Source: a virus
Virus record (IMG/VR): IMGVR_UViG_3300035168_000068
Location: 1 to 42,720 of that record
Reading direction: 5' to 3' (one strand)
Length of the DNA: 42,720 nucleotides
The notes beneath the pieces are model-generated. The model did no database searches and was not told where the DNA came from. It worked only from the letters and a program-made list of their open reading frames with translations. Shown here in pieces: positions 1 through 42,720 of the stretch (the stretch's first letter is position 1; every line of letters begins with the position of its first letter). A program made the position numbers and the translations under genes.

Positions 1-50
1 TTGTTCTTGGATTTAGTTAAGAAATCCTTTAAAATTACTAATCAAATATT

Positions 51-126
51 GGGATGTTAGCTCAGTTGGTAGAGCAGTGGACTCTTAATCCATGGGTCCA
101 GGGTTCGAATCCCTGACGTCCCACCA
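51..126 (+). tRNA. tRNA-Lys (anticodon CUU)
   Basis: A full cloverleaf can be folded. The 7-bp acceptor stem is GGGATGT with ACGTCCC (one T-G pair), the anticodon stem is GTGGA/TCCAT around the loop CTCTTAA, the T arm is CAGGG TTCGAAT CCCTG, and CCA is encoded at the 3' end. Positions 34-36 read CTT, so it decodes AAG. The 3' half, from the anticodon loop onward, is repeated at the right end of the window. The gene is therefore the integration target, and the phage copy of the 3' half restores a working tRNA. Confidence 0.97.
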
Positions 127-127
127 A
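81..127. repeat. attL core (47-bp direct repeat, left copy)
   Basis: This 47-bp stretch is identical to 42594-42640. It runs from the tRNA anticodon loop to one base past the CCA end. Base 80 is G where the right copy has A, and base 128 is A where the right copy has T, so the identity ends sharply on both sides. Together with the adjacent integrase gene this marks the left prophage boundary. Confidence 0.95.
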
Positions 128-135
128 ATAAAACA

Positions 136-167
136 AAGGCTTAGATGATTTTCACTAAGCCTTTTTT
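136..167. terminator. Rho-independent terminator after the tRNA (phage-supplied)
   Basis: A 9-bp stem, AAGGCTTAG with CTAAGCCTT, is followed by a run of T on the plus strand. It ends the tRNA transcript after integration, because the host's own terminator is displaced to the far side of attR. In the other direction it could also stop integrase transcription, although the T tract there is interrupted. Confidence 0.8.
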
Positions 168-173
168 ATTGCC

Positions 174-197
174 TAGTGGGAAATCTAGTGGGAAATC
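174..197. promoter_or_regulatory. Left arm-type integrase sites (two tandem copies)
   Basis: The 12-mer TAGTGGGAAATC occurs twice in tandem (174-185, 186-197), 47 bp inside the attL core. The 11-mer TAGTGGGAAAT recurs twice in the same orientation beside attR (42489-42499, 42542-42552). Short direct repeats flanking both core sites are what arm-binding domains of lambda- and P2-type integrases recognise. The last copy overlaps the integrase stop codon. Binding is inferred. Confidence 0.7.
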
Positions 198-1314
198 ACT
201 TTTCACCGGCTGCTTTTACGATAATCGGTTTTACATCATAAATGTTCAGCATGGCTGCGCTCCGGTGTCCGCTGGCGTCCTGCTTATTCCCTTGCGTATC
301 CGTCACGCCTTTTCGCTTCAGATCGTGCAAAGTAAAGTGCGTATAATCAAACCCCATCGCTTCCGCTTTTTCTTTGGCCAGCTCGTCAATTCTCTTTTTC
401 GCTGTTTCCAGGCTGCTTGGTTGGATCAGGTCTCCAGTTCGAGCACTGATGAATATCGGTCGTGTCGCCGGTAATGGCTGGCGTCTTTTGGCTAAGATTG
501 CGTCTCGATGCTTAATAGCAGATTGCCATAGCGCTAATAAATGGTCAGACCATTCCACAATATTAGCTCTCGATCCTTTTCGACGAATGATCAATAACCC
601 TTCCTGTTTCGCGTTTTCTTCCGTTAGATCAAGAACCTCGCAAAGGCGCATTCTGCATAAATAAGCTATTTCCATCACGTATGGTAAGTACCAATAGCCT
701 TTCGCGTCTTTAGCGACTTGCAGCAGGAAGTTAAAACATTCATCTTCGGCATAGTGCTGGCGGGGGGCTATAGTCAGCTTTGGGACGCCTTTAGCCGGAT
801 TGAACTTTACTTTCTCATAAACATAGGCCCAACTAAAAAGGCGCTTGATATACGCTAATTCCTTGTTTGCCCTGCTGCGTGATTTTTCGGCACGGAAGTC
901 GCGATATTTACGGACAGTGCCTACAGACCAGTGAATGATTTCAATATCTCCAAACAGGCCGTCGCTGGCTTTAGTGTTGACGATCTGTTTATGACAGTTC
1001 AGATAGTCTTTGCGGGTCAATGGGCTCAAATCACGCCAGTCTATAGATTTCTGCAACTCCAGAGATAATGATCGAAAAGTAATAGGCGCTTGTTTGTCCA
1101 GCTGATTGGCTTCATAGGCCTGCCATATTTCAGCCATGGAAGCAGAGCTTCCGGCAATCTTTTTAGAACGCCATTTGCCGACTGTTATATCCTTGTAGTC
1201 CATCATCCAGCAGCCAGCGCCCGATTTGTTATACCAAATGCCTTTTGGCAGATTGTCGCGCTGGATATTTCCCGGCAGGCTAGTGGTTGATCGGCGTCGT
1301 CCGCGTTGAGTCAT
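196..1314 (-). CDS. int: Prophage integrase, tyrosine recombinase (372 aa)
   Basis: This is a site-specific recombinase that would join attP to the tRNA-Lys attB and, with helpers, excise the prophage. The catalytic domain fills the C-terminal half. Visible active-site residues are Arg223 in the box RMRLCEVLDL, Lys246 in the beta-hairpin, His330 in HDLKRKG, His350-Arg351 and the nucleophile Tyr359 in MLNIYD. The HDLKRKG form of box II marks a phage integrase subclass rather than XerC/D. The N-terminal 80 residues are basic and probably bind the arm sites; residues 80-180 look like the core-binding domain. Its stop overlaps an arm site and it reads toward attL, the usual layout. No strong ribosome-binding site is seen before the ATG. 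Confidence 0.96.
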   Translation of the reverse strand: MTQRGRRRSTTSLPGNIQRDNLPKGIWYNKSGAGCWMMDYKDITVGKWRSKKIAGSSASMAEIWQAYEANQLDKQAPITFRSLSLELQKSIDWRDLSPLTRKDYLNCHKQIVNTKASDGLFGDIEIIHWSVGTVRKYRDFRAEKSRSRANKELAYIKRLFSWAYVYEKVKFNPAKGVPKLTIAPRQHYAEDECFNFLLQVAKDAKGYWYLPYVMEIAYLCRMRLCEVLDLTEENAKQEGLLIIRRKGSRANIVEWSDHLLALWQSAIKHRDAILAKRRQPLPATRPIFISARTGDLIQPSSLETAKKRIDELAKEKAEAMGFDYTHFTLHDLKRKGVTDTQGNKQDASGHRSAAMLNIYDVKPIIVKAAGEK

Positions 1315-1399
1315 GGGTAAATTGATTAGCGTGGGCTAAGGTGGGGATTTATGCAATGTGGATTGGCAATTGAATTTCACATCAAAATAGAGAAGAAAC

Positions 1400-1418
1400 G
1401 CCGTCTTTTAAAGACGGC
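1400..1418 (-). terminator. Palindrome after the adenine methylase gene, possible terminator
   Basis: GCCGTCTT and AAGACGGC form a strong short hairpin 9 bp beyond the methylase stop. Downstream on the minus strand the sequence is T-rich but interrupted (GTTTCTTCTC), so termination may be partial and some transcripts could continue into the integrase gene. Confidence 0.45.
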
Positions 1419-1426
1419 GCCGAATT

Positions 1427-2191
1427 CTAAAAATTAGTGATGATTAGCTCTTTTGTTGCTTTGCCTCGTTTGCTTCCACCAACCGTATAAGTAATATCAA
1501 CACTATCCATCGAAAGACCAGAGAAAACTTGCCGCATCTCTGGGATATCGTTAACCGATACAATCATGCTGCCCTTGATTGACTTGGCCAGCTCAGCCAT
1601 CCTGGCATATTGATCGAATTCAAAATCAACACCATAACCTTCAGTCTTCCAATACGGCGGATCTAAGTAAAACAGAGTGTGCGGCCGGTCATACTTTAAA
1701 ATACAGCTTTCCCACTCTAAATGTTCAATATACACGCGGGATAGCCGCAAATGAGCAGCGGACAATTCCTCTTCGATCCGTAACAAATTAAGCCTGGGTG
1801 CGGATGTCGTAGCCGTTCCGAATGTCTGTCCGGATACTTTCCCCCCAAAGGCCATTTTTTGCAGATAGTAAAACCTTGCCGCCCTTTGAATATCAGTCAA
1901 CGTTTCGACATGAGTCAGCTTTAACCACTTATACATCTGACGGCTGATCAGCGACCACTTGAACTGCCTGACAAACTCCTCCAGATGGTTTTGCACCACG
2001 CGATACAGATTAACTAATTCGCCGTTGATGTCGTTGATTACCTCAACATGAGCCTGATCTTTCATAAAAAACAAAGCCGCACCACCTGCAAACGGCTCAA
2101 CATAACACTGATGCTCGGGAAACATTGGCAAGATACGCTTAGCCAAGCGCCTTTTGCCACCCACCCAAGGAATAATCGGATTTACCATCAT
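1427..2191 (-). CDS. dam: DNA adenine N6-methyltransferase, D12/Dam class (254 aa)
   Basis: The enzyme would transfer a methyl group from S-adenosylmethionine to adenine N6 in DNA, protecting phage DNA from restriction or altering regulation. It shows the D12-class order: an N-terminal PWVGGKRRL segment (residues 8-16), the AdoMet loop EPFAGGAAL (32-40) and the catalytic motif DPPY at 177-180. The length is normal for the family. The start ATG overlaps the stop of the Com-like gene (ATGATG, TGA in the other frame), with AAAGAGG four bases upstream, so the two are translationally coupled. The target sequence cannot be read from the protein. Confidence 0.95.
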   Translation of the reverse strand: MMVNPIIPWVGGKRRLAKRILPMFPEHQCYVEPFAGGAALFFMKDQAHVEVINDINGELVNLYRVVQNHLEEFVRQFKWSLISRQMYKWLKLTHVETLTDIQRAARFYYLQKMAFGGKVSGQTFGTATTSAPRLNLLRIEEELSAAHLRLSRVYIEHLEWESCILKYDRPHTLFYLDPPYWKTEGYGVDFEFDQYARMAELAKSIKGSMIVSVNDIPEMRQVFSGLSMDSVDITYTVGGSKRGKATKELIITNF

Positions 2192-2349
2192 AAAACCTCT
2201 TTATCTTCTGGTGCTCTTGGCACGCTGATTAGAGGCTCTATGGCCTTCAATTGATTCATCACCCCGCATCGCGGGCATTTAATTGACAGTCGAATGAACT
2301 CAGCTTCCGCTAGTTTTCTATTGCAATTTCCACATCGAACTACTTCCAT
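2188..2349 (-). CDS. com: Com-like zinc-ribbon regulator (53 aa)
   Basis: The protein begins MEVVRCGNCNRKLAEAEF and continues to IKCPRCGVMNQL. Two CxxC pairs (Cys6/Cys9 and Cys25/Cys28) form a zinc ribbon like that of Mu Com, the RNA-binding protein that activates translation of the mom DNA-modification gene. Here its partner is the D12 adenine methylase, whose start codon overlaps this stop codon. By analogy it may control translation of the methylase. The fold assignment rests on the cysteine pattern and the flanking residues; the regulatory role is inferred from the gene order. Total length agrees with Com-family proteins. Confidence 0.85.
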   Translation of the reverse strand: MEVVRCGNCNRKLAEAEFIRLSIKCPRCGVMNQLKAIEPLISVPRAPEDKEVL

Positions 2350-2370
2350 TTTATAAAACTCGCGTGATAA

Positions 2371-2512
2371 CCTAAGTCCGCTGTGTGCACAGCACGGTGC
2401 TTAGGCCAAACGCAGGCCAGTTCTGCGAGAGGTGGCCATTAATAGTGTTACAGCACTACTAATGGTCGCACCGTCTTTTTTTCAAAGTTTATGGTGGTGC
2501 GCGATGCGCACC
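2371..2512. other. Structured non-coding spacer with three hairpins
   Basis: Between the PAPS-reductase-like gene and com there is no gene, but there are three inverted repeats. First is CCTAAG at 2371 with CTTAGG ending at 2405. Second is a long imperfect stem at 2431-2472 (GGTGGCCATTA..TAGTG with CACTA..TAATGG..CACC), followed by a T run at 2474-2482 on the plus strand. Third is the perfect palindrome GGTGCGC-GAT-GCGCACC at 2496-2512, which abuts the stop codon of the preceding gene and resembles a REP-type element. The second looks like a plus-strand terminator, yet no plus-strand gene precedes it. Confidence 0.6.
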
Positions 2513-3492
2513 CTACTTGGCTTTGCGAGACTCGCCCCCGTACTCAACACCAATAGCATCCAACACCTTGCCCATGCCCAAGTTGTTGATGCAGTAATTC
2601 AACTGCTTAGGGTGGCTTTTCGCCATACGTTGAAACCGGTTCTGTCCAGCTTCAGATGCACTCCGAACATGCAGAACATGCAACCTGTCCGGTTCTCACC
2701 CATGTCGTAAATCTTGGAGTACGGCAACTTCCTATCACGGATGTAGTCCCAAATATCCTGCTCAGTCCAAAACAACATTGGGGCGCTGCTCGGGTCGCGA
2801 GTGTCAAAAATATTGCACTGGTGCCGTTTCTCTCGCAGTCCGCCTTCGGCGGCCATGATCCCCATATACCGCTTTCGCCCGCTCTCCTTGCTGTAGGTAT
2901 CCAGCGGCTCTTTCTTCAGGATGTCGCAGCAAAGCTCCGTCGCTGAAAAGTTCTGCGCCAACAGTGACCTCCACTTCTCCGGCAGCTTACTGGCCTTTGA
3001 ATAAACCCCGTTCTGCTTAAACCCCGTATCGTAAAGTCGGTAGGTGTTAGCCCATTTCGGATTGTCCTTTTCGTTCTTGAGGATTCGCAGCATTCGAGAG
3101 ACTTTTTTACTAACAACCGGGTAACCTTCGTTCAAAACCACGTCTCTGAAAGTCCGCTTTGGCCGAACAATAATTACATCTCGCTCTGGATTATTCGCCT
3201 TAATCTCATTCACGAACAGCACAATCTCCGGGTACTCAAGGCCGGTATTGCTAAATACCGCCGGCACATCTGGATATAGACTCCAAACTAAATCAAGCAG
3301 AACCATAGAGTCCTTCCCTCCGCTGAATGCCACATAAACTGCACCGTCCCAGTGCTCGTACCAAGAGCGGATACGAGCTTGGCTAATTTGTACCTTGTCT
3401 TCAAGGGATAGACGTTGGCGTAGAATGAGAGCCTTCTTTTGCACCATAGACAGGCTAACATCTACCTCAACATTAGTAATGGATTCGTTCAT
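2513..3492 (-). pseudogene. PAPS reductase/ATP-pyrophosphatase-family protein, frameshifted near the 3' end
   Basis: The family binds ATP through a PP-loop and includes PAPS reductases and DndC-like enzymes; the phage members have no settled role. The PP-loop VAFSGGKDSMVLL lies near residue 55, and a cysteine motif GCMFC lies near the C-terminus. In the first frame the protein stops at 2599 after an atypical tail (297 aa). From about 2650-2656 the -1 frame continues as NRFQRMAKSHPKQLNYC and LGMGKVLDAIGVEY to a TAG at 2513-2515, which is the usual family ending. Restoring one base (CTGAAGC to CTGGAAGC) would give 326 aa. The start has a good AAAGGA site. Either the gene is recently broken or this is a sequencing error. 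Confidence 0.85.
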
Positions 3493-3508
3493 TGTTTTTC
3501 CTTTCTAT

Positions 3509-4000
3509 TCAACCCAGCCTGCAACATGACTCTTCCGGTCTGGATGGAATACCCGCACCAGCCACAGAGCTTGGCGTAGTGACGCAAGCGGTACAAAGAG
3601 TGTGTTCGGCGTTGGCCCAAGCGCATGATTCGCCAGTGCGCTGAATGCACTGTCGGCAGTCATCATCGGTGCATCCGCAGATTTGGCATACACCTGATGG
3701 ATGATAAGGTTTTGCCTGTTCTTTCATCATTTCAGATGAAGCCACCATCAATGCTATGTCATCAATTACCCTTGCGATTCCATAGACCAACCCCTTATGC
3801 CATTTTCTGCTGTGGGAAAAATCGTAAAAATCGTCAGATAACATGAGTAGTCGACAATAAATTTCACGCCGTAATTCGTTTATTTTATTCCCACGATACC
3901 AGCCGTTAGTTGCCCATGCTGTCACTCGGTACGCATACTTAACCTTTCCCGGAAGCTCAACCCAAAACCACACACTAAAAAAAGCTTTAATCAGTTTCAT
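3509..4000 (-). CDS. Phage protein with cysteine-rich motif (163 aa)
   Basis: Function unknown. Residues 1-100 include an aromatic-rich N-terminus (FFSVWFWVELPG) and a helical segment. Residues about 104-140 carry a dense cysteine motif, CQICGCTDDDCRQCIQ followed by GESCAWANAEHTLCTAC, a pattern seen in many small early phage proteins and likely to bind metal. After the last cysteine of this motif the tail is low in recognisable structure, and another frame also stays open there, so the extreme C-terminus could be altered. It lies upstream of the PAPS-reductase-like gene in the early unit. Confidence 0.7.
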   Translation of the reverse strand: MKLIKAFFSVWFWVELPGKVKYAYRVTAWATNGWYRGNKINELRREIYCRLLMLSDDFYDFSHSRKWHKGLVYGIARVIDDIALMVASSEMMKEQAKPYHPSGVCQICGCTDDDCRQCIQRTGESCAWANAEHTLCTACVTTPSSVAGAGIPSRPEESCCRLG

Positions 4001-4022
4001 TTATCACCCCTGCTTCCTGTGG

Positions 4023-4250
4023 TTAAACACCTGTCAACATCCGCAGATGCGCCAGCTCTTCACTATAGACTTTCAAATACCTTGCTATTTTTCCATCCGG
4101 AAACAATCGGCCAATCCCTTTTAGTTCGGCTTCGGCATCGCTAAATTTTTTCGGCAAGTCTTCATGTTCTTTGGGATGGAAAATATACCCTCGGCAACCA
4201 CTCACAATTTCGAATATTTGAATCTTTACATGGCGTTCTGAAATGACCAT
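4023..4250 (-). CDS. Hypothetical small early protein (75 aa)
   Basis: I do not recognise this protein. It is soluble and mixed alpha/beta in composition, with a KEHEDLPKKF segment near residue 26 and a helical C-terminus (YLKVYSEELAHLRML). It ends 22 bp before the cysteine-rich gene and starts 2 bp after the DUF4224-like gene, so it sits tightly in the early unit. Confidence 0.6.
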   Translation of the reverse strand: MVISERHVKIQIFEIVSGCRGYIFHPKEHEDLPKKFSDAEAELKGIGRLFPDGKIARYLKVYSEELAHLRMLTGV

Positions 4251-4252
4251 GC

Positions 4253-4465
4253 TTACCTCCTGAACTCGATTTCTTTGGTTTCAACCTGGGCAGGACTTAG
4301 TCCCATGGCTGCATCAACTGCTGTAATAGTGGTAAACGGCTTGCCGTCCTTGCCATACAGGAAACGCACGTTTTGCCCTCGCAAAATTTTTTCTAATGAC
4401 TCACGAGTTTTACAGCCCGTGCCGGCTTGCAGCTGCTCGTAGCTAAGTAAAGGTGTATCGATCAT
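4253..4465 (-). CDS. DUF4224-like protein (70 aa)
   Basis: The N-terminus LLSYEQLQAGTGCKTRESLEK and then RFLYGKDGKPFTTITAVDAA follow the DUF4224 pattern: a conserved LS-x-EEL-x-x-hTG start and a 'G-P-h-h' strand. Such proteins are common next to early phage genes and are thought to be small DNA-binding or accessory factors; no activity is established. Its start overlaps the stop of the GemA-like gene by four bases, indicating coupled translation. Confidence 0.6.
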   Translation of the reverse strand: MIDTPLLSYEQLQAGTGCKTRESLEKILRGQNVRFLYGKDGKPFTTITAVDAAMGLSPAQVETKEIEFRR

Positions 4466-4686
4466 GGATGCTTATCCTCCCATCCCAGCCGCATCATATC
4501 CCTGATGACTCTGGCCCGGCCCAGCATGGTTAAATCCGCTGATGATTCTTCACCGTTTTGACTATGCTCCTTAATCATTGCCCGGTAAGTTGATTCGTCC
4601 AGGTTCGGTTCTTTTTTGGCTATGTGGATCTTTGCCAGCTGGTTCTGTTTAAAGTTTTTGATACCGGGGTTTTTATTGGTTGTCAT
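4462..4686 (-). CDS. GemA/Mu gp16-like regulatory protein, short form (74 aa)
   Basis: The sequence KNFKQNQLAKIHIAKKEPNL, then DESTYRAMI and SSADLTMLGRARVIRDMMR, matches the N-terminal domain of the Mu gp16/GemA family (DUF1018), typically 'IHIAK..LGLD...YR..L'. Full-length family members are about 140-200 aa, so only the N-terminal domain is present and the protein ends naturally rather than in a broken frame. GemA in Mu modulates host gene expression and DNA relaxation; whether this short form does so is unknown. Confidence 0.65.
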   Translation of the reverse strand: MTTNKNPGIKNFKQNQLAKIHIAKKEPNLDESTYRAMIKEHSQNGEESSADLTMLGRARVIRDMMRLGWEDKHP

Positions 4687-4700
4687 CGATTATTCCCTCA

Positions 4701-5423
4701 CTAAGGCCGGTTCCAGGTTTCGCATTTTGAGCAGGCGTCACCGTAATATTGTTGTTCTGTCATAAATTGTCCGCACCCATTGCATCGATAGGTTTCTTTT
4801 TTGGGCCGTTGCGGTTTAATCAGTACGATGCCGGTACCGGCTAACGCCTCTTTGCGATTGATATATTGCATATCGACAGCTGGCCGCGCTTTCAGGTCAA
4901 TGTAGCTCTTAGTCCAAGGAATATCGGTTTCGCGCTCTTTGTGCTGACGCACGGCTTCGTCCTTGGTGTAGATGCGGGCTTTGCTAAGATCAGATGTGTA
5001 ACCGCCGACTTGAGCCCACCACATAACATCGTTACCACAAAAGCTGCGACTGTCTTGCAGGTAGAAAAAAGGCTCATTGTTTGCTTGTGGATCAGCACTT
5101 GCGTCTCGTAAGTGTTGCCATGATTCATAAGGCGTTGAAAACTCATTATTTGAGTCATCAGCAGTTTCGATGGCACATTGCATACGCGGCAAAAAAGCTT
5201 CCATATCTTCATGGGTAAACCATGATTGATCGTCGTTGAGCGCTTCAACTACTTCGTTATTGATTTCAGCCAATAGCCTTTGGGTTCCGATGCAGTGCTT
5301 TTTTAAATAGCTAATGGTGCCTGCAGCTGTTTCCAATAGATGCTTTGTTGCTGGATTTTGCTCATTTTGCGCGGCATCTAAATATCGCTGAGCTGAGTCT
5401 CGTTCTGGGTGATAAGTTTTCAT
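4701..5423 (-). CDS. Hypothetical early protein with C-terminal zinc ribbon (240 aa)
   Basis: Not recognised as a whole. Residues 1-75 are helical and polar. The C-terminal 30 residues form a clear zinc ribbon, YRCNGCGQFMTEQQYYGDAC then SKCETW, with two CxxC pairs. It ends 15 bp before the GemA-like gene and begins 15 bp after the primase-helicase stop, so it belongs to the replication unit and may act on nucleic acid. That role is inferred from the ribbon and location only. Confidence 0.65.
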   Translation of the reverse strand: MKTYHPERDSAQRYLDAAQNEQNPATKHLLETAAGTISYLKKHCIGTQRLLAEINNEVVEALNDDQSWFTHEDMEAFLPRMQCAIETADDSNNEFSTPYESWQHLRDASADPQANNEPFFYLQDSRSFCGNDVMWWAQVGGYTSDLSKARIYTKDEAVRQHKERETDIPWTKSYIDLKARPAVDMQYINRKEALAGTGIVLIKPQRPKKETYRCNGCGQFMTEQQYYGDACSKCETWNRP

Positions 5424-5437
5424 TTGTTATAACCTTA

Positions 5438-8188
5438 TTAATTATCATCATGTCTAGAATGATCCGGAGACGCGTACAGCCCAAACGTCTCCAGCCTGTT
5501 GGTACTCAACGCATCCAGATGCGCCATGCGTTTGGATGCAATCACGCGCTCGATGCCGCTTTTAACAATCACCCCGGACGCGCTCAGCTGCTTGTTTAAC
5601 GCCTGCGGCGATTTAATCGGCAGCGCATTCCAGCGTTCGCGCAAGGCCGGTGTGTGGGCAATATGGTCAATGATGTGGCCGGGCCTGATTAGCAGGCACA
5701 GCTCGCCAATGCCGTCGATGTCCATCACTTCATACTTGTACGGATGATTAAAGCGCCCGGCATCGATCTCGCTGAGCGCCATTTCAATAATCCATACCCA
5801 CGGTTCGCGGTCGGCGTCGGTTTCGGCGATATGCGCATTCATTTCCGCGATCAGATCATCAACAAAACCGCCCTGGCGTGGATCGATGCCGGAAAAGTCG
5901 CACAATAGCTTCCAAGCCGTCAGCACTGCCGAGTAGTTGTCCACCATCCGCCGCGCTCCGTCGTCGTCAGACGGCGCTCGGCAATTGTCAAAGCAATAGG
6001 CTCTGGCTTTATCCATGCTGTCGTGGATCGCGGTCTTGTCTTGCTTGACCAAGTAGCCCAGCCATTGCTTAACCGGAAACTCCGGCAAACCCGGCGGCAG
6101 CATTGCGCCTTTTTTACCGGACAGATCGGTTCTGATGATCTTGCCGATCAGCGACCGCACCGGCACATCTTCCCCGGCCAGCAGCACCGGAGCCGACAGC
6201 ACAAACTCAGTCATATCGGAGCCCCGACGAGTCACGGTGTATTGATAAGACTCTTGGAGCATGGCCACCGCCTTATCGATCACATCTTGCCGGCGGGCTG
6301 ATATTTCTTCCCAGCCGACCGGGTGCGAGGTATGAGAAACGCTGGTCAACAGCCGGAACTCGGTTTGCAGCGATTGCCCGGAAAACATGGTAAAGCTGAT
6401 GGTCTGCTCCATTTGCTTAATCAGCGTCGATTTACCGGCCCCCTTGTTCGCCTGCATCATCATGTGTGGCCAGAAGCCGATGATGGTTTTCAAATGCCCG
6501 CCTAAGCCCCATACCAATGGGATAACTGCCGCATTGCGCCGAAACGTGCCTTGATAGGCGTAGATCACCGTTGCCGCTTGATCTATCGACCCGCTGGGAA
6601 ACAGCAGGTTGTGATACGGGCATTGTTTATGCGGGTCGGTAAAAAAAGTATCCGGTCCCTCGTTAACCACCAAAGCACCCTGACGCCAGCACAGGCCGAC
6701 AAAGTTGGACGCGGTGCGTTGGCCCAGCGCGGCGCTACGCTCCAGGATGTTAATCAGCCGCAGGAACGCCGGTTTTTTAAAAATCGGCCCAATCCGGCCC
6801 CACATGTCCGCGTTATGCAGCCGGTCATCCTGAATCACCTTGCGTAACAGCTGGTTGCCGTGGCGTGGCGTTTGTACGGATAGCGCCATCAGCATTTCGG
6901 GGTTATTGTCAGGTTTGCCGGTCATGGTAGATTTAGCGCTGGCAATGTTCACTCGGGTCAAGGCAGCAATACGAAAGCCGCACAGATCTTCCTTTTTTTC
7001 GACTTTCTTCCGTGCGCCGGTCTCTTCGTCTTCCTCCATCGTCAGACTGACAACCTGGGTAAAGTCCTCTCGAATCCGGTACTTCCAATAAGTCGCAAAG
7101 TCATGTTCAGGTAGCCATAAACGCTTCCTGCCCAGTTCTTTTTCGCCTGAAAGCCCCGGAATAGCCCAGTTTTCTAACTTCCGGAGACGCCGCTTTAGCT
7201 CCTCGATATTGCCTTCAGGCTTGGTTTTCAGGATGTCGTTAACATCGCTCCAGGAATGGTTTACCCAGTCGCTCTGGTCCTGAAAAATAGCGGTGATGCG
7301 CTTATCAACCAGCAATTCATACAATCGCCAAGCCGCTTCTTGCCCAGCACGTTTGCCGAATTTATCTGGCTCGTCGTTATCCATGCAGATAATCACGCGC
7401 TTGCCGATTAAAAACGCCCAGTCGATAGCGTCAACATTAATCCCGCGCACCGCTACCGCCGTAGTTTTATGCAGATTACAGCTGGCGATGCTCATCACGT
7501 TGATAGGCGATTCGACCACGTACACGGTTTCACTCGCTTTGAGTTCGGCCAAGTCCATAACCCAGACATGACCAAGCTTCTCGCCCTGACACTGGGTTTT
7601 AACGCCGCCATTCAGCGTAGCATCGATAAAGCGCAGATCCACTGCCACAATGTTTCCTGGATTCATTGTGCGCACGATAAACGCCGCTGCCGGTCCGCCG
7701 TGGCCGATCTCGCCGGGGTTGTGCTTGTCGGACGTATAGCTATTAAAGCCGACCGATTTACATTTAATAGCCCGATCAATCACCGCACCGCTAATGCCCC
7801 TGCCGCTTAAATACTCCTTTACCTGGGCAGACTGCTTGATGCACTTATCGGCGATAAATTCAGCTAAAGACTGTTTTTCCTTTGGTGCATCAGGTTTGTT
7901 GTATTGAGGCTTAGCAATGTTGTACTCCTCGTGCAGCCAGTCGATAGCCGCTGCCACATCAAGATCTTTGACATACATCACCAAATCAATGCAGGTGCCG
8001 CCGACTTTATCGCCGCCGCTCCAGTCCTTCCAGCGCTGCTCGCCGTTGCGGTGATAAACCGACAGGCTGGGGGTTTTGTCGTTATGATGCGGGCTTTTGT
8101 AATTACCATTGCCGCCTGGACGCTTTAACCCCAACCGGCCTGCAAGATCGTGCAGGTCGATACGCTCTTTTAAGATGTCTATAGTCAT
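5438..8188 (-). CDS. Phage primase-helicase (916 aa)
   Basis: This is the main replication protein, expected to prime and unwind phage DNA. Residues 10-92 resemble the CHC2-type primase zinc-binding domain (YKSPHHNDKTPSLSVY), but the cysteines are missing or replaced by histidines. A Toprim domain follows, with Glu226 in VVESP and the acidic pair in CMDNDEPD (270-274). A Walker A motif, NKGAGKST, is at about 581-588, placing an ATPase/helicase domain in the C-terminal half. The stop codon of the upstream DUF3310 gene overlaps the start (ATGA). The size and domain order agree with single-protein replication modules of phages and P4-type satellites. Confidence 0.92.
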   Translation of the reverse strand: MTIDILKERIDLHDLAGRLGLKRPGGNGNYKSPHHNDKTPSLSVYHRNGEQRWKDWSGGDKVGGTCIDLVMYVKDLDVAAAIDWLHEEYNIAKPQYNKPDAPKEKQSLAEFIADKCIKQSAQVKEYLSGRGISGAVIDRAIKCKSVGFNSYTSDKHNPGEIGHGGPAAAFIVRTMNPGNIVAVDLRFIDATLNGGVKTQCQGEKLGHVWVMDLAELKASETVYVVESPINVMSIASCNLHKTTAVAVRGINVDAIDWAFLIGKRVIICMDNDEPDKFGKRAGQEAAWRLYELLVDKRITAIFQDQSDWVNHSWSDVNDILKTKPEGNIEELKRRLRKLENWAIPGLSGEKELGRKRLWLPEHDFATYWKYRIREDFTQVVSLTMEEDEETGARKKVEKKEDLCGFRIAALTRVNIASAKSTMTGKPDNNPEMLMALSVQTPRHGNQLLRKVIQDDRLHNADMWGRIGPIFKKPAFLRLINILERSAALGQRTASNFVGLCWRQGALVVNEGPDTFFTDPHKQCPYHNLLFPSGSIDQAATVIYAYQGTFRRNAAVIPLVWGLGGHLKTIIGFWPHMMMQANKGAGKSTLIKQMEQTISFTMFSGQSLQTEFRLLTSVSHTSHPVGWEEISARRQDVIDKAVAMLQESYQYTVTRRGSDMTEFVLSAPVLLAGEDVPVRSLIGKIIRTDLSGKKGAMLPPGLPEFPVKQWLGYLVKQDKTAIHDSMDKARAYCFDNCRAPSDDDGARRMVDNYSAVLTAWKLLCDFSGIDPRQGGFVDDLIAEMNAHIAETDADREPWVWIIEMALSEIDAGRFNHPYKYEVMDIDGIGELCLLIRPGHIIDHIAHTPALRERWNALPIKSPQALNKQLSASGVIVKSGIERVIASKRMAHLDALSTNRLETFGLYASPDHSRHDDN

Positions 8189-8610
8189 GAGATTTCGTTT
8201 AGCAGCTTCTCGGCGATATGTTTGGCTTCTTGAAGGTCTGAAACACCGCTTCCGCTCAGGTTATACAGAGTCACCAGATGAATGATTGCCGCCTGCTCAC
8301 CTTCAAAACCATTGACCCAGCAGAAGTTGGCTGGGGTAGTGGGTAAGGAATGCCGGTCAATAAAGCTTGAATAACTTGGATAACCCATGTTGACTTGGTC
8401 GATCAGAATATCCAGCTCGTGAATAATCTTGCGAATGTCCTCGGTGCCCTTTTCAGTCGGCTGGTTGTAACGGGCTATGCGCTTGATCACGCAGCCGGCA
8501 ATAAAGCCGATGTTGTTCTGGTGGATGTACTCAATCGGCTGGATGGCGAAGTTTTTGTAATGATCGCCGCCGATTTGGATGTCGAGTGGATTGGTTTTTG
8601 CCAATGTCAT
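8185..8610 (-). CDS. DUF3310 (SaV-like) protein (141 aa)
   Basis: Residues 10-75 carry the family pattern: IGGDHYKNFAIQPIEYIHQN, then GFIAGCVIKRIARYNQ and GTEDIRKIIHELDIL. DUF3310 proteins are widespread in phage replication modules and may interact with nucleotides or nucleotide kinases; no function is firmly assigned. The C-terminal half (75-141) is an extension without recognisable motifs. It overlaps both neighbours by four bases. Confidence 0.85.
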   Translation of the reverse strand: MTLAKTNPLDIQIGGDHYKNFAIQPIEYIHQNNIGFIAGCVIKRIARYNQPTEKGTEDIRKIIHELDILIDQVNMGYPSYSSFIDRHSLPTTPANFCWVNGFEGEQAAIIHLVTLYNLSGSGVSDLQEAKHIAEKLLNEIS

Positions 8611-8981
8611 GCCATGTCCTCCGGTTTTCTGTATAGCGGGCTATGTCTATCGATAGTCCCAGGCATGGCAATCACTACCAGTACAGGAGCCTCTCCTGCC
8701 TTTGTGATCCGGGCAAACATATGACCTTCAGGCGGTTTACATTTTGTAATGCTTTCTTTAAAAGCCGCTTCGACTGCATCTTCATTACTGCAACCATCAA
8801 TTTTCAGTTCCGTAATGCGGTCGCATAACTCATCGTGATCACCTTCATTTACATTGATGCAGACTCCAATCCATTCGCATTTCCAGCCGTCGCCAATTTC
8901 CGGATGCTGATCTTTAATGCGTGCCATGAAGCCAGGAAATGCAAAAGGAAATTCTTCTTTTTCTTGATTATTCTGTGTCAT
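8607..8981 (-). CDS. Hypothetical early protein (124 aa)
   Basis: No family recognised. The protein is acidic, soluble and rich in conserved-looking aromatic and glycine positions (PEIGDGWKCEWIGVCINVNE). Stop and start overlap those of the neighbours (ATGA type) on both sides, so translation is coupled within the early operon. Confidence 0.65.
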   Translation of the reverse strand: MTQNNQEKEEFPFAFPGFMARIKDQHPEIGDGWKCEWIGVCINVNEGDHDELCDRITELKIDGCSNEDAVEAAFKESITKCKPPEGHMFARITKAGEAPVLVVIAMPGTIDRHSPLYRKPEDMA

Positions 8982-9313
8982 CGTATTAACCCCAAGTCTC
9001 TACATACACTGGTTGGCAACTCCACTTTCACTGTGTAGCCAAACGCCGCTTTAAGCGCCAATAAGTTCGGATCTTCGCTTAGCATTTTTGCCAGTTCAGG
9101 CCGGTTGGCTTGTATCCAATCCCATACCGGCTTTCTTTTTGCTTGCGGCAGTCCAGAAAGGTTAACCTCTATGCATTCTTCGGTTTCCTGATATAACCCG
9201 GCCTTCGAGGACGCGTCAGATTCAACGATTTCCGGTTCAGCAAACCAATAGCATTTTCTGAACCTGCCGGTCCTGATAGGCTGTTTTTGGCTGTTTGCTG
9301 CATCATGTTTCAT
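8978..9313 (-). CDS. Hypothetical early protein (111 aa)
   Basis: Not recognised. The N-terminus is basic and the C-terminus contains a helical segment (KPVWDWIQANRPELAKML). No membrane segment or signal peptide is visible. It overlaps the next gene by four bases and abuts the preceding one. Confidence 0.6.
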   Translation of the reverse strand: MKHDAANSQKQPIRTGRFRKCYWFAEPEIVESDASSKAGLYQETEECIEVNLSGLPQAKRKPVWDWIQANRPELAKMLSEDPNLLALKAAFGYTVKVELPTSVCRDLGLIR

Positions 9314-9525
9314 TACTCCACCTCCTTATAAGTACGCAGAAATTCCAGAGCGTCTGTGGCCGCCATTTGTCGCCTTTCCCCGGCACTGTTATCACTGTTA
9401 ACAGGCATCACAGTGATAACTTCATTTTTGTACGGCTTTCTGTTTGTCCACCGTTCCAGTTCCTCTATGGTTTCAAAGGGATATTGCCGGCAGCCTGTTT
9501 GCTTTCTCCATACCAAAGCAATCAT
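9313..9525 (-). CDS. Hypothetical small early protein (70 aa)
   Basis: Not recognised. The sequence has aromatic and basic residues in the first half (QYPFETIEELERWTNRKPY) and a helical end. It is translationally linked to both neighbours. Its reality rests on the unbroken chain of overlapping start and stop codons in this operon. Confidence 0.55.
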   Translation of the reverse strand: MIALVWRKQTGCRQYPFETIEELERWTNRKPYKNEVITVMPVNSDNSAGERRQMAATDALEFLRTYKEVE

Positions 9526-9755
9526 GAACGCCCTCCTATTTCTTTAACTTGTAAAATCCGCCGAGCTACCTTGACTGCGTGGCTGTAGGCGCCAATCAGC
9601 GTATAGTCGTTATCCATGCAGACCATGCCGATGCGGACGCAGGCATTGACGTAATTGACGCTTAATCCCATCTTCGTGATGGAATCGGCTATTCGAATCG
9701 CGAGCCGGGCTTTTCTCTCGCCGTTTGGTATGGGTAGTGAAGTCACAAGTGCCAT
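9522..9755 (-). CDS. Hypothetical small early protein (77 aa)
   Basis: Not recognised. The protein is predicted to be helical with two cysteines (NACVRIGMVCMDND), and no membrane segment is obvious. It overlaps the recombinase stop at one end and the next gene at the other, within the early operon. Confidence 0.55.
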   Translation of the reverse strand: MALVTSLPIPNGERKARLAIRIADSITKMGLSVNYVNACVRIGMVCMDNDYTLIGAYSHAVKVARRILQVKEIGGRS

Positions 9756-10363
9756 TAGCCCACCTCCTGCATAGTGTTCTGCAACGTTGTTTTATCCGGC
9801 TGGGTGTAAATCGCCGTACTGTTGATGTTTTTGTGAAGAAGAACCGCCATAGCCACGCCGCGCGGGTCTTTAGCCGTACTGTTATGCATAATGCGCATGG
9901 CCAGCGTATGCCGGAGCCAATGCGGACTAAAACCGGTTAAACCTGCCAACTTTCCCCACTTTTTGGCCTGATGTTGTAAGGATCGTTTGCTCATGCCCTT
10001 ATGCTCGCGACTCATAACCAGCGCCCCGTCGGTTTGCTCAGCGTGTCCCAGTTCCCGCCGCACCTTTAGCAGCAGCTTTAGAGCTTTTTCGGCCTGTTTG
10101 CCCAGGTAAATTTTTCCGGAGACATTGCCTTTGTTGATTTCGCCGCGAATGGTTAAGTGTTTCTCGGATAGCGCCTCTATGGCATCGCCCACCGTGAGCC
10201 CCGCCAGTGCGCCGACACGTATCCCGGTCGAGCGTAACAGCAGCATCCAAGCGTAATCACGCTGTGCCAGAATGCCGCTGTGTGATCTAACAGTTGCAAA
10301 AAGCCGCTTTTCTTCCTGCGGGGTCAAAAAGCGTTCCATGATTTTGCGGTCGAGTGCGCTCAT
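9755..10363 (-). CDS. Short tyrosine recombinase, catalytic domain only (202 aa)
   Basis: All active-site residues of the tyrosine recombinase fold are visible: Arg49 in GIRVGALAGL, Lys78, His148 and Arg151 in HWLRH, His177 in LLHKN and Tyr186 in AIYTQ. The protein has no N-terminal core-binding domain. At about 200 aa it has the size of FimB/FimE-type invertases rather than of phage integrases. It sits in the middle of the early operon, away from the attachment sites, with its start overlapping the stop of a 51-codon gene. It could act in inversion, dimer resolution or recombination of replicating phage DNA; no target site is identified. Confidence 0.85.
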   Translation of the reverse strand: MSALDRKIMERFLTPQEEKRLFATVRSHSGILAQRDYAWMLLLRSTGIRVGALAGLTVGDAIEALSEKHLTIRGEINKGNVSGKIYLGKQAEKALKLLLKVRRELGHAEQTDGALVMSREHKGMSKRSLQHQAKKWGKLAGLTGFSPHWLRHTLAMRIMHNSTAKDPRGVAMAVLLHKNINSTAIYTQPDKTTLQNTMQEVG

Positions 10364-10515
10364 AGATAGCTCCTCTCAAAATCAAGCTCTTCATTACTCA
10401 GCGGTTTAGAATTGTTCAGCTCATTAAGTAATGCATTCTTGAGATTGTATTGATCGATCTCGACTGTGAGCTCGGATTTATTGCTGTCAGGCATTCCAGT
10501 GTTAAAATTGTCCAT
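10360..10515 (-). CDS. Hypothetical small protein (51 aa)
   Basis: The short reading frame begins MDNFNTGMPDSNKSE and ends NEELDFERSYL. Its TGA overlaps the ATG of the short recombinase (ATGA), and it begins 10 bp after the stop of the next upstream gene, filling a gap in the operon exactly. No domain is recognised. The composition is acidic and asparagine-rich. Coupling to the recombinase suggests it might be a partner or leader peptide. Confidence 0.5.
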   Translation of the reverse strand: MDNFNTGMPDSNKSELTVEIDQYNLKNALLNELNNSKPLSNEELDFERSYL

Positions 10516-10524
10516 GTCATCCCC

Positions 10525-10866
10525 CTACGCAGCCCAGCGCCAGCGGCTCTTTACGTTGTAGCTATCCCATTGCCGCCACAACTTATCAAACAACTTGTCA
10601 CCGTCAGTGATTAGGATGTGCGGCTCAACATTTAGTTCTACACGCCCCCTGATTACCGTCAGCGCATCGCTGTACAGCTGCTCATCTAATAGACAAAGAT
10701 CAGTAATATCTAACTGAAATTCTGAGCCGTTATAGGCGCTAAGGAGCACTTGGGCGCAAACGCGTGAGCCGCCGCAATCCATCTGGGCAAATTTCAGCAG
10801 ATTAAGAACAGAACTCGCGTACTTCTCGGGAGTGACGGGCGGGTTTAGGTGCAATTGATTAGCCAT
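10525..10866 (-). CDS. DUF7673-like hypothetical protein (113 aa)
   Basis: Residues 17-60 (VLNLLKFAQMDCGGSRVCAQ, then LLSAYNG and LDITDLCLLDEQL) resemble a family of small phage and plasmid proteins with the pattern 'G-Q/G-S-x-x-V-A-x-hLLshhN...hDL'. The assignment is from memory of the pattern and is tentative. No catalytic residues can be named. The start has ATG with the next upstream gene's stop overlapping it. Confidence 0.55.
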   Translation of the reverse strand: MANQLHLNPPVTPEKYASSVLNLLKFAQMDCGGSRVCAQVLLSAYNGSEFQLDITDLCLLDEQLYSDALTVIRGRVELNVEPHILITDGDKLFDKLWRQWDSYNVKSRWRWAA

Positions 10867-10987
10867 TTTTCATCCCCTCTAAAAAATCATTGATTGGATT
10901 AGTGCCATCCGTGGATGGTTTAGGTTTACCCTCGTATTCCTTTCCGCAAACAGAACATTTATAAAGCCCACGCTCACTAATCCTCAT
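10859..10987 (-). CDS. Small protein with single CxxC knuckle (42 aa)
   Basis: This short frame reads MRISERGLYKCSVCGKEYEG and then a polar tail ending FLEGMKNG. Cys11 and Cys14 form one CxxC pair, half of a zinc ribbon. It has AGGG eight bases before the ATG and its stop overlaps the start region of the following gene, so it is probably translated. Function unknown. Confidence 0.55.
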   Translation of the reverse strand: MRISERGLYKCSVCGKEYEGKPKPSTDGTNPINDFLEGMKNG

Positions 10988-11038
10988 GTGCGTACCCTGT
11001 CTTGTTATTTTTGCTGTCGAAGTCACGAAGTTTTTTTG

Positions 11039-11058
11039 AAAAACATAAGTATGTTTTT
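11039..11058. promoter_or_regulatory. AT-rich palindrome downstream of the CII-like gene
   Basis: AAAAACATA-AG-TATGTTTTT is a perfect inverted repeat 10 bp beyond the CII-like stop codon. It could be a protein-binding operator or a weak terminator (A/T-only stem apart from one G-C pair per arm). Its similarity to the palindrome at 11533-11548, which has arms AAAACA/TGTTTT, favours a shared binding protein. Confidence 0.35.
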
Positions 11059-11067
11059 TTGCATGGC

Positions 11068-11517
11068 TCAGTCATCGATCAACGCCTCCATCCGGTTCAA
11101 GAACTCCAGTCCAGTGCTGACCGCTTGGAAAAACTCCTTTCGTACCGATTGAAACTCTTTGCGCGTTACCCGTTGATCGTTCAGCGCCTCCGCAATCACG
11201 ACAGAGGTTGTGCCGATTTCAGAATGGTAGTTAGCATAAGCCGTTAGAATCTCCAGATCGCTAACGCCTTCAAAGTCGCCCAGCGGCACAATGGCATGGT
11301 TCAGCACCAGCGCTTCAGCAGCCAGCAACCGAAAATCTTGCGTAGTGTTTTGGATGGCGACGGCTTCTTTAACCGTCAGGTGATGATTTTCCATGGCAGG
11401 ATTAGCTTTGTTGGCCAACGTGCCTGGATTCATATTGACCAGCGGCGCTAACCGTGCAGCGCCGCCTTTTTGGTCATGTATAAGGCCATAAATGGCCTCG
11501 TCTATAGAGTCAAACAT
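11068..11517 (-). CDS. CII-like phage regulatory protein (Phage_CP76 family, 149 aa)
   Basis: The pattern IDEAIYGLIHDQKGGAARLA, then NPGTLANKANP and HHLTVKEAVAIQNTTQDFRLL, is that of the phage regulatory CII/CP76 family, which carries a helix-turn-helix for DNA binding. Such proteins steer the lysis-lysogeny choice. An upstream in-frame ATG at 11571 exists, but the start at 11517 is preferred because CCGAGG lies six bases before it and the family domain begins there. The gene is the second of the early leftward unit after the ribbon-helix-helix gene, matching a cII position. Confidence 0.82.
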   Translation of the reverse strand: MFDSIDEAIYGLIHDQKGGAARLAPLVNMNPGTLANKANPAMENHHLTVKEAVAIQNTTQDFRLLAAEALVLNHAIVPLGDFEGVSDLEILTAYANYHSEIGTTSVVIAEALNDQRVTRKEFQSVRKEFFQAVSTGLEFLNRMEALIDD

Positions 11518-11532
11518 GTGAAACCTCGGCTC

Positions 11533-11598
11533 AAAACAACATTGTTTTTTACTCAAGGCGCTGGTTAACATAATAGCGAGTCGTGTAGACTTGCTATT
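11533..11598. promoter_or_regulatory. Two inverted repeats ahead of the CII-like gene
   Basis: AAAACAA-CA-TTGTTTT (11533-11548) is a perfect palindrome 16 bp before the CII-like start. A longer one, AATAGC-G-AGTC-gtgta-GACT-T-GCTATT, occupies 11572-11598. The first looks like an operator. The second could be an operator or an RNA hairpin in the leader. Neither is followed by a clear T run on the minus strand. Confidence 0.4.
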
Positions 11599-11687
11599 GA
11601 GGGACGTCAGAAGGTATGTTACAAAACCAGTGCCTCATCAGTACTGTCAGCAGTTGGCGCTGTTGGCAGTACGCTTTTAACTTTTTT

Positions 11688-11903
11688 CTATTTTTTCTCC
11701 GATTCCCCCTCCTTTTCGTTATTTTTGGATTCTTCCAAGGCCAGCTGCCGTTCAATAAGTACAGCGCACTGAGGCCCAAGCGATCTGTGCTCGCACTTGC
11801 TACGCTCCTTAATTTTTCTATACAAATCATCCGGCAGACGGACGCTAATGGCTTGGCGATTCCTGATCAAGTCATTGGAATCTGTGACTGGCTTTGTGTT
11901 CAT
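11688..11903 (-). CDS. Ribbon-helix-helix DNA-binding protein (Arc/CopG type, 71 aa)
   Basis: Residues 19-58 (from AISVRLPDDLYRKIKERSKC to VLIERQLAL) form a beta-strand and two helices typical of Arc/CopG repressors. The ATG at 11903 is chosen over 11930 because GAGG lies six bases upstream. It is the first gene of the early unit, opposite the CI-like repressor, so it occupies the cro/cII-type position. After the TAG stop, which interrupts a run of lysine codons, the same frame stays open for 22 more codons to a TAA near 11619; the shorter form may be a truncation. Confidence 0.78.
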   Translation of the reverse strand: MNTKPVTDSNDLIRNRQAISVRLPDDLYRKIKERSKCEHRSLGPQCAVLIERQLALEESKNNEKEGESEKK

Positions 11904-11941
11904 GTGTACCTCGTTGTTGTAAAATGTCAAAATGTGTACAC

Positions 11942-11991
11942 AGTATTTAGCAGAAATATATGCTAGTCAAATTATTTAGCAGAAATATATG
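11942..11991. promoter_or_regulatory. Repressor/early promoter region with twin operators
   Basis: The 19-mer TATTTAGCAGAAATATATG occurs at 11944-11962 and 11973-11991. Its core TATTT-agcag-AAATA is a dyad, as expected for a dimeric repressor, and the copies are 29 bp apart. On the minus strand TTGACT (11965-11970) and AATACT (11942-11947), 17 bp apart, make a plausible early promoter; the first operator covers its -10 and part of the spacer. The second operator's end is the ATG of the repressor gene. Confidence 0.75.
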
Positions 11992-12726
11992 ACGATAATT
12001 AATAGGCTCTTGAAATTAAAGGGCTCAAGGTCAGTACTGCAATGGGAAAGGGAGGCAGGAATTGCGCGCGGGAACCTTGATAGGGCAATCAAAGACGGCA
12101 AGCTGAGTGATGAAAATTTACGTAAGCTATGCAGATGGGAAAATGCACGGGCAGATTGGTTATTGTTCGGCAGTGGATCACCGTATCAAATCGCTGGTTT
12201 TTCTACCGACCATGATCTTGCCGAGCGTATTTGCGCACACCACACAGATGCCGCCGCTGACTGGTCGCTGACAGTTATTTACCGGGAATCTGACCAACTG
12301 CCGATGGCCGTAGTCATGACAATGCCGGGGCAATATCCGGGCAAAGATGAATCAATGATCGATTACACCATCCTTGAAGTGCTTCTAGGCCAAATCGGTC
12401 CTTATACCTGTGAAGCCATCAAACGCGATAGCTGGAGAAGACGCCAGCAGATAATGCTTGATGATGAGGTTGTGAAAAAATTATTCGACGGCAACATCGG
12501 CACCTATGCGCTGACCGCAGACCCCAACTACTTAAAAGCCGCCGTGCCATTGGACGATAAGACGTTAACCGAGCTCGCCAGCAATATAACGGAGAGCCCA
12601 GGAAGCTATACCGTACCGCTCACCCCGCCTGAACAACGCCTTTTAAATACTTACCGAGCCCTTCCTGGCGATGATCGCAACCGGCTGCTTGCAATCGCCG
12701 CCACACTAAAAGAATTTTCACAGTAG
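11989..12726 (+). CDS. CI-like prophage repressor (245 aa)
   Basis: This is the lysogeny repressor candidate and the only plus-strand gene in the core of the prophage. Residues 1-60 look like a CI-type helix-turn-helix domain that ends WLLFGSGSPYQI, a phrase common at the end of such domains. The middle and the C-terminus (LTPPEQRLLNTYRALPGDD) are typical of phage repressor-like regulators; no S24 Ser-Lys autoproteolysis motif is evident. It diverges from the early genes, with operator repeats between them. The ATG at 11989 lacks a Shine-Dalgarno sequence and lies in an operator, so a leaderless message is possible. Its 3' end overlaps the last late gene by nine bases, on opposite strands. 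Confidence 0.85.
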   Translation: MTIINRLLKLKGSRSVLQWEREAGIARGNLDRAIKDGKLSDENLRKLCRWENARADWLLFGSGSPYQIAGFSTDHDLAERICAHHTDAAADWSLTVIYRESDQLPMAVVMTMPGQYPGKDESMIDYTILEVLLGQIGPYTCEAIKRDSWRRRQQIMLDDEVVKKLFDGNIGTYALTADPNYLKAAVPLDDKTLTELASNITESPGSYTVPLTPPEQRLLNTYRALPGDDRNRLLAIAATLKEFSQ

Positions 12727-13332
12727 CGCTATTGCCGACTGAAAAGCCAGCTCCGCAACACTTATTCCTGTTTCGCTGGTCGCGTCGTCAATTGCGCGTT
12801 TGGCGGCTAACCTGTGCCCCTCTATCTGTGCGCCGACAACTGTCCATTGTTCCGCCATGAAAACAATCAAATCGGCCACGACTGCTGGGCTTGAGCCTGT
12901 CTGAATAGCCTCTTGGTCTATCCACGGATACGGCGAGGCATCTGCCGGGTAACCGGCGGCGATGTAGGCGTTCGCACTGTCCAGTTTGGCAGAATACGTT
13001 AATTGCTGTCCTGGAGCGTCGGTTATATATTTCAGTCTGACGATGCCCGCTTGTCGGTCGATTTCGGCCATTGCCTCAGATTGCAGCTGCTGCAATGTTT
13101 TTACAACCGGAGCGACCTGGATTTCATAATTTGCGCGGTCAAGCGGTTCGCCGGTGTAGACAGTCGAGAGCTTTAAAAGGTGGTTGTCGGTGACCGATTG
13201 AATACTGAACACTAGCCCGCCCAGGATCAATTGATCGTTGCTTTTGACGTAAGTCAGCCAGCGCGTACCAAAGCCCTCGACCACATCGGACCCGGTGCTG
13301 ATAGATATGTATCCAGCCTCATATTTTTTCAT
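12718..13332 (-). CDS. Tail-associated protein after gpJ (204 aa)
   Basis: Likely a tail-tip or fibre accessory protein. Residues 1-65 are beta-rich with the phrase GSDVVEGFGTRWLTYVKSND, seen in small phage tail proteins. The C-terminal part (about 110-200) is helical, with SANAYIAAGYPADASPYPWI, and resembles C-termini of DUF4376/tail proteins. It starts immediately after the J-like gene and is the last gene of the late unit, converging on the repressor. Host-range function is inferred from position. Confidence 0.65.
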   Translation of the reverse strand: MKKYEAGYISISTGSDVVEGFGTRWLTYVKSNDQLILGGLVFSIQSVTDNHLLKLSTVYTGEPLDRANYEIQVAPVVKTLQQLQSEAMAEIDRQAGIVRLKYITDAPGQQLTYSAKLDSANAYIAAGYPADASPYPWIDQEAIQTGSSPAVVADLIVFMAEQWTVVGAQIEGHRLAAKRAIDDATSETGISVAELAFQSAIALL

Positions 13333-16300
13333 TAATCACCTATTGCGATGTAGTTTAGCGAACCGGTAGCGATGGCTGTCGATCCTGCGATATTCCAGGC
13401 GTAACCCTGAAAAGTGAAATTGTTAGCAGATATTGACGAGTTAACCTGCAATTGCCTTAATTTTATAATCGCAGTGGGGTTATTTATGATCATGCGTCCT
13501 ACGAAACCACCAGTCGCCGCCAAAATATCTACGCGCGCGTGCCACCACGTCGACACATACGCTGCTGTGCTCACATCTCCGGTTGAGGCACTGCCGGCAG
13601 TCACTGTTGTAGAATCCAGTGTATCAACTACATAATTAACCCCGTTATTGCCATACGCCACGCCACTAGAAACTAAAGAACCACCCGCCAGCGCGGTATT
13701 TCCGTGGCTCCATTGGACTGAATAATTGATCGCGTATATCGACCAGCCAGATGGTGGCGAGTATGCCGCACCTGTGAGTGTTACGGGGTTGATATAAGTC
13801 CCGTCGCCAGCTATCCTGGCTTCAACCGATGCGCCATTACTGGCAACTGTATTCTGCGCATAATCATAAACATCCCCACCCAAGGAATAAGACGAGCCGT
13901 TGGTGTCATAAGCATAGAAATACACCCGAATAATCGTTGTCCCTGCGGGAATATTGGTGGCTACTGAATCGGTTATCGATTGCCCATGTTCGGCGGCGGA
14001 CAGGCTTCTTGATTTAACAGTCAAATCAGTCCAAACAAGCCCGTCCCAGCCCTGAACTCGCCACTCGACAGTCCTATACAAATAACCGTATGTTGATACC
14101 CCATTGCCGCGCACACTACTAAATTGCACGCTCACCGTTGCTGAAACAGTATTGTTCGGCAACGTGCTCTGGCTTGAATACCAGACAGGTCCGTTTACAG
14201 CCCCCGAGTTCGAGGCCACGACATTATTGCCGGAGCTGGACGCATAAGTCAGCTCTGCTACTGCATCGAATTTCCACCGTTTTGACCCTGGCGACGTTTC
14301 CACAAGATTGTCAGCTCTAATTTGCCATGCTTGACTTGAACTTGAATTAGCCGCGTCATAACTGCCCAAACCATTTGGCGACACCCATAATCTAGGCTGA
14401 GAATCCCAATATCCAGGGAGTATGACTGTAGTGCCGCTCTCTGCAACGTCGCGCTCAACCCGCTGAACGCTTTTGTAATTGATATAAGCGCCGCCTCGAT
14501 AGCGCTGGAACGACAGCCCGCCCCCAGTCAATATAGCAAAATCACGGTTCGCGATAGTGTCATCGCCATCATAGACAATAAAACTGCCGTCACCATTAAT
14601 GACAGCATTACCGTTGCCGATAGTAACTACTTCGGTTGCCGACAGGCGGCCAGATTTGATCTGATCTGCCGACAGGTCCCCCGTAACAACTACGTCGGCA
14701 TCCATTAAAATAGCCGGTGCTCCGTTGTGAGTACCAATGATAAAGGGCGCTACTTCAGTGTCATTCAATTTCACTGCAAAGGTATCAGCCTCAAATACCA
14801 GTGGCGTAGCGGCCGGATCATTTAATGCTGTTTGCAGCGATGCCTTAATTGCGGCCGGGTCCGGAGTCGACACACTGACAATTGTTTTGGTGTACTCGGT
14901 AGCTCCCAGCGTATAGTCATCCGCGCCGCCAAACGCGTCATAAGTGGCCAAGCGTAAAAAATACGGGGTATTTTCGAGCAAATCCGGCAAGGTGATCGTG
15001 ACATCTGAGCCGATGTAAATATGACTGCCCGGCAACGGCGTAAACCCGGAAACGGTGCTTAAAAACACAATCACGCCCACCCAGTCATTGTCGGGCGGAC
15101 GAAGGTAGTTAATGATTAGCGATTTGTAGCCGGCATATACATCGACATTGTTAACCAGCAATTCCGGCGGCGCAGGGTTTGATACCGTCAAAGCGGCCGG
15201 GATGCTGTAGCGACCGTAATAATCCCGCGCTCTTACTTTTACCGTAACCGCCCGCCGTGGCCCGCCGTCTTCAATGTTTTTTTCAAATGTATAGGCGTAG
15301 GCTGATTCGGTGACAAAGTCGGTACGCAACAACACTGGAATCACCGAGCTGGTGTACACATCAACTTGATAATCTCTAAACCACGGCGACTGTCCACCGG
15401 CACCCGATGCGTAAGTATCTGAAAATCCTAACACCGTTAAGGCATTCGTGCCCCATACAAATTCAGCAATTCTCCCGGAAAACGCTGTGCCGCCCGCTTT
15501 AAGTGCCAAGCCGGTCACGCTGACCGACTCGACCGCGTACATCTCGCCCAGCAGATGTGTGATGCTGATCGAACTGGAATATTTCCCGGTGATGGTCACC
15601 GCGCTGAGGGTGATCTCATACGTCCCGGCAAGCGGGTTCATGATCCGGAATGATTGCCCTGTCACTTCCTGGTCGAATAGCGTGGCTCCGTTGTGTCGAT
15701 AGGTCAGATGATAGCCCCGTAATAATGGAGCGTTGCTGGCCGTCCAGCTAATGTCCATGTACCTGCGCAGGCCTTCCAGCGCCGTGTATACCCCCTCTTG
15801 CACCGTTAGACCTGACGGCGGTGTTACCGAGTTGACGATGTAAGGGTTAGCCGGGATGGGTTCCAGGTCGGCAATGTCGTCGATTTCCGCAAATTTAGAC
15901 ACATCGTATTGGGTTGCCGAAACCGTGTAAAAACCGTTGCTGCTGTCCTCGTTCTCGACAATACCTAAGACTCTGAATGTTTTGCCTATGGCTAACGGGT
16001 CGTAAACAATCCATTCCAACTCATGTTCAGGCGCCTCCGAAAATGCCGGGCTGACAGTAATAGCACTATGGGTGCCGGCAGAATTGGTAATGGCTTTGTC
16101 CCATACCTTGCCGTCATTACCGATAATTGCCAAGCGGTAGCCCACGCCGTTAGCCAACACTGCCGGCGCATCCAATTGAACGACGCTGTCGGTTGATCCT
16201 GTTGAAATTCGCCCGCCCATGCGCTTGCCGCCTGACCGCAACGGATCGGCGACGCGGATAATGTCGCCGGGTTTGTCGTTGATTCCGCCTAGTCCTGTCG

Positions 16301-17768
16301 AAAAGGTTACCGTGTCGATTTCCCGGCGTCCGGTGACCAGTAACCGCTTTCCACGCCGATGCGCTTCCGCTCTCGATATGCAGCCGATGGCGGTTTCGGT
16401 TTTGGGGCGGTAGCCATAGCGCTGGATTCCGTCAAAATCCTCAACATATTCAGGCGCCAGCCTGCATTGGTCGGTAGGGTCATTGTACTGGATGATGGCG
16501 GCGGTATAGCGCACTTGCCGGGCGGTGCCGCTGTAAGTAAATCGCCCGCCTACGACATTAGCCGGTAAATACAGAGACGACACAAGTTTCGGGGCGTCCT
16601 GAGTCAAATAGACCGACGTTCCGTTCCATAGCGCCTGGGCGTCAAAGATCCCGGCCAGTTGCATGATCATATCGTGGGCGCTGACCTGCTCCATAAACTG
16701 AGCATCTATTGAATAACGGGGCTCATAGCCGCCGTTACCGTCAGGTACCAGCTCGTCGCAGCGTTTGGCGATTGTGTAAATCGACCATTTGTCTTGATAA
16801 GCTTGGGCAATATCGCCGCCCAATCCGGCGCCCGCTGTGGTTAATAGATGATATAAAAACCACGCAGGATTTCTGCACCAGCGCTTAACCAGTGTGCCGT
16901 TCCAATCTGCGCCGGTGTATGATCTTGCGACGGGGTCGTAAACGTCGGCGGTCGGCACTTGGATCAGCCAGCCCATCAGGTCATAACTGCGCACCGGCAC
17001 CGAGCTAAAGTAGCGAGTGTCGAACGTCAATCGGCAATACGCGATGTTTGGCCTGCGCAGTTTGGCGTAAGTCAAATTAACGATGCTATCCCATTTAAAC
17101 GCCGAATTTTCGTTACTTGCTGGGTCTGGCGATAACCGCGACAGCCGGACATCGTAACTGGTCGCAACGGGATTAATTGCACGAAGATTTACATGGAAGC
17201 TACGTTGGTAAGGCGACTCGGTTTTGTCGCGTATGGTGCCGCGTCCTTGCAGATCAATCACTGTCCAGATGCCGCCCGCTGGCCTGACTTCGATTTGCAG
17301 GCTGACGGTTACCGCGCTTTTGTCGCCGTTTGTCGGGTCTTGAGTCACTAAGCCGTTGAAGGTGACAATAACTCTGACCGCATCGGCAGCCGGATCGTTG
17401 ACGGTGTGGATAATCGGCGTGCTATTTGTAACGGTTACGCTAATTGATTCCGGCGAGCCAATGGTATCGTCAACGATGCCGGGGATGTAGGTTTGATCTT
17501 GCGTGCCCAGGCGATAATCGAACGTGACGCCCTGAAAGTTCATCGAACCGTCGGGCGCCATGATCGGCGTACCGTCAAGTTTTACGCACTTCAGCGGATT
17601 TACGCCATCCGCAAAGCCTTTGATCTCGCCAACACCCAACGCCTCGACTATCTCAAAAATAGCCTGGGAGCGAATAGAATCAGGTGCGGTAATAGGTGTA
17701 CGCGCTGCACTTCCGCCACCACCGCCGCCGCCTTTAGCGCCGCCAATTACAGCCAATTGCTGATTCAT
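13332..17768 (-). CDS. J: Tail tip / host-specificity protein, lambda gpJ-like (1478 aa)
   Basis: This large protein forms the tail tip that contacts the host receptor. The N-terminus has a glycine run (GGAKGGGGGGGSA) followed by RTPITAPDSIRSQAIFEIVE and GEIKGFADG, characteristic of gpJ/TipJ proteins. The central third has fibronectin-III-like beta repeats. The segment at about residues 1080-1130 (GDLSADQIKSGRLSATEVVT) matches the C-terminal joint of J proteins, and the last ~350 residues are receptor-specific and unlike anything I recognise. The ATG at 17768 is preferred over 17819 because it overlaps the preceding gene's TGA as ATGA and the glycine-rich gpJ start begins there. Confidence 0.93.
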   Translation of the reverse strand: MNQQLAVIGGAKGGGGGGGSAARTPITAPDSIRSQAIFEIVEALGVGEIKGFADGVNPLKCVKLDGTPIMAPDGSMNFQGVTFDYRLGTQDQTYIPGIVDDTIGSPESISVTVTNSTPIIHTVNDPAADAVRVIVTFNGLVTQDPTNGDKSAVTVSLQIEVRPAGGIWTVIDLQGRGTIRDKTESPYQRSFHVNLRAINPVATSYDVRLSRLSPDPASNENSAFKWDSIVNLTYAKLRRPNIAYCRLTFDTRYFSSVPVRSYDLMGWLIQVPTADVYDPVARSYTGADWNGTLVKRWCRNPAWFLYHLLTTAGAGLGGDIAQAYQDKWSIYTIAKRCDELVPDGNGGYEPRYSIDAQFMEQVSAHDMIMQLAGIFDAQALWNGTSVYLTQDAPKLVSSLYLPANVVGGRFTYSGTARQVRYTAAIIQYNDPTDQCRLAPEYVEDFDGIQRYGYRPKTETAIGCISRAEAHRRGKRLLVTGRREIDTVTFSTGLGGINDKPGDIIRVADPLRSGGKRMGGRISTGSTDSVVQLDAPAVLANGVGYRLAIIGNDGKVWDKAITNSAGTHSAITVSPAFSEAPEHELEWIVYDPLAIGKTFRVLGIVENEDSSNGFYTVSATQYDVSKFAEIDDIADLEPIPANPYIVNSVTPPSGLTVQEGVYTALEGLRRYMDISWTASNAPLLRGYHLTYRHNGATLFDQEVTGQSFRIMNPLAGTYEITLSAVTITGKYSSSISITHLLGEMYAVESVSVTGLALKAGGTAFSGRIAEFVWGTNALTVLGFSDTYASGAGGQSPWFRDYQVDVYTSSVIPVLLRTDFVTESAYAYTFEKNIEDGGPRRAVTVKVRARDYYGRYSIPAALTVSNPAPPELLVNNVDVYAGYKSLIINYLRPPDNDWVGVIVFLSTVSGFTPLPGSHIYIGSDVTITLPDLLENTPYFLRLATYDAFGGADDYTLGATEYTKTIVSVSTPDPAAIKASLQTALNDPAATPLVFEADTFAVKLNDTEVAPFIIGTHNGAPAILMDADVVVTGDLSADQIKSGRLSATEVVTIGNGNAVINGDGSFIVYDGDDTIANRDFAILTGGGLSFQRYRGGAYINYKSVQRVERDVAESGTTVILPGYWDSQPRLWVSPNGLGSYDAANSSSSQAWQIRADNLVETSPGSKRWKFDAVAELTYASSSGNNVVASNSGAVNGPVWYSSQSTLPNNTVSATVSVQFSSVRGNGVSTYGYLYRTVEWRVQGWDGLVWTDLTVKSRSLSAAEHGQSITDSVATNIPAGTTIIRVYFYAYDTNGSSYSLGGDVYDYAQNTVASNGASVEARIAGDGTYINPVTLTGAAYSPPSGWSIYAINYSVQWSHGNTALAGGSLVSSGVAYGNNGVNYVVDTLDSTTVTAGSASTGDVSTAAYVSTWWHARVDILAATGGFVGRMIINNPTAIIKLRQLQVNSSISANNFTFQGYAWNIAGSTAIATGSLNYIAIGD

Positions 17769-18343
17769 ACAGGGATATCCCGAACGTGAATTTGGCTGGA
17801 CAGCAAAATCGATCCACAATCCGGAAAATGTCCAGCAATGATCGGGTAGGGGTGTCCGGAGCGGGCGACATTGACGGGGCCGTTAGAAATAAAGGACGGC
17901 TTGCTTTCGTAGGTTTCGGTATCCCTGGCACTGACTGACTGTTTCTTTCCGGTGATCATGTTGGCCAAGGCGGAAACGGCTAGGGATATGCCGATATTGA
18001 TTACTACGGCGATAACTGTCGCTACAGTCGTACCAACAGTCACGCCAATAGCAGAAAATGCAGCTATAACCGCTGGCGCTGCAATCTCGCCGCAGGCTCT
18101 TGGTACAATGCACAGCACTTCATTTGCCCAAGGCGCAGACGTGTTTTCAAGCGTCACCTGTCTGGTTAAATCAGGGTTATTTTCATCGACTAAAATCGCT
18201 ATATACTCGCCCGCATCGGCAGCCTTCAAAAATCCTGGGCGATTTGCTTCGATAGCCCGTAGCGCTTCGTTGGGCGTTTTTACATCCAGGTCCCATTCAG
18301 CCTTGAATGCCTGCAAGTCGCCGAACAATCTAATTTTTTTCAT
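17765..18343 (-). CDS. I: Tail assembly protein, lambda gpI-like (192 aa)
   Basis: It begins with a ubiquitin-like region, MKKIRLFGDLQAFKAEWDL, then a hydrophobic, glycine/alanine-rich stretch at about residues 85-130 (AAPAVIAAFSAIGVTVGTTV), and ends with SGHPYPIIAGHF. This order is that of lambda gpI family proteins, which help assemble the tail tip before J. Its start lies inside the gpK-like gene and its stop overlaps the J start. Confidence 0.87.
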   Translation of the reverse strand: MKKIRLFGDLQAFKAEWDLDVKTPNEALRAIEANRPGFLKAADAGEYIAILVDENNPDLTRQVTLENTSAPWANEVLCIVPRACGEIAAPAVIAAFSAIGVTVGTTVATVIAVVINIGISLAVSALANMITGKKQSVSARDTETYESKPSFISNGPVNVARSGHPYPIIAGHFPDCGSILLSSQIHVRDIPV

Positions 18344-19052
18344 TGCTGTACCTCAGATAACAATGGGTGTTTTGCCGCCAATATTGCCCATACATTTCCA
18401 GTCTGGACGGAGCTGACGGACTGGGGTGATGCAATATGCGGCTATCGCCCCTATAAATAGCAGCGTGATTCGGGCACGGCCCGCCGCCGGTTGTCATGAT
18501 GACTAAATCGTTAGGCTTCAGGTCAGCAACCACTTCAAACTCTTGCGCTAAAAATCCGTTAACAAAATCATGCTGGTTTGCTTTATCAAGCCACCAGTTC
18601 CATTGCTTGCGCTCGCCGTCGTTGATGACAATGCCCAGCTCATGCCGGTAATAATCGGATACCAAGCTCAGGCAATCCATCACGCCGTAAACGAATGATC
18701 GACCCTCGTAAGGCGCAGGCAGGATGCCTTGCGGCGTGTAAGTGAAAATTTCCTCGGACGGGTAGCCGACAATCATAAACGGCACGTTGCAGCGCTCGGC
18801 ACTGGCGATGTCGGCCGCTGATGGTTCAGGAGAACGGTTGGGGTGGCTATGATAAATAGCGGCGATATGGTCCGCATGCACGGCATATAGCATCGGGTCT
18901 ATTAAAAATGAGTGCTCGGGGTCATGCGATAGGTTTGCGCACTCCAGCACTTGATAGCCGTAGCCGGTTTTAAAGATCAGCCCGCAGGCTTCTTGCGGAA
19001 ATGCTCGGGCCGCATGATCAATAATCAGCTGCAAATTAACATCAGCAATCAC
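18330..19052 (-). CDS. K: Tail tip assembly protein, lambda gpK-like: JAMM plus NlpC/P60 (240 aa)
   Basis: Two peptidase-like domains are visible. Residues 1-100 carry the JAMM/MPN metal motif HSHPNRSPEPSAAD. Residues 115-235 form an NlpC/P60 domain with the cysteine in MDCLSLV and the histidine in NHAAIY. Such proteins trim tail-tip components or cut peptidoglycan during DNA entry. The location between the L-like and I-like genes is the lambda order. Confidence 0.92.
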   Translation of the reverse strand: MIADVNLQLIIDHAARAFPQEACGLIFKTGYGYQVLECANLSHDPEHSFLIDPMLYAVHADHIAAIYHSHPNRSPEPSAADIASAERCNVPFMIVGYPSEEIFTYTPQGILPAPYEGRSFVYGVMDCLSLVSDYYRHELGIVINDGERKQWNWWLDKANQHDFVNGFLAQEFEVVADLKPNDLVIMTTGGGPCPNHAAIYRGDSRILHHPSPSAPSRLEMYGQYWRQNTHCYLRYSNEKN

Positions 19053-19795
19053 ATGCTACTCCTTCCCAGTCCGGGGTTGCCGCCGTAATCTAGCGGCTCG
19101 GTTGCGCCAAAGCGCAATTTACAATCGGATAAACGCTTGCCGCACACGTCAAGCTCTGCACTAAGAACCGGTGTACCGAATCGGTCATACCACCTAGCAG
19201 GATTTGTACCGGGCCACGAGCAGCCGGAGCCGCCTAATGTTGATTTATAACGGTGCGGGCAGCCGCTGGACATCGCCAGCAGTCCCGGCAATTGTTTATC
19301 CAGAAAGTCGAGAGGGCTGGCCAACTCGAATTTAACCAGCTCGTTGGATTCTTCGGCCCGGCGCTCAATTAAGTAATATTCATCCCTATATTCGGCGATG
19401 TCGGCCAGTACATAGCTGGACAGCGTGCGCCGACGGCGAACCGTGGCACCGACTAAATCCTGGTACTGCTGGCAAAGATCGGTAACAAAATGCGCCAGAT
19501 TACCTATTTCTGCTATGGGGCGAGCTGACGATCCGTTGCCGCGCTGTTCAAGCCCGGATACTTTGATGTACCACGGCGTGTAAGTGTTGCCCTGGTAAAC
19601 AATCGGCGTGCTGTCTGTGTCGGCGCCGGCATAAAAATAGTACACCTCGCCAACACCGATAGAGTTCAGATCGAGGCTATATAGATCCATCAATGCTGAA
19701 GGGGCAAGTTTGTGAATATCGGCATTGAGCGGAGATAGGTCGCCGATGGCATAGCCAGCCGTCCAGTACCCTGGCGTTACATATAGCATGCTCAT
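19049..19795 (-). CDS. L: Minor tail protein, lambda gpL-like (248 aa)
   Basis: The protein shows the L-family ending with four cysteines: CPHRYKS, GSGCSW, LDVCGKRLSDCKLRFG. In lambda gpL these hold an iron-sulfur cluster. The N-terminal part (Ser/Leu-rich, LYSLDLNSIG and YYFYAG) matches the family. It forms part of the tail-tip baseplate. Coupled by four-base overlaps to both neighbours. Confidence 0.88.
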   Translation of the reverse strand: MSMLYVTPGYWTAGYAIGDLSPLNADIHKLAPSALMDLYSLDLNSIGVGEVYYFYAGADTDSTPIVYQGNTYTPWYIKVSGLEQRGNGSSARPIAEIGNLAHFVTDLCQQYQDLVGATVRRRRTLSSYVLADIAEYRDEYYLIERRAEESNELVKFELASPLDFLDKQLPGLLAMSSGCPHRYKSTLGGSGCSWPGTNPARWYDRFGTPVLSAELDVCGKRLSDCKLRFGATEPLDYGGNPGLGRSSM

Positions 19796-20130
19796 GGCTC
19801 GAATACCTGATATACAGATGCGCTCAAGCGGTGATGGTTATCGCTCACCGGTGTTGGGTCCCATTTGTCGCAGACGTATTTTTTGGGTGACAAGGCATAA
19901 GGCGACTGCCAACTGAATGCCGTTACACCACCCAGGCCGTCGAAGAAATCCAGCAGAGTAGCTATTTCGGCGGCGGTCAGTTCATCCCAACTTAGGCTCC
20001 ATTTATCCGGATTGTTATTGAGTCCGTCAGCTGCGCGCTGTTCGTAGCCATCGCCAAAGCCGACTTTGCGCACCTTCGGTTGCTTGCTGAGATTGGATGA
20101 ATAATCGGGCTGAATTGGTAACTCGGCCAT
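19792..20130 (-). CDS. M: Minor tail protein, lambda gpM-like (112 aa)
   Basis: Short beta-rich protein with VRKVGFGDGYEQRAADGLNN near the N-terminus, then ELTAAEIATLLDFFDGLGG and AFSWQSP, typical of the gpM/distal-tail family. It joins the tail tip to the tube end. Stop and start overlap the neighbouring tail genes. Confidence 0.87.
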   Translation of the reverse strand: MAELPIQPDYSSNLSKQPKVRKVGFGDGYEQRAADGLNNNPDKWSLSWDELTAAEIATLLDFFDGLGGVTAFSWQSPYALSPKKYVCDKWDPTPVSDNHHRLSASVYQVFEP

Positions 20131-20765
20131 TACACTTCCTCTACGGACAAGCCGGACAGGGTATAAACAGCGTCATCATCGGCGACGTTGTAAAAATTGA
20201 AGGTGCGGCCGAAATCGCCGGTAAATCTAACCCGTACATCGAATTCAAAGCTGGCTCGCAATATTTCGCCGTTGGCTGGGGCAGTAGTAAAGGTGACAAT
20301 GCCGGTAGCAGTGTTGACCGCCCAGCCTCCGGTTTGCAGTACGTTGTTAATGTAAACCTTAACTGTGCTGCTTACAGGTTTGGTAATGATCCGGTCTTGG
20401 CTATCGCCGCCGGGCTGATAGCGTTTAATGAGCTGGAATTGAGTGAGTACGCCGTTGCCTGTGCCACTGTCTAATAGACCCTGGTCGTTTGTACCGTTGT
20501 AAGTAGTGGCAAAATCGCCCCAATCTTTCAGCCGGAAGCGTTGCACGCCGCCACGCCGCGCACGCCAGAAGGCTTGCAGGTAGTCCAGTTCGGCTCTCAA
20601 TACTTTACGGTTGCCCACTTGCCATTTGCCCTTGATGCTGTACTGAGCGACATTGTCGATTGCGCCGGCGCTGAGTGCTGGCAGGCGATTCCCGCGCACG
20701 CTGTGCGTGCCGGTCGATTGATAATCGAAGTTAAGTTCAAGGCGGTCCTCGCTGTCGTGCAGCAT
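20130..20765 (-). CDS. DUF2460/TIGR02217 tail protein (211 aa)
   Basis: Residues 15-70 contain GTHSVRGNRLPALSAGAIDN and ELDYLQAFWRARRGGVQRFR, and the end contains RASFEFDVRVRFTGD: the DUF2460 signature of distal-tail-like proteins found between the tape measure and tail-tip genes of siphoviruses and gene transfer agents. Normal family length is about 210 aa. This gene is not part of the lambda set, so the tail module has an extra distal component. Confidence 0.85.
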   Translation of the reverse strand: MLHDSEDRLELNFDYQSTGTHSVRGNRLPALSAGAIDNVAQYSIKGKWQVGNRKVLRAELDYLQAFWRARRGGVQRFRLKDWGDFATTYNGTNDQGLLDSGTGNGVLTQFQLIKRYQPGGDSQDRIITKPVSSTVKVYINNVLQTGGWAVNTATGIVTFTTAPANGEILRASFEFDVRVRFTGDFGRTFNFYNVADDDAVYTLSGLSVEEV

Positions 20766-20768
20766 CGC

Positions 20769-23369
20769 TTAGCCCCCTTGTGCCAGCAGGCCGCCAGGGC
20801 GTTTTTCGGTAACAATGACCTGGCGCACTGTGGCATCAATCAGAGCGCCCAACTTGTTTCCCTTATCCGTATCGGCTGGGTTATCGGCGCTGACATTAAC
20901 ATTGGTAGTAATGGATATGCCGCTATCGTTGCTGCCGGAAGTCAGGTTTTTTCGGTGACGCGGGTCGCTTTGAGTTAATACTTCTTCGCCTTTTAGCAGC
21001 ACAGTTGGCGTTTCGTCGGGCTTTAAACCGGCAATGCCGCCGGAATGGTAGCGGGTAGCTGAACTAAATATCGCAGGATCTGCAACTATGCGCCCACCGC
21101 CTTGCCCAATAATTCCGCCGCTATGCTTAGTCCAAAAGCTGGAACTGTTCATCGTATCGACAAATGACGCGCTATTGCCGCCGGCAACCGATGCGGAAGC
21201 CCCGCTATCGAACGCCCCGCCGACAGCACCGGCAACCCCGGAAAACAAGGCACTGAGCAAGCCGCCTGTAGCATTGTCTTTGCCGTAGTTCTTGCCAAGC
21301 AGCGTTTCAAAGATTTGCGCTGAGGCCGCTTCGGCAACCATGCGCTGGAGAATCTTGGCAAAGTTAGCTCCCATGCCTTCAATTCCATTCTGGAATGGAT
21401 CAAATAATAAATCAGCAAAGGCAGACTGCATGTTATGCGCGGCCTGTACGCTGAATTCAGATAGGCTGCTTGTGCCTTGTTTGGCAGGATCGATGAAGTA
21501 ATCGTTGTAAGCCTTGCCCAACTTGTCGGCTTCGGCCTTGAACTGTTCAGGCGTAATCAAGCCTTGATCAAGTTGTTCACGGGTTTTAGCCAGAGCATCA
21601 TTAAAGCCGCCTTGCACGTCGCCAAACTGTATTAAATCGGCGTTAGCTTTGCGCTGATCATAAGCGGCATTGGCATCTTTAACCAACTGGTCCCACATTG
21701 CTTGCTGGCGCTGCTGAGCGGTTGTTTCCTTATCTAAAGCCCGTACTTTTGACTCAATCGCCGCCCGCTCATCATCGGTGGCTTTAGCCGATAGGCTGCG
21801 CACTTTGGTTTGTATGGCTCGCTCGTTGTCAGACAGCTTTAAAGCGGCCAGCTCAAAGTTAAGCTGATCGATGTTTTTGGTGACGGCTTCGCGCTCGTTT
21901 TGGTAAGCTTTGGCTGCGGATTCGGCAGCTGATTTCGCTTTTTTTGCGCCTTCTTCTTTAGCGTCCCGTACTTTTGTCTCATCGGCAATTACAGTTTCTG
22001 CATACCAGTCTTCGGTATCAGCCAGACCTTTTTTAGCTTCGGCAGTTTGTCTGTCTGCCTTTTCTTGTTGGTCTTGGCGTTCCAGAGCGGCTTTATTTGC
22101 TGCGTTTTTCTTGTTGATTGCCTCGATTTCAGCGGTTAATACCGCTATCCTATCCGGCTGAGCGGGCGTAGTGGCTCCACGACGACGGCGTATTTCATCC
22201 TGACTTGTAGTAGGGGCGCCAGATATGAATCTTGGGGCATCTTTACTGGATGCGGCTTTTAGCATCTCCAGCTCGGTTATTTTGTCTTGCAGGCTTGGGC
22301 CGTTGACGAGCTGGCGAATATCATTAGCTAAGCCTCTCAGCATTGGCGTCAGCGCATCGCTGATAGGCTCTTCCAGGATTTTAACCAGTTCGGTGTAGGC
22401 ATTGCCAACGTCGGTATAGGTGGCGTGGATGTTTTGACCTAGACGCTCTGATGCCCCTTTAGATTCTTCCAGAGCCTTAATAAAGTGCTCACGAAACATC
22501 GCAGTGGTATAAGCGCCGGTTTCTGATAGCGCCTTTAGCTCGCCCTTTGTGTAGCCTGATGCCTTAGCGATACTTTCCAGCAATCCCGGCATGGGATCGG
22601 TGGCTTGGCGCATTTCATCCCACTGGACATTTGCATTGCCTAGCTGTTGAATGACCCCGCGCATCGATAACGCCAGATCGGCGTTACTGACGCCCAACTC
22701 TGATGCTTTATCGGCTAATCCCTCCAGTATCGACCGGGCCTCCTTCTGGGTAATGATGCCGGATTTTTGTAGCGCCAAAAGCCGTATATAGGAGTCGGAC
22801 AAGGCCAGGTACTGCTTATGCATCCGGTCGGCGGTATCGGTCAAGTATTGCTCGGTTTCTGCATACTTTTCCGCTGTCACGGTTAAGGATTTCAGGCGGG
22901 TTTCGTTATCCTGCAAGTCGGCGGCTTTTTCGACTACCGCTTTGCCGCCTTCCAATAACTTATAGACTGCAACTAATCCAAGCAGTTGCGACTTTAACCC
23001 AGCAATCGCCGCACCAGTAGCTCCTACGGATTCGGGAGCCCCTGAAAAAGCAGAACTCAGCGATCCTCTAAGATTAACCTGTTCTGTTGCCAGCCCTCGC
23101 AATGCAGCAGCAAGACCAAGCTCGGCGGACGCGGTACGTTCAATTTCAGCGCGTGCCGCTGCCGAAGCGCGAGCTGTCGCGGCCATGGTTTCAGCCATCT
23201 TAGTGCTGGGGCTGGACATTGCCAGCGTCATCGCATGGATCTGACCGGTGGCGCTCTGCGCCGCACTGCCAACATGGCTGACGCCGCCGGACACTTGATT
23301 TAAATCGCCTAATACCCGCCCTAGATCGGTCCTGATCTTAATCAGCAATTCAGTATTGTTATTAGCCAT
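20769..23369 (-). CDS. Tail tape measure protein (866 aa)
   Basis: It sets tail length and is threaded inside the tube. The N-terminal coiled-coil part leads into the tape-measure domain (DNETRLKSLTVTAEKY, ALSDSYIRLLALQKSGIITQ, GVIQQLGNANVQWDEMRQ). A long charged coiled coil follows at about 400-560 (KNAANKAALERQDQQEKADR), then a glycine/serine-rich region (FSGVAGAVGGAFDSGASAS), and the end is typical of tape measures (KRPGGLLAQGG). The length predicts a tail of roughly 130 nm by the usual 0.15 nm per residue. Confidence 0.93.
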   Translation of the reverse strand: MANNNTELLIKIRTDLGRVLGDLNQVSGGVSHVGSAAQSATGQIHAMTLAMSSPSTKMAETMAATARASAAARAEIERTASAELGLAAALRGLATEQVNLRGSLSSAFSGAPESVGATGAAIAGLKSQLLGLVAVYKLLEGGKAVVEKAADLQDNETRLKSLTVTAEKYAETEQYLTDTADRMHKQYLALSDSYIRLLALQKSGIITQKEARSILEGLADKASELGVSNADLALSMRGVIQQLGNANVQWDEMRQATDPMPGLLESIAKASGYTKGELKALSETGAYTTAMFREHFIKALEESKGASERLGQNIHATYTDVGNAYTELVKILEEPISDALTPMLRGLANDIRQLVNGPSLQDKITELEMLKAASSKDAPRFISGAPTTSQDEIRRRRGATTPAQPDRIAVLTAEIEAINKKNAANKAALERQDQQEKADRQTAEAKKGLADTEDWYAETVIADETKVRDAKEEGAKKAKSAAESAAKAYQNEREAVTKNIDQLNFELAALKLSDNERAIQTKVRSLSAKATDDERAAIESKVRALDKETTAQQRQQAMWDQLVKDANAAYDQRKANADLIQFGDVQGGFNDALAKTREQLDQGLITPEQFKAEADKLGKAYNDYFIDPAKQGTSSLSEFSVQAAHNMQSAFADLLFDPFQNGIEGMGANFAKILQRMVAEAASAQIFETLLGKNYGKDNATGGLLSALFSGVAGAVGGAFDSGASASVAGGNSASFVDTMNSSSFWTKHSGGIIGQGGGRIVADPAIFSSATRYHSGGIAGLKPDETPTVLLKGEEVLTQSDPRHRKNLTSGSNDSGISITTNVNVSADNPADTDKGNKLGALIDATVRQVIVTEKRPGGLLAQGG

Positions 23370-23720
23370 TTATGCTCTCAACTCGCGCAATACTTTGGAT
23401 AGGTCTTTAGCGCCCATGCCCAGTGCAACGGCCTGGATCATGTCGGCGTGTTTATGGCGTTGCTGGCGACGAAGTACGCCGGCAAAGTGCTGTATTTGCC
23501 GCCAGGTTAGTTTTTTTCCGATAACCTGCGGACTACTGCCGAACCCTGCCGACATCAGCAACAAAAACAATTCGGCTAACTCTCGACCGGTGGCTGATTC
23601 AGCACGATGGTGCCGAACTGTTTTGCAAAGGCCACCCGTCGCAACAAAAAAGGGCCGTTGATCTCCCAGAACGTCATTGACAGCAAGGTGCCGTCGGCGT
23701 CGCTTAGTTCTGCGACCCAC
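23370..23720 (-). CDS. GT frameshift partner (T-like tail assembly ORF, -1 frame)
   Basis: This open frame overlaps the G-like gene and lies in its -1 frame. Its N-terminal part up to about residue 28 is a shadow of G. The useful part is GRELAELFLLLMSAGF, SSPQVIGKKLTWRQIQHFAG and VALGMGAKDLSKVLREL, which looks like a T-type tail chaperone domain. It has no start signal of its own and is probably made only as a G-T fusion of 202 residues by slippage at 23645-23654. It ends directly before the tape measure, as in lambda. Confidence 0.78.
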   Translation of the reverse strand: MGRRTKRRRRHLAVNDVLGDQRPFFVATGGLCKTVRHHRAESATGRELAELFLLLMSAGFGSSPQVIGKKLTWRQIQHFAGVLRRQQRHKHADMIQAVALGMGAKDLSKVLRELRA

Positions 23721-23977
23721 TCATGCGTTCTCTCGATAGACATGGCTAACAGCGCTATCCAAACATGAGAGTTATCACCAATAACACGATCCAGCGCTGG
23801 CAAGCCCATGGCGGACTCGTCCTGAATCAGGCGCAGCAGATCTGCCAACAACGGCTGGGCAATGGCGGCAACTTTCAGGCCTTCCAGGTACTTGAACTCA
23901 TGGACGGTGAGTTTTTCACCGCCGATAGTCAGAGTTTTATCCGGAAACAGGATTTCAGATTCGTTTGTGTTGGTCAT
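23576..23977 (-). CDS. G: Tail assembly chaperone, lambda gpG-like (133 aa)
   Basis: The protein binds and keeps the tape measure soluble during tail assembly. LTIGGEKLTVHEFKYLEGLK near the N-terminus and WIALLAMSIERTHEWVAELSDADG further on match gpG/DUF6631-type chaperones. The position directly upstream of the tape measure, with a second frame continuing from its 3' third, is the classic G/GT layout. The start overlaps the stop of the preceding gene as ATGA. Confidence 0.82.
   Translation of the reverse strand: MTNTNESEILFPDKTLTIGGEKLTVHEFKYLEGLKVAAIAQPLLADLLRLIQDESAMGLPALDRVIGDNSHVWIALLAMSIERTHEWVAELSDADGTLLSMTFWEINGPFLLRRVAFAKQFGTIVLNQPPVES
23645..23654 (-). promoter_or_regulatory. Programmed -1 frameshift site (CCCTTTTTTG)
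   Basis: On the coding strand the G frame reads CCT TTT TTG through CCCTTTTTTG. Both C-CCT-TTT and T-TTT-TTG fit the X-XXY-YYZ slippery rule, so tRNAs can re-pair after a one-base slip back. The -1 frame is open from here to 23370. Arithmetic fits exactly: 608 nt plus the re-read base equals 203 codons. A stimulating hairpin was not identified. Confidence 0.7.
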
Positions 23978-24150
23978 TCGACTTTACCGTGCGTGCGCAG
24001 CCATTCATGTTGGCTTTGGGTAACCTTGATGCTCTCGCCGGGCTTTTTAAGTTCGCCGGAGTGTTCATGCTCGGCTATTAGCACCACATCAACTTTTTCA
24101 ATAGCCGGTTCTGTTTGTTCTGATTTTTGGGTTTTTACTGGTTTGTCCAT
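23974..24150 (-). CDS. DUF7210-like small protein (58 aa)
   Basis: It starts MDKPVKTQKSEQ and contains AEHEHSGELKKPGESIKVTQ, then QHEWLRTHGKVE. This is the small phage domain 'H-x-H-x-G-x-x-x-x-P-G-x-x-I-x-V-...-WL', often found among head-tail genes. It lies between the major tail protein and the G-like gene; its TGA overlaps the G start. Role unknown. The 64 bp upstream contain a short hairpin and a T run on the minus strand that could weakly attenuate transcription after the major tail protein gene. Confidence 0.68.
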   Translation of the reverse strand: MDKPVKTQKSEQTEPAIEKVDVVLIAEHEHSGELKKPGESIKVTQSQHEWLRTHGKVE

Positions 24151-24214
24151 AATGCTCTCGCTAAAAAAGTGCGGGGGCTTCGCTTACGCTAGACACCCTA
24201 TTGGGTTTGTAAGA

Positions 24215-24964
24215 TTAATCTTCTGTTTTCCAGCTAAAGAACTGGTCTCCAGCTGGGCGTAGTGTGTCAAGAATCACAGTGCCGGTAATCGGCATTTCTG
24301 CTGTTTTTTCCTGGATCATTGCAAGGGAACTAGGTGACAAATTAATCTGATATATCTCACACCGGGTTTGCTTGCTATCATCGGCACGGTTAATTCCCGC
24401 AAAGACTAGGTAATACTTCTTATTTGCCGGCGCTGCTGAAATGTGATGCTGTGCCGCATAGCTGTAATCGACTAATAGATCCTGCGCATCGGTAATTGCG
24501 CCTGCGGCAATGACCTCGATCATGCCCTTATCGGGATCGACAATGTAGTCAGTACCTGCAGCATACGTTGTAGAGCCTGCCGCGTTGGTCACGACTACAC
24601 TGGACACTTTGGTATGCTTTAAAACAATAAACTTACCTTTGTACCCGATCTGTGGCTCATCGGTAACGGTTCCGGCTGTTTTTGCAGTATTGCCGGCTTG
24701 CAGTGCAATTGCCAAATGCGTCGGTTTGATCGAGCGCATTTGCATCGAGAATTGGTACTCAACCTTTTTAATGAACTGGGCTCCGATACCCGATGATCCA
24801 GTGACGGTTTCGGTGACCGTTTCCTTATCAACAGAAGGCGTCAGATCTACAGATGAGAGATCCCCCAAGAACTCAAGACCTTTAGGTCTGCCGTTGGCGT
24901 CGCGCTCAGCAATATATACCGGCCCCTGTCCTGAAAAATATCGACTTTCGTACTGTTCTGCCAT
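24215..24964 (-). CDS. Major tail tube protein (249 aa)
   Basis: Beta-rich protein with GQGPVYIAERDANGRPKGLE at the start and repeated turn-strand patterns (GSSGIGAQFIKKVEYQFSMQ, TTYAAGTDYIVDPDKGMIEV). The composition, size and place before the G/GT chaperones and the tape measure fit the tube subunit. GAGG lies eight bases before the ATG. Being the most abundant tail protein it should be strongly expressed, consistent with the spaces on either side rather than overlaps. Confidence 0.82.
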   Translation of the reverse strand: MAEQYESRYFSGQGPVYIAERDANGRPKGLEFLGDLSSVDLTPSVDKETVTETVTGSSGIGAQFIKKVEYQFSMQMRSIKPTHLAIALQAGNTAKTAGTVTDEPQIGYKGKFIVLKHTKVSSVVVTNAAGSTTYAAGTDYIVDPDKGMIEVIAAGAITDAQDLLVDYSYAAQHHISAAPANKKYYLVFAGINRADDSKQTRCEIYQINLSPSSLAMIQEKTAEMPITGTVILDTLRPAGDQFFSWKTED

Positions 24965-24975
24965 GGTATTGCCTC

Positions 24976-25416
24976 TTAGTAAACGTTGGTACGCGGTGGA
25001 ATTGCGTTAAGTTTGACAACGACCCATCCATACGGATGTTCCAGTTGCCGTGAATGTTGAGCCGCTTCGATTTCGAACGACATGCCTGATACACCAGAGC
25101 GCACCCAGCTTTTAATTTCTTCAATCAGCGCCATTTCAGCCAGCTCAATAGCGAGCGGCTCGCTGTCTTCTGCAACCTTCAAATGCCCGATCAATAGTTG
25201 TCCGTGCTTACCTTCTTTTGCGGTCATGCCCAGATTTTGGCTGTACTGGCTTTCGCCGTCGCTGACTAGCATGACTACGCCGGTTTCGATCTCGCCCGGC
25301 TCGTGCTGGTCGTAATGCAGCAGGCTGCGCTTAACGACGCGCGTACTCAGGGCGGCTGTCAGCGAGGTGACAATGGCTGCTTGGCGGTCGTCGATGCGTT
25401 CTATCCAGGGCAACAT
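24976..25416 (-). CDS. Tail terminator-like protein (146 aa)
   Basis: Contains alternating strands and helices: REAAIVTSL-type N-terminal helix (DDRQAAIVTSLTAALSTRVV), then ETGVVMLVSDGES and a C-terminal GWVVVKLNAIPP. The position between the HK97 gp10-like gene and the major tail protein is that of the tail terminator (lambda gpU), which caps the finished tail. Sequence evidence is weak, so the call rests largely on order and size. Confidence 0.6.
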   Translation of the reverse strand: MLPWIERIDDRQAAIVTSLTAALSTRVVKRSLLHYDQHEPGEIETGVVMLVSDGESQYSQNLGMTAKEGKHGQLLIGHLKVAEDSEPLAIELAEMALIEEIKSWVRSGVSGMSFEIEAAQHSRQLEHPYGWVVVKLNAIPPRTNVY

Positions 25417-25922
25417 TAGTGGATCTCCCGGATAGCCTGCCGGACAGCATCATTAACTCGGCTGATGGTGGCAGCTTTTTCGGTTTCAAATGCCGGTTCC
25501 ATGAAGGGTTTAGGGGCAGTGCCGTGTAGCGCAATCTTTCGGGCAATCAAAAACGCAAGCTCGCTTTCCGATGTTTCCGGATTGTTCGGCTTGATGTGCT
25601 TAACCCGCAGCCAGTCGATAACGGTTTGCTGGGTTGGATAACCGCCGCCGCGCGTGCCATCTTCAACGTACTTCGCGTAATCCATACCCGAAAATGCTTC
25701 GGCTTCCAGGCCGTCTTGTGCGGTGCGGCTATTAATGCTGTTAATCAGCAGTGAATGAGCCATTGATCCGTTAGCGCTAATATTGCGTTTGGCTTGGCGG
25801 GCAATGAGCATCACCGATAAGGTCAACGCAGGCGATATATGCCGTTTGATCGTTGCGGGGCTATTGCGTATTGCTTGCGCCAGCGCCCCGGCATTGGTAT
25901 TAATCTCAAACGTAGTCATCAA
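25416..25922 (-). CDS. HK97 gp10-like tail completion protein (168 aa)
   Basis: The central phrase YAKYVEDGTRGGGYPTQQTV and the C-terminal PKPFMEPAFETEKAATISR match the HK97 gp10/lambda gpZ family pattern ('YA..VE.GT...P.....PA....'). These proteins join heads to tails. A segment of basic residues precedes (KRHISPALTL). Overlaps the upstream gene's stop by four bases. Confidence 0.78.
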   Translation of the reverse strand: MMTTFEINTNAGALAQAIRNSPATIKRHISPALTLSVMLIARQAKRNISANGSMAHSLLINSINSRTAQDGLEAEAFSGMDYAKYVEDGTRGGGYPTQQTVIDWLRVKHIKPNNPETSESELAFLIARKIALHGTAPKPFMEPAFETEKAATISRVNDAVRQAIREIH

Positions 25923-26536
25923 CGGCCACCGTCAAAAATAGCCAGCCATGACGCAGCAAGCGCGGCCGGTGTGCCGTTTTTGGGCATTGAGCCTACACCC
26001 TGGCTGCCCAGCGCAACCGGTTTGGTGCTGCCGGAGTTGGCCAGCTCCATCAATGCTGCCACAACCGCACGAATTAACAGTAAATCGCGGTGTTGTGCCG
26101 GCACTGTGGTTTCTTGTTCAGTTGCGCCGATGGCATAAGAGCCGTAATAGAAAACCGGGTAATCGCTGCCTATCGCGGCAATTTGGCAGGCGTCGGGAGC
26201 CGGGGATAAGTGAATATGTTGAACCCCGTCTATATAGGCGGTGCTAAGTCGCGGAAACGCCCCGAGCTTGTTGTTCCATGCCCTTGTGTTTTTGCGGTAG
26301 GATTCGCCCCAATTCGAATACTTAACTTCAACCAGATCGGCAGGAGCGGGATAGTCGGACACATCGGCGGCGACAGTCAGTTTAACTAACCGAGTGCAAC
26401 GGGTTTTTCGTGCCAACGCCAACGCGGCCGCGTCCAGATGTCGATCAAATGCGGCGGCATCGCTATCGAATTTTTTAGCAGCTTCGCCCAGCATGGCTTG
26501 CAGCTCGGCTTTGAGTGCGGCACGGGTCATGCTCAT
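25919..26536 (-). CDS. Head-tail connector/adaptor-like protein (205 aa)
   Basis: An N-terminal helical part (FDRHLDAAALALARKTRCTR) is followed by strands and DYPAPADLVEVKYSNWGES. This arrangement resembles gp6-like head-tail adaptors that bind under the portal. The place between the capsid genes and the gp10-like gene agrees. No catalytic residues. Confidence 0.65.
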   Translation of the reverse strand: MSMTRAALKAELQAMLGEAAKKFDSDAAAFDRHLDAAALALARKTRCTRLVKLTVAADVSDYPAPADLVEVKYSNWGESYRKNTRAWNNKLGAFPRLSTAYIDGVQHIHLSPAPDACQIAAIGSDYPVFYYGSYAIGATEQETTVPAQHRDLLLIRAVVAALMELANSGSTKPVALGSQGVGSMPKNGTPAALAASWLAIFDGGR

Positions 26537-26538
26537 GG

Positions 26539-26847
26539 CTATCCGGCCTCAACGTTCAATTGCGTTGATATTTTGCTCAGCGCAGCAGTCATAGCACTGA
26601 TTGCCAAATTAGTTTCTTTCTGCCTGTTATCGACAATTTTTCCCCATTCTTCACGCTCTTTGGCATGCAGCTCCATTACCTTTGCCAGGTCTTCACGGTG
26701 CTTGTCGAGAATAGTGGTCAGAGTTTTAGCGAAGGCATACAACACAAAGAAAAGGGCGAATATCACCAAGCCGTTCAGCCCGCCGACTTCTGCCCACAAC
26801 GATGGATTAGCTATGGCTAATGATGGATTGGCTACGTTTGGTTCCAT
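26539..26847 (-). CDS. Single-pass membrane protein, holin or spanin candidate (102 aa)
   Basis: One hydrophobic segment at about residues 24-48 (GGLNGLVIFALFFVLYAFAK) is followed by a long charged coiled coil (LDKHREDLAKVMELHAKERE). A lone membrane span plus soluble coil is the shape of Rz-type i-spanins and of some holins. It lies 11 bp downstream of the M15 endolysin gene, so a lysis role is likely. No separate Rz1 lipoprotein was found nested in it. AGGG is six bases before the ATG. Confidence 0.65.
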   Translation of the reverse strand: MEPNVANPSLAIANPSLWAEVGGLNGLVIFALFFVLYAFAKTLTTILDKHREDLAKVMELHAKEREEWGKIVDNRQKETNLAISAMTAALSKISTQLNVEAG

Positions 26848-26858
26848 TCTTGTCCCTG

Positions 26859-27191
26859 TTATCGAAAGCCTTCATGTTCAAAAGAGAAGTGGTTCATGTC
26901 GGAGTCGATACGCTTAGCGCCGCCAATTGAGTCCCAATAGTCGTGCAACGGTGCGTAAGCTTCGGGTTCGACTAACTTTCCGGCGACGACTAAATTCAAA
27001 TCGACAGCAAGCCGCATCTTATGACAGCTGTTTTTCGTGCCATAGCCTTTGGCTATGCCCATCGCGCCGTGTAAGCGCGGATCTCTATACGCATCGCCGA
27101 CGGTCACAGGCAAGCCGATTTCATTGGCATGGATAATCAGTTTGGCGATAGCTAACGCAAAGTCATGCTGTTTTTTTAATAACGGAGACAT
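26859..27191 (-). CDS. M15 peptidase endolysin (110 aa)
   Basis: This cell-wall enzyme would cut peptide bonds in peptidoglycan at the end of the lytic cycle. Zinc ligands of the M15/VanY fold are visible as His57 and Asp64 in SCHKMRLAVDL, and His101 in MNHFSF. The protein is a bare catalytic domain with no signal peptide, so it needs a holin to reach the wall. TAATG overlap with the previous gene and GGAG before the start support the annotation. Confidence 0.9.
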   Translation of the reverse strand: MSPLLKKQHDFALAIAKLIIHANEIGLPVTVGDAYRDPRLHGAMGIAKGYGTKNSCHKMRLAVDLNLVVAGKLVEPEAYAPLHDYWDSIGGAKRIDSDMNHFSFEHEGFR

Positions 27192-27523
27192 TATTTGATC
27201 TCCGCTTGCGCCAATTCAAAGCGGCGTTTTTCGATGGCGTCCAGAACAGATGTGCGCGGCCTGGCTGAGTCGCCTTCCAAGTTTTCCAGTTCCAATAGCT
27301 GCTCTACGGTTAAACCGGACAAGGCGGCTAAGACGGTTGGCACGTTGCCGAGCAAAATTTCTGCCAGTGGGTTAGGTTCCTTATCTTCGGAACTTGCTTC
27401 GGTTTTTAAGGCGTAGCCGGGCACTTGTGTTTCCTCGACCGGTCGCGACTCTCCGGGCTGGATGGTTTTGCCGTCAATATGAACAGTGGTTTCCCCGGTG
27501 TTGGTATAAGCTATTAAAGCCAT
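27191..27523 (-). CDS. Hypothetical head-module protein with C-terminal helical domain (110 aa)
   Basis: The N-terminal 45 residues are beta-like (MALIAYTNTGETTVHIDGKT). The C-terminal half, LAEILLGNVPTVLAALSGL then LLELENLEGDSARPRTSVL, resembles a small HeH-like helical domain seen in phage structural proteins. The ATG at 27523 is preferred to a TTG at 27535 because GGAG is six bases upstream. It follows the capsid gene and could be a capsid accessory or connector protein. Confidence 0.65.
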   Translation of the reverse strand: MALIAYTNTGETTVHIDGKTIQPGESRPVEETQVPGYALKTEASSEDKEPNPLAEILLGNVPTVLAALSGLTVEQLLELENLEGDSARPRTSVLDAIEKRRFELAQAEIK

Positions 27524-27581
27524 GTTGTTCTCCAATGATCAAAAAAGGCGGGGACGGACCCCGCCATAAGCGCCGCTCGGT

Positions 27582-30143
27582 TTATCTGCCTGTCGCGCTG
27601 TACGCGATCACAGACGTTAAACGGTTGCGGATAGGATTTGGCACCTTGATAGCGCTGTACTCCTCGCCGTAAGCCTGTTTTTGACCGGTAGGCTGGCCTT
27701 GAGCATTAACCGCCTCAAACGGGGCGCCGGTTTGGAATGGTTTAGTGACGACGTAAGACAGAGTACCGCGCTGACCGATAATCAAGCGCTCTGAACCCAA
27801 ATCGGTAGACGGGGCGTTGGTGGACCAAGCAGGGATTCCTTTGATTGCCATTAAGTCCCCTTGCGATGTCGTATCGGTCCCATGCTTCTTGCCACTTTCG
27901 GTAAATTGAGAGGCGTTAGTAATGGTGTCGTTTAACGAGTTGCAGGACAACATGAAATCCGGCGTTACAAAGCGATCATCAGCCATAATAGCCTTGCGGC
28001 GACCGATAACACGTAACAAGCCATTCAAGTGCTTGTCTAGATCAACAGCGCCGTTATCCAAGTCGAATTTGGCAATATTGGTTGCGTAGTCGTAGGTGAT
28101 GTTGGTATTGGCAACGTTAGCCGGGAAAACAGGAACGCCCAACTGGTTAACAAACTGCACATAACCCAAGTTGTAACTGGTAATACGGTAATAGGTGCCT
28201 GCGGCCTGTTCGCCTGAACCGTCGTACTCCGCTATCACAACGTTGTTATGTTTGACAATAATCGGGTTAGTCGCGTTACCGACAGTATTGCCTTGCAAGT
28301 CACGTTGCTGATATTGGCGAACAATCGGGAATTGCGCCGTTTTAATGGTGCTGACAGCTGCGCCGTCCAGTTGAGCATTAAACGCTTCGGCCGTGACAGT
28401 TGCGGCCAAATAGCTATCTGCGGCACGCTGCAAGGTGTTACTGATTCTACGGACAATCAACTCCTGCATGAACCGCGCGTTGCTGGACACGTTACGGCCG
28501 AAGGCATCCCAATCAATACCACTGGTGCGCGAAAAGTGCATCACTTCATTGGAGATGATAAAGGCCAGCTTCATCGCCAGGATATAAGCGGTATCCATAT
28601 CCTGCTTTACGCTGGCCCTATGTATGCCGCCGCCTTCGTAGACGATGCCTTCATTCAAAATAGCCGATCCGTCACGGGTCTCGAAAGGGATTTGCGTCGT
28701 TACGGTCGCGGAAAAGTCGGTCAAGGTATTAACTAATTCCAGGATGCGTAAATCGGACAGCGCCTCGCGGATGACGGTGCGCTGAAAACCGATAGGTAAA
28801 TTGGTGTCGACCATGCCGGTAGAGCCGGCAGCAAGTTGCTTGGTTGCAGCAGCGATTGCCGGGGCGTTGATGCGGTCGAACTCGGACAATACCATTTCCA
28901 CAAACGGGCTGGTTTTTTCCGCCAATGTTAATTCGCGATTGGCATAAGCATTGGTCAGTTTTAAACCGGTATTGATGCTTTCTTGCAAAGATAGAGCAGT
29001 GCGATGGTCGCTTTGGGTCAGTTGTACGCTGCCTGCGGGACGGAAGCCCAAGTTTGCCAGCTGGGTATTGACTGACAATTGGTTCCCCATATTGATTTGA
29101 TGCTCGGCCAGCTTGGTGACTTGCTCGGCACTCATATCGGCGGTGATTAAATCGGCGGCGGATGCCAGTGTCTTTTTGGCTTCTTCATCCAAGCTTTTCA
29201 GTCCTTCGGCTTCGGATAGCAGCTTGTTGAATAAATCCTTATTGGTGGTTAGCTTTTCGGCAAGCGTTTTTTCCTCGTTTTCGCGATGCTCGCGGTCTTC
29301 GGCGAGCATGCGTTTTACGTCATCCTCTGACAGTAATTTTGCATTGGAAGGCGCAGGGGTATTAATCGATAGTGTGACGACTTTGTCGCCGATCTGTTCA
29401 GCAAGGGTTTTTCCGGATTTTTCGAATTCGAAAAACAAGCCGTCCAGTTTGGATTTGTCTTCGCCTAACTCTTTTGCGGTGGTTTCGAAGGTTGCGCATA
29501 ATTGAGTAACAACAGGCTCTGATAACTTAAAGGCTAACAGCGCAGCAGTCAGACGAGCAAGATATGATTTGTACATGGTGTCTAATTCCTGTGATAACTG
29601 AACAACGAGTTCAGGATGGATTAATAGCGGATGGTCTGATTCTGACGCCTCGGAAAGTCGCACGGGGTCCAGGTGTTTGATAACGGGTCTCACGGTCAGC
29701 GCTGCACCCAGTAATACGGGACCATACTGCTTGCCGGCTTCGTTATCGGTATAGTTTTCGGAATATTCTGCACTCAGGTATTGGTAGCCTTTATTGCGCA
29801 CTGCTTCGATGCCGTAAGGCGTCCATTCGACCTCGGCACGTAGGCGATTGCCTTCAACGCTTAAGTTAATGATTTTGGCGGCGGCGCCGTTGCCCGGCTT
29901 GTGATCGACATCGAGAAAGATGTCCTGTCCGTATGCCCCGGCCTTGAAGTTCTTAACCATCGAAAGCAGCATGTCCTTGCTGATCTCGAACCGGCCGTAA
30001 CGAGGATCTGAAAAGCTGCCGGTACGGGTCACAGTGACGGTGCTGGTGGCTTTTCCGGCTGCTGGCTCGACCTTGCACCGACTCAAAAACCGGATGGTCT
30101 TGCCGCCTGTGTCCGCTGATAATTTTATGATTCTATTTTTCAT
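27582..30143 (-). CDS. Fused Mu I-type protease, scaffold and major capsid protein (853 aa)
   Basis: One frame carries what are usually two or three genes. Residues 1-170 match the Mu-I-like prohead protease: FLDVDHKPG (His81) and YQYLSAEYS (Ser124). Residues 170-375 are charged and helical like a scaffold (DREHRENEEKTLAEKLTTNK). From about 375 the sequence is capsid-like (ATKQLAAGSTGMVDTNLPIG, LILV-type strands, GRNVSSNARFMQELIVRRIS, YGEEYSAIKVPNPIRN at the end). An internal ATG at 29576, with AGGA ten bases upstream, could yield scaffold-capsid alone. The ATG at 30143 is preferred to a GTG at 30155. No frameshift separates the parts. Confidence 0.85.
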   Translation of the reverse strand: MKNRIIKLSADTGGKTIRFLSRCKVEPAAGKATSTVTVTRTGSFSDPRYGRFEISKDMLLSMVKNFKAGAYGQDIFLDVDHKPGNGAAAKIINLSVEGNRLRAEVEWTPYGIEAVRNKGYQYLSAEYSENYTDNEAGKQYGPVLLGAALTVRPVIKHLDPVRLSEASESDHPLLIHPELVVQLSQELDTMYKSYLARLTAALLAFKLSEPVVTQLCATFETTAKELGEDKSKLDGLFFEFEKSGKTLAEQIGDKVVTLSINTPAPSNAKLLSEDDVKRMLAEDREHRENEEKTLAEKLTTNKDLFNKLLSEAEGLKSLDEEAKKTLASAADLITADMSAEQVTKLAEHQINMGNQLSVNTQLANLGFRPAGSVQLTQSDHRTALSLQESINTGLKLTNAYANRELTLAEKTSPFVEMVLSEFDRINAPAIAAATKQLAAGSTGMVDTNLPIGFQRTVIREALSDLRILELVNTLTDFSATVTTQIPFETRDGSAILNEGIVYEGGGIHRASVKQDMDTAYILAMKLAFIISNEVMHFSRTSGIDWDAFGRNVSSNARFMQELIVRRISNTLQRAADSYLAATVTAEAFNAQLDGAAVSTIKTAQFPIVRQYQQRDLQGNTVGNATNPIIVKHNNVVIAEYDGSGEQAAGTYYRITSYNLGYVQFVNQLGVPVFPANVANTNITYDYATNIAKFDLDNGAVDLDKHLNGLLRVIGRRKAIMADDRFVTPDFMLSCNSLNDTITNASQFTESGKKHGTDTTSQGDLMAIKGIPAWSTNAPSTDLGSERLIIGQRGTLSYVVTKPFQTGAPFEAVNAQGQPTGQKQAYGEEYSAIKVPNPIRNRLTSVIAYSATGR

Positions 30144-30157
30144 GGTCTTAAACACAA

Positions 30158-30193
30158 AAAAGCCCGTGCCGATAAGAATCGGAACGGGCTTTT
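30158..30193. terminator. Strong bidirectional hairpin just before the capsid fusion gene
   Basis: AAAAGCCCGT-g-CCGAT is paired with ATCGG-a-ACGGGCTTTT, with a four-base loop. On the minus strand the T run TTTTTTGTG follows directly and ends 10 bases before the capsid gene ATG. It therefore looks like an intrinsic terminator for the upstream collar/Ig gene, or an attenuator in the capsid leader. Confidence 0.8.
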
Positions 30194-30287
30194 CGCTTTG
30201 TGTTGCGCGTTATGCCTTTATTGAGTTGTGATCAGTGTATATCGGTCTGTCAAGCAAGATAACCGGATAATATGTCGAACTGATGAT

Positions 30288-31826
30288 TTACCCGGTAATT
30301 ACCAACTCACTACCGGTAGTGTCGCTGGCATAATTTCCAGCCAGATCCGTTACCGTAGCGGTAACACTATAAGTACCGATTGCCAGCGCATGGGCAGGCG
30401 GAATCACCAATTCCCACGTCGTACCCGCCAAGATCAAATCTCCAGCGCCAGCGGCGTAAGTAATGCCGTTTACTGTGACTGTAAGCTCCTCGCCAGAAGC
30501 GACTGTAGCCGTGCCGGTAATGGTCGGCGTAGTGTTTGATGTGGACAAAGCGTCTGCGGTTGGAACAGCTGGGGCTGTGGTATCTACGGTAATCGCTACT
30601 GAGTTAGTGCCGAGACTGCTTATATTACCGGCTATGTCAGTTTGCTCAACTTTGATACTGCCGGCAGCATAAGTTCCGGAAGCTAAGACAAAGCTGCTGC
30701 CAGTACCTGCCGTCCACGTAGTGCCGCCATTGGTGCTTTTTCTCCATGTTGCGCCTGGCTCCAATCCACCGACATTGATAGTGCCAACATTTGTTATGCC
30801 ATCACCGCTACTGGTGCCGCTATCTGTTGCCAAGGTTAATGTGGGTGTCGCAACAATGGTATCCAACACATAGGCTTGACTAGTGACTGCACCATCATTA
30901 CCGGACAGATCAGTCACTTTAAGCTTGAGCGTGTTGCTACCCGTTAGCGTTACGTTATCCCAAAGCAGTGATGTACCGGCCAGTCTGTTATTAAGGTCAA
31001 GCCAAGTAGCTCCGTTATCGAGTGAGCCGTAAACGATTTCAGTTTCAGAAATCAGCCCACTAAGCGTTGCGGTGATAGTTTGCACTGCGCTTGAAGTAAC
31101 AAAGTCGGTACCGCTAGACCCGGAATCGACTGAAAATTTAAGCTCACTGAATGTAATAGTCGGCGCCGTCGTATCAACCGTGCCGGAGACGATAGATGTT
31201 TCACTCAAAGCAGCGGCAACACCATGACTGGATAGCGTTGCGCCATTAAGATTAATAGAGGCGGTTATATCGCCATTATCTCCAGACTGCACGGTATAGC
31301 TTGGAAATAGCCACTCTCTGGCAGAGCCGCTGGAAAATGGCAGAGCATGGATTGTGCCGCCAATACTGAGACTCAGGCTAACAGGTCCGCCGCTGACAGT
31401 AATATCATCAAGCATCTGCACGGACAGCGATAACACATCATCAGCTTTATAATATCCTGCGGCAGGCCCATGTATGGTGGACGGAACGGTTACTTGTAAC
31501 ACCGGTTGCAAAGAAACGGCCCCAGCACAGATAATCTTCCTTTGACCTGAACCGCCCCATCGGTAGTTTGGCAGCGCAAAGGTTGCCATGCTATCACCTC
31601 CGTAGGTATATCCTATAGCGTCAAATAGCTCGGGATACTCCGCAACAGCCAATAACTGACCTTCACATGCCATCCAATGCGCAGGAATCTCCGCCCCGGA
31701 AAACATCTTAATTTCTCCCGGCATATAAACTATCGCCAATTCTGAGTTAAGGTTAACAAAATTATCATCCACTTCGTCATATGTTAACGAAGCACCTTTT
31801 GATCTACGCGTTGTTACATTTGCCAT
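30288..31826 (-). CDS. Tail-collar domain protein with Ig-like repeats (512 aa)
   Basis: Residues 32-92 form a phage tail-collar (microcystin-dependent type) domain: PGEIKMFSGAEIPAHWMACE, then LFDAIGYTYGG and FALPNYRWGG. The rest is a run of bacterial Ig-like or cadherin-like repeats: TTAPTITFSE and TTAPAVPTAD openings, VTDLSGND and VTDLAGNY closings, roughly 100 residues each. Such architecture binds surfaces. Its place in the head module, between MuF and the capsid gene, is odd for a tail fibre, so a head decoration protein is possible. Low charge and high Ser/Thr/Gly differ from its neighbours. GGGG precedes the ATG. Confidence 0.82.
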   Translation of the reverse strand: MANVTTRRSKGASLTYDEVDDNFVNLNSELAIVYMPGEIKMFSGAEIPAHWMACEGQLLAVAEYPELFDAIGYTYGGDSMATFALPNYRWGGSGQRKIICAGAVSLQPVLQVTVPSTIHGPAAGYYKADDVLSLSVQMLDDITVSGGPVSLSLSIGGTIHALPFSSGSAREWLFPSYTVQSGDNGDITASINLNGATLSSHGVAAALSETSIVSGTVDTTAPTITFSELKFSVDSGSSGTDFVTSSAVQTITATLSGLISETEIVYGSLDNGATWLDLNNRLAGTSLLWDNVTLTGSNTLKLKVTDLSGNDGAVTSQAYVLDTIVATPTLTLATDSGTSSGDGITNVGTINVGGLEPGATWRKSTNGGTTWTAGTGSSFVLASGTYAAGSIKVEQTDIAGNISSLGTNSVAITVDTTAPAVPTADALSTSNTTPTITGTATVASGEELTVTVNGITYAAGAGDLILAGTTWELVIPPAHALAIGTYSVTATVTDLAGNYASDTTGSELVITG

Positions 31827-31859
31827 TTTATTACCCCTTATTTTTAAGTAATGCCTAAC

Positions 31860-32066
31860 CTAAACAGCTTCGTCAAACGGAACAACCGGAGACTTTGCAC
31901 CATAAAAAATAGGCAGCTCCACCCACGTCTTGGAACGTTTACATAACCCTTCCGCTCTACCGTCAGGCAAGATGGAGATAACCGACACTCCTTTAATGAC
32001 TTTGCCATCGAATAGCTTGGACTTGCATGTCGGGCATTGCACAGGCGCCCTTACAGTTTCTGTCAT
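31860..32066 (-). CDS. Cysteine-containing small protein, zinc-ribbon-like (68 aa)
   Basis: CPTCKSKLF near the N-terminus makes one CxxC pair, but the second half (GLCKRSKTWVELP) has a single cysteine where related small phage proteins have two, so a full ribbon is doubtful. The ATG at 32066 is preferred to 32081 because GGGGAG lies eight bases before it. It lies between MuF and the collar/Ig gene. Function unknown. Confidence 0.6.
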   Translation of the reverse strand: MTETVRAPVQCPTCKSKLFDGKVIKGVSVISILPDGRAEGLCKRSKTWVELPIFYGAKSPVVPFDEAV

Positions 32067-32068
32067 TT

Positions 32069-33166
32069 TCAAGCTCCCCATGTATCTGTATTATGGCCTT
32101 GCCGTTCCAGGCGCACTTTCAGCACGCTCCAGGGGGTGGCAATGGCATTTTCGTTGAGCAAGCCTTTTTCTAAGGCGATGCGTTTTTTACGTGAATTTAA
32201 AACCGATTCCTGGACGCCGGACGATTGATCGTTAAGCCATGCCAGCCGGTCTTGCTTGCCTTTCCGGTCCGCGTCCGACACCTCATCTCTGAACACCACC
32301 TCGGTATAGCTCAGGGTATTGGGGTGAGCAGGGCAGGGGTTCTTTCCTTCCGGATACACGCCGGGACCGAGGCCGTATAGGTTGGCGTGGGCGTGCATGT
32401 CGCAGATGTCGTGCCTTGGATGATTGGGAGACAGCAGAAAACGTGTGCCGATTACATCGGGATGCAAAAATGCACCGGCGTCGTAGGCTTTGATATGCGC
32501 TCGGTTAAGCTCTGTTCTGGCAAGGCGTAGCGCGTTGGCGTATGGCGTCCCTTCGCCGGTGAATAATTGCTCTTCGATGGTCTTGCCCAACGGTCCGGCG
32601 GTATTGGATTTAAGTTTGTCCTGCACTTCTTTGCTCAGGCCTTGGCCGCCGCTTAACAATTCCTGCGCGGTCCGGCTGGCCGAATGGCCTTGAATAACAG
32701 CCGAGTTAATCGCGTCTTTAACAACTTGTCGGGCGTGGTTGTCATTGCGCCAAATGCGATCCGATAGCTGCAAGCCGTCTTCGGCTATGAAGTTTTTGAC
32801 GAATTTAACGGCTTCTTCCGGTATTGCCGACAGGTTAGCCCCTGTCATTACTGCTGAATCAACGGCAAATGGACTAATGCCTAATTGCGCGGCCTGGATT
32901 AGTCCGGCGTCAATCAGTGCGGCCTTTTGCAATTCAAGCTGCCGCAATCGGGCTTCTGTTGTTGCCAGCAAGGCTTGCAACACGTTAATACTGATCGTGC
33001 CGTCGCTGTCGGCGTAGCTGTCTATGACTTCGGTCAGCCCTTCTACTGTCTGCCGGTAAAGCTCGGTCAGTTGCTTGAGCGTTTGGGCGTCCAGTTGATT
33101 CATGGCCGCTTGCGCGGACTGCGTCGCGCGTTTAATGGCGGCTTTTTTGGCGGTGCGGTCGGTCAC
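32069..33166 (-). CDS. MuF-like head morphogenesis protein (365 aa)
   Basis: The C-terminal half carries the MuF/SPP1 gp7 features: LARTELNRAHIKAYDAG, then HPRHDICDMHAHANLYGLGP and NPCPAHPNTLSY. MuF proteins are injected or bound at the portal and support head assembly. The N-terminal 170 residues are helical. The start is a GTG overlapping the previous stop (GTGA), with AAGG upstream. Immediately follows the portal module. Confidence 0.88.
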   Translation of the reverse strand: MTDRTAKKAAIKRATQSAQAAMNQLDAQTLKQLTELYRQTVEGLTEVIDSYADSDGTISINVLQALLATTEARLRQLELQKAALIDAGLIQAAQLGISPFAVDSAVMTGANLSAIPEEAVKFVKNFIAEDGLQLSDRIWRNDNHARQVVKDAINSAVIQGHSASRTAQELLSGGQGLSKEVQDKLKSNTAGPLGKTIEEQLFTGEGTPYANALRLARTELNRAHIKAYDAGAFLHPDVIGTRFLLSPNHPRHDICDMHAHANLYGLGPGVYPEGKNPCPAHPNTLSYTEVVFRDEVSDADRKGKQDRLAWLNDQSSGVQESVLNSRKKRIALEKGLLNENAIATPWSVLKVRLERQGHNTDTWGA

Positions 33167-33396
33167 GACATAGCCTTTCTTTTTGATTTACGGATTTCTG
33201 CTATGCGGATAAATTTACCAAATGCGACAAAATAATAGGCATTTCTCCCGGATCTTCTCGTAAACTCAAATATTTTGTTAATACAGCAGCTTATAAGCTG
33301 CAATGAAATCCACAGCAAAAAAAGGAAAAATATCAAAGCCCCGATTAAACATATACCTTTCCCAACGACATAAAATAAAAAGTCATAATCATTCAT
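33163..33396 (-). CDS. Small membrane protein (77 aa)
   Basis: A long hydrophobic stretch spans residues 6-40 (FLFYVVGKGICLIGALIFFL), probably one or two membrane passes, followed by a basic tail ending RKSKRKAMS. It is inserted between the portal and MuF genes, with a weak ribosome-binding site. No family recognised; membrane proteins in this place could be lysis or exclusion factors. Its base composition is more AT-rich than the neighbours. Confidence 0.55.
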   Translation of the reverse strand: MNDYDFLFYVVGKGICLIGALIFFLFLLWISLQLISCCINKIFEFTRRSGRNAYYFVAFGKFIRIAEIRKSKRKAMS

Positions 33397-33402
33397 AGCA
33401 AA

Positions 33403-34749
33403 TTATCCATTACTAATACTAGTTGCTGACTCACCTTTAGGCGCATTGTCCGGCGTGACCGATACGCGCGGAGTAGTTACACCGTCTTGTGGGTAGGGAT
33501 CGTTTGAATTAGCCTGTGCAGCTCTGCCGGCCAGCACTTTAGCCGGATCAAGTCCGGCAGCGCTCCATACCATGTCCGCAGCAACCCCCAAGGCTTGGTA
33601 TTTAAGCGCCAGATCAGCACGCTGGTTAGGCGTATCAGTACGGCGCTCAGCAAAAATAATGCTGAAATCGTAAGCATCAGGGTTAATGCCGTTAAGCAGC
33701 AAAGACAGCCTGAAGCCTTCCTCGTAAGCTTCTGATTGAGTATCTTGCAAGGCGTCAATCTCTTCGTAATAGTCACGTTTTAAGTCCTCCAGGATGTCGC
33801 GGTTCAAATCGCCGACATAACCGAACAAGCCTTTAGGAGCAGGAGCGCCCGCGAAAAAGGTATCCAGCAAATACGATACGTCGGCTATTTGGTCGAGGTT
33901 GGCGTCACCTTGTATTGCCGTCACGCCACCTTTTTTACTCTGGTAATAGTCGGTAGTGATGTCTTGCTGATCTTGTTCTACGCGCTGTCGATAAGCCTCC
34001 AAATCATCAGGATTTGCACCCTCCAGAACGTGAGACATGCGCATCGGCGCACGTTGGCGACGACGGATAACCATATCTTCTTCAGTCATAATCAGTTTTT
34101 GAAAGACGGTTCTGTTGGCGTCAAGATAGGGCCTGCCCATTGCGCCCATGTCGTCGTAATTGTCGGGCGTGAGACGCACTACAGTGAGCTGCCAGAGCGG
34201 GAACACCGCTTCTTCACGGCCGCTGGCTAGGTCGATTTGACGGTACGCGGCTTCGGGGTTTTTAAATTGCCCATTCGGTTCAACTATCGGCTGGATAGTT
34301 TCGGAGGCCATACGCACGCCACGACAGATTTGCTGATTGCCGTTTAGTACCCACTGAATAGGCAAGTTTCCTTCCATTACCAAGCCGCGGGCATCGGATT
34401 CGAGTTTTTGAATGCGACCCAGGCCCAGGCGTTTCTCAAAGTTTTCCCAAGCACTAATGATGCGCTTGTTGCGCGGGTCGGTTTCAATCTTCAAGCCGCC
34501 TTTTACGGCAGTTCTGGCCATGCGGGTATGGATCTTTTTAATACGGCCGTCAACGGCGTCCATATGACGCAGATCAAGGATGCGCTGATGATGTACCGGG
34601 TCTGTCCACATCGTGCGGTATAGGTACAGGATGCGGTTTTCCGGCGTGGTTCTAAAGCCGACTTCGCTGGAGTGCGTAGGTTCTTCGCCGGTCATGGGGC
34701 TGGCGTTTTCGGTTGGTTGGCGTTTAAACCATTTGGCTAGTAGGCCCAT
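33403..34749 (-). CDS. Portal protein (448 aa)
   Basis: Forms the ring through which DNA enters the head. Recognised from the overall pattern: RILDLRHMDAVDGRIKKIHT, ESDARGLVMEGNLPIQW, an acidic stretch RQRVEQDQQDITTDYYQ and the stem-like LFGYVGDLNRDILEDLKRDY. Length is normal. The ATG at 34749 is chosen rather than 34830 because AGGA lies seven bases upstream and because it overlaps the TAA of a small upstream gene as TAATG. Placed after the terminase, as usual. Confidence 0.85.
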   Translation of the reverse strand: MGLLAKWFKRQPTENASPMTGEEPTHSSEVGFRTTPENRILYLYRTMWTDPVHHQRILDLRHMDAVDGRIKKIHTRMARTAVKGGLKIETDPRNKRIISAWENFEKRLGLGRIQKLESDARGLVMEGNLPIQWVLNGNQQICRGVRMASETIQPIVEPNGQFKNPEAAYRQIDLASGREEAVFPLWQLTVVRLTPDNYDDMGAMGRPYLDANRTVFQKLIMTEEDMVIRRRQRAPMRMSHVLEGANPDDLEAYRQRVEQDQQDITTDYYQSKKGGVTAIQGDANLDQIADVSYLLDTFFAGAPAPKGLFGYVGDLNRDILEDLKRDYYEEIDALQDTQSEAYEEGFRLSLLLNGINPDAYDFSIIFAERRTDTPNQRADLALKYQALGVAADMVWSAAGLDPAKVLAGRAAQANSNDPYPQDGVTTPRVSVTPDNAPKGESATSISNG

Positions 34750-34907
34750 TATTTTTCCTGGTGATCGATTAATAGTTTCTGGTTTTTCAGATTTTCCATA
34801 ACGATAGATCGGATAATCTCTCGTAAGCATTTCGGCAGCATAGGAAACCGTTCAGAAAGAGCATGGGCTAGCGCATTAACCAAGATTGCGATTTGATGAT
34901 CTTTCAT
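34749..34907 (-). CDS. Small helical protein between terminase and portal (52 aa)
   Basis: The frame reads MKDHQIAILVNALAHALSER and ends KLLIDHQEK. It has AGGAG six bases before its ATG, overlaps the terminase stop as ATGA, and overlaps the portal start as TAATG. This tight coupling on both sides supports expression. It is predicted to be all-helical; function unknown. Confidence 0.7.
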   Translation of the reverse strand: MKDHQIAILVNALAHALSERFPMLPKCLREIIRSIVMENLKNQKLLIDHQEK

Positions 34908-36472
34908 GCAGCTCCTATTAATTCCTGTCGAGTTTTCTTTCTAATCAGCACGGTAGTCGGCGCACTGTAAGCGCCGCGCGTAACCATACCCCACACCGAC
35001 GCCATGGCCGCATCGAATAAGTCATCGCCGATTTTGCCATCGGCCATTTTGTAACTTGCATAGCTGGTTTTAGTCACTTGCGGAACGATGTTAGGCAGCT
35101 GCCGAACGAACGTTCTAAGGTCTGCCAATTCCGGATCTGATAAATCCTGATCGTCAAAATAGGGGATCGCCGCCTGTTTGTTGTGGAATATCGATCGGAT
35201 GGCTTGCGCCATGCTGTGCTTGGTCATGCCCTCGAAACGAATCGGAGAGAACGCCCATTCCGGCCAAGTACTGGCGGTGCTATCACCGTCGCCAATAGTC
35301 CGGCGGTCGGTTTGCGTTAATCCCAAGGCGTAAAGATCATCATTCAAAGAGGTCAGCATGCCCACGCCGTAAGCGTCGCCCATGGCGGTATCCGGGTTGA
35401 AGTATTGCCAGAGCCCGATTAAATCACGCTTGACCACGTTGTCATCAGCACCGGGCGGCCACGTTCGCACATAAGGGAAGGTGACGAAGTTGCCTATCTG
35501 TTCAGTAACAACCAAAGCATGGCGGGAGCTGGTCGGGTTTTCGCCATGTCCGCCGGCGTCATAACCGAAGCCGATCAGGCCGCGCTTGCGGTAGACAGCG
35601 CCCGGTAACGGTGCGGCTAGTTGTAACCCGGCCTGCAAGCCCACTTGCATGGCACGGCGCACGTATTTTTCCCAGATCAGGTTTCGGCTGGAAATATTCC
35701 GGCACAGCAGCTGCCTGATGTATTCGTCAGGTGACAATTGGTCGCGCATGTCGAGCATGAAGGCTTCGTTAAGGATGCCCATTTCCATGCCGAGATAGGC
35801 GTCAATGGTCGATAGCACATGGTAATGACCGCCGGCTACTAGATCGGTTAGGGTGTCTGCGCCTTTGAATACACCGGTAATTCTTATTTGCGGGTCGTTT
35901 TTAGCTTCCTTGGATGCGCCCAAGCGGCGTGATGCCCCCATCATCAAAAGAAACCTTGAAAATAAGCGCTCTCTTGGCATGTCATCGACTTCTTCCAGAG
36001 AGGCTTCGGTTAAATCGCCCCCGTCAACTTGCGCCATGATGCCGTAGGCTTGGGCTTTACTGCGGTTGGCGAACTGGTAATAGGTGTCGGCAAATTGCTT
36101 GCGGCCGGACTTAAAGTTCAGCCACGCTTCTAGGATTGGCGAACGGCGTATTGCGTCGAGATGATAACCCAGGTTAACCAAGGACTGAGCTTCACGCGGG
36201 GCAACGATGCCCAGCTCTTGGTCGGCTTCGGTGGCGTTGAATTTAAGCAGATACAGTTCTTTGATCGCCGTTTTTCCGGTCCGACGACAGGAATAGTCGA
36301 TAGTGTTCTGGTGCTGGTCCATTTCGATGCATTTAAGGATCTGCATCGGGTCGAGTTCGACATTGTGGACGTGCTTGTGCCACAAGGCGTGGTCATCCTT
36401 ATAGCGCATCACCTCCGTTTCGGCGATGTTGCGCATTTCTATGCGTTTGTGAGGGGGTAGGCGTTCAGCCAT
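34904..36472 (-). CDS. terL: Terminase large subunit (522 aa)
   Basis: This is the packaging motor that cuts and translocates DNA. A Walker A-type motif is CRRTGKTA near residue 62. The likely acidic Walker B is in ASLEEVDDMP. Nuclease-domain features are GFGYDAGGHGENP, DTAMGDAYGVG and DDLFDAAMASVWG toward the end. The ATG at 36472 is preferred to a TTG at 36478. It overlaps the cytosine-MTase-like gene upstream, so it is translated from the same message. Headful or cohesive-end packaging cannot be told from sequence alone. Confidence 0.92.
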   Translation of the reverse strand: MAERLPPHKRIEMRNIAETEVMRYKDDHALWHKHVHNVELDPMQILKCIEMDQHQNTIDYSCRRTGKTAIKELYLLKFNATEADQELGIVAPREAQSLVNLGYHLDAIRRSPILEAWLNFKSGRKQFADTYYQFANRSKAQAYGIMAQVDGGDLTEASLEEVDDMPRERLFSRFLLMMGASRRLGASKEAKNDPQIRITGVFKGADTLTDLVAGGHYHVLSTIDAYLGMEMGILNEAFMLDMRDQLSPDEYIRQLLCRNISSRNLIWEKYVRRAMQVGLQAGLQLAAPLPGAVYRKRGLIGFGYDAGGHGENPTSSRHALVVTEQIGNFVTFPYVRTWPPGADDNVVKRDLIGLWQYFNPDTAMGDAYGVGMLTSLNDDLYALGLTQTDRRTIGDGDSTASTWPEWAFSPIRFEGMTKHSMAQAIRSIFHNKQAAIPYFDDQDLSDPELADLRTFVRQLPNIVPQVTKTSYASYKMADGKIGDDLFDAAMASVWGMVTRGAYSAPTTVLIRKKTRQELIGAA

Positions 36473-37070
36473 TGACAATCATTCCCCATTGATCAGCCAT
36501 AGCAGCTGCAATGCCAGGATACGTTCTACTTCTTTCACGCCATCTATCAGGACCTGGTGGTAATCGATGCAATCGAGAACTGATTCGTCCGGGTTTTTTA
36601 CCTCCGCCCCTTGTTTGATCTGGATCAACAGGATTTGATTGTTCAAGCTTTGTAAGATTCCGTAGCCATAAGCACGTAGATTTCCATTCAGGATGCCCGT
36701 GGTGGAATGGCTGGATAATTTGAGTCGGTTTCATCCATGCTGTAGATAAATGCCCTATAGGATTTTCAATAGCTATTCTTTCGCATGGAACGCTATACAG
36801 CGACTTCACAAACCTAACTGCATCATTTCTCTTTTGTTGGCGATTTAAGTTATCTTTTAACCATCTCACGCCTGAGTTTGAAAGATACGTGCATGGGGGA
36901 TGAGCAATAATCAAGTCCCATGGTTCATAAAGACAATCAAAAACATCACCCTGATAATGTGGACCAGGCCTTTCGGTTGGTTCAAGATCACAACTCATAG
37001 CATCGTGACCACGAGCAATAAAGGCATCACGGACAATTCCGCTAAATTCGCACGCAATAAGAACCTTCAT
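36465..37070 (-). CDS. Phage DNA cytosine-methyltransferase-like protein (201 aa)
   Basis: MKVLIACEFSGIVRDAFIAR at the start looks like an AdoMet site. IIAHPPCTYLSNSGVRW carries the PPC motif of cytosine C5 methyltransferases. IAIENPIGHLS and RWRERSRTYPGIAAAMADQW complete the pattern of a family common next to phage terminases. It would modify DNA at packaging or protect it; activity and target are unproven. Its start and stop overlap the neighbours. Confidence 0.8.
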   Translation of the reverse strand: MKVLIACEFSGIVRDAFIARGHDAMSCDLEPTERPGPHYQGDVFDCLYEPWDLIIAHPPCTYLSNSGVRWLKDNLNRQQKRNDAVRFVKSLYSVPCERIAIENPIGHLSTAWMKPTQIIQPFHHGHPEWKSTCLWLRNLTKLEQSNPVDPDQTRGGGKKPGRISSRLHRLPPGPDRWRERSRTYPGIAAAMADQWGMIVNG

Positions 37071-38026
37071 TGATTTTCATCCTGTGCATGCTCAATCAAA
37101 ATTGGATCGCTATTCACCCGCTGCCGACTGTTTTCTATCATCTGTTGCAATCCCTCAAGCGCTACAGCCTGCCGCTGTTGATATTCCAATAAGCTATCGC
37201 CACGGGCAGCATCGGCGTCAATATGGCCTTTAATGCTTGATTCCTGCTCTTGAACGCGCGGAGTCATGCCCAACTCAGACAGCGAAATGCTGTTTTTACT
37301 GAGGAACTCCGTTAACACTTTGAGTAATGGATGCGCCTTAACTTCAGTTAAGAACTGAAGTTCACCGCTATTGGGATCGGTGTATTTAGCAATTTGGAAG
37401 CCGATCTCTTTGTCGACATACCAAACCGGCTGGCGAATCTCGACGCCGGTTTGGATGATTTTCAGCATGATGTTGTTGATGATGGTCTGGATCGTCGCGT
37501 GCATGGCCGCATGATCTTCGACAATCAGCGAATAATCCTTGTTCTCGAATGCCAGCCGATAGCGCATATATCGGTCTGCTTCCTTTGCGCAAAGGGTATT
37601 TTGCCAGCAAATACTGTCAGCCAATTCGCAACCGGTACACATCGGATATTGACCAGGGCGAGCCGGGAAATAGGTCAAAACGTGTGAATTCATGCCGGTT
37701 TTTAGCGCATTAAACCGGGTACGTGCGTGAATCTCTGGCGTGTGGGTTTTGTCGAGGTTTAGCTTTGTCTTGGCTTTGCCTTCCGGCGTTTTCGGGCCGG
37801 TGGATTTTCCGAAAGAAGCCATTAAGCCTTTTTCCCAATGCGCTTGCTCGGCTTCGTGGTCACAATGGGGGCAGGTGGCGTAATATAGATAGGGATGATC
37901 GCGCTCCGGCGCATCTTCGACACGATCCGGTTCGCGAGCGAATTTGTGCCGGCAATGCCGGCAGTAAAAATTCACCTCAAGCAGAGGTTCGGATTGATCT
38001 TTGCGGTTGTCTCCCATGCTGCCCAT
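37067..38026 (-). CDS. Terminase small subunit candidate with N-terminal zinc ribbon (319 aa)
   Basis: FYCRHCRHKFA and YATCPHCDHE make an N-terminal zinc ribbon. Next is GKSTGPKTPEGKAKTKLNLD, a phrase found in phage DNA-binding proteins upstream of the large terminase, then MCTGCELADSICWQ with more cysteines. The C-terminal half is helical. By position it is the best small-terminase candidate, which would recognise the packaging site. Two in-frame ATGs (38026 and three codons on) are possible starts. Confidence 0.6.
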   Translation of the reverse strand: MGSMGDNRKDQSEPLLEVNFYCRHCRHKFAREPDRVEDAPERDHPYLYYATCPHCDHEAEQAHWEKGLMASFGKSTGPKTPEGKAKTKLNLDKTHTPEIHARTRFNALKTGMNSHVLTYFPARPGQYPMCTGCELADSICWQNTLCAKEADRYMRYRLAFENKDYSLIVEDHAAMHATIQTIINNIMLKIIQTGVEIRQPVWYVDKEIGFQIAKYTDPNSGELQFLTEVKAHPLLKVLTEFLSKNSISLSELGMTPRVQEQESSIKGHIDADAARGDSLLEYQQRQAVALEGLQQMIENSRQRVNSDPILIEHAQDENQ

Positions 38027-38068
38027 GGTCGCTCATTTCGGCAAGCAGGATAACCGGAACTGTTGCGA

Positions 38069-38395
38069 TTATAAGTGCTGCACGGCAGATAAAAAATTCA
38101 GATAAAAACCATCTTCATCAGTGGATTTATTATCGGATACAGATTGTTCTAGTAGCTTTTCTTGATGGCTGTCGCACAGAAACAGCATAGAAAGACATCT
38201 ATCATATTTTATTATTAATTCCTGCCTAAGGATCACTCTATGTTGAACAAGTTGTTTAGGATGGTCTTGGCTTTTATCTCGTGTGGTTACGAAAAATAGC
38301 AACTCATGATTGTTCTTTAGTATTTCTTCTGTACCTTTCCTCAGATTAATAATCATTAACGGCTGAATATCCCTGGTATAGATTACGTGTCTCAT
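38069..38395 (-). CDS. Hypothetical protein (108 aa)
   Basis: Not recognised. Mixed composition with IIKYDRCLSMLFLCDSHQEK in the middle. It has GAGGG four bases before the ATG and its start follows 7 bp after the preceding stop. It is AT-richer than the structural genes. A regulatory or anti-host role is possible from its place before the late module, but nothing in the sequence shows it. Confidence 0.5.
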   Translation of the reverse strand: MRHVIYTRDIQPLMIINLRKGTEEILKNNHELLFFVTTRDKSQDHPKQLVQHRVILRQELIIKYDRCLSMLFLCDSHQEKLLEQSVSDNKSTDEDGFYLNFLSAVQHL

Positions 38396-38402
38396 AAGCC
38401 CT

Positions 38403-38870
38403 CTATTTTGATTTTGAGATTATTCTCTTGATATGGTCAACGCTTACCGATTCATTCAACTCACATCTAATGCGCTCATGAATCTCATTAGCAGAAAGGC
38501 CGTCAGCATGCATGGATATGATAACCCGGTTGCGCTGGTAGCGCATCCAAACGCTATAGCGAGGCACATAAGCATAGTGCTTTTCATCCTGGACAGCATC
38601 GCAGCTACTCAAAATCGCCCACATCGTCAGGAAGTTATCGACGCCGATAGATGCGGCCACATCAAGCCAATGGGCAGCTAGTCCGATTTCTCGCAACTCA
38701 GCCAGCCGCGAATCGTCGCGCGGCGCGTTTTTTTTTGAAAACCTGTCGGCATTGCAGATATCCAGGTACCCACCCTGTCCTATAGGGGAGTGGGTTAAAC
38801 CATGCCGAGCCCCCACCCCATAGCCATCCCCCGTTATTTCATTGTTTGAGTTGCGCCTTACTGTATCCAT
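38403..38870 (-). CDS. Putative Mor/HTH-type regulator (155 aa)
   Basis: The C-terminal 50 residues (YSVWMRYQRNRVIISMHADG then SANEIHERIRCELNESVSVD) resemble the helix-turn-helix of Mor/C-like late activators: a basic 'R-x-x-x-I' helix, a G-x-S-x-x-E-I turn and a second recognition helix ending DHIKRIIS. The N-terminal part is unlike Mor, so the call is tentative. It lies at the head of the late genes, where a late activator would be expected. AGGG is present before the ATG. Confidence 0.5.
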   Translation of the reverse strand: MDTVRRNSNNEITGDGYGVGARHGLTHSPIGQGGYLDICNADRFSKKNAPRDDSRLAELREIGLAAHWLDVAASIGVDNFLTMWAILSSCDAVQDEKHYAYVPRYSVWMRYQRNRVIISMHADGLSANEIHERIRCELNESVSVDHIKRIISKSK

Positions 38871-38877
38871 GATGACC

Positions 38878-39099
38878 CTACAGCCCTTGATTTACGTGAT
38901 AGGTGATGATAATGAGTTGCGCTTTATGTACTAACACGCAACTGAACACCGTATGTATATTTATATTACCCACTAGGCTTAGCCCGTTTTTAAAGCCTGT
39001 ATATAGTCCTCGCGTCCCCGCCCTAAAGACACGGGCTACAAGGTGTAACATGGTCCAGACAATAAGTTTTATATAACCCAATGGGACACGGACAAACAT
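38878..39099 (-). CDS. Hypothetical protein coupled to the Xer-like recombinase (73 aa)
   Basis: The ATG lies directly after the recombinase stop (TAGATG) with AAGGGGG five bases upstream, a strong ribosome-binding site that lies within the recombinase 3' end. The protein is hydrophobic with aromatic residues (YIKLIVWTMLHLVARVFRAG), possibly membrane-associated. No family recognised. Real expression is uncertain. Confidence 0.45.
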   Translation of the reverse strand: MFVRVPLGYIKLIVWTMLHLVARVFRAGTRGLYTGFKNGLSLVGNINIHTVFSCVLVHKAQLIIITYHVNQGL

Positions 39100-40122
39100 C
39101 TAAGCCCCCTTTAAAACAGCAGCCAAACCAGTGACAGGCGTCCTAATCTGAGCCAGTGGATTACATCTATCGCTATCAACCCTCAACCTCTGAGTTGCCA
39201 TCCTGATGTAAATAGCTGTGGTCTCAGGTCTCGAATGACCCATTAGAGTCTGAATGCTGCTCAGATTTAGCCCGCCCTCAGCCAACCGTGTACCGTACAA
39301 ATGCCGAAAAGCATGAGGATGCAAGATCGAATCCGGCAGCCCAACCATTCGGCCATGTTTACGCACCACTTCGAACACAGACTTTGGTGTTAGTCGGCGG
39401 CGCTCACCGTAGTACAAATGCTCGGCAACCCGTTTATTGTTTGTCGACACAAACAACACCCGGTCATTGTTATCCAGCGTCCGAACGATATTGCCAATAT
39501 CAGGATGCCCCAGGTAAGCGCGAATAAACAGCCGCGCCTCATCAGGGGCCGGAACCTCGCGCTGCTTATTGCCCTTTTCCCTGACCCGCAACGTGAGCAA
39601 CTCCTTGCCGGTCTTATCGCGTTCAAAAATCAGATCCGAATCATTAAGGCCGACCAATCCGCTAACCCTAATCCCGCAGCCCAACAACGTCGCCATCATC
39701 GCCGCATCACGAACCCCTAGAAAAGTAGAAAGGTCAGGATTGAACAACAGCTTCTCAGCATCCCCCAGCCGCATATACATCTTGTCCGGATCGCCCACCT
39801 TCGGCAGCACCAAAATAGCAGCCGGATTATCTCGACGCTTACCCTTGGCAACCAACCAAGCAAAGAACCCACGCAAACATGAAATAATTGGCTTACGACT
39901 GACAGGCTTTACGCCGGCCTTTAACTGATGCATCCCGCAAAACTCCTCAAGATCGTCCGGTCGCGCGCTCAAATGGTCCATCCCTCTACCAGCCAAAAAC
40001 ACCCGCAACCGCTCCAAATACAAAAAATACTTACCATAAGTCCTCGGGCTCAGGTTCTTGCTGTGCTCCAAATAAGAGCACCAACCAGCAGCGACGGCTT
40101 CAAAAGTGCTAACGTCGGACAT
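39100..40122 (-). CDS. XerC/D-like tyrosine recombinase (340 aa)
   Basis: Full two-domain recombinase. The N-terminal SAM-like core-binding domain (residues 5-105) contains LEHSKNLSPRTYGKYFLYLE. The catalytic residues are Arg152 (GCGIRVSGL), Lys183 (REKGNKQ), His270/Arg273 (HAFRH), His296 (GHSRPE) and Tyr305 (IYIRM). The ATG at 40122 is preferred to 40251 because GGGTGA precedes it. The gene is unrelated to the attL integrase and to the 202-aa recombinase. It is preceded by a 550-bp non-coding stretch with phased repeats. It may resolve dimers or multimers of phage DNA or catalyse a different integration event. Confidence 0.87.
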   Translation of the reverse strand: MSDVSTFEAVAAGWCSYLEHSKNLSPRTYGKYFLYLERLRVFLAGRGMDHLSARPDDLEEFCGMHQLKAGVKPVSRKPIISCLRGFFAWLVAKGKRRDNPAAILVLPKVGDPDKMYMRLGDAEKLLFNPDLSTFLGVRDAAMMATLLGCGIRVSGLVGLNDSDLIFERDKTGKELLTLRVREKGNKQREVPAPDEARLFIRAYLGHPDIGNIVRTLDNNDRVLFVSTNNKRVAEHLYYGERRRLTPKSVFEVVRKHGRMVGLPDSILHPHAFRHLYGTRLAEGGLNLSSIQTLMGHSRPETTAIYIRMATQRLRVDSDRCNPLAQIRTPVTGLAAVLKGA

Positions 40123-40176
40123 CAAATCACCCAGAAAAAAGGAAGGGCAGGGGGAGAACAGTCCGTGGACTGTGTA

Positions 40177-40204
40177 TTTATACGTATATTTAACATGTAA
40201 CCAA
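40177..40204 (-). promoter_or_regulatory. Candidate promoter for the leftward recombinase/late unit
   Basis: On the minus strand TTGGTT (40199-40204) and TATAAA (40177-40182) are 16 bp apart. A palindrome CAGTCC-gt-GGACTG at 40159-40172 lies just downstream and could be an operator, and CAACAA-c-TTGTTG at 40213-40225 lies just upstream. The -10 is good, the -35 only fair. Confidence 0.45.
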
Positions 40205-40246
40205 CTGAAAAACAACAACTTGTTGCATAATTTTGACCCGCAAAAA

Positions 40247-40528
40247 CACACAAAACTTCCGTGTAGCCAAAAAACTTTTGTGTATATTAGAACGTGCTTA
40301 TTTGCTTATTTCGTGGGGAAGCTTTTCTTTATATATCTCTCTCTTTCTTAATAAAAATAAATAGATAGATAGATAGGAGCGGAAAACGGCAAAACCGGGA
40401 CTTGTGTAGAGTAAAGGCGGCTTTGTGTGGATTTAGACAAAAGAAGTGTAGATTTAAAGCGGTTTTGTGTAGTAATAATTAATAAAAGCAAATATAAAAC
40501 AACGGCTTACAAAGCAAGCTACACAAAA
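40247..40528. repeat. Phased TTGTGTAG repeat array (iteron-like)
   Basis: Four GTGT(A/G)G copies begin at 40404, 40425, 40446 and 40467, exactly 21 bp apart. The copies at 40404 and 40446 are alike over most of the 21-bp unit (GTGTAGAgTaAAG..CGG.TTT). Others lie at 40261 and 40280 (19 bp apart). Inverted copies are at 40247-40255 and 40519-40528. TTTTGTGTAG at 40463-40472 and CTACACAAAA at 40519-40528 form a perfect 10-bp inverted pair around an AT-rich spacer. This resembles iterons next to a DNA unwinding element or an activator-binding array. Confidence 0.7.
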
Positions 40529-40604
40529 TATAGGTGTTTTTACACTCCCCCCGCTATCATTTAGCCACAAACGCCCCGTATCTTCTTCTTTTTAATAGGC
40601 AAAA

Positions 40605-40630
40605 AAAAGCCCCTTAAAGAAGGGGCTTTT
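40605..40630. terminator. Bidirectional rho-independent terminator
   Basis: AAAAGCCCCTT-AAAG-AAGGGGCTTTT forms an 11-bp stem. Eight A's start the left side, giving a T run on the minus strand, and the right side ends in TTTT on the plus strand. It closes the 86-aa gene's transcript and insulates the repeat region. Confidence 0.88.
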
Positions 40631-40670
40631 ATGTGTCCAGGAGGATCAGGGTATTATTAACAGCCGGCGC

Positions 40671-40931
40671 CTAAAACCCAGCCTCCTTAAGCAACAACAA
40701 CCGCATCACCCGGATATTGAACAACAGCTGAGTCGTAACAATCGCCATTGCCTGGTGCTGGCCATGCGGATTAGCGTCGGAATTGCCAAGGCCTCGGGCA
40801 ATCTCATTAATCGCTTCCACGCCCTCCTCAAGCGCCTTGCAAAAGCTCGCCATCTCCCTCGCACCGCCAGTGCTTGGCACTGCCGCATATTCAAACACCA
40901 ATTCCTTCAGCTCATCTTCAAACGACTTCAT
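40671..40931 (-). CDS. Hypothetical helical protein (86 aa)
   Basis: All-helical, acidic small protein (MKSFEDELKELVFEYAAVPS, then LLFNIRVMRLLLLKEAG). The C-terminal hydrophobic helix may mediate dimerisation or weak membrane association. It is followed by a strong terminator. No family recognised. Confidence 0.6.
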   Translation of the reverse strand: MKSFEDELKELVFEYAAVPSTGGAREMASFCKALEEGVEAINEIARGLGNSDANPHGQHQAMAIVTTQLLFNIRVMRLLLLKEAGF

Positions 40932-41039
40932 ATCATTATCTCCAATTAAGTGAGCAAGGAAGTCTAGGCGACCGGTTCAGTAGCGGGGGAATCATAGCTG
41001 TCATACTGTAGCCGGGGCCTGTCGTCGTTAAGCTTGGCG

Positions 41040-41399
41040 TCACCGGACAACGGCTATACCCCCAAGCAGACCGCCGACGAGAAAACCCAGAGCAATAAGG
41101 ATCAAGAACGCCGGGATAGAAGCGATAGCCCATTTGACCATGAACACGACCATCGATCCGAACGGTACGCTTACATCCACTACTACCACCTCTTGTTGTT
41201 CAGGTTGTTTTATTGATCGCGAACGTGAAGCGGAACTCGATGCGGCGACTTGCGATAGAAGCAGACCATTGGGTAATACTGTATCAGGTGAAGCCTCACC
41301 GCCTTCCGTCGGTGGCGAGCCGTCGCGCGTATAGCTACACTTCCAACAACTATCGAAGTTGTTTTCGATCTGCTCGGAACAGTTCTTACATTTCCACAT
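41040..41399 (-). CDS. Zinc-ribbon membrane protein (119 aa)
   Basis: The N-terminus MWKCKNCSEQIENNFDSCWK has two CxxC pairs of a zinc ribbon. A low-complexity Ser-rich linker follows, then a C-terminal hydrophobic segment at about 82-116 (FMVKWAIASIPAFLILIALG) that should anchor it in the inner membrane. Such ribbon-plus-anchor proteins are common prophage cargo of unknown role; exclusion of superinfecting phages is a guess. Confidence 0.65.
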   Translation of the reverse strand: MWKCKNCSEQIENNFDSCWKCSYTRDGSPPTEGGEASPDTVLPNGLLLSQVAASSSASRSRSIKQPEQQEVVVVDVSVPFGSMVVFMVKWAIASIPAFLILIALGFLVGGLLGGIAVVR

Positions 41400-41424
41400 T
41401 CGATTTCCCCGTTTGAATTAATTT

Positions 41425-41616
41425 TTATTTTTCTTGTGTATCCGTGGCTGAATTTATATTTCTCAACTCAGTCCTAATGTCTCGCAAAACCTTGGTTTGA
41501 GCATCCAGCCTGGCTTTTACGCCGAATATCGCAAAAGGCAATAACGTCCATAAGATCAGCAAGAAAAATGCAAATAAAATTCCAAATGAACCCATTGATA
41601 AAATTAAGTCGCTCAT
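41425..41616 (-). CDS. Small membrane protein (63 aa)
   Basis: A hydrophobic segment (ILFAFFLLILWTLLPFAIFG, residues 13-32) is followed by a polar helix (ARLDAQTKVLRDIRTELRNI). GAGGG lies eight bases before the ATG at 41616, preferred over 41637. It is adjacent to the zinc-ribbon membrane protein and transcribed with it. Function unknown. Confidence 0.6.
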   Translation of the reverse strand: MSDLILSMGSFGILFAFFLLILWTLLPFAIFGVKARLDAQTKVLRDIRTELRNINSATDTQEK

Positions 41617-41735
41617 AATAATTCCCTCTAAAAGCACATATCTTAGGCGTTATTCCATAAAAAACGAAACTCAGTTATAGTGCCTAGCGTTTAAACTCAT
41701 TATTAAAAAACAATACCAATAAAAAAGGCCCATAA

Positions 41736-42146
41736 ATGAATAAGATGCTACTGTTAATCGCTATTTCAATACTAACCGGCTGCGCCAGCATGTCTCACGG
41801 GTCGCATCAAAATGTAACTGTATCACCAGTCAATACATCATCAACTACCGGAACCTGCGCACTAAGAAACGAGGAAGGAACTTGGCCAGCAAGGCCCAAC
41901 ATTAGCACTCAGATCGATAGAGACGGCAACGACATGACAGTTGAGTGCGTCAATGATTCGGAATCAGGTAAAACCGTTGTTAAACCTGAATTTTATGGCA
42001 GCTACTTAGGCTTGGATTTGCTCATAGATTTATGCATTATTTCCTGTGTAGTAGACGGAGCAAACAATGCTTTTTACAGCTACCCTGAGTTCATTACCGT
42101 GCCGATGGAAAGAAAGCCTAGCGTCTCTTCCGCTACGCCAAATTGA
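41736..42146 (+). CDS. Lipoprotein (136 aa)
   Basis: A signal peptide with lipobox LTGC at residues 13-16 (MNKMLLLIAISILTGCASMS) predicts a lipid-modified, membrane-anchored protein. The mature part holds four more cysteines (GTCALRNEE, VECVNDS, LCIISCVVDG). It is expressed from the plus strand, opposite the phage genes, so it is probably made in the lysogen: a moron altering the cell surface. The gene product is unlike lambda Bor in sequence as far as I can tell. Confidence 0.8.
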   Translation: MNKMLLLIAISILTGCASMSHGSHQNVTVSPVNTSSTTGTCALRNEEGTWPARPNISTQIDRDGNDMTVECVNDSESGKTVVKPEFYGSYLGLDLLIDLCIISCVVDGANNAFYSYPEFITVPMERKPSVSSATPN

Positions 42147-42151
42147 TAACA

Positions 42152-42202
42152 ATTATCGTAACCGTTACAATAAGTCATATTAAGCGTAACGGTTACGATA
42201 AT
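42152..42202. promoter_or_regulatory. Perfect 17-bp inverted repeat operator
   Basis: ATTATCGTAACCGTTAC (42152-42168) and GTAACGGTTACGATAAT (42186-42202) are perfect inverse copies separated by 17 bp. Each arm contains a self-dyad GTAACsGTTAC, so two identical dimer-binding sites lie 34 bp centre to centre. The right arm runs into the ATG of the next gene. Autoregulation of that gene is the simplest explanation. Confidence 0.75.
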
Positions 42203-42491
42203 GATAGATACGAATGATAAAACAACGCTCGATATTTTTGGACAAAAACGTCTGGGTCGACCGGTTACAGGAAAAGCTAAATCCGATAAGCAAAGAATGC
42301 AAGAATATCGGTTACGTAAAAAAAAGGAGCAAGCTGAAAAACCTGAAATAACGTTAAGCGTCGCTCAATTTGAAATGCTGATGGCGACCATTAATAAATT
42401 AACAAAAGAACGTGATGAAGCGCTTCAACAGCTTCAAGATATGCGAGATGAAGCCGTTATCTCGATCCTCTGCAAGCCGCATTCTATGTAG
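42201..42491 (+). CDS. Basic DNA-binding-like protein next to attR (96 aa)
   Basis: LDIFGQKRLGRPVTGKAKSD then QRMQEYRLRKKKE is a strongly basic segment with the 'GRP.TGKAKS..(E/Q)R..eYR.R' phrase found in small phage/plasmid proteins. The second half is a coiled coil (MLMATINKLTKERDEALQQL). The ATG lies within a perfect inverted-repeat operator and has no Shine-Dalgarno sequence, so leaderless or regulated translation is likely. It could be an excisionase-like or partner regulator given its place at attR; that is speculative. Confidence 0.65.
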   Translation: MIDTNDKTTLDIFGQKRLGRPVTGKAKSDKQRMQEYRLRKKKEQAEKPEITLSVAQFEMLMATINKLTKERDEALQQLQDMRDEAVISILCKPHSM

Positions 42492-42552
42492 TGGGAAATG
42501 TTTGGTAAGTGGTTGATTAATAACGGTCTGTATTTTTCATTTAGTGGGAAAT
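42489..42552. promoter_or_regulatory. Right arm-type integrase sites with IHF site
   Basis: TAGTGGGAAAT occurs at 42489-42499 and 42542-42552. Between them TAAGTGGTTGATT (42506-42518) matches the IHF consensus (YAAnnnnTTGATW) exactly. The pair of arm sites with an IHF bend between, then the core 42 bp on, has the plan of a lambda-like attP arm. Confidence 0.68.
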
Positions 42553-42593
42553 AAAACGCATTAAGTAATTGAAAAATAATAAAGTTTTTTAGA

Positions 42594-42640
42594 ACTCTTA
42601 ATCCATGGGTCCAGGGTTCGAATCCCTGACGTCCCACCAA
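42594..42640. repeat. attR core (47-bp direct repeat, right copy)
   Basis: This is identical to 81-127 and contains the tRNA-Lys 3' end from the anticodon loop, without the 5' half. Outside it the sequences differ at once (A instead of G to the left, T instead of A to the right). Host DNA resumes beyond 42640. Confidence 0.95.
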
Positions 42641-42647
42641 TAATATC

Positions 42648-42683
42648 AAGGCCTTACGGATTTATTCCGGTAAGGCCTTTTTT
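42648..42683 (+). terminator. Original host terminator of tRNA-Lys
   Basis: AAGGCCTTAC is paired with GTAAGGCCTT around a GGA/TCC upper stem, followed by a T run. It is the natural terminator of the tRNA gene before insertion, now on the far side of attR. A similar hairpin stands after the tRNA at the left end. Confidence 0.85.
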
Positions 42684-42720
42684 GTTTTCAGCGTCATATA
42701 ACCTTATCTAAATGCACTGG

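Follow-up and report, generated by a model that had tools for sequence, protein, structure and literature searches.

In this work, we analysed a 42,720-nucleotide stretch of viral DNA (IMG/VR record IMGVR_UViG_3300035168_000068; the window) and found a repeat-rich block at ~40170-40528 that is very probably the replication origin of a temperate phage, built on iterons as in SaPIs and PICIs and recognised by the C-terminal domain of a primase-helicase. From sequence, we infer that protein binding, DNA melting, helicase loading and origin activity take place at this block. Iterons in two sets flank an AT-rich pyrimidine/purine core, and the 21-bp spacing of the array puts four of the sites along a single helical face. 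The primase-helicase encoded at 5438-8188 would bind the iterons via its C-terminal winged-helix domain, the core would melt after iteron binding, and the enzyme would then load its own helicase and prime at the core.

A 21-bp-phased repeat array and an AT-rich core form one block

An earlier note on this DNA had described four GTGT(A/G)G units with an exact 21-bp period, and this was confirmed: GTGTAG starts at 40404, 40446 and 40467, and GTGTGG at 40425. The fuller word TTGTGTRG is present in three of the four units, and the unit at 40446 reads AAGTGTAG. By motif position, the units span 40402-40409 (TTGTGTAG), 40423-40430 (TTGTGTGG), 40444-40451 (AAGTGTAG) and 40465-40472 (TTGTGTAG), all on the plus strand. 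The further copies that had been listed were also present, namely GTGTAG at 40261 and GTGTAT, a 5/6 match, at 40280; in the site scan they belong to the plus-strand left-half iterons CCGTGTAG (40259-40266) and TTGTGTAT (40278-40285). The same was true of the inverted copies. One of them, TTTTGTGTG on the minus strand, lies at 40246-40255 (copy 40247-40255), and the other, the distal minus-strand iteron TTTTGTGTAG at 40519-40528, makes a perfect 10-bp inverted pair with 40463-40472.

The array was then compared with a null set of 1000 dinucleotide shuffles of 40123-40560. A four-unit 21-bp run of 6-mers (at most one mismatch) arose in only one of the 1000 shuffles, and at least five sites within one mismatch of TTGTGTAG were likewise seen in 1/1000. 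No comparable four-unit 21-bp run was present in any other 440-bp stretch of the 42.7-kb window.

The block proved larger than first described, with an extra site near 40170 and an AT-rich core that separates two halves. The extra site (CTGTGTAT, 40170-40177, plus strand, two mismatches) is a left-half iteron-like site, whose position matches that of the recombinase-proximal site pair of the relatives. The core (TATCTCTCTCTTTCTTAATAAAAATAAATAGATAGATAGATAG, 40334-40378, ~74% AT) runs from pyrimidines to purines, is quasi-palindromic, has the ends TCTCTCTC and GATAGATA (the right one also written TTAATAAAAATAAATAGATAGATAG), and is presumed to be the melting element. Based on the layout common to relatives, the iteron/core block in its entirety, and thus the predicted origin, can be placed at 40123-40545, upstream of the recombinase gene. 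The window showed no second array at a distance, and GC skew was uninformative as origin evidence. Adjoining the predicted origin at 40600-40635 is a strong inverted repeat (AAGCCCCTT/AAGGGGCTTTT), likely an intrinsic terminator.

The block lies in a prophage that encodes a primase-helicase

The window is a prophage, with a tRNA-Lys gene (51-126) at one end and a repeat of the tRNA 3' end near 42600; the stretch at this repeat matches the HP1 attP. Three tyrosine recombinases are encoded. The one at 196-1314, which adjoins the tRNA, is likely the integrase, and a short one of 202 aa (9755-10363) lies in the early region and is kept in yong1 and L010. The third, a Xer-like protein (39100-40122, minus strand; Pfam PF00589), is the neighbour of the array, and the late genes, coding for a packaging protein/terminase homolog, portal, head and tail, run leftward from it. 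A bacterial genome scan with this recombinase gave a single, irrelevant match. In relatives, the recombinase is adjoined by a 155-aa Mor-like protein (38403-38870 in the window, minus strand), which has no Pfam match and whose yong1 homolog is annotated as 'middle operon regulator'; in many of them, the gene order is tyrosine recombinase, Mor-like protein and a large serine integrase at the prophage end. Four contigs (G005, G006, G017 and G029) stop near the recombinase and were considered as physical genome ends, but these stops are prophage boundaries trimmed at a gene start and a tRNA. The window also carries cargo-like genes at 2599-3492, 1427-2191 and 36465-37070, which encode a PAPS reductase-like and two DNA methyltransferase-like proteins.

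The predicted origin-binding initiator is a 916-aa primase-helicase (5438-8188, minus strand) that matches phrog_5629 and Pfam Toprim_3 and Zn_ribbon_DnaG, with a P-loop recognised by eye. Its C-terminal domain (residues 752-916; 5441-5935, minus strand) is the predicted iteron reader, as a winged-helix model and covariation suggest. The scans of window proteins with PHROGs or Pfam returned no Rep family. The earlier claim that no Rep protein lies nearby, and that the binding protein would therefore be new, was wrong in view of this likely initiator. Judging from the coordinates, ~32 kb would separate the predicted origin from the primase gene in the integrated state, and ~7.4 kb once the prophage has excised at the tRNA-Lys repeats.

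The geometry of the block is conserved in relatives

Relatives were collected by a terminase search (26 loci) and a recombinase-profile search (80 loci). A layout of ~350 bp is common to ~65 to ~80 of these relatives, plus KS5, Mana, KS14 and FLC5, with a near-fixed order of elements. First come two sites spaced by 8 bp; ~60-80 bp beyond them lie one or two sites in inverted orientation, followed by direct sites and the pyrimidine/purine core. On the far side of the core, three to five direct sites repeat every 21 bp before the last, inverted sites. The pyrimidine-to-purine core occupies the equivalent position in nearly all relatives. Upstream of the recombinase, 21 bp was the peak spacing of identical 6-mer pairs in 56 of 81 loci, with secondary spacings of 10, 32, 42 and 53 bp. 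Between the primase stop and the recombinase start, at least two 21-bp 6-mer pairs were found in 38 of 44 non-redundant loci, compared with a median of 6 loci at other distances.

Pairwise comparisons gave the same picture. In L002, whose recombinase is 85% identical, the core is nearly unchanged relative to the window, and the last three units retain the 21-bp spacing despite diverged surroundings. When the maps of the window and L062 were aligned on the 21-bp array, the array and the distal inverted site agreed within a few bases. The repeated word itself varies by phage (CGTGGA, TGTGGA, GTGGCA, CGCGCA, ACACGC, GGACA, GATGGA, TTGCACCC and others). Phasing is kept across relatives and only the word changes, so that the loss of phasing in close relatives that would have refuted the earlier reading was not encountered. 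Overall, this comparative evidence lends strong support to the initial suggestion of a plasmid-type origin with an unwinding element.

The array goes with the primase-helicase and not with the recombinase

A question raised by the position of the block is whether the repeats are accessory or arm-type sites of the neighbouring tyrosine recombinase, and whether the core serves as its crossover site (attP or a resolution site). The array does lie upstream of the recombinase in most relatives, and the quasi-palindromic core would suit such a role. However, the co-occurrence of array and recombinase fails in both directions. In the Burkholderia phages KS5, Mana, KS14, FLC5 and FLC10, a homolog of the primase-helicase (~53-55% identical across 99% of its length) accompanies the array and the pyrimidine/purine core, and the arrays in KS5, Mana and KS14 are of the same geometry; yet no recombinase homolog was detected in these five phages (tblastn E > 0.3; in the stretches searched, and genome-wide for KS14). 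L049 and L115 show the opposite pattern, in records that may be incomplete: they have the recombinase but none of the three primase-helicase types described below and no array. In addition, the attachment sites of the window sit at its tRNA-Lys ends, and the repeated word follows the primase C-terminus more closely than it does the recombinase (see below). We thus consider the recombinase-site explanation very unlikely, and the tie between the array and the Xer-like recombinase that the earlier note had drawn did not hold.

The distribution of the primase-helicase gene points to this protein as the partner of the array. A match was present in the searched sequence of 51 of 82 loci, the gene lying far from the array in yong1 and only the C-terminal part being found in L002; in 50 of the 82 loci, a homolog lies upstream of the recombinase. 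In 22 of these loci the array occupies the gap between the two genes, the primase stop being 500-675 bp ahead of the recombinase. The block also stays intact when the genes around it are separated, with cargo either between array and recombinase (L108, L121, L114, L083 and L081) or between primase and array (L096, L098, L100 and L103). The insertions in the former five loci are varied (PAPS reductase-like, methyltransferase-like and others, by eye), marking a cargo hotspot. In many relatives, as well as in KS5 and Mana, the predicted origin immediately follows the 3' end of the predicted initiator gene, and the two are kilobases apart in the window, yong1 and KS14; the gene is distant from the array in G008 and G011 as well. 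Within the Burkholderia phages, the array is found between the integrase and the primase in KS5, shortly after the primase in Mana, and upstream of parA in the KS14 group. According to a published CoreGenes table, the P2 replication proteins A and B have no homologs in KS5, KS14 and KL3 (PMC3091744).

Furthermore, three types of primase-helicase correspond to three word/spacing classes within a single recombinase family. The window type goes with GTGG/CGCGCA-like words at 21 bp, the L102 type (L102, L052, and the genomes of L042 and L037) with TTGCACCC/GGGTGCA words in ~11-bp steps, and the L079 type (L079, L076 and L050) with GTTA-type words in ~11-bp steps. These sequence comparisons indicate that the array belongs with the primase-helicase and that the recombinase is its neighbour, not its partner.

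The repeated word covaries with the primase C-terminal domain

Across 36 loci, word similarity was best tracked by the identity of primase residues 771-912 (rho 0.45), whereas the rest of the primase (0.14-0.32), the recombinase (0.31) and the Mor-like protein (0.29) were weaker trackers. Rank regression gave weights of 0.40 for the primase C-terminus, 0.11 for the recombinase and 0.07 for the Mor-like protein.

At the level of single residues, R878 and D880 occur in all 11 CGCGCA phages, and R878 occurs in none of the 20 CGTGGA phages. On the best tree of residues 1-770, the CGCGCA/GTGGA class changes six times, only one change being forced by well-supported branches; this residue split taken alone is therefore suggestive and would be only partly proof against shared phylogeny. 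A stronger case is 'ERR' at 880-882, which is found only in L109, L051 and KS5/Mana, all of which have GTGGC words. The three ERR lineages share 55-58% mutual identity over residues 1-770, and each is nearer to non-ERR primases, with some of these comparisons made on partial sequences.

AlphaFold confidently modelled the C-terminal domain as a winged helix (mean pLDDT 92, 41 sequences), in which residues 878-882 lie on the first wing strand. A Foldseek search of the domain against the PDB gave no significant match, the best partial one, with E 0.24, being to the winged helix of pCW3 TcpK on oriT DNA. With phmmer, the primase matched only DnaG primases in the PDB, weakly and over its N-terminal part. 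L002 also encodes, in a gene adjoining its array (3740-4366), a 208-aa protein in which a ribbon-helix-helix domain (Pfam RHH_5, just below cutoff) is fused to the primase C-terminal domain alone; this fusion is possibly a replication regulator or interference factor.

Transcriptional, packaging and partition roles are poorly compatible with the block

The repeats could also form an activator or repressor array for the leftward recombinase/late operon, bound for example by the 155-aa Mor-like protein. The location of the block upstream of this operon and the retention of the Mor-like gene beside the recombinase are consistent with such a role. Against it, the downstream genes vary (terminase operon, serine integrase, parA or cargo) with the block unchanged, the Mor-like protein shows the lowest covariation with the word, and the Burkholderia phages have the array without the recombinase that it supposedly serves. 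The leftward-promoter activator array, offered earlier as the alternative to an origin, is disfavoured because the block goes with the primase-helicase and not with any one downstream gene, and we give it as little chance as the recombinase-site explanation.

Two further roles can be regarded as highly improbable. cos and pac sites usually lie upstream of terminase genes, and the block is indeed at the start of the late/terminase operon in the window, but it is ~16 kb from the terminase in yong1 and beside parA, away from the terminase genes, in KS14. A centromere-like partition or incompatibility site would fit the location upstream of parA in KS14, which lysogenises as a plasmid, but most relatives, like the window, are integrated prophages, the window has no recognised parA gene, and the word tracks the primase.

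The predicted origin resembles those of satellite islands

We compared the predicted replication origin with known systems. In the pri-rep-ori of SaPIs and PICIs (SaPIbov1, SaPI1 and EcCICFT073), two iteron sets flank an AT-rich region, the initiator recognises the iterons through its C-terminal domain, and primase and helicase are sometimes fused (PMC6092414, PMC7581432). The block of the window is laid out similarly, with sites at 40170-40285 and 40402-40528 around 40334-40378, and the relatives are alike; in many of them the predicted origin also lies just 3' of the predicted initiator gene, as is the case for the islands. Unlike these islands, the window family is made up of temperate phages of full size (the window's group and P2-like myophages), and its predicted initiator, at ~900 aa, is a primase-helicase with a DnaG-type zinc ribbon and a Toprim domain. 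Members of the family have in common the 21-bp phasing, the pyrimidine/purine core and the same map of inverted sites. Since portal, head, tail and terminase-like genes are present, the window is a phage and not a PICI; the matching layout and inferred logic suggest that the block would work like a PICI origin within a phage.

Other systems share single features. By description, SCCmec Cch2 with its putative origin is similar in that the C-terminal domain of a helicase binds direct repeats just downstream of its gene, but there are only three 5-nt iterons and a separate primase (PMC7581432). Iteron plasmids of the RepE, pi and Rep_3 type have direct, helically phased iterons beside an AT-rich element; in the window, however, the predicted initiator is a primase-helicase, the iterons lie on both sides of the core with some inverted, and no Rep_3/RepA initiator gene was recognised among the window proteins scanned. 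The lambda ori has a phage-encoded initiator, O, and iterons beside an AT-rich, strand-asymmetric element, as does the predicted origin, but the lambda iterons are embedded in the O coding sequence and the helicase that O recruits is the one of the host, whereas the predicted window initiator has its own helicase and primase. The alpha protein of the satellite phage P4, which acts at ori/crr, binds its origin through a C-terminal domain. As is proposed for the window, a single fused protein serves for both priming and unwinding (PMC7145576). In contrast to P4, the predicted window origin is one block and the primase part is of the DnaG type, as Pfam gives only Zn_ribbon_DnaG and Toprim domains, which sets it apart from the P4 alpha family.

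On balance, we favour the view that the block represents a widespread phage origin module, whose ~350-bp geometry is near-invariant in the window's group and P2-like phages and whose word turns over through a few wing residues of the primase-helicase or through replacement of the whole initiator. Such a module would mean that ordinary phages, too, use the PICI-type origin, which has been described as unique to PICIs, and the code word could set the replication compatibility of co-resident phages and satellites. An origin and initiator can be assigned, as a prediction, for a large temperate-phage group that has isolated Burkholderia phages among its members, and the SaPI/PICI origin layout is seen not to be confined to satellites. 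In the open PMC literature, no mention of an origin was found in two Burkholderia phage genome papers (PMC3091744, PMC5247547), and a description may exist elsewhere. The dozens of natural word/domain pairs offer a system for studying joint changes in initiator and origin specificity, and the word could help to predict which phages and satellites share or disturb each other's replication. The predicted origin of Mana is covered by an open reading frame annotated as 'putative membrane protein' (MT701591, 29021-29707), which is probably not a real gene.
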